From the IMG/VR virus record IMGVR_UViG_3300048129_000028, positions 1 to 25,395 of that record: a stretch of DNA of 25,395 nt; one strand, written 5' to 3'. This document shows, piece by piece, positions 1 through 25,395 of this stretch. The notes beneath the pieces are model-generated. The model was not told the DNA's origin. It ran no database searches and saw only the letters and a list, made by a program, of their open reading frames with translations. The translations under genes and the position numbers were made by a program. Numbering within the stretch: position 1 is the first letter of the stretch; the number at the start of each line of letters is the position of its first letter. Source of the stretch: a virus.

Positions 1-149
1 ACGCAAAAGCCTTCTGTAGAGGCAAGAGGGATGTGGATGGTAGGTATGATCCCATGTCCCTCTTCGCACTCTCTACGGTCATCCTCGCGTAACTGAGAGG
101 CAACCTGATAGGCAGCCTCCAATGTACATGGGTGAATAAATTTAGACAC
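1..149 (-). CDS. gp13-like virion protein, N-terminal part only
   Basis: Open frame running off the left edge. It starts at a GTG that overlaps the tail tubular B stop and begins MSKFIHPCTLEAA, followed by LREDDRRECEEGHG. The amphipathic, charged start (AAYQVASQLREDDRRE) resembles the small internal virion protein (T7 gp13 position) of podoviruses, and the place right after gp12 matches T7 order. About 49 residues are visible. No ATG fits this frame and no clear Shine-Dalgarno is seen, so the GTG start relies on translational coupling to the upstream gene. Function by position and resemblance only. Confidence 0.6.
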   Translation of the reverse strand, partial: MSKFIHPCTLEAAYQVASQLREDDRRECEEGHGIIPTIHIPLASTEGFC

Positions 150-2850
150 GTTTGTAATAGCGTTGATTATAATCTCCTTCCCATCTCATAGAACGCAGAA
201 CTAATGGATGTGGAAACTCAGACTCAAGAGACATGTTCAGGTTTGTATTCCTTGTATAAACAGGAACTGTCCTTTCTACTTCCGTTACCAGAGGATCTTC
301 ATCAGCTGTATATTCATCCATATATTTAGATTCATATAGGACCTTGTAGTCATCCATGCCATCTCTAGATATAAGGAATTCATAACTACCAATGTCGGCA
401 AAGTTAAAGTTACATCTATGCACCACAAGAGATGCTGTCGTATCTGATCTGAACTGACCTTGCTCAGCCTTAAGTAAATTGATAGTAGGGAGGTCAATTT
501 TAAATTTATACGTCTTCTGTGTTAGTGCTGATTGAGTAGCATCTGTCTGCCAGTAGTCGTAGAATGGACCATCAGTAGGTAGTTTATCTAGGGCAAGTTT
601 AATAAATTTACTAAATCCGTCGTCACCTTCAACAACACAATAGTAATCACCATCAATAACGAAGTGTTGAGCTAAGTTACCAGGCAACTGCCATCTAAAC
701 CAACAGTTTTGAATGCTATTCTGATTAGTTTCAGTAAAATAACGGTAGCCATACACGATATCAGAATCAAACTTACCTACAAATACAACATTAGCTTCTT
801 TCGAATCAGCAATGAGATTCATGCCAGGAGGAATAGTTTTACTTATAATCTTGCTTCTTTCGATAACATCAACAGGACCCTGGTCAAACACATTAGTCAG
901 TTCATAGAACGTGCTATGTGTCGTAGACAATCCCATAAAGCCAATGTTGGTTCCAAGGGCAAATGGTCTAGTCTCAATATCAAACTCATATCTGCTTATC
1001 TCGGAGATCTTGGCAGTACTGGGACTCAGGATGTCGTTGGATGTATCCAGCCTAAACTGCTGATACTTACTAAACAGAATCATGCCACTGTTGATAACAA
1101 TAGCATCTTGCAGAACTGAGCTAAAGTTAGTAGAAACACTAAGATCAACAGGGTCGCTGGATGACACACCTAGAGCAGAAGAGGGAAACCAATTAAATAA
1201 ATCGCCAGCACTTGACATAACGACATTCTCTTCGCTCAGAAATACAAGTCTATTTCTGTAGAAGTGAACATTAGATATAGGGCTATCCACAAAACTAGGA
1301 TTAAAATCATCACTACCGCAAGTCCTGTTGTTGTAATCAACGGCAGATGCAATAAAAGCTGGATCGCCATTAGCTTTATTAGCAAAGATAATGACATGAG
1401 GCATATCTGATGAGTTCAGAATAGTGTTAGAACCAGGCTCTGCTACTTCTTCCCAATATCCAGTTGCGGCTTCTCCTTGACCAGAGCTTACCTCACCATA
1501 ATTAGATTTAAACTGAACAAAATAGTCATCATCATCAGAGAAGGAATTAGCCACCTTGACAACAAGACCGTCCTTACATTCAATAGGGAGTCGGGATACA
1601 TTATTGACGACAACATAAGGGTTATTTTGATCCTCATCTGTGTTACTCAGGATGTTCATTAAATCCTTTTCACTTGTAGAAACAGTGAATGCTTCGTCAT
1701 GATGTATGTATAACCCGTTGCCTACAATGTCTATCTTTGCAGCGAGCAAAGGGGTATTGTTTTGAATTTCTGTTTTTAACTGTGTTAGAACATCGTTAAT
1801 CTTAACTACTACATTACCGCTGCTAGGTGTGGTGACACCTGTAATTGCATACTGAGTAGATGCGTAGACGGTTTTAACTTCAGTTACTTCGATGATGTAA
1901 TAAACATCATTACCAGTAGGCCTCGGTGGACCTTTTGCACCAGATTGAGATACCAGAACTTGGTCGCCAACTCTCCAATTAGTACCACCAGCTATAAGAT
2001 CAAGTGTGGTTCGATATCTACATTTAACGCTGTTTTTGCCTTGTACTTGGACGCCGACTGTGTTGATATTGATCTGCAAACCTTGCTGACCACGCCTACC
2101 ACCTCTAAATTCATAGGTATCATCAAAATCAATAATTTGATTAAACTGCGCAGGACAAGAAGGGTCTTCATTGGCATCCTTGCGAGTGTTAACTACATCA
2201 ATTAGATTGATTTTAGTAGCCACAGTATACTGAGCATTAGGTGCTGTATTGTTAAGTAGGTCAATACCAAGAAGATACTCCCTACCATAAACTAGCTGTG
2301 TAATTTCTATAAATGCTTCAAATGGTCTTCTGTTATCACTTTTAGATGTAGTTACAATGTTCTCAGGATTAGTGACTACTGTAAAATTGTTAACAGTGAC
2401 GGCCTTTAGTCCATTGTTTTCTGTATGGACAAAGTAGGGATAACGCTCACAATTAAGTAGTTGGTTGAAATCTATATTACCTTCGTTAATTTGTTTAGTA
2501 GTGAGCGGTTCCTGACTATAAAATACATCCACATTATTTCCATTCATATCATAGGCATGAAAGCTACCAGCCTGATTGATATAAAACAAATAGTTTTCTT
2601 GGGTCTTGGTTATTGTATTTTGTCTAATAAATGGAAACCACGTACCATTCTGCGGTGTATTAGATTGGGTACATTCATCATATAAAAATTCTTTCAACAA
2701 CTGGAAGCCAGGTCTTTTATACAGACCATGTACAAGATCAGGGTAAGCATTCAGACAATCCCTTAGCTGGCCTGGTTTTTTTAGTTCGTCTGGCTGGTCA
2801 GAAATACCACCAGTTGCATAGTTAGGAATAATCTGTGAAACGCTGCTCAT
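142..2850 (-). CDS. tail tubular protein B (T7 gp12-like)
   Basis: 902-aa structural protein, the nozzle of the short podoviral tail. The N-terminus (PNYATGGISDQPDE, then CLNAYPDLVHGLYKRPG) is the typical start of gp12 proteins, in which a conserved loop rejects bad or empty starts and a 'KRPG' motif follows. The body is beta-rich with few charged helices and contains the segment FYRNRLVFLS..NVVMSSAGDLFNWF that recurs in tail tube B proteins. The length is somewhat above T7 gp12 (about 794 aa). Its ATG overlaps the stop of the tail tubular A gene (ATGA), so the two are translationally coupled and co-transcribed downstream of the terminator at 3510-3539. In the T7 virion gp12 binds the gp11 ring. 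Confidence 0.93.
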   Translation of the reverse strand: MSSVSQIIPNYATGGISDQPDELKKPGQLRDCLNAYPDLVHGLYKRPGFQLLKEFLYDECTQSNTPQNGTWFPFIRQNTITKTQENYLFYINQAGSFHAYDMNGNNVDVFYSQEPLTTKQINEGNIDFNQLLNCERYPYFVHTENNGLKAVTVNNFTVVTNPENIVTTSKSDNRRPFEAFIEITQLVYGREYLLGIDLLNNTAPNAQYTVATKINLIDVVNTRKDANEDPSCPAQFNQIIDFDDTYEFRGGRRGQQGLQININTVGVQVQGKNSVKCRYRTTLDLIAGGTNWRVGDQVLVSQSGAKGPPRPTGNDVYYIIEVTEVKTVYASTQYAITGVTTPSSGNVVVKINDVLTQLKTEIQNNTPLLAAKIDIVGNGLYIHHDEAFTVSTSEKDLMNILSNTDEDQNNPYVVVNNVSRLPIECKDGLVVKVANSFSDDDDYFVQFKSNYGEVSSGQGEAATGYWEEVAEPGSNTILNSSDMPHVIIFANKANGDPAFIASAVDYNNRTCGSDDFNPSFVDSPISNVHFYRNRLVFLSEENVVMSSAGDLFNWFPSSALGVSSSDPVDLSVSTNFSSVLQDAIVINSGMILFSKYQQFRLDTSNDILSPSTAKISEISRYEFDIETRPFALGTNIGFMGLSTTHSTFYELTNVFDQGPVDVIERSKIISKTIPPGMNLIADSKEANVVFVGKFDSDIVYGYRYFTETNQNSIQNCWFRWQLPGNLAQHFVIDGDYYCVVEGDDGFSKFIKLALDKLPTDGPFYDYWQTDATQSALTQKTYKFKIDLPTINLLKAEQGQFRSDTTASLVVHRCNFNFADIGSYEFLISRDGMDDYKVLYESKYMDEYTADEDPLVTEVERTVPVYTRNTNLNMSLESEFPHPLVLRSMRWEGDYNQRYYKRV

Positions 2851-3485
2851 CGTGCAAGTGCTCTATAAGGTTGATAGCTTCTATACATTGATCCATCTGG
2901 TGAACCAAAGATAGTGTGGTCACCTTGATTACATTCGTACTCCAGACATGATGCTCGTGCTTGTGACTCTTGCGAACCTAAAAGCTGTACCAACTGAGGG
3001 TTGGTAACCAGCTGTGTAGCAGCACGACCGCTAGCACGTAGAGTGATATAACGCTTGAATACCGAAGGTAGCTCTTCATAATCCCACTTCCAAGTAATAT
3101 CAAAGCAGATCTTTACTTGTGAGTCGAATGTATAAGTGTGGTTATATTTGTCATACACTTTGCCTCCTCTCAATACAAAATCAGTAGTCCGATAAGTAGC
3201 GTTATCGTACATATCAATACGGAGAACATTCTCCGGTACATAGATCTGTCCATTTGCATCCGGTGTGAGTGGATAGTTAAGTTCACGATTAAATACCCAT
3301 CCTTCATTCTGTACATCAGTGTTAACCTCCATTAGGAGCTGATGGATAAAAGCAATCTCAGGGTTTATATATGTCAGCTCACCATCAGTCTTGTTATAGA
3401 TACGACTGATAGGTGCTTGCCCGATGCTCCCAAGTATTGAGTTGACGCTGGAGAGTTCGGTCTCAGTTTGAATGGTTGTATTCAT
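2847..3485 (-). CDS. tail tubular protein A (T7 gp11-like)
   Basis: 212-aa structural protein that forms the ring joining portal to nozzle. The start of the mature fold, LSSVNSILGSIGQAPIS, and the later NEGWVFNRE segment are hallmarks of gp11 proteins; the length is close to T7 gp11 (196 aa). It is the first gene after the intrinsic terminator, so its expression depends on readthrough from the capsid operon or on a promoter in the short gap; I see no convincing promoter there. The stop overlaps the start of tail tubular B by four bases. Confidence 0.93.
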   Translation of the reverse strand: MNTTIQTETELSSVNSILGSIGQAPISRIYNKTDGELTYINPEIAFIHQLLMEVNTDVQNEGWVFNRELNYPLTPDANGQIYVPENVLRIDMYDNATYRTTDFVLRGGKVYDKYNHTYTFDSQVKICFDITWKWDYEELPSVFKRYITLRASGRAATQLVTNPQLVQLLGSQESQARASCLEYECNQGDHTIFGSPDGSMYRSYQPYRALAR

Positions 3486-3509
3486 TAATTATCATTCTCA
3501 ATAAAGGTT

Positions 3510-3539
3510 AAAAAAAAGGAGCCTCCGAAGAGACTCCCT
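3510..3539 (-). terminator. intrinsic terminator after the capsid operon
   Basis: On the minus strand an 8-bp stem (GGAGTCTC paired with GAGGCTCC, one G-U) closes a TTCG tetraloop and is followed at once by eight T residues. It sits between the 71-aa gene after capsid and tail tubular A. T7 has its single strong terminator (T-phi) at the same place, just after gene 10, where it lowers expression of tail genes relative to capsid. Very strong by sequence. Confidence 0.93.
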
Positions 3540-3545
3540 TGTTAA

Positions 3546-3761
3546 TTAGGAGCGATCTCGCGCAGGAGAATCGCATTCGACACCAGGATAAGCAAAGCGC
3601 AAAGACGCAGTCTCGCTATAGACAGCAGATGCTGGTACAGCAGAGCCGAAACCTTTAGCGGTTTTAGCAACAGAGGTACGGATAGCTGTGTTGCCACCAC
3701 TGATACCTGATGTGGAACCGGAAACACCATTGTTACCGGATGTAGATGCAGGATTAGCCAT
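3546..3761 (-). CDS. small Ser/Gly/Ala-rich protein downstream of capsid
   Basis: 71-aa protein, MANPASTSGNNGVSGSTSG at its start, low in aromatic and hydrophobic residues in the first half, then a moderately conserved-looking part (SLRFAYPGVECDSP). A strong Shine-Dalgarno (AGGAG, 6 bases before the ATG) supports the start. It lies 12 bases after the capsid stop and just before the terminator, so it is made at the same high level as capsid. I do not recognise the family. The place suggests a minor or decorating virion protein, which is inference. Confidence 0.75.
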   Translation of the reverse strand: MANPASTSGNNGVSGSTSGISGGNTAIRTSVAKTAKGFGSAVPASAVYSETASLRFAYPGVECDSPARDRS

Positions 3762-3773
3762 GTTTATCTCCTA

Positions 3774-5008
3774 TTAGCTAGCTACAAGCTCGATGGCTGC
3801 AGCAGGGTTAAGGACACCGGCACCCATGGCCAAGCGACCAACCACCACGTCACCTTGGTACATTGTCTTCACGTCCGAACCTGTGGTCTGGACTTGAGGA
3901 CCAATGCCTTCGACAACAGCAGCAGCATCACGCATGTAGATGAGGCCAGCGTGGTTGGAGAAGTCACCGGAGTAATCGTTGTTCTCACCATCGACACGCG
4001 CAACAGTACCAGCCATGAAAGGCAGGTTGTTAGAACGACGGATAGAGATGCCAGCGATCTCATAGAGACCTTCACCAGAGTTCAAGGAACCTTGGGAAGC
4101 GCCAAAGTCCCGGTTGAGAATATTTGTGTCAACCTGAGAAATCAATCCGTAGTACTGACGAGGAGACAGCACAGCGAAACGACCCTCAGAAGGTACGTTC
4201 TTCTCATCCAAGATACTTGCCGCTTCAAAGAAGCCATCGACTAAAGCCTGAGCATTCAGTTGATTGCCAGAGCCAAGGTTGATCTGTGAACCACCAGGTT
4301 CGCCAGTGATAGGACTAGCTTCACGAGCGGACTTAGCGATCATGCGGAAGATCTTTTTGTCATAGGACTCAGCAAGAGCATGACCGATCTTTGCAGAAAT
4401 CTCAGACCTCAGGCTGTAATGAGCAAGTGTCTCATCGAGTTCATACAAAAATGCAGAAGCAACCAGCAGGTCATCCATGATGATCGTCTTCTCAGCCACC
4501 GGAGGATCACCGGATCCGAGGATCGGAGTTCCAGGTGTGTGGTAGCCAGCTTCCATACGTCCCGTGTAGATGAACTGCAGGGACTTGCCGTTACGCAGGG
4601 TACGAGACTGGACAGTACCTTTGGCGATACATGCAGACTCGTAAGCTTTGATCATCTCCATGATCATCTCTATTTTTCAATAGAGCACGGACTATATCTT
4701 CACCCGTGAGGGTGTCGGACGCTAGTCATGTTTTACGCGGGACGCTTCCCGCACCATGTAGTCTCTGAACCTTCCCTTCAAGCGTGAAGGGCTTGGCTGC
4801 TGATTGCCTTAGCTATTGCCTTAGGTTTCCAGCAATTCATCCGATTATCAATTTAGGGTTTCTCCTAATTGGGGCAAGATTATTTACCCGAAAAGAGTTT
4901 GAGATAAGTTGCGTACTTGGCATCATAGTTAGCTCCACCTTGGGTAAGGTTAAGAGTTGATGGGTTCTGATTAATAGAACCAATTGGAGTAATAACTGAA
5001 TTAGCCAT
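3774..5008 (-). CDS. major capsid protein (T7 gp10-like), interrupted by a group I intron
   Basis: The gene is in two exons: exon 1 at 4886-5008 (41 codons, MANSVITPIGSINQN to YLKLFSG) and exon 2 at 3774-4658 (EMIKAYESACIAKG to the stop). Splicing out 4659-4885 gives a 335-aa protein, close to T7 gp10A (345 aa). Exon 2 carries RTLRNGKSLQFIYTGR, the G-loop/E-loop region typical of T7-like capsids, and FAVLSPRQYYGLI further on. Without splicing, exon 1 continues one codon and then meets TAA. Exon 2 alone has an in-frame ATG at 4667, but it lacks the conserved N-terminus. HK97-fold shell protein, assembled on the scaffold encoded at 7426-8193. No clear Shine-Dalgarno precedes the ATG at 5008. 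Confidence 0.92.
4659..4885 (-). ncRNA. group I self-splicing intron (IA-like), no ORF
   Basis: 227-nt intron between GGT (codon 41) and GAG of the capsid gene. Visible elements on the minus strand: P1 formed by exon GGGU with intron GCCC, with U-G at the splice site; P2 (AATTAGG/CCTAAATT); P3 (TCGGAT near 4843 with GTCCGA near 4710); P element AATTGCTGGAAACC (4824-4837) and Q element AATCAGCAGCC (P4: GCTG/CAGC); P6a hairpin CCCTTCA-CGCT-TGAAGGG; R element GTTCAGAGACTA (near 4760-4770); an extra hairpin GCGGGA-AGCG-TCCCGC after R, as in subgroup IA; P8 CACCC-TCAC-GGGTG; S element AAGATATAGTCC (4688-4699, P7 GACTA/TAGTC); P9 (4668-4685) with a GAAA loop; terminal G at 4659. P10 can form between ATCTT of the intron start and GAGAT of exon 2. 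No homing endonuclease is encoded. Confidence 0.92.
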
Positions 5009-5085
5009 TATTATAGTTAAAGTAAAAAGTTATCGTTTCTCTTGCTAGCAAAATTTTTTGATTGAAAATGTTAAGGTCTTTTCAT

Positions 5086-5124
5086 TACCGTGCACGGTAG
5101 AGTTGTCGCCTTAGCGGCTCTACC
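5086..5124 (-). promoter_or_regulatory. overlapping palindrome and stem-loop upstream of capsid
   Basis: Two structures share bases. 5086-5099 is a perfect 14-bp palindrome (TACCGTGCACGGTA). 5096-5124 forms a 7-bp stem (GGTAGAG/CTCTACC) with an inner GCC/GGC pairing. The four bases TACC belong to both, so the RNA can form one or the other. There is no T-run, so this is not a simple intrinsic terminator. The sequence just inside, ATTGG....CCGCTAA on the minus strand, loosely resembles the known Syn5 RNA polymerase promoter, so a phage promoter driving capsid is possible. Role is inference. Confidence 0.45.
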
Positions 5125-5126
5125 AA

Positions 5127-5167
5127 TGACTGGGACGGGAGTCGAACCCGCCCTACACCATCAGCCT
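5127..5167 (-). other. tRNA 3'-half-like sequence after doxX
   Basis: On the minus strand a T-arm (GCGGG-TTCGACT-CCCGT) is followed by a 7-base acceptor-like strand CCCAGTC and an A. This is what the 3' half of a tRNA gene looks like. The matching 5' acceptor GACTGGG and a D-arm are absent upstream, where the DoxX gene ends. It is therefore a remnant or mimic and not a tRNA gene. The core is also a 7-bp stem (5133-5153) with a 7-base loop. Confidence 0.5.
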
Positions 5168-5169
5168 AG

Positions 5170-5619
5170 TTATACATTCAATCGTTTTAATAGCAGATAA
5201 TCTATTGCAAACATTCCGCCACCGTTAAATAAAATATTGACTGCTCCACCAAAGTAGAGACCAAGTAATTCAAGCAGATAGATATTAAATCCACTTGTAA
5301 GTATGGCGTGATAGATAGCAATAGTTATGGTGCCTGCTATAGCTAGTGCACCAACTCTAGTAAGAAAACCAGTAATCAGTAACCAGCTACCTACTATTTC
5401 AGAAAATGCTGCTACATAAGATAGAGCAATTGGAAATGGTAAGTGTAATGGTTTTACAAAAGCTTCAGCAAAGTTTTCAATGTTCGCAAGCTTCTCATAA
5501 CCGTGATGTATCAGCAACACACCTACGCACAATCTAATAACAAAAAGTCCAATAGATTTAAGTGGCAGGTTTGGAGGAGACAACAGCACGCGGCTTGCGA
5601 ATGACAATAAATGCGTCAT
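5170..5619 (-). CDS. DoxX-like membrane protein
   Basis: 149-aa integral membrane protein with about four hydrophobic segments. GLFVIRLCVGVLLIHHGYEKL is the DoxX-family first helix with its His-Gly motif; the later segments AFSEIVGSWLLITGFLTRVG and LELLGLYFGGAVNILFNGGG also fit DoxX. DoxX proteins are small membrane proteins linked to redox or thiol stress in bacteria; the exact reaction here is unknown. The ATG at 5619 lies inside the preceding 74-aa gene (62-base overlap); a GTG nearer its stop is an alternative start. The gene sits in a host-derived cargo block with psbA, between scaffold and capsid, so it is probably expressed late with psbA. Family call from motif and topology only. Confidence 0.72.
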   Translation of the reverse strand: MTHLLSFASRVLLSPPNLPLKSIGLFVIRLCVGVLLIHHGYEKLANIENFAEAFVKPLHLPFPIALSYVAAFSEIVGSWLLITGFLTRVGALAIAGTITIAIYHAILTSGFNIYLLELLGLYFGGAVNILFNGGGMFAIDYLLLKRLNV

Positions 5620-5782
5620 TGTTATATCTACGGGTGCCTTTTTCGGGAGCCCATTTAGTGCCAGCACCTTCAATCTCGTAAACTTGAGTTCCGCCAATGA
5701 CGACCTCAAGTTCTTCTGAAGAAAAGCCCAGCTCCTGCAGTGCAGAAGCCAGACTACTCAGGAAATCTACTGTATTTTCCAT
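5558..5782 (-). CDS. hypothetical protein linked to psbA
   Basis: 74-aa soluble protein beginning [19 protein letters not shown]. An amphipathic first helix is followed by a likely beta-rich part (EVVIGGTQVYEIEGAGTKW, then DAFIVIRKPR). The ATG overlaps the psbA stop (TGATG), so it is translationally coupled to psbA. I do not recognise the family. It could be a virion or host-interaction protein; there is no sequence evidence for a photosynthetic role. Confidence 0.65.
   Translation of the reverse strand: MENTVDFLSSLASALQELGFSSEELEVVIGGTQVYEIEGAGTKWAPEKGTRRYNNDAFIVIRKPRAVVSSKPAT
5629..5638 (-). promoter_or_regulatory. possible phage RNA polymerase promoter core
   Basis: The minus strand reads GGCACCCGTA, which matches ten consecutive bases of the promoter reported for the related cyanophage Syn5 RNA polymerase (ATTGGGCACCCGTAA). 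It lies within the 74-aa gene, just before the DoxX ATG, so it could drive doxX and capsid. Only one such match was seen, the flanks differ from the Syn5 site, and the codons (KGTRR) could explain it by chance. Confidence 0.25.
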
Positions 5783-6858
5783 CAACCGATTGCAGGTGCA
5801 GTCAGTGCGACAGGAGTGGACTCAGCAGTAGCGAGATCCAGTGGGAAGTTGTGTGCATTTCTTTCGTGCATCACTTCCATACCAAGACCGGCACGGTTAA
5901 GAATATCTGCCCATGTGTTCACCACATGACCTTCACTCGAATTAATGGATTGATTGAAGTTGAACCCATTGAGGTTAAAAGCCATGGTACTGACGCCGAG
6001 GGAGGTAAACCAGATACCGATAACTGGGAATGCTGCGAGGAAAAAATGCAGTGACCTAGAATTGTTAAAGCTAGCATATTGAAAAATTAGTCGTCCAAAG
6101 TATCCGTGAGCCGCAACGATATTGTAGGTCTCTTCCTCTTGACCAAACTTGTATCCATTGTTGTGGGATTCTTGCTCGGTAGTTTCCCTAATAAGCGAGG
6201 ATGTGACGAGACTTCCATGCATAGCTGAGAAGAGAGCGCCACCAAATACACCAGCGACACCAAGCATATGGAACGGGTGCATGAGAATATTGTGTTCAGC
6301 TTGGAAAACGAGCATATAGTTAAATGTTCCACTGATACCTAGAGGCATAGCATCACTAAAAGATCCTTGTCCAAATGGGTACACAAGGAAGACTGCAGAA
6401 GCTGCAGCAACTGGAGCTGAGTAAGCAACAAAGATCCAGGGACGCATACCTAGTCGATAACTAAGCTCCCATTCTCGTCCCATGTAAGAGTAGATACCAA
6501 TAAGGAAGTGGAACACAACGAGTTGGAAAGGTCCTCCGTTGTACAGCCATTCATCGAGGGTGGCTGCCTCCCAAATCGGATAGAAGTGCAGTCCAATAGC
6601 GTTACTGCTGGGTACGACTGCGCCTGAGATGATGTTGTTCCCGTAAAGGAGGGAACCTGCGACTGGTTCTCTGATTCCATCAATGTCTACTGGTGGTGCT
6701 GCAACGAATGCAGTGACAAAACAAATGGTTGCTGCAAGTAGTGTTGGGATCATAAGGATCCCGAACCAACCAACATACAACCGGTTATTAGTGCTGGTTA
6801 CCCAGCGACAGAACTCATCCCAATTAGAACGAGACTGCTGTTGAATTAATGCGGTCAT
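5782..6858 (-). CDS. psbA: photosystem II D1 protein
   Basis: 358-aa reaction-centre protein, full length. It keeps the host function: electron transfer in PSII of the infected cell's thylakoids, replacing photodamaged D1. The key residues are present, one position lower than in standard numbering because the N-terminus is one residue shorter: Tyr-Z at 160, Asp 169, Glu 188, His 197 and the C-terminal [13 protein letters not shown], which would be cut after Ala to expose the Mn-ligand carboxylate. The residue equivalent to D1-130 is Glu (YMGREWELS), the high-light D1:2 type. No intron interrupts it. It starts a cargo block after the basic-protein genes; a 42-base gap upstream has no convincing promoter. 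Confidence 0.99.
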
Positions 6859-6900
6859 GTAAATTAAGTATGTTTAGAACCAACCCACCCACCACATCAA

Positions 6901-7050
6901 TTACTTTTTCTTTGCAGTCTTAGCTGCACGCTTAAAGTTTTTAGCTGTTGGCGCACCTTTGGCACCAGGCTTTCTCATCTTTTCACCACTACCAGCAGCA
7001 ATGCGCTTACGCTTAGCGTGGATGTTTGCATAAAGTCCAGGTTTAGCCAT
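6901..7050 (-). CDS. small basic protein, AKPGLYANIHAKRKRI family
   Basis: 49-aa very basic protein, start MAKPGLYANIHAKRKRIAAG, with EKMRKPGAKGAPTA after it and a Lys/Ala tail. The pattern GLYANIHAKRKRI..GSGEKMRKPG..GAPT recurs in many marine phage genomes as a short conserved protein of unknown function. The ATG overlaps the previous stop (TAATG). With its two neighbours it makes a cluster of Lys-rich proteins that might bind DNA during packaging; that is inference. Confidence 0.85.
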   Translation of the reverse strand: MAKPGLYANIHAKRKRIAAGSGEKMRKPGAKGAPTAKNFKRAAKTAKKK

Positions 7051-7184
7051 TACTTTTTCTTCATGTTTTTTGCAATTGCTGATGCCACTTTTGCAGGCAT
7101 CTTAGGGTTCTTTGCTTTTAGCTTTGCTGCAGTGCTAGCAACTTTCTTTTTAGCTGCTGGCTTCTTTCCATAATGTCCAGGCAT
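7050..7184 (-). CDS. small Lys/Ala-rich protein (histone-tail-like)
   Basis: 44-aa protein, MPGHYGKKPAAKKKVAS at its start, almost entirely Lys, Ala and small residues and ending NMKKK. It lies two bases after the DUF6321-like gene and overlaps the start of the next gene by one base. The composition resembles histone H1-like tails and suggests DNA or RNA binding. Similar MPGH(Y)GKK peptides occur next to the other two basic proteins in marine phages. No function can be assigned. Confidence 0.8.
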   Translation of the reverse strand: MPGHYGKKPAAKKKVASTAAKLKAKNPKMPAKVASAIAKNMKKK

Positions 7185-7186
7185 AA

Positions 7187-7426
7187 TTAACATTTCCATT
7201 TACGAAGTGCCAATGCTTTACGGGTTGGCTTGCCGTTAGGTTTTTTCATAGGTCCTTTTACACCAGACATACGAGCGCAGAAGGATCGCTTACGCGGACC
7301 TCCTCCAGGCTGCGGTGCTTTTAGGTTAGAACCTGTCGCTCTGTTGTACTTACGACGACCCGCAGCAGTCAGACCACCGCTACGGGATTTATGTTTGCCC
7401 ATTTTGAGGCTTACATTCTTAGACAT
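7187..7426 (-). CDS. basic phage protein, DUF6321-like
   Basis: 79-aa basic protein with the conserved run GGLTAAGRRKYNRATGSNL, then APQPGGGPRKRSFCARM and a Lys/Arg-rich C-terminus (KPTRKALALRKWKC). This matches my memory of DUF6321, found in many large and marine phages, of unknown function. A single-base overlap with the scaffold stop (TAATG) couples it to the morphogenesis operon. A role as a packaged DNA-binding protein is plausible from charge and place but not shown. Confidence 0.85.
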   Translation of the reverse strand: MSKNVSLKMGKHKSRSGGLTAAGRRKYNRATGSNLKAPQPGGGPRKRSFCARMSGVKGPMKKPNGKPTRKALALRKWKC

Positions 7427-8193
7427 TAGTAGTCGATATCAGAACGTGATAGTTTCTCGAACACATCATTACGGTAAGCAGGATCACGGTCATACCTAGG
7501 ATCACTCATTGCTTGCACAACTTCCGCTTGACTACGGAACACGTCAGCAGGTTGATTAGGTGCACGACCAGTAACCATCTCACCGTCAAATCCAACTGCC
7601 TTCTCCATCTCTGACCGGAGACCAGATACAGCAAGACGAATGAGTCGTGCATTACCTGATTCCACCAAAGCATCAAAGGCTTCGATATCAGCTTGATCCA
7701 GGTTCTCACCAGACCATGCCATCAGTTGTTTGTAACCTTCTTCACCACCTGCTGTGTTCTGAATCTGATTCACCTCACCCTCAGTAAGGTCAGGTGACTC
7801 AGCTTGTGGCAGGTTTCCCTGCATCTCAATGTATGCGTTAACCAGATCTGTACTAGACATAGAGGTGAACTGTTCCATCACTTCAGGAGTCAGCTCACCT
7901 TTTTCTGCATACAACTGCGATGCTTCAGTAATCAGATCAATAGCAGGGTTTGATTCTACTTCTTCTTCGGGGGTTTCTTCTTGCTCCCGCAGCTCCTCAT
8001 TTTCATTGGACTCTCCAAGTTTCTTTTGTAGTTCGATGTAAGCTTTCTCAAGCTCTTCTGCATCCTTAAACTTACCAGCATATGCAGCTTCTTGTTCCTT
8101 AGCAGCAGCCTCACCAATTGCTAGTGCTTCTTGTTCTGCTTCATTAAATTCAGGCTGATCAGCTGGAGTGGGATCATACGTCAGTGTGGCCAT
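7426..8193 (-). CDS. capsid assembly scaffold protein (T7 gp9-like)
   Basis: 255-aa highly acidic protein placed between portal and capsid, as T7 gp9. The first third carries a helical segment typical of scaffolds (KFKDAEELEKAYIELQKKLG) followed by a Glu-rich stretch; predicted mostly alpha-helical with coiled-coil character. The end (YDRDPAYRNDVFEKLSRSDI) is the typical C-terminal part that contacts the shell. It guides assembly of the capsid protein encoded at 3774-5008 and is expected to leave the head before packaging. The start overlaps the 72-aa gene by 20 bases. Confidence 0.92.
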   Translation of the reverse strand: MATLTYDPTPADQPEFNEAEQEALAIGEAAAKEQEAAYAGKFKDAEELEKAYIELQKKLGESNENEELREQEETPEEEVESNPAIDLITEASQLYAEKGELTPEVMEQFTSMSSTDLVNAYIEMQGNLPQAESPDLTEGEVNQIQNTAGGEEGYKQLMAWSGENLDQADIEAFDALVESGNARLIRLAVSGLRSEMEKAVGFDGEMVTGRAPNQPADVFRSQAEVVQAMSDPRYDRDPAYRNDVFEKLSRSDIDY

Positions 8194-8392
8194 TAACTGT
8201 ATTTACTTTAAGGTTTCCAAGTCCGACAGTAGTAACCATATTCTTCGGACGATTAGCACCAATCTTAGGTTTGGGTGCATACTTATTTTCAGGCTGGATA
8301 GGTTCTTCTACTGTCAGCTCTACCTTCTCATTGGGTGGTTGCTCCACCTTCCGGGTTCGGGTTCGCTTGCGCGACTCCTTGGGTGAATCCAT
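8174..8392 (-). CDS. hypothetical protein between portal and scaffold
   Basis: 72-aa basic and Pro-rich protein, MDSPKESRKRTRTRKVEQPP at its start, probably largely disordered. The start is well supported: a Shine-Dalgarno AGGAG lies 7 bases before the ATG. It overlaps the portal end by 65 bases and the scaffold start by 20. I do not recognise a family. The place hints at a morphogenesis accessory role. Confidence 0.7.
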   Translation of the reverse strand: MDSPKESRKRTRTRKVEQPPNEKVELTVEEPIQPENKYAPKPKIGANRPKNMVTTVGLGNLKVNTVNGHTDV

Positions 8393-9965
8393 CTATCATC
8401 TCCTGTGCTTGTGGATTTTTACTTGGATCCAACATCGGTGCTGATGCAAACTGACCAGCTTGCTTAATAAGCTGTTGCTGTGCAACTTGTTGCTGCTGTC
8501 TTTGCATCTCATTTTGGATGTCAGACATACTCTTGACTAGGTTCAACACATCAATACCTTGTGCAGTAGCCAGACGCTTGATGTATTCGTCAGGGTTAAT
8601 GAACCTCTGAATAGCTTCTGGACCCATGGTCTGGGCAATGGTTGTAATGAACTGGATGAGTGATTCTCTATCTTGACCACGACCCAGTGCATTAACACCA
8701 GCCACGATCTGTGGCCGGACAATACCTTTAGGTAGTTTGGGTAGCTGACCACTGCGTTGCAGTACCATCAGCGTACGATCAAGATATGGTTTGAGGAACT
8801 CAACTGTTAGCAGGCTGAACAATCCAGCGAGTTGACTATCGAGTTCGAGTTGTGTGAGACGTACCTCCTCTGCAGTGGTGCGCTCAGACTGTCTGACATT
8901 TAGAACCATGAAAGCATCAAGGATGCGTTGACCCAGCTGGTTAGCCATGTCATATGCAGTCCTGAAGTCAGCAGTCTTACCAACCTGAACAACAGCAATA
9001 TCATCAGGTCTACCCTGAATGATTGCACCGTTGCCAGCTTGCGCCAGAGTCTGTGGTTTAGTAGTGCTAGATGGTGAGACAAGGAACACAACCTTAGCGG
9101 CTGCTGCAGAGCCTTCTACGAGTGCCTGAGAGAGTGCTTCGAGGGATTTAAGATCTCCTAAAAACTCCTCTACTCTACCTCTACCGTAGGCTTCACCATC
9201 AAAATTATTAAATCTAAGAACCAGCCAAGGTGATGCATTCTTAGGCGATGTACCACGGCTATCAGGTAGCTGCTTATCTTCAGCCTCTTGATACCATGTC
9301 CAGCGTCCATTGCTCTTGTCTAGTTTGACGTGGGTGTATACCTCACAGTCGCCTTCATATGTGTTCGTTCCTGTCTTGGCATTCAGTCCACCTCCAGCGC
9401 TAACCTCATTAGGTTTATTTTCAGACGGTGTAGGAAGACCAAGTAGTTTACGACTAATAAGTTCCTTCGTGACAATCTCGATGACATTACCGTTGCCATC
9501 ACGGTCCACTACATAACGATTAAGTGGGTAGTTCTTCAGACCATCTTTACCCATATAGATAAGAGAGTTACCACCTACAACGAGGTGCTTGATAGCCTGG
9601 TGAATTACAACACGATCGTTAGATGCATTGATAGAGTCCATGACCATCCTCTCCATCTTGGAGAATGACAGGTCAAGTTCACTACGAATCTGTGGATCTA
9701 TCTCTTCACCTAGCTTGTCATCTCTGACTTGCAGTTTGAAGAAGCTAGTCTGTGGAGGTAGCAAAGCTAGCATCAACTTAGATGCTAATGTCACTGTTGC
9801 TTTGGCTCCAATACTTTGCCAAGGCGTAGTCAGCTTTTTATGCTGAGAATTATCGTCTTGACGTTTGATTAGGTAAGGCAGCGTTAGCTGCGAACATTCA
9901 TGAGCGATGTCAAGGAACTGCTGACGTTCACTCTGTAGTTCGTTATATCGTAGCCTTGCCCTCAT
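8328..9965 (-). CDS. portal / head-tail connector protein (T7 gp8-like)
   Basis: 545-aa protein, near the 536 aa of T7 gp8. Typical parts: the N-terminal LTLPYL segment after an Arg-rich start, TPWQSIGAKATVTLASKLMLALLPP, the long crown-and-stem region around SERTTAEEVRLTQLELDSQLAGLFSLL, and a Gln-rich C-terminal tail (QRQQQQVAQQQL). Twelve copies form the DNA channel at one capsid vertex and bind tail tubular A. The ATG overlaps the stop of the gp7.3-like gene (ATGA). Confidence 0.96.
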   Translation of the reverse strand: MRARLRYNELQSERQQFLDIAHECSQLTLPYLIKRQDDNSQHKKLTTPWQSIGAKATVTLASKLMLALLPPQTSFFKLQVRDDKLGEEIDPQIRSELDLSFSKMERMVMDSINASNDRVVIHQAIKHLVVGGNSLIYMGKDGLKNYPLNRYVVDRDGNGNVIEIVTKELISRKLLGLPTPSENKPNEVSAGGGLNAKTGTNTYEGDCEVYTHVKLDKSNGRWTWYQEAEDKQLPDSRGTSPKNASPWLVLRFNNFDGEAYGRGRVEEFLGDLKSLEALSQALVEGSAAAAKVVFLVSPSSTTKPQTLAQAGNGAIIQGRPDDIAVVQVGKTADFRTAYDMANQLGQRILDAFMVLNVRQSERTTAEEVRLTQLELDSQLAGLFSLLTVEFLKPYLDRTLMVLQRSGQLPKLPKGIVRPQIVAGVNALGRGQDRESLIQFITTIAQTMGPEAIQRFINPDEYIKRLATAQGIDVLNLVKSMSDIQNEMQRQQQQVAQQQLIKQAGQFASAPMLDPSKNPQAQEMIDGFTQGVAQANPNPEGGATTQ

Positions 9966-10210
9966 GAGTTCAATCCTCCCTCACTGCCACTAATGTTCAG
10001 TGTGCTGCGCAGAGAATTAGATGTAACTCTATTCTTTTGTGTAGCTGCTTTCTTCTGTGCACCTACTCGCAAGTCCGGCTGCGAGCCAACAGGCTGCGTC
10101 TGCTTAGGTGCAGGTGCAGGCTTCGGTGGTGGCGGTGGAGGTGCGGGTGCAGGTGGAAGCGGTGGTGGCGGTGGCGGTGGCTTAGGTGCCTTAGGTTGTA
10201 AAAAGCACAT
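9962..10210 (-). CDS. gp7.3-like tail assembly protein with polyproline segment
   Basis: 82 aa from the ATG at 10210 (MCFLQPKAPK), which overlaps the previous stop as TAATG. Residues about 10-40 are almost only Pro, Ala and Lys (runs of six or seven Pro). The C-terminus, VGAQKKAATQKN...SLRSTLNISGSEGGLNS, has the Lys/Arg-rich stretch and the closing Gly-Gly-Leu-Asn pattern of T7 gp7.3, which is needed for tail assembly and host range. The place just before portal matches T7 gene 7.3. A longer in-frame start exists upstream (10240) but would overlap the neighbour more. Confidence 0.75.
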   Translation of the reverse strand: MCFLQPKAPKPPPPPPPLPPAPAPPPPPPKPAPAPKQTQPVGSQPDLRVGAQKKAATQKNRVTSNSLRSTLNISGSEGGLNS

Positions 10211-10401
10211 TATTCTTGCTCCATTTGTTGTTTGATCCACTCCACAACATGACGTTGACCAGCTCGATACATAATCTGTTCAATCGGCATGTCAGGAGTA
10301 GGGTTAACGGGTGGAAAAGTTTCTTCTAAAGACTCAAGTACCTGCTGTGAATGCAGGCCAACAGTCTCTAGAAGGTTAAGCATATTGTGGGAGGTTGACA
10401 T
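10210..10401 (-). CDS. hypothetical protein between nrdB and gp7.3
   Basis: 63-aa protein, MSTSHNMLNLLETVGLHSQ at the start, with a conserved-looking C-terminal helix MYRAGQRHVVEWIKQQMEQE. The ATG at 10401 overlaps the nrdB end by 26 bases. A longer frame starts at 10470 but would run deep into nrdB. I have seen comparable short proteins before portal in cyanopodoviruses but cannot name a function. Confidence 0.75.
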   Translation of the reverse strand: MSTSHNMLNLLETVGLHSQQVLESLEETFPPVNPTPDMPIEQIMYRAGQRHVVEWIKQQMEQE

Positions 10402-11092
10402 TAGAATGCTCAAAGAATGCTGGCATCCGAGCAGACTTAGTGGCAGATAGTTCAGGTGCTTTACCTTCATACATCAGCCGGTCACTGGAATCCAACCAAA
10501 ATTTTTTATTCAAATATTTATCGGTTGCTGTAGCGGACAGCGGTTGCATCACCCAGTTAATAGTTGCCTTGCGTAACTTATCCAGGGACTGAGAAGGAAC
10601 GAGTCCAAGCTCAGCACACACAAGGCTATTAGTCGCCACATGTATCTGCTCATCTCTACTTATGTCCGCAGAGGTTGTACGCATTGCAGCGTCACCATTA
10701 AATCGAAAGAATGGGAGTAGTACGAAGAAAATTGCACGCTCGGCAACCATTGCTTTGAGTACCGTGTGATCTGGATGCGATACCCACGCCTTTCGTAGCG
10801 CCATCGCTTCCTTCTCAGCTTTTTCATCAACGCCGTAAGCATCGGCAATGAAACCGAGTGCCAGGTCGTGGTTCTCTTCATCCCGTACATTGTGGATGAG
10901 TATCTCTCTTGAGACTTCTGGTATGTCAGTGGATAGAGCATCGGTAATAAAATCTCCGACAGGTAATTCCATATGTCTTAATGCAAGAGCGCGATAGATA
11001 GCTTCCTCCGCACCTTCCTTGCAGACACCAGCTGTAGGTTTAACTGGCGTCCATTTGCGCTTACGCGCCATTAGTTTTTGATAAGGGTTCAT
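10376..11092 (-). CDS. nrdB: ribonucleotide reductase beta subunit, class I-type, lacking radical Tyr
   Basis: 238-aa ferritin-like protein with two ExxH motifs (Glu72-xx-His75 in DEENH; Glu148-xx-His151 in DEQIH), a further Glu118 in a hydrophobic helix and a Glu at about 42, the set of six metal ligands of class I beta subunits. The residue at the place of the radical Tyr (His + 4) is Leu79, so it cannot make a standard tyrosyl radical. This fits Tyr-less beta subunits. Shorter than usual NrdB (340-375 aa). It follows the alpha subunit with an ATGA overlap and supplies the radical for dNTP synthesis. Podovirus reductases of this type were earlier listed as class II; a beta subunit next door argues for class I. 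Confidence 0.85.
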   Translation of the reverse strand: MNPYQKLMARKRKWTPVKPTAGVCKEGAEEAIYRALALRHMELPVGDFITDALSTDIPEVSREILIHNVRDEENHDLALGFIADAYGVDEKAEKEAMALRKAWVSHPDHTVLKAMVAERAIFFVLLPFFRFNGDAAMRTTSADISRDEQIHVATNSLVCAELGLVPSQSLDKLRKATINWVMQPLSATATDKYLNKKFWLDSSDRLMYEGKAPELSATKSARMPAFFEHSNVNLPQYA

Positions 11093-12468
11093 TCTGCACA
11101 GTCACATTGTGGTTCTTTCTCAGGTTCCAGGAGACTGCTCAAGTAATCATCGACTTCGTTTTCATTCAAAGCAGCATAAGCATTTGATTTATCTTGAACA
11201 TCACCCATCACCTGCAAGCTGTAATACAGCGATGTTTGTGGAGACCGGAGCCACTCTTCGATGAACTCGTTATCCATGACAGCCATGTCAGACCACCAAT
11301 TAAACGAGTAACCGTGTAGAAGTCCACTGCGTTGGTAGAGTTCCATAATGCCGTCAGCGACAGCTTTATAGTTTTCCCAACCAACTTCACTAGCGATTTC
11401 AACATCGCCATAGTCATATGTCTGGACACCAAAGGTGCCAGAGTCACGGTCAACAGTCCGTGCAATAGGTGGTGCAATCTCCGGCGTGCAGGTGTAGCCG
11501 TCAGAGTCCTTTGAGCGGTAGCTACAAGACGCTGTAGGAGCAATTGCAAAGGCTCGCACCATGTTATTACGGCGAGCAATACCAGCAGCGTCCTGGATGC
11601 CTTGGTTGATCTTCTTTACCAGGGTGTAAGCAACAGTAGCTTTTTCTACTCCTGCCAAGAACTGCTTAAGTGCTCTTCCAAACTGTTCGTAGGTAACACT
11701 GTACTTTCGCAAGAGGTTTGCGAGACCTAACACTCCAAGTCCAACCTGTCGATCTTTTTCTGAAGATAGGTATTCTCCAGTCTCTCCAACACCTGTCCTT
11801 GAATGGAGTTCACAAAGTTCCGACATCCCTTGCATGAAAGCAGCAGGGATTTCGTCGAATGCAGTTGCTCCAAGATTCACGTGCGTCAAAAGACAGGTAC
11901 CTCGGCTGGGCAGATACACTTCAAGGCAGACATTACCTCTAATCCTTTTTCTTTCATTGTCATACCTCACTTTGTTTAGCCAAATGTCACCGGCACGAAT
12001 GCCTTTGAATAGTTTCTGGCGGGTGATGATGTCCATATCTTCCCACCATTCTGATGTAATGTTGACACACCGCTTGACCCAGGGTAGCTCCTCTCGTGGA
12101 GTTGTGATGAACTCATCAATGTCCGGGTGCGACGCGTCAAGGTGAAGCACTATCGCACCGTTCTTGTATCGCCCACCTCTACGCAGGATCTGATTCAAAG
12201 TAGAATAGATCTTCCCAAACGAGACAGGACCAGAGGCAAGTAACCCTTTGCCATTATCATCTCCTTTGGGTCGGAGTTTTGAGAGGTGAATGGCACAGCC
12301 TGCACCGTTGCGCAAGGCGTGGGACGCGAACCTCCACGACGCTTCAATACCATCTGGACCCTCCATTGAGTCAGAAACTACAAAGACCGTGCACGACACG
12401 GGTAGGCGTCCATAGGGTTCATCCATCCAGGATTGAACGCGTCCAGTTCTAGAAATTAGTTCTCTCAT
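11089..12468 (-). CDS. nrdA: ribonucleotide reductase alpha (catalytic) subunit, short form
   Basis: 459-aa catalytic subunit that reduces ribonucleotides to deoxyribonucleotides. It begins almost at the first active-site Cys (LPVSC, about residue 26), followed by the ten-stranded barrel with the NVCLE motif (Asn, Cys, Glu active-site residues), the second redox Cys (GTCLL), APTASCSYRS, and a C-terminal CDC pair for re-reduction. The N-terminal ATP cone and helical domain are absent, so allosteric activity control is missing. The ATGA overlap with MazG and with nrdB makes one nucleotide-metabolism operon. Short podoviral forms of this kind are known from cyanophages. Confidence 0.93.
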   Translation of the reverse strand: MRELISRTGRVQSWMDEPYGRLPVSCTVFVVSDSMEGPDGIEASWRFASHALRNGAGCAIHLSKLRPKGDDNGKGLLASGPVSFGKIYSTLNQILRRGGRYKNGAIVLHLDASHPDIDEFITTPREELPWVKRCVNITSEWWEDMDIITRQKLFKGIRAGDIWLNKVRYDNERKRIRGNVCLEVYLPSRGTCLLTHVNLGATAFDEIPAAFMQGMSELCELHSRTGVGETGEYLSSEKDRQVGLGVLGLANLLRKYSVTYEQFGRALKQFLAGVEKATVAYTLVKKINQGIQDAAGIARRNNMVRAFAIAPTASCSYRSKDSDGYTCTPEIAPPIARTVDRDSGTFGVQTYDYGDVEIASEVGWENYKAVADGIMELYQRSGLLHGYSFNWWSDMAVMDNEFIEEWLRSPQTSLYYSLQVMGDVQDKSNAYAALNENEVDDYLSSLLEPEKEPQCDCAE

Positions 12469-12815
12469 TCGACCAAGTCTTTCAAATTAGGTGGTTGATA
12501 GTTCGGTCCTTTCAAGACCTTTCCATCCCTGCGGCGGATGGGTGTTCCGTCTAAGCCAAGCTTCGACATGTTTGATTTATGAACACGATCCATGGCTTCC
12601 TCAAGATCCCATTCCATGTTCTCTGCATATTGGAAGCAGACATATACAAGGTCCGCTAGTTCTTTTAGTTCTTGCTCGTAACCTTCATTACCTCGTGCAT
12701 AACAAAGTTCGCTGTACTCTTCAGCGATCAAATCCAGTTGCATAGTCCGGTTCTCCGAACTGTTCTGGATCCCATAAGCTGAGCGGAATTGTATTGCTTG
12801 GTCGCTCAGGCTCAT
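12465..12815 (-). CDS. mazG: MazG-like nucleotide pyrophosphohydrolase
   Basis: 116-aa all-alpha NTP pyrophosphatase. The metal-binding motifs are visible: EEYSEL (ExxE) and ELADLVY (ExxxD). The C-terminal part DGKVLKGPNYQPPNL is typical of the phage branch of the family. The ATG at 12815 (MSLSDQAIQF) is chosen because QFRSAYG before the first Glu motif belongs to the conserved N-terminal helix, although an ATG at 12743 has a better Shine-Dalgarno (GGAG). Overlap with the DUF3310 gene is 95 bases. Family members hydrolyse NTP/dNTP; a role in (p)ppGpp or nucleotide pool control is commonly proposed for cyanophages. Confidence 0.88.
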   Translation of the reverse strand: MSLSDQAIQFRSAYGIQNSSENRTMQLDLIAEEYSELCYARGNEGYEQELKELADLVYVCFQYAENMEWDLEEAMDRVHKSNMSKLGLDGTPIRRRDGKVLKGPNYQPPNLKDLVE

Positions 12816-13014
12816 CTTCTGTTGGTGTGTGTGATAGTTCATTCTCAAGGTAGTGGATAGCCTTTTTAAGGTCCTCAATCTCTGTGTGAGGACTTTTGTA
12901 ACCGGCTCTGCAAATATATTTAATAGCATTGCCGCGGAAATAATTTAGTCCTTGGTCTCTGATGAAGTCCCAGACTTCTATTGACCCTCGGGTGTAGTGG
13001 GATGGATTGTCCAT
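12721..13014 (-). CDS. DUF3310 protein
   Basis: 97-aa protein. The first 60 residues carry the DUF3310 signature: NPSHYT.G.IEVWDFI.DQ, then FRGNAIKYICRAG and EDLKKAIHYLE. The family is very common in phages and sometimes annotated as SaV-like or nucleotide kinase without proof. The C-terminal third is Pro/Glu-rich and not part of the domain. Its neighbours (exonuclease, MazG, ribonucleotide reductase) support a role in nucleotide metabolism. Confidence 0.9.
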   Translation of the reverse strand: MDNPSHYTRGSIEVWDFIRDQGLNYFRGNAIKYICRAGYKSPHTEIEDLKKAIHYLENELSHTPTEDEPERPSNTIPLSLWDPEQFGEPDYATGFDR

Positions 13015-13157
13015 GCTTCTAGTAGCTGACCAATATTGTTGGTCAAGATAAAGTTAGTCTTTTGTAAGTCTATGAACAAAGGGATGATGTCTTCTTTTGT
13101 AGTCACATCACGTTCAAGCAAGTCAATAATACGTCGGAGCTTGAACTCTTGTTCCAT
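12978..13157 (-). CDS. small cyanophage protein downstream of exonuclease
   Basis: 59 aa from the ATG at 13157: MEQEFKLRRIIDLLERDVTT, then KEDIIPLFIDLQKTNFILTNN, a helical protein. I recall similar short proteins of the pattern EQEFKLR..LLE....KEDII..F..LQ in cyanophages, function unknown. In-frame ATGs at 13178 and 13205 would extend into the exonuclease gene; the chosen start keeps a seven-base gap. Overlaps the DUF3310 gene by 37 bases. Confidence 0.72.
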   Translation of the reverse strand: MEQEFKLRRIIDLLERDVTTKEDIIPLFIDLQKTNFILTNNIGQLLEAWTIHPTTPEGQ

Positions 13158-13164
13158 TGTAATT

Positions 13165-13881
13165 TTAGTCGTAGGCATCGGCGGGAGACCATAAGATAGG
13201 TCCATTGTTGTAGTCCTCAGCAGTTAAGATCTTTGCAAGCCTTGCATTTTTCAAAGCATCTTCCTCTGTGAGACCTTTTTGAATGAATGCGTCTAAAACA
13301 GTATTCCAAGTGTATCCGTTTTCGCCAAAAAATTTTGCGCTAGTTTTTACACCGAATCCTGGTGCACCGCTATATCCGTCAGTCTGGTCACCTGATAGCG
13401 TTTGAATCAGGAACCACTGCCAGCCGTCCTGTTTGGTGATTGTGAACATTTCGTCCATGTTGAACAGTCGACCAGGGATTTGTTTCATGTCTTTATCTGG
13501 AGAGCAGATGACGCAGTCATCATTCGATGTTGCGTAGACACCCATAGAATCATCAGCTTCTAGCTCAGGCATGATGATGACTTTATAATCATTATATAGG
13601 TGGTTAATTACACGTTTATATCCACAGGGTTTCTTGCGGTTGCGGTGACCCTTATAGGCTGGGTCTACACGCTTTCTAAAGTTAATAGAGTCACTGAAGA
13701 ACAGAATAACTTCGGCATCAAAGAAGCCTGATTGAACTCGTTTGATGTCCCTGATAGCGTTGGCATATGCCTCACTAAACTTAGAACCTACAACGATTAC
13801 ATCATTGCCATAGTCGATGTCATACTCTGCTGCAGCACAGCTCTTATAAACAATATAGTCAGCGTCTATTAGTAATTTCAT
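13165..13881 (-). CDS. 5'-3' exonuclease (T7 gp6-like)
   Basis: 238-aa flap-nuclease family protein. Metal-binding Asp clusters: MKLLIDADYIVYK (first Asp), MPELEADDSMGV, ICSPDKDMKQIPG and SGDQTDGYSGAPGFG with the helix-hairpin-helix-like GFGVKTS. Length is below T7 gp6 (300 aa). It degrades host DNA, trims RNA primers and helps recombination. The start shares one base with the DNA polymerase stop (TAATG), matching T7 order (5 then 6). Confidence 0.93.
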   Translation of the reverse strand: MKLLIDADYIVYKSCAAAEYDIDYGNDVIVVGSKFSEAYANAIRDIKRVQSGFFDAEVILFFSDSINFRKRVDPAYKGHRNRKKPCGYKRVINHLYNDYKVIIMPELEADDSMGVYATSNDDCVICSPDKDMKQIPGRLFNMDEMFTITKQDGWQWFLIQTLSGDQTDGYSGAPGFGVKTSAKFFGENGYTWNTVLDAFIQKGLTEEDALKNARLAKILTAEDYNNGPILWSPADAYD

Positions 13882-15215
13882 TAATGGGTTTCACTCCAGT
13901 TGTCTCCTGTGGTTGCCTCTGCGTCGATACGGCAGCGGATGTTGTAATACTCTCCAGCTTCTGTAGCACTGAGTACCAAGGATGAACATAAGTCTTTTGC
14001 ATGATTTGGATCTACCTCGAACTGCAATTCATCATGCACAAATGCAAGTTGATGGCAGCACAGGTTTAGTTCTTTAATGTGACTATTATTAATGACCATC
14101 CACCGCTTCGCGACGCAGCCCGCTCCCGACTGGAGCAGGTAGTTCAGCGATTTATGCGGTGAATCCAGGTCAATTTTTCTACCATCGATAGATTTGATGT
14201 ACCCTCTCTCTGCAGCCGCTTTAGTTGCATCGAGGAGATCACCGAGTCCATCAATCGCCTCAACATATGCGGCGCGAATCTCTTTTCCTTTCTTCTTCGC
14301 TTTCGCGGAAGATAGCTGTTTGTCATAACTGTGTCCGATCTTTTCGTCACCAGCGCCATACAAAAAAGCATATGAAATTTTCTTAATTTGTGACCTTGTG
14401 ACGCCTACCTTATCGGCGTTGACTTGATGGATGTCTCCGTTGAGGAGGATTTCGGCGTATCGACCTCCGTCCCACCTCGCCAAATAATGAGAGAGCATCC
14501 GAAGCTCAATGCCAGATAAATCAGCGCCAACCATGGATAAACCTGGCGACGGTATGAATAACTTTCTGAATCTCTCATCTGATGGTACTTGTGCGAGGTT
14601 CGGGTTTCTGTGAGCGCAGCGGTGTGTATTCGTTGCAACGCTGCAGTGATGATGTAGCCGGTCATTCGTACATAGCTTCAGCCAAGCGTTCGTGCCGTTC
14701 GACAGGAGACCAAGCATTTTGGTTACCGTCAAACATCTCGCAAACATCGTAGAAATCTCTGATCCAATCTCGGTCAGAATAACTTCGTCGACGACTGGCT
14801 TCCCAGTAGCTGTCATCTGGGTCGGACTCCAGCCATAAAATGTTGTTAATATCCATGAGATATGATCCCGTGATGTGCAATTAAGATCTTTTAGTCGAGT
14901 AAAGGGTGCACCCTCCGCATATCCTTGCGTGCGGTTATTTCGTTTCGGAGTGAATTCTGCTCCTGCAACGTAAGGGTGTCTCCGTCGTAGTGCTTCTTCA
15001 ATCTCTCGAAGCTCTTGTGAGAGAGCAGATGTAAGTTGCCATGCAGCAGCCTCATTAAATCTCCATCCATGAATCTCCTGTTCAGTAAGTATTTGTTGTA
15101 CCTGGTGCTCTAACGAGATCCACTCAGGTAGGGTTTGAAGTGGTTCCAAAGTTTGGTGGTAACGTGAACATCTTGTATGCAATAATCTTCCATTTCTTGG
15201 CTCCAACTTTGCCAA
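13881..15215 (-). CDS. DNA polymerase, polymerase domain (T7 gp5-like), separated by frameshift
   Basis: Family A polymerase domain. Motif A is GADLSGIELRMLSHYL (about residue 233), motif B includes KKISYAFLYGAG, and motif C is FVHDELQFEVD (about 393); the C-terminus ends NWSETH like T7-type enzymes. The open frame starts at a TTG without a ribosome site, and its first 30 codons are the out-of-frame reading of the exonuclease-domain gene. Homologous sequence begins only at about LPEWISLEHQVQQIL. So the gene is the second part of a polymerase whose first part is 15110-15640. One missing base near 15131-15136 (AAACCC) explains the break. It may be a real split, a programmed shift or a sequencing error. 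Confidence 0.93.
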   Translation of the reverse strand: MAKLEPRNGRLLHTRCSRYHQTLEPLQTLPEWISLEHQVQQILTEQEIHGWRFNEAAAWQLTSALSQELREIEEALRRRHPYVAGAEFTPKRNNRTQGYAEGAPFTRLKDLNCTSRDHISWILTTFYGWSPTQMTATGKPVVDEVILTEIGSEISTMFARCLTVTKMLGLLSNGTNAWLKLCTNDRLHHHCSVATNTHRCAHRNPNLAQVPSDERFRKLFIPSPGLSMVGADLSGIELRMLSHYLARWDGGRYAEILLNGDIHQVNADKVGVTRSQIKKISYAFLYGAGDEKIGHSYDKQLSSAKAKKKGKEIRAAYVEAIDGLGDLLDATKAAAERGYIKSIDGRKIDLDSPHKSLNYLLQSGAGCVAKRWMVINNSHIKELNLCCHQLAFVHDELQFEVDPNHAKDLCSSLVLSATEAGEYYNIRCRIDAEATTGDNWSETH

Positions 15216-15640
15216 TCAGTGTCTTTGCCGAATGAACCTTTAAATTCACCTAGTCTGTACCCGTATGATTCAAGTGAGTGTCTGCCATATAGTTTCAATG
15301 GCATATGTTTCCAATTATGTTTCTTGTCTAGCTTCATCATATCGGAGTGATAAAGGCGAGACAGTAAAAGAGTGTCAACGACAATCCCAGGAAAAGTAAA
15401 CCAAGGGTATAACTTTCGAAGAACAGGAATGTCATAGCCAAGGACGTTGTGACCAATGATGCAATCAGCATCCGCAAGTCGTTGTATCCCACGTACGACA
15501 GGTTCTTCATTACCCGTGTCGTTATATGAGATAGTCTCTTTTGTATCGAGATCATAAATAGCAATGCAGTGGATGGTAGAAACATCTTTCAGTAGTCCAT
15601 CAGTTTCAAGGTCAAAGATCAGGCTCACTTCTGTTTCCAT
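15110..15640 (-). CDS. DNA polymerase, 3'-5' exonuclease domain (separate frame)
   Basis: 176-aa proofreading domain. Motifs: IFDLETDGLL (Exo I, Asp-x-Glu), IIGHNVLGYDIPVL (Exo II), and YCIQDVHVT (Exo III, Tyr-x3-Asp). It ends KLWNHFKPYLSGSR just where family members continue into the polymerase domain, which lies in the -1 frame. A single inserted base in the run AAACCC would give HFK(P)LPEWISLE and a continuous protein of about 600 residues. The ATG at 15640 overlaps the preceding 46-aa gene. Confidence 0.92.
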   Translation of the reverse strand: METEVSLIFDLETDGLLKDVSTIHCIAIYDLDTKETISYNDTGNEEPVVRGIQRLADADCIIGHNVLGYDIPVLRKLYPWFTFPGIVVDTLLLSRLYHSDMMKLDKKHNWKHMPLKLYGRHSLESYGYRLGEFKGSFGKDTDWQSWSQEMEDYCIQDVHVTTKLWNHFKPYLSGSR

Positions 15641-15765
15641 ACGTATGTCTTATCCACGAATTGAGCACGTTTAATTGCCTCTTCCGTAGGTGGGTTCGGT
15701 CGAGTGAGTTTCTCTTCAAAAGAGTCGTAATCAAAAATCTGTTGTCGGGTCGAATTCCTTTTCAC
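15625..15765 (-). CDS. 46-aa protein with GTG start between primase-helicase and DNA polymerase
   Basis: Short frame starting with GTG at 15765 and ending inside the polymerase start (TGA at 15625). The peptide begins MKRNSTRQQIFDYDSFEEKL and continues RPNPPTEEAIKRAQFVDK. An AGGA Shine-Dalgarno lies 8 bases before the GTG. The region would otherwise be a 90-base gap between two tightly packed genes, and the composition is protein-like with acidic and helical segments. No family recognised. It overlaps both neighbours. Confidence 0.68.
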   Translation of the reverse strand: MKRNSTRQQIFDYDSFEEKLTRPNPPTEEAIKRAQFVDKTYVWKQK

Positions 15766-17341
15766 CTTCTGTTTCCTCAAATTTGCAGTTCTCTAAGTTA
15801 TACGTGAGTGTACAAGCTATACCAGTTTCGCCAGAATAACGATTTTTAAGCACTCTAACAGTCGTAATACCTCCAGCTTTTCCGGATTGCTGATCTCTCT
15901 CCAATCCAATGACCGAGTCGCTGAGTTGAGCGATTGCAGCAGATCCGCGCAATTGTCCGAGAGTGACTCTTGCTCCTTCTTCATGATTTTTATCTCCAAT
16001 AGATCGCCTCAGGTGTGAGACGAGAAATAATGAAATGCCAGTACGCTCCACCAGTGACCGTAACTTAGTCATGGTGGTATCAATCATCCGTCGTTCGTCT
16101 CCGTCCAATCCACTGAGGAGGATGGAGAGGTGGTCGAGGAAGATGATCTTGCAGTCGAGACCCGATGCCAGATACTCAATGCGATTATAGATAACATCAG
16201 GGTCATAGGAGCCGAAACCATCAAACAAATAGAGGCTCCAATTAGCCAACGTTTTATCAAACGCAGACGAGAGTTCTTCATGGGTATGTTCTCCGAGATG
16301 CAGTGATTTACCTACTGCAGCTGACATCAATCCAAGAGCGGTTCGACGATTGGACTCTTCGAGAGCCAAGTAACCAACCCGTTCTCCTTTTTGTAGTAAC
16401 TGAGTTGCAATGTCCCGACAGAAGCTGGATTTGCCAATGCCACTGCCAGCAGTGATTGTTGTAAGTTCTCCGTATCGAATACCGTGTAGTTTGACGTTAA
16501 GTCCTGGAAAGGGATAGTCATGATCCGATGGTGTTTGTGGTGTAGTAACTAATTCAAGTAGACTCTTGCCTTCGACAATGCCATCAGGTCGATATAACTG
16601 TTTCGCCCAGAATGCATCATCAATTGCCTTACGATCGTTCGCTTGCCATGCGTCTGAGAGGTCCTTGTAAGCCTCTAGACGGGCGATGAAAACCTTGCCA
16701 GGAGGTAACACACCAGCAGCAGCTTTTGCAGCCTCCTGACCGGGTTCATCATTATCAAACCAAAGAACGATTTCTTCGTATCCTTGCAAGAATTCGAAGT
16801 TCTTTTGTACTGATTTCTTTGCTCCTGCTGCTCCTGTCGGGAGTGACACAACGTCCCATCCCGGCATGTACTCATAATACGTTGCAGCATCAAGCTCTCC
16901 TTCAGTAATGATAATTCGCTTACCGTAACCTTTCCATAGGTGTTGACCAAAGAAAGATCCGTCCGACTCGCCTTCGTAGGAGAAGTCCTTACTAGCTGTG
17001 CGAATCTTTGCGCCGATAGGCAAGCCATTGGCATTATGATAATAGAATCTTAGTTTGTCTCCATCCCTGTAAATCTTATACTTCTCACAGGTCTTTTCGG
17101 AGATATTACGTTTGTGCAGCCGTCCGGCTGACCCTTTGTAACTCATCCTCAAATGATGATTGTGAACAACAACAGGTTGTTCGTCTTCAGTTGTATAGGT
17201 ATGACACACGAAACAGTATGTGTGGTCCGAGTAGATAGCTTTACCATCAGACGAGCCACACACTGAACATGCGTCGTGTCTTATGAATTCAGACGAGCCA
17301 TTCAACTGGGATTGTTGTGAAGCTTGTCCATGGTATATCAT
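15731..17341 (-). CDS. primase-helicase (T7 gp4-like)
   Basis: 536 aa from the ATG at 17341. An N-terminal zinc site (Cys25, Cys28, Cys43, Cys46: CSVCG..CFVC), then a primase TOPRIM domain (ITEGELDAA near 147, LWFDNDEPGQEAA near 195), then a RecA-like hexameric helicase with Walker A GSGIGKSS near 300, Walker B KIIFLDHLS near 400 and later LRGSAAIAQLSDSVIGLER. It unwinds the fork and lays primers for the polymerase. The end is acidic with a terminal Phe (DPTTDF), as in T7 gp4, where that tail binds polymerase. The start overlaps the endonuclease gene by 53 bases; an upstream start is possible in frame but less likely. Confidence 0.95.
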   Translation of the reverse strand: MIYHGQASQQSQLNGSSEFIRHDACSVCGSSDGKAIYSDHTYCFVCHTYTTEDEQPVVVHNHHLRMSYKGSAGRLHKRNISEKTCEKYKIYRDGDKLRFYYHNANGLPIGAKIRTASKDFSYEGESDGSFFGQHLWKGYGKRIIITEGELDAATYYEYMPGWDVVSLPTGAAGAKKSVQKNFEFLQGYEEIVLWFDNDEPGQEAAKAAAGVLPPGKVFIARLEAYKDLSDAWQANDRKAIDDAFWAKQLYRPDGIVEGKSLLELVTTPQTPSDHDYPFPGLNVKLHGIRYGELTTITAGSGIGKSSFCRDIATQLLQKGERVGYLALEESNRRTALGLMSAAVGKSLHLGEHTHEELSSAFDKTLANWSLYLFDGFGSYDPDVIYNRIEYLASGLDCKIIFLDHLSILLSGLDGDERRMIDTTMTKLRSLVERTGISLFLVSHLRRSIGDKNHEEGARVTLGQLRGSAAIAQLSDSVIGLERDQQSGKAGGITTVRVLKNRYSGETGIACTLTYNLENCKFEETEGEKEFDPTTDF

Positions 17342-17642
17342 GTTTATCGCACCATTGTGCGTATGTAGTTTTAGATTTTTTCGAGATTTTATTGTAAGGA
17401 GTTTGGAAGACCATACGAATATCAAGCTCAGGATTCTGTTGCTTTACAGCTTTTATCTTGCGCCTGTCCTCTGCGTCCCAGTAGCCTTTACATTCTAGAA
17501 ATATACCATTCGGCAATAAGAAGTCAGGTGTGTAGCTGTGTTGAATCTGGTACGGGACCTTTGTTGATTCATACTCATACTTCACACCCAAGTCAATCAT
17601 AAGATCAGCGACTTTTTCTTCAAGTCCTGATCTGAATGCCAT
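17289..17642 (-). CDS. endonuclease I / Holliday junction resolvase (T7 gp3-like)
   Basis: 117-aa nuclease. It has the conserved core SGLEEKVADLM..LGVKYEYE, the PD-(D/E)xK-type residues YTPDFLLPNGIFLECKGYW, in which Asp, Glu and Lys form the metal site, and the C-terminal QWCDKHDIPW. The length (117 vs 149 aa) is a bit short. It cuts branched DNA and host chromosome. ATG at 17642 overlaps the hli stop (TAATG). Confidence 0.94.
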   Translation of the reverse strand: MAFRSGLEEKVADLMIDLGVKYEYESTKVPYQIQHSYTPDFLLPNGIFLECKGYWDAEDRRKIKAVKQQNPELDIRMVFQTPYNKISKKSKTTYAQWCDKHDIPWTSFTTIPVEWLV

Positions 17643-17833
17643 TACCAAATACCAGGAATAATCTGTCCTGTCAATGCATATGCACCAAGTGCAGCGATGA
17701 CACCCAGCATTGCCAGGCGTCCGTTCAAGCGTTCTGCACGCTCATTGTGAGTCTCATGTACTTCCATAATTTCCATTGGTGGTTCTTTTGCAAATAGGTT
17801 TTGGCGTCCGCCATCTTCAGTTGTGACTGTCAT
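17642..17833 (-). CDS. hli: high-light-inducible protein
   Basis: 63-aa single-helix chlorophyll-binding protein. The C-terminal half carries the motif ERLNGRLAMLG (Glu, Asn and Arg ligands) inside a membrane helix ending ALTGQIIPGIW, the usual end of phage and picocyanobacterial Hli. It is thought to protect photosystems from excess light during infection. The ATG overlaps the SSB stop (TGATG). It sits in the replication operon, about 10 kb from psbA, so it would be expressed earlier than D1. Confidence 0.97.
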   Translation of the reverse strand: MTVTTEDGGRQNLFAKEPPMEIMEVHETHNERAERLNGRLAMLGVIAALGAYALTGQIIPGIW

Positions 17834-18399
17834 CAAAAGTCAATCCCGTCTTCATCAGGCTTGACCGTGACGTTAGGTTCGCTGGCTTTGAACCCTTGCG
17901 TCTTACCAAAGAGAGCAGCTACGTTCTCAGTGCTCATGTCTCCTGTGTCAACTCCTGCTTCAGAGTTGAGAGAGACAATCTGCACACCAACGCATTTAAG
18001 CGAAGTACCATAAGTAACACCATCCTTAAGAATGTATGGCTTCTGATAGAACGCGACCTTGACCTTTGATCCAGAATATAGAGGTGTTGATTCGTCTGTA
18101 ATTGGAGTTCCTTCAGTGTCAACCACAGGTGGCTTGTTGTCTTCATTCCATGAGAACTTGACCTTGTATGCTCCATCAGCTACCTCCTCCCATGGTTCAG
18201 GCTTCAGCACAGAACGCTTGGGATTTTTAAGTTTACTCTCGCACCACTTAAGTGTTTCGATGCGGTCTTCTTCAAGTTGATCGACCATATCCTGATCGAC
18301 AACAGTTGCAAGTGAATAGCCAAACTTGCTTGGCTTCAATACTGCCTGGAATCCTTCAAGGACAACAGGCTCTTTGGTGACAATAGTGTTTCGTGCCAT
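17833..18399 (-). CDS. single-stranded DNA-binding protein (T7 gp2.5-like)
   Basis: 188-aa OB-fold protein of the gp2.5 type. Its C-terminal tail is acidic and ends DEDGIDF, with the terminal Phe that in T7 contacts polymerase and primase-helicase. The core has SKVKVAFYQKPYILKDGVTYG, typical of podoviral SSBs. Length is near T7 gp2.5 (232 aa). No Shine-Dalgarno is seen before the ATG; the 18-base gap upstream holds CTAACGTATA, also present before the RNA polymerase gene. Confidence 0.93.
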   Translation of the reverse strand: MARNTIVTKEPVVLEGFQAVLKPSKFGYSLATVVDQDMVDQLEEDRIETLKWCESKLKNPKRSVLKPEPWEEVADGAYKVKFSWNEDNKPPVVDTEGTPITDESTPLYSGSKVKVAFYQKPYILKDGVTYGTSLKCVGVQIVSLNSEAGVDTGDMSTENVAALFGKTQGFKASEPNVTVKPDEDGIDF

Positions 18400-18403
18400 T
18401 AAA

Positions 18404-18413
18404 TATACGTTAG
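18404..18413 (-). promoter_or_regulatory. CTAACGTATA repeat upstream of SSB
   Basis: The 10-mer CTAACGTATA on the minus strand lies in the gap between the P63C-like gene and SSB, ending five bases before the SSB start. It recurs exactly at 21636-21645, upstream of the RNA polymerase gene. Two copies in two of the few intergenic gaps suggest a shared control element (-10-like TATA), but the first is too near the start for a normal promoter. Confidence 0.3.
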
Positions 18414-18417
18414 TGGA

Positions 18418-19263
18418 TCAGTAGGACAGGATCATTTGATTGGGATCAACAAAAGCCACGAATGACTTTCGATGCCGTGGTTGAATCTTGTCCAGTTTCT
18501 GTACGATTTCAGTGATGCCTCGGTAGTTGTCAGTGTCGAGCAACACCAAGGCAGCGGCTGCGATTGTGTTCAGTGCATTCTGTGCATCCTTGGTCAGCAC
18601 TTGGAACTGAGACGGACCACACCAGCTGTTGTGCTTGTGTCGAAACTCTTGCTTGACACGTTGGACTTCGTCGAAGACCTCAGCCGGAAGACGGTTGTAG
18701 AAAAGATCGTTGATCATTTCACCCATACGCTTGGTCCGGTCGATGTATCCAAGATCCAAAAGCTTTTGCTTCACAGCATTGATAGGAGTTGCTTTCTCGT
18801 GGGTTGGTTGCAGCTTGATCCATTCCGACATGGATTCAGCAGGTGCATAACCAACACCGCAGGCTTCCTTGACCATGGTGTCGAAGCCAACAGCGCCAAC
18901 CTTGATGACAAGCTCAGTTGCTCGTTCACGAATGGCCGCCGATGTGCTCTTCATCTCATGAAGGAACCACTGGTAACCAATGAGCGGAGAGAGTAGGTGT
19001 GCTTTGGAGTAACCACCCTGTCCACGCTCAACAAATGCTGTGGCCTGAGCGGTGCCTTTGTCCTGTGGAAAACCTTGAGATCCATTGGCACCACTGGAAA
19101 AAGCAGCGGTGCGCATCCACTTGCTAAAACGCTCGGTGGCCTTATTGCCACGTGTCGCCAGGCAGAGCTGGCTCTTGCTGACATACGCATGACCGTTCAG
19201 TTCATACGCTTTAATTCCGTCGAGTCCAGGGATGGTGAACTCGGATGCAATTTGAAAGTTCAT
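18418..19263 (-). CDS. P63C-domain-like protein between RNA polymerase and SSB
   Basis: 281-aa protein. The C-terminal half (GEMINDLFYNRLPAEVFDEVQRV..., then HNSWCGPSQFQVLT and later NTIAAAALVLLDT) fits the pattern of the P63C domain: 'ndLiYerLp.gv.deL..' followed by an HN(W)LT-like stretch and a helix. The N-terminal part (AYVSKSQLCLATRGNKATERFSKW) resembles a small DNA-binding or antirepressor-type module, like those that accompany P63C. Function unknown. It shares one base with the RNA polymerase stop (TAATG), in the early region where T7 keeps host-takeover genes. Domain call is from memory of the pattern. Confidence 0.6.
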   Translation of the reverse strand: MNFQIASEFTIPGLDGIKAYELNGHAYVSKSQLCLATRGNKATERFSKWMRTAAFSSGANGSQGFPQDKGTAQATAFVERGQGGYSKAHLLSPLIGYQWFLHEMKSTSAAIRERATELVIKVGAVGFDTMVKEACGVGYAPAESMSEWIKLQPTHEKATPINAVKQKLLDLGYIDRTKRMGEMINDLFYNRLPAEVFDEVQRVKQEFRHKHNSWCGPSQFQVLTKDAQNALNTIAAAALVLLDTDNYRGITEIVQKLDKIQPRHRKSFVAFVDPNQMILSY

Positions 19264-21602
19264 TAACAGAAAAAATATGTAGATTCAATCACCGACTCTG
19301 GTTTCAGATCATCGATAATCGGCGGTTTAGTTTCAGCACCTATTTGTTCAGCCCACTCTTCCAAGTAGGAACGTTCAGCGAAGAGGTGCATGTATACCTC
19401 GCGAACGATGGATGATAAAGAAGACATGTCAGTAGCACGACATAGAACCGAATCATGTATGAGGGATATCGGAGCGTCGAAGCGTAGTGCAGATAGGTGG
19501 AGTAAGGATGCATCAAGCGAGTGAATTAAGTTCGGAGCAGTAGCGTTCTTGTGATGGTTCATATCCACCTTGTCGCTATCTTTTGTTGCAACTCGAATAT
19601 CTACACGACCAAGTAACTGAAGAGTTACACGCTCAAATAGTTTCTTGTTCAACTTCTGTGTGACAACAAAGCCTGATGGTGTTACCCACTCAAGCTCTGT
19701 TGCTCCTCTCTTGATTGCTTTACTTACCTCACTCTCTATCCATTTCATGGCAGCCATAGGACCAGGTACAACCCGATCCATGGCGTCTCTGACAGCCTTC
19801 ACAGTTGCAGTTAAGTCATCCTTATCAACCTCTACACCCTTCTCCTTTAGTGCATCACGAATGTATCCACGATTGGAGTGAGGTTTAGCGTTATAAGGAA
19901 CAGTCATTACGACTCGTTTAACTGTTTTCCTGTCCATGTATGGTTGTATACATTTGGGTACATCTGGACAGGCAGATTCTGCAACGACGGCATAGGCGTC
20001 CTGTGGCCGACTGGACGGCAGGACATTGACGAGTCTCGCAGTGCTTGCGTCACGGCAGAGTCCGGCAAGGATTTGTAACCCTGAGCAGGTAGCGTCAACC
20101 GCAATTGGCAGGCTAGTAAAAGTTCGATCACAGGTAAGTACACAGTGGTGGTATTCATCACACGCAGCAAGAAATTGCCACGGTTCTTCTACACCTTCCC
20201 AAAGATGTAGGTTTCCAATAGGATCTAGTGCGACAGCAGATATCACCTCATCGTTCTCAGCTACCCATTGCATACGTTCATGCATAGGTGCTTTATCTAG
20301 ACCATAGCTAGTAGCTACTTGGAAAGCTAACCATTCTTCAGCTTCAGGTGTCATGTATGCCTCTTCACTGAACTTCAATAATGACTTACCGAAGTCAGTA
20401 TCTTGAGGAGTTAAGAAAGCAGGGATTGGATAAGCTCTTCCGCGATAGTCAAAAGACCAAGGAATGAAGAACTCTTTCTTATCCTTGAATAACTTAGCTG
20501 CTTCCATCGTCATGCGTGTTCGACATGACTTCTTAAATGATGCAGCGTTGAGGTTCATTACCTCTGCTGCTCTCCTCCTGTAGTCTTTGCGTGATTCTTT
20601 GTTGTCCGCAATATCTACAGGCTTAGGTGGTAGTGGATATTCCACAATAGGGATGAACTTACCAACCTCATATCCACGCTCAAACAGTTGCTCAGCAACC
20701 ATTAGTGTGAACGGATTGATAGAGTAACCTACCTTCTGAATCTTGTTAAGAAACTGGTAAGGTGTTTCTCCCTGTATACGTCCCGCATTGCCACGGCGTA
20801 CCATGTCGTGACCACGCATCACCTCATTCAATAAGTAACCACCTTGCCTACCCTCTGACCAATCATTTGGTTCAATCAGCATTGGATAAGCAATTGGACT
20901 AAACAGCTCAGCTGTTGCCATCACCTCGTCCTTGATAACCATGAACTCAGGCGTTGGTACAACAAAGTTGTCTGTCTTCCTTCCGTCCCTGACTAACTCT
21001 TTCATGAACCAGCCGCTCGACTCCATGATGCAATCAAGCAGCCAAGCACCAAGCTTCACGCGATTAGGTCTTTGCCATGTTGTCCACTGAGGTACATCAT
21101 AGCGCTGAATAAGCGTACGAACGATGACAAACTTCTGGTGTGTGCCAGTGGTGTTGTGCCAATAGTTCTTTTTGATTGTCTCTAGCAAACCAGGACAGTT
21201 CTTTTCATAAAACTGCATCTGTGCCTCTTGCTCGACAGCCGTGCCGATTGCATCGCATAAGTTGACAAGTTGGTTGGATTTATCTCTGTAGCCAAACACC
21301 TTGTCAAAGGTGATCTTCAATGCAATAGCAGCATACGCTCCTGGATCAATGGGATCTAGAAACTGATGGATCTCTTTGAATGCAACTCCATTCTTTCGTT
21401 CTCGGATTCGATGGTTGGTGTTTTCAATACGCTTGGTAACAAGAGGCAGAAGAGTAGAAATACTGCTGCACCCATATACGCTAGCGGATGCATAAGATTT
21501 ATCTTCGAGATCTCTTGTGTTCTTGCGTAGACGCTCAAGTCCGAGTCGGATTGCATCTCTTTCAAATTGAACTTGTTCATGTATTTGTGCAGGTGTTGGC
21601 AA
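19263..21602 (-). CDS. T7-type single-subunit RNA polymerase, TTG start
   Basis: 779-aa polymerase that transcribes phage middle and late genes. Catalytic residues: the first Asp in IAVDATCSGLQ (about 500), the Lys/Tyr motif KRVVMTVPYN (about 567) and the second Asp in LIHDSVL (about 716), with NHHKNATAPNLIHSLDASLLH before it. Slightly shorter than T7 (883 aa), which is typical of cyanophage forms. The start is TTG: a GAGGA Shine-Dalgarno lies 7-8 bases upstream, the next in-frame sequence begins PTPAQIHEQVQFER, like the usual start of the family, and the nearby ATG is out of frame. Confidence 0.97.
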   Translation of the reverse strand: MPTPAQIHEQVQFERDAIRLGLERLRKNTRDLEDKSYASASVYGCSSISTLLPLVTKRIENTNHRIRERKNGVAFKEIHQFLDPIDPGAYAAIALKITFDKVFGYRDKSNQLVNLCDAIGTAVEQEAQMQFYEKNCPGLLETIKKNYWHNTTGTHQKFVIVRTLIQRYDVPQWTTWQRPNRVKLGAWLLDCIMESSGWFMKELVRDGRKTDNFVVPTPEFMVIKDEVMATAELFSPIAYPMLIEPNDWSEGRQGGYLLNEVMRGHDMVRRGNAGRIQGETPYQFLNKIQKVGYSINPFTLMVAEQLFERGYEVGKFIPIVEYPLPPKPVDIADNKESRKDYRRRAAEVMNLNAASFKKSCRTRMTMEAAKLFKDKKEFFIPWSFDYRGRAYPIPAFLTPQDTDFGKSLLKFSEEAYMTPEAEEWLAFQVATSYGLDKAPMHERMQWVAENDEVISAVALDPIGNLHLWEGVEEPWQFLAACDEYHHCVLTCDRTFTSLPIAVDATCSGLQILAGLCRDASTARLVNVLPSSRPQDAYAVVAESACPDVPKCIQPYMDRKTVKRVVMTVPYNAKPHSNRGYIRDALKEKGVEVDKDDLTATVKAVRDAMDRVVPGPMAAMKWIESEVSKAIKRGATELEWVTPSGFVVTQKLNKKLFERVTLQLLGRVDIRVATKDSDKVDMNHHKNATAPNLIHSLDASLLHLSALRFDAPISLIHDSVLCRATDMSSLSSIVREVYMHLFAERSYLEEWAEQIGAETKPPIIDDLKPESVIESTYFFC

Positions 21603-21635
21603 TAAGAATTCCTCGCTAGAACCGGTTATTAGAAC

Positions 21636-21645
21636 TATACGTTAG
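21636..21645 (-). promoter_or_regulatory. CTAACGTATA repeat upstream of RNA polymerase gene
   Basis: Second copy of the 10-mer described before SSB, here 34 bases before the TTG start. It contains TATAGT, a plausible -10 box, but I find no good -35 at 16-18 bases. Candidate host-type promoter or a phage element. Confidence 0.35.
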
Positions 21646-21662
21646 CGAACAGGTTGGTATGA

Positions 21663-21700
21663 CTGACGTGGAAGGTATTTATCCTCCTGGTATACGTCAG
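21663..21700 (-). other. inverted repeat between attP-like site and RNA polymerase gene
   Basis: Arms CTGACGT and ACGTCAG are perfect 7-bp complements separated by 24 bases, inside which GGAGG and CCTTCC can extend the stem in part. It lies in the 5' leader of the RNA polymerase gene. In T7 the early genes are separated by RNase III hairpins, and a similar role is possible here; there is no T-run for a terminator. Confidence 0.45.
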
Positions 21701-21720
21701 CGTTCAGATTTCTCGCATGA

Positions 21721-21759
21721 ACCTGAAACTAGCGCGTCTACCAATTCCGCCACATCCGC
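21721..21759 (-). other. attP-like site: 5' half of a tRNA-Leu gene
   Basis: On the minus strand the 39 bases start GCGGATGTGGCGGAATTGG and end GTTTCAGGT: acceptor strand, D-arm with the Leu-type GGTAGACGCGCTA, and the anticodon loop with CAG. After the loop the similarity stops: the anticodon stem cannot close and no T-arm follows. It is just downstream of the integrase. The Prochlorococcus podovirus P-SSP7 has a 42-bp match to a host tRNA-Leu gene in the same position, proposed as attP. By analogy this is the crossover site for insertion into a host tRNA-Leu(CAG) gene. Confidence 0.72.
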
Positions 21760-21765
21760 GTGTGG

Positions 21766-21806
21766 ATTCCAGCGATGAGACTCGCTTGGAATACGGCTTG
21801 TCGCCG
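21766..21806 (-). other. pair of stem-loops downstream of the integrase
   Basis: 21766-21792 is a near-perfect inverted repeat (ATTCCAAGCGA with TCGCTGGAAT, one unpaired base, 6-base loop). 21794-21806 is a second hairpin (CGGC-GACAA-GCCG). Both lie between the integrase stop and the tRNA-Leu fragment. They could be a weak terminator, a processing site or part of the attP arms. No T-run. Confidence 0.45.
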
Positions 21807-21842
21807 ACCAGAAAAGGTTATCACGCCTACCGTTAGTCGCGC

Positions 21843-22742
21843 TCAGATAGCAGCCATCGCGTCCGTGAGTGCTGCATCTGTAGCCTTTGCATATCGTAAT
21901 GTTGTTTCGATACGCTTGTGTCCGCACAGAGCCATGATGTTTCTGATTGGGACGCCAGCCTCAGCGAGCCATGTCGCGTAACTGTGTCGTAGTGTGTGAA
22001 AGACATAAGAATCCTCCTTTGGAATAAGACGGTTGACTTTCTTAAACGCACGCAATAACTGATCCTTATTGCGCCATTCATCGCCGAATAATTGAACATC
22101 AGACCGCGATGATTGTGAACAACGAGATGTAACTAGGTCCATGATTTTTCTATGGATCGGTATAGCTCGCCAGTTCTTAGCCTTTGTTGTTTGAGTGGGT
22201 ACACCACCGACATGGATCTTGTTAGCTACAAGGTCAATGTCTTTAGCCCTGATCTTTAAGATCTCACCCTCCCTCATGCCTGTGTAGGCACCAAACAGGA
22301 TGATGTCCCTGAGATCCTCACGCATGAATACATCTGTGGACAGGAGACACATTTTGTCTACCTCATCCTTGGTGTACCAGAGCACACGTCCCTCTGATTC
22401 TTTGCGTCTACGGAACTTTGGTGCATGGTCAATGAGTCCATCGAAGGCACAATGATTGAGCACAGTCGAGACTGCCGAGACAACTCGGTTAATAGTTGCG
22501 TCACTCTTACCCTCGTCTTCCAGTTCGATACAAACTTGGGAGATGATTGGCTGAGTGATCTTCCGTACAGGGAAGGAAGAACCTCGCAATCTGGTGAAGT
22601 GATTGCAATTGATGGCTGAGGTTTTAGCTCCATTGCCATGCCTCCATGAGTGTCGTGTTTGGAATGTGTAATCCATGGCTTGTTGCCATGTTCTGATCTC
22701 ATCCATAGATGGTGGATTTAATGAGGTGGACAAGTTGCTCAC
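21843..22742 (-). CDS. int: tyrosine site-specific recombinase (integrase)
   Basis: 299-aa phage integrase. Catalytic residues: Arg in GMREGEI (about 156), HTLRHS (His-x-x-Arg, about 250), His in GHKR (about 275) and the nucleophile Tyr in RYAKA (about 283). The N-terminal part is a core-binding SAM-like domain (QQAMDYTFQTRHSWRHG). GTG start at 22742 overlaps the upstream gene by 44 bases; the ATG at 22706 is an alternative with less overlap. All catalytic residues are intact, so the enzyme may be active, though lysogeny of such cyanopodoviruses has not been shown in culture to my knowledge. Confidence 0.95.
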   Translation of the reverse strand: MSNLSTSLNPPSMDEIRTWQQAMDYTFQTRHSWRHGNGAKTSAINCNHFTRLRGSSFPVRKITQPIISQVCIELEDEGKSDATINRVVSAVSTVLNHCAFDGLIDHAPKFRRRKESEGRVLWYTKDEVDKMCLLSTDVFMREDLRDIILFGAYTGMREGEILKIRAKDIDLVANKIHVGGVPTQTTKAKNWRAIPIHRKIMDLVTSRCSQSSRSDVQLFGDEWRNKDQLLRAFKKVNRLIPKEDSYVFHTLRHSYATWLAEAGVPIRNIMALCGHKRIETTLRYAKATDAALTDAMAAI

Positions 22743-23061
22743 CTTTAGGTGTCAGCTTGCACATGTGTCTGCGTGCATTGCCTGGGTCTGTATACCTCTC
22801 GATGAGACCGAGTCCAGGTGTTTTAACACCCTTGCGACCGTATCCCTTGTGAAGGAGAGCAATCATCCGTGAGCATGACGCAGTAGTCAGGTCCTGATCC
22901 TCTTCTATCGCTTGTTTATGGCACGGGTTGTGTGAGGCGACATATAGAAGGACAGTCACTGCCTGTGCAGGTATTTCCCTGTGCATGAGGCGCAAGGTTT
23001 CCCAACCAGTGAGCAGGAGGTTCAGCCTGCTATCTGTCTCCAGTCTTTTGAGTGGATCCAT
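22699..23061 (-). CDS. winged-helix transcription regulator, MarR-like
   Basis: 120-aa protein with a winged helix-turn-helix: AQAVTVLLYVASH (helix 1), AIEEDQDLTTASCSRMIALLHK (helix-turn-helix), then the wing GLIERYTDPGNARRHMCKLTPKGEQLV. This LTxxG ending of the wing is typical of MarR-type regulators. It overlaps the integrase, so the pair is one operon, and it likely controls integrase or early genes. Cyanophage relatives carry a comparable regulator before int. Confidence 0.82.
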   Translation of the reverse strand: MDPLKRLETDSRLNLLLTGWETLRLMHREIPAQAVTVLLYVASHNPCHKQAIEEDQDLTTASCSRMIALLHKGYGRKGVKTPGLGLIERYTDPGNARRHMCKLTPKGEQLVHLIKSTIYG

Positions 23062-23084
23062 AACTCAGGCTGATTTCCAATATT

Positions 23085-23100
23085 AGTATACCACAGTGGA
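23085..23100 (-). promoter_or_regulatory. extended -10 promoter and palindrome before the MarR-like gene
   Basis: Minus strand: TGGTATACT fits an extended -10 box (TGnTATAAT with one mismatch), about 24-32 bases before the ATG at 23061. No -35 is needed for that class. The palindrome CCACTGTGG (23091-23099) overlaps it and could be the regulator's own operator. Host-type promoter by appearance only. Confidence 0.45.
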
Positions 23101-23211
23101 CATGTAGTGTGCGTTTATACCACCAGACATCATAATGCCTGCAGTCATTCAAACCAAAATAGAAGGTCATAAGGGAAGCACTTCTGTTGGTAAAAAATAT
23201 CCATTGGATGG

Positions 23212-23355
23212 TTAGTTGGCACGCATGTTGTTCGTATGTAAATACATTTCTACAGCTTCAGCAATACATTGAATTACTGTCTTGTTATTTGAAGCTGCGA
23301 ATACCTTGAGCTTCATGTGAATCTCATCACGCAGCGTGCAGGTAACTCGCTTCAT
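23212..23355 (-). CDS. ribbon-helix-helix DNA-binding protein
   Basis: 47-aa protein MKRVTCTLRDEIHMKLKVFA followed by SNNKTVIQCIAEAVEMYLHTN. The alternating N-terminal strand (RVTCTL), a helix, a turn and a second helix ending in YL are those of Arc/CopG-type repressors. Such proteins dimerise through the strand and bind palindromic operators. The ATG lies within the preceding 58-aa gene (29-base overlap). A candidate operator (ATGTAAATACAT) occurs twice nearby, at 23236-23247 and 23413-23424. Confidence 0.78.
   Translation of the reverse strand: MKRVTCTLRDEIHMKLKVFAASNNKTVIQCIAEAVEMYLHTNNMRAN
23236..23247. repeat. palindrome ATGTAAATACAT, copy 1
   Basis: A 5-bp inverted repeat ATGTA/TACAT around AA, followed by TT. 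It lies within the 3' part of the ribbon-helix-helix gene, and an identical copy is 177 bases away at 23413-23424. Because both lie in coding sequence, conservation of codons (MYLH, VFTF) does not explain the identical 14 bases. Candidate operator. Confidence 0.45.
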
Positions 23356-23503
23356 TGCCCAGCCAAGAACCAATCAAATCTAACGTGATGCCTTCATTAT
23401 CGTGGACATCAAATGTAAATACATTTAGCTGATCATCTTCTCCATGTGCTAAGAAATACGAGAATTCCTCACACGTCAGTTGTTCAATCTCCATCTGTGT
23501 CAT
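23327..23503 (-). CDS. hypothetical early protein (58 aa)
   Basis: 58-aa acidic protein, MTQMEIEQLTCEEFSYFLAH at the start and SWLGNEASYLHAA at the end. It overlaps the previous stop by 20 bases and the ribbon-helix-helix gene by 29. Ends with TGA at 23327. No family recognised. Small acidic proteins of this kind in early phage regions often act on host proteins, but that is only a general guess. Confidence 0.68.
   Translation of the reverse strand: MTQMEIEQLTCEEFSYFLAHGEDDQLNVFTFDVHDNEGITLDLIGSWLGNEASYLHAA
23413..23424. repeat. palindrome ATGTAAATACAT, copy 2
   Basis: Identical to the copy at 23236-23247, including the TT that follows. It lies within the 58-aa gene, upstream of the ribbon-helix-helix start, where a repressor could block transcription of its own gene. 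Confidence 0.45.
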
Positions 23504-23795
23504 CTTTGAGCTTAATAAGGTGTACGGATTCGTGGTTCACTACGGTGACTTCATGCTCACCATCGAGCACGTAATTAAGTAGGCGTTTCTGCGCAGCATG
23601 AGCACGCTGATACACATGCTCAGTAACTTCTCCTGTGTCCTTGCGCTGCGCTCGGATGATGCACTCAATTGATGCAGGCATCTCCCACTGACACAAGCGC
23701 CATGCATAAAACTCCTCGAAAGTTATAGGCTCGAAAGCCTCATCAGGTGCTGCTGCAATGGCATCAAAATTATTTGGGTAATACTTACCACTCAT
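23484..23795 (-). CDS. hypothetical early protein (103 aa)
   Basis: 103 aa from the ATG at 23795 (MSGKYYPNNFDAIAAAPDEA). The middle (FEEFYAWRLCQWEMPASIECIIRA) and the end (HEVTVVNHESVHLIKLKDD) look like a folded alpha/beta protein; I recall similar 'FEEF..WR...W.LP.S..CIIR' proteins in cyanophages but know no function. Overlaps the 60-aa gene by 11 bases. Confidence 0.78.
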   Translation of the reverse strand: MSGKYYPNNFDAIAAAPDEAFEPITFEEFYAWRLCQWEMPASIECIIRAQRKDTGEVTEHVYQRAHAAQKRLLNYVLDGEHEVTVVNHESVHLIKLKDDTDGD

Positions 23796-23967
23796 CACAC
23801 ATCCTCACATCCGTTAGTGTACAATTACGTTGGCTGGATAGCTCCAGTGCTTGCCATGCGGCACGTTGAACATCAGGAGCTAGAACATACTCAACACGTA
23901 CATTCCCAACGTCATCTTTCATTCTGACTTCATATTCTTCATACCTTTGTTTGCCGAGCAATGCCAT
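23785..23967 (-). CDS. hypothetical early protein (60 aa)
   Basis: 60-aa protein MALLGKQRYEEYEVRMKDD, then NVRVEYVLAPDVQRAAWQAL, ending DVRMCDEW. Beta strand followed by helix, similar to short cyanophage proteins with 'aaw.AlelS...' patterns. Function unknown. Upstream is a 55-base gap without a clear promoter. Confidence 0.72.
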   Translation of the reverse strand: MALLGKQRYEEYEVRMKDDVGNVRVEYVLAPDVQRAAWQALELSSQRNCTLTDVRMCDEW

Positions 23968-24022
23968 ACTTTCGCTTGAATAATTGTTGATTTAGGTGTC
24001 CCTGTGGTGATGATTGTGAACA

Positions 24023-24202
24023 CTAATTGATACGTGTCCATGATTTATCGCTGTTTGCATTGTATACATATCCATCATTATCTTCCTTGAATATACACTC
24101 CCACCTACCAATAGGCAGGCTACATTGTGCACCAAGCAATGATGTATTGTAGACGTACAATATGCGATGGTAACTGTCTGCGTCCTTGAAGCAGTATTTC
24201 AT
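24023..24202 (-). CDS. hypothetical early protein (59 aa)
   Basis: 59 aa, MKYCFKDADSYHRILYVYNT at the start, Tyr-rich with likely beta strands (GRWECIFKED.DGYVYNA) and end SDKSWTRIN. Three bases separate it from the previous gene's stop, which supports a real gene in the packed early block. No family recognised. Confidence 0.62.
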   Translation of the reverse strand: MKYCFKDADSYHRILYVYNTSLLGAQCSLPIGRWECIFKEDNDGYVYNANSDKSWTRIN

Positions 24203-24205
24203 CGT

Positions 24206-24358
24206 TTAGTTAAAAGTTGGCTCGCCATTGAGTTGACGAGGAGCACAATCACGAGGTGGTCGTCCATACTTAAACCGCAGATAATCCTCAGGTGTAAGTT
24301 GTTTTTTAAGCTGCTCTTCTTTGTGTTTGATGAGACTAGCAGTCCAGGGTTGAATCAT
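24206..24358 (-). CDS. hypothetical early protein (50 aa)
   Basis: 50 aa, MIQPWTASLIKHKEEQLKKQ, then LTPEDYLRFKYGRPPRD. A helical start and a short basic tail. Its ATG overlaps the stop of the membrane peptide gene (ATGA). The segment QLTPEDYLR..YGRPPRD looks conserved-type but I do not know the family. Confidence 0.65.
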   Translation of the reverse strand: MIQPWTASLIKHKEEQLKKQLTPEDYLRFKYGRPPRDCAPRQLNGEPTFN

Positions 24359-24486
24359 TTAAAAGGTCCGAATTGTTTGTAGTAACGTGAGCTGATACGA
24401 TTCGCACGCTGATAGATGACAGCCGTGCTAAATAATCCAATCATCCCTAAAATTGCAAGGATGATTGTTGATTCATTCCATAACAT
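24355..24486 (-). CDS. small membrane peptide (43 aa)
   Basis: 43 aa with one membrane helix (ESTIILAILGMIGLFSTAVI) and a basic C-terminal tail (YQRANRISSRYYKQFGPFK). Likely an inner-membrane protein with N-terminus outside. It could be a superinfection-exclusion or holin-like peptide, but nothing in the sequence decides this. It shares its end with the next start (ATGA). Confidence 0.62.
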   Translation of the reverse strand: MLWNESTIILAILGMIGLFSTAVIYQRANRISSRYYKQFGPFK

Positions 24487-24488
24487 AA

Positions 24489-24647
24489 TCAAACCTCACG
24501 GTAATCAACATAAGCGTGCGGATAACGCACCTCTGAGTAGTACTCATACGCCTTAATCATTGCGTCCCTGTCGTTGACAAAGTATCCCAATGATTGTTCT
24601 TCTCCGTCATCAAGTAGACGGTAAACGTGATAGGTGATTGTCATCAT
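24489..24647 (-). CDS. hypothetical early protein (52 aa)
   Basis: 52 aa from the first ATG at 24647 (MMTITYHVYRLLDDGE), a beta-strand start, then YFVNDRDAMIKAYEYYSEVR and a YPHAYVDYREV ending. TGATG overlap with the previous stop. Resembles short cyanophage proteins with a strand-helix-strand layout. Function unknown. Confidence 0.68.
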   Translation of the reverse strand: MMTITYHVYRLLDDGEEQSLGYFVNDRDAMIKAYEYYSEVRYPHAYVDYREV

Positions 24648-24943
24648 CAAACCTCAGTAATACGAGCAGCTTCAATCTCAAGGTAAGCCCAACAAGCCCA
24701 CTCTTTGTATTGTTGAACAGTGTCGAATTGACGATCGATCATCACATCATGCATTGTGTATCCGATGTCATCAAGCAGGTTCTCGATCTCGTCCTCGTAC
24801 TTGTTGAACATGTCATACAAGTCAGATGAGTAGGTAAATCCATGCACACCAGTGTCTGCACCGTTTCGTGCAATGTCCTTGAGTTCATCGATGTCGAACT
24901 CCTCACCAAGAATGGTGTGTGTTTGTTGTGTAAGTGTTGTCAT
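24647..24943 (-). CDS. conserved cyanophage protein (98 aa)
   Basis: 98-aa acidic protein. The segment IARNGADTGVHGFTYSSDLY, then MFNKYEDEIENLL and the end EWACWAYLEIEAARI are a pattern I recall from several cyanophage hypothetical proteins. Mostly helical, function unknown. The start at 24943 follows a region with an 18-bp inverted repeat. Confidence 0.82.
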   Translation of the reverse strand: MTTLTQQTHTILGEEFDIDELKDIARNGADTGVHGFTYSSDLYDMFNKYEDEIENLLDDIGYTMHDVMIDRQFDTVQQYKEWACWAYLEIEAARITEV

Positions 24944-24966
24944 GTGAAAGAAAGAAGGTGGACAAT

Positions 24967-24984
24967 TTGTACACTTAGGTACAA
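24967..24984. promoter_or_regulatory. operator-like inverted repeat TTGTAC-N6-GTACAA
   Basis: A perfect inverted repeat with 6-bp arms and a 6-bp spacer, about 24 bases upstream of the 98-aa gene. The same GTACAA box occurs twice in direct orientation, again with a 6-base spacer, at 25348-25365 before the KTSC-like gene. Candidate binding site for a dimeric regulator. Confidence 0.5.
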
Positions 24985-24990
24985 GTGCTG

Positions 24991-25011
24991 GCGAGGGAAT
25001 CGCACCCTCGC
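24991..25011 (-). other. T-loop-like stem-loop between early genes
   Basis: Perfect 7-bp stem GCGAGGG/CCCTCGC with the 7-base loop TGCGATT, similar in size and loop to the hairpin at 5133-5153. The bases on the 5' side (CTGAG-TCATAG-CTCGG) can form a stem like an anticodon arm. Not a complete tRNA. No T-run, so a weak terminator at best. Confidence 0.45.
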
Positions 25012-25024
25012 ACCGAGCTATGAC

Positions 25025-25294
25025 TCAGACAGCAACAACTTCGGAGTAGTGACCAGTACGAGCACACTTGCTATCGACAAACAAAAGTGCATCGTTGATC
25101 CAACGACCCAGACTGATGTTGTCGTTGATGATGAGATTGATGAGAGCACGACGGCTCACACCCTCATATTGATAAACACTACCGTTCTTGTAGAACACAG
25201 TTGCAGTTGCATTAGCAACGTTGGCAACGATGCGATCAGCACAGTCGGAGTAACCGTGACGGACAACTTGGTTGGTAAAGAATTTGTTGAACAT
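25025..25294 (-). CDS. KTSC-like domain protein
   Basis: 89 aa from the ATG at 25294 (MFNKFFTNQVVRHGYSDC). The middle, ATVFYKNGSVYQYEGVSRRAL, then LIINDNISLGRWIN, follows the KTSC domain pattern (Y..G..Y.Y.gV....F..l). KTSC is a short domain common in phages and bacteria, possibly nucleic-acid binding; function here unknown. The frame is open up to 25393, but the extra 33 residues look like translated leader. Confidence 0.72.
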   Translation of the reverse strand: MFNKFFTNQVVRHGYSDCADRIVANVANATATVFYKNGSVYQYEGVSRRALINLIINDNISLGRWINDALLFVDSKCARTGHYSEVVAV

Positions 25295-25395
25295 AAAAAG
25301 TGGAAAAGTGTAAACAACTTGCGTCCTTGGTGACGCAATACCTATGTGTACAAGTCGAAGTACAATCACAGCGGGCTGTGCATAGGTTGCCATGA
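25295..25395 (-). promoter_or_regulatory. leader region of the early genes with repeats and hairpins
   Basis: Contains two direct GTACAA boxes (25348-25353 and 25360-25365), a hairpin GCGTC-N6-GACGC (25321-25336) and a hairpin CACAGC-GG-GCTGTG (25367-25380). The density of structure and the lack of a convincing gene start suggest a control region; the window ends here, so a gene upstream cannot be excluded. Confidence 0.4.

Follow-up and report, generated by a model that had tools for sequence, protein, structure and literature searches.

How can a T7-like cyanophage make its major capsid protein from a gene whose frame, without splicing, reads a lysine and then a stop codon right after codon 41? 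This question is raised by the window, i.e. the whole stretch of 25,395 nucleotides that was analysed here. Cyanopodoviruses abound in the ocean, and their capsid genes serve as markers. In our study, the interruption is explained by a self-splicing, ORF-less capsid intron of group IA type which would have arrived recently and be mobile at the DNA level; the probability of this explanation as a whole is placed at about 0.95. The capsid gene lies on the minus strand and is organised as follows.

5008..4886, minus strand: exon 1 of the major capsid gene, codons 1-41, ATG start at 5008 (spliced-frame translation)
4885..4659, minus strand: group I intron (IA-like), 227 nt (RF00028, own covariance model and empty site)
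4658..3774, minus strand: exon 2 of the major capsid gene, codons 42-335, beginning GAG ATG ATC AAA (phrog_267, 4bml and 2xd8)

Exon 1 encodes MANSV...KLFSG, ends in CTC TTT TCG GGT (L-F-S-G) and has an N-terminus with a homologue in the intronless relatives L008 and L009. The intron begins with AAATAATCTTGCCCC and finishes with ...ATGATCATG, the terminal G lying at 4659, and its length of 227 nt is not divisible by 3. Its removal joins codons 41 and 42 in translation into a 335-amino-acid major capsid protein, and the spliced junction reads TCGGGT/GAGATGATC in the predicted message. This protein was found to match the phrog_267 major head protein over residues 11-334 (5e-75) and to align through residues 41/42 with the solved capsids 4bml (residues 19-329) and 2xd8, so that homology to T7-like (cyanopodovirus) major capsid proteins extends along the length of the spliced product. 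The interruption after codon 41, the 335-amino-acid product of excision and the T7-like cyanophage context, which a preliminary description of this DNA had proposed, were all borne out by the translation and by these phrog_267, 4bml and 2xd8 comparisons; psbA, which it had taken to be intact, is uninterrupted at 6858..5782. A DoxX-like membrane protein is encoded between psbA and the capsid gene (5170-5709), and a tyrosine integrase at 21843-22742. Window positions 4650-4670 hold a direct repeat, GAGATGATC-ATG-GAGATGATC, made of the intron 3' bases and the exon; as it contains two in-frame ATGs, gene callers will begin a 297-amino-acid capsid ORF within the intron. Since gene callers split intron-bearing capsids in this way, such alleles are under-reported.

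In a whole-window Rfam scan at curated cut-offs, the group I intron family RF00028 was the sole match (118.4 bits against a cut-off of 50 bits, E 1.3e-30, window 4895..4668). The preliminary description had proposed this search, with the lack of a group I hit counting against it; the match covers the full length of the model (1-253 of 253). The intron has the P3-P8 core of the family, in which P7 forms a pseudoknot over P3. Readings of the insert as an intein, a frameshift or a pseudogene were excluded by stops in all three frames together with the full-length group I match.

The intron is one of a series. Capsid loci were gathered by capsid-protein and intron-sequence scans and checked by tblastn gaps and a covariance model, which gave related ORF-less introns at eight cyanopodovirus capsid-gene positions, 41 introns in 34 distinct contigs, the count taking in partial introns at contig ends. 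The positions are listed below, with a slash at the insertion point.

Site A: LFSG/E, the site of the window
Site B: the codon before HTPG
Site C: LDETLS/HY
Site D: VDG/FFE
Site E: Q/YY
Site F: V/QYQG
Site G: YQG/D
Site H: SLRG/E

Intron lengths in this series range from 196 to 234 nt. IMG/VR contig 3300020414_000298 (L255) has four introns in its capsid gene (A, B, E and F), and their removal gives a full-length protein. Intron-bearing loci are a minority in protein-selected samples (2/80, 2/80 and 12/80). Site A is filled in three deep capsid clades and the introns group partly by site, and the eight sites share only a short guide-complementary sequence, e.g. GGGT/GA at sites A and G of the L091 gene. 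The P-SSP2 and P-SSP3 capsid genes, which tblastn had suggested to be intron-split, were rejected from the series. In P-SSP2 the annotated frame stays open over a greater length (1314 nt; L334 1276-2589) and the intron model finds nothing there, so the roughly 60 additional codons of these two genes are an in-frame insertion and not a group I intron. A glutamine-II riboswitch was observed 5' of the capsid gene in three cyanopodovirus loci (L088 4555-4611, L098 7167-7220 and L099 1768-1821).

A covariance model of our own, made from 21 introns, scored the window intron at 244.6 bits, and its matches in 1.38 Mb fell at capsid insertion sites only. Helices P3, P4, P6/P6a, P7, P8 and P9 are seen in the window intron, and its structural elements are given below.

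4872..4875, minus strand: internal guide GCCC, forming P1 with the 5' exon GGGU (4889..4886)
4876..4880, minus strand: P10 guide half AUCUU, pairing with the 3' exon GAGAU (4658..4654)
4838..4844, minus strand: P3 5' strand UCGGAUG (alignment columns 54-60, covarying with 183-189)
4759..4763, minus strand: P7 5' strand GACUA, the guanosine-binding core, invariant in 21/21 introns and pairing with 4694..4690
4727..4758, minus strand: extra two-tier hairpin, an IA-type P7.1 extension between P7 5' and P3 3'
4715..4721, minus strand: P3 3' strand (21-intron alignment)
4701..4714, minus strand: P8 hairpin (compensatory changes in 5/5 pairs)
4690..4694, minus strand: P7 3' strand UAGUC (21-intron alignment)
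4668..4685, minus strand: P9 hairpin CUCUAUU-GAAA-AAUAGAG (Rfam alignment and single-strand fold)

Across the 21 introns, P3, P4, P6 and P8 covary and P7 is invariant. Standard pairs occupy 99.2% of the cells of the group I structure compared to 82.1% after shuffling, and pairing falls to at most 40.6% when the partners are slid. Two-sided (compensatory) changes were found in 28/44 pairs, amounting to 158 cells against 46.5 in the shuffled alignment. The extra hairpin (columns 144-177), two stacked helices with compensatory changes in 8/9 pairs, lies between P7 5' and P3 3', where group IA introns have extra helices, and the assignment is made to the IA level. Moreover, the window intron folds more strongly than its dinucleotide-preserving shuffles (z = -4.2, 0/200). 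RNAalifold's pairing of columns 131-133 with 140-142 conflicts with P6/P7 and was rejected; P6 and P7 were used in the tested structure. The insert is not a chance resemblance, given the exact empty site in L008 and L009 (described below) and the pairing of 99.2% of the cells in 21 introns. On the sequence evidence, 4885..4659 is confirmed as a complete group I intron, and its excision from the capsid message is predicted. The group I assignment and boundaries of the preliminary description therefore hold, with the 118.4-bit match and the exact empty site behind them, and the following elements that it had named are present: the U-G at the splice site, P3, P6a, P8, the GAAA loop of P9, the IA-type extra hairpin and the terminal G.

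The guide sequences fit the splice sites as well. The 5' exon ends in U, which forms a U.G pair with the guide at the 5' splice site (GGGU/GCCC in P1), and the exon-final U, the U.G pair in P1 and the intron-final G were found in the window and in the other 26 introns tabulated. P10 was scored by counting how many of six positions pair, with permutation and sliding as controls, as a rule of unbroken pairing undercounts site B. The window has 5 pairs of 6, and the mean over the sites is 4.43 of 6 compared to 2.84 with permuted exons (0/20,000). The pairing maximum coincides exactly with the predicted 3' splice site, and at other insertion sites the guide varies jointly with the exon. Since this P10 pairing is site-specific, the guides fit their own sites.

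In the proposed mechanism, the intron RNA folds within the late capsid mRNA, as the sequence and the covariation show. By the chemistry of the family, a guanosine bound in P7 would attack the bond that follows the U of GGGU; exon 1, once released, would use its end to attack the bond that follows the terminal G (4659), while exon 2 is held in place by P10. Ligation would restore codons 41-42 and the 335-amino-acid capsid protein. It may be argued that the intron is a dead relic which has kept its fold and lost splicing, the capsid being made as a 42-amino-acid peptide and a 297-amino-acid protein from the ATGs at 4667/4661, and an ATG-started ORF of 297 codons does cover the intron 3' end together with exon 2. 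This is hardly credible, since the core pairs are retained with compensatory changes in 21 introns, the guides covary with the exons, solved T7-like capsids can be aligned to the N-terminal segment and on through the junction, and a useless insert in an essential gene is expected to decay or to be purged.

How the intron reached this gene is indicated by its relatives. IMG/VR contigs L008 and L009 have an exact empty site and are 98% identical to the window in the exon-2 protein: L008 2759-3000 aligns with window 5127-4886, and L008 from 3001 aligns with the window from 4658. The window intron and the site-A intron of L091 are identical at 225/227 positions (99.1%), compared to 78.9% for the capsid exons. 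The site-A introns of L017 and L024 match the window intron at 187/227 and 177/227 positions at a similar exon distance, and L255 and L256 share one and the same intron sequence (224/224). The nearest relatives of L017 and L024, namely L015 and L025, have no intron, and intron-bearing genes stand beside intronless ones in the capsid tree (window/L008, L017/L015 and L024/L025). The window and L008/L009 thus present the same gene with the intron and with an exact empty site, as do further pairs.

The exon next to the intron also carries a trace.

4886..4901, minus strand: putative co-converted 5' exon flank, with the only four differences between the window and L008 from -123 to +191

These four differences within a 96%-identical capsid gene lie at -16, -13, -10 and -4; all are synonymous and no more than 16 nt away from the intron, and each shows the L091 base in the window. 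Selection for guide pairing could be the cause at -4, and could not be at -10, -13 and -16. We read the donor-like flank as probable short-tract gene conversion, a homing footprint. In L017 and L024 the serine codon adjoining the intron is TCG against AGT in their intronless sisters, a switch which is hard to achieve by single steps. When 16 discordant pairs are taken together, the 24 nt nearest to the intron hold an excess of exon differences, with a ratio of 1.97 compared to 1.05 +/- 0.23 in matched intronless pairs (3/1000 as high), where the p-value is rough because the control pairs share loci and are not independent. Near-identical introns in capsids which differ by about 21%, a clean empty site in a 96%-identical capsid and the co-travelling 5' tract together argue for DNA-level movement, and by these comparisons the window intron is a recent arrival. 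Some contigs were seen to break at or inside capsid introns (L018 at position 1, L095 and L097 at their starts and L093 at its end), which suggests mixed intron-plus and intron-minus populations fragmenting the assembly.

DNA-level movement would proceed via break repair or gene conversion, probably once an endonuclease whose gene lies elsewhere has cut the intronless alleles. The 227-nt intron of the window contains no homing-endonuclease ORF, and the capsid-flanking loci that were examined yielded no homing endonuclease, the window itself being a 25-kb fragment, so that neither an encoded nor a linked enzyme accompanies the intron there. A search of 18 contigs, mostly fragments, with four Pfam families gave no GIY-YIG gene, and the HNH genes of these contigs occur with and without introns alike and do not track intron presence. 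As the introns have no room for an enzyme, the flanks have none and HNH and GIY-YIG genes do not track the introns, the endonuclease for the window intron probably acts in trans. F-CphI of cyanophage S-PM2, a homing endonuclease encoded outside an intron (PMC6083498), is a precedent, whereas no such enzyme was found next to the window capsid gene. The window intron works like a homing intron, and we do not claim its membership among mobile introns that bear a homing endonuclease gene.

Two other histories may be weighed against recent homing. The intron may be old and vertically inherited, its patchiness being due to repeated precise loss; the filling of site A in three deep capsid clades and the partial grouping of introns by site would agree with this. 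Such a history is very unlikely in view of the 99.1% intron identity against 78.9% in the exons for the window and L091 and the 224/224 identity of the L255 and L256 introns, and precise cDNA-mediated loss would not yield a donor-like flank on the intron-bearing allele. Alternatively, reverse splicing into the capsid mRNA followed by reverse transcription may have placed the intron. Its lack of an ORF fits this route, and the short guide-complementary sequence, all that the eight sites share, means that it could explain moves to new sites; for the window intron it is improbable, since the co-converted 5' flank and the flank excess in discordant pairs are what DNA break repair, and not reverse splicing, is expected to leave. 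Recent DNA-level arrival of a splicing intron remains our preferred explanation.

Capsid-gene group I introns have already been published for other phages, and no new principle is involved. Mycobacteriophage LittleE (Cluster J) has one, with lactococcal Tuc2009 cited alongside, and its splicing was demonstrated by RT-PCR and N-terminal sequencing (PMC3706429). As in the window, a tailed phage carries the intron in its major capsid gene and removal gives the full-length protein; LittleE, however, is a temperate actinobacteriophage with an 819-bp insertion and a homing endonuclease ORF, whereas the window has 227 nt without an ORF in a T7-like cyanophage. In crAss-like phages of the Delta and Zeta groups, major capsid protein genes carry group I introns and one is in five pieces (PMC7886860), comparable to the four-intron capsid gene of L255. 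Those introns belong to large gut phages and were located via intron-encoded endonuclease domains, whereas the capsid series described here is ORF-less. The psbA introns of cyanomyoviruses S-PM2, S-RSM88, S-SRM01 and S-CBWM1 resemble the window intron (about 73-74% over 70%), which sits instead in the capsid gene. T7-like cyanophage Pf-WMP3 has a group IA2 intron in its DNA polymerase gene (PMC3428280); it shares with the window a group IA intron in a protein gene of a T7-like cyanophage, and differs in the gene, in its own HNH endonuclease and in its freshwater filamentous host. Jug huge phages have group I introns of about 206 nt in essential genes, half of those tested being spliced in metatranscriptomes (PMC12363816); these are gut phages with examples in terL, nrdD and DNA polymerase genes, compared to the capsid gene of the window.

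The hint of novelty in the preliminary description is therefore upheld in part: no annotated marine cyanopodovirus isolate with a capsid intron was found among those inspected, and capsid introns as such are known from LittleE and the crAss-like phages. No paper on cyanopodovirus capsid introns was found in the literature searched, which covers few subscription journals. What goes beyond the routine is the eight-site, ORF-less and recently moving intron series. Such a multi-intron series, in which near-identical plus and minus alleles occur, lets the spread of introns that lack their own endonuclease be studied as a natural experiment, and it could also show if splicing constrains when, or how much, capsid protein is made.

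Relatives were also found outside T7-like capsid genes. Two intron-core patterns retrieved 49 contigs. In about 35 of them the interrupted gene encodes a major capsid protein, of T7-like type in about 20 and of four further capsid families (PHROGs 1357, 371, 1005 and 1328) in the remainder, and in four it encodes ribonucleotide reductase; as the patterns were built from capsid introns and near-duplicate contigs occur, the capsid share is biased and serves as a lead rather than a rate. It is tentatively suggested that phage capsid genes may be the main home of these small ORF-less introns, which might spread among co-infecting cyanophages by DNA homing with a trans-acting endonuclease, into at least four unrelated capsid families and repeatedly at conserved codons.

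Major head genes of other phages are interrupted in L160, L166, L157, L159 and L172 (PHROG 1357), L162 (371), L158 (1005) and L169 (1328), often by two or three related introns close together. Three contigs (L122, L124 and L125) also carry psbA, and hence some of the other-family hosts are cyanophages. The ribonucleotide reductase introns are in L163, L167, L168 and L170; a GIY-YIG homing endonuclease frame was confirmed in L163 (phrog_5123), and similar frames follow in the other three. A second group I intron of the phage of L017 lies at L164 1950-2160, a reverse-complemented locus (G003:C1:4341-4551), in a gene similar to that of the class Ia ribonucleotide reductase beta subunit (phrog_6799). 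Two MAG contigs, labelled Moraniibacteriota (L355) and Paceibacterota (L356), carry an intron whose core sequence is related. In freshwater cyanophage S-SRM01 (L003 2464-3171), two full group I matches lie within and after the annotated psbA pieces.
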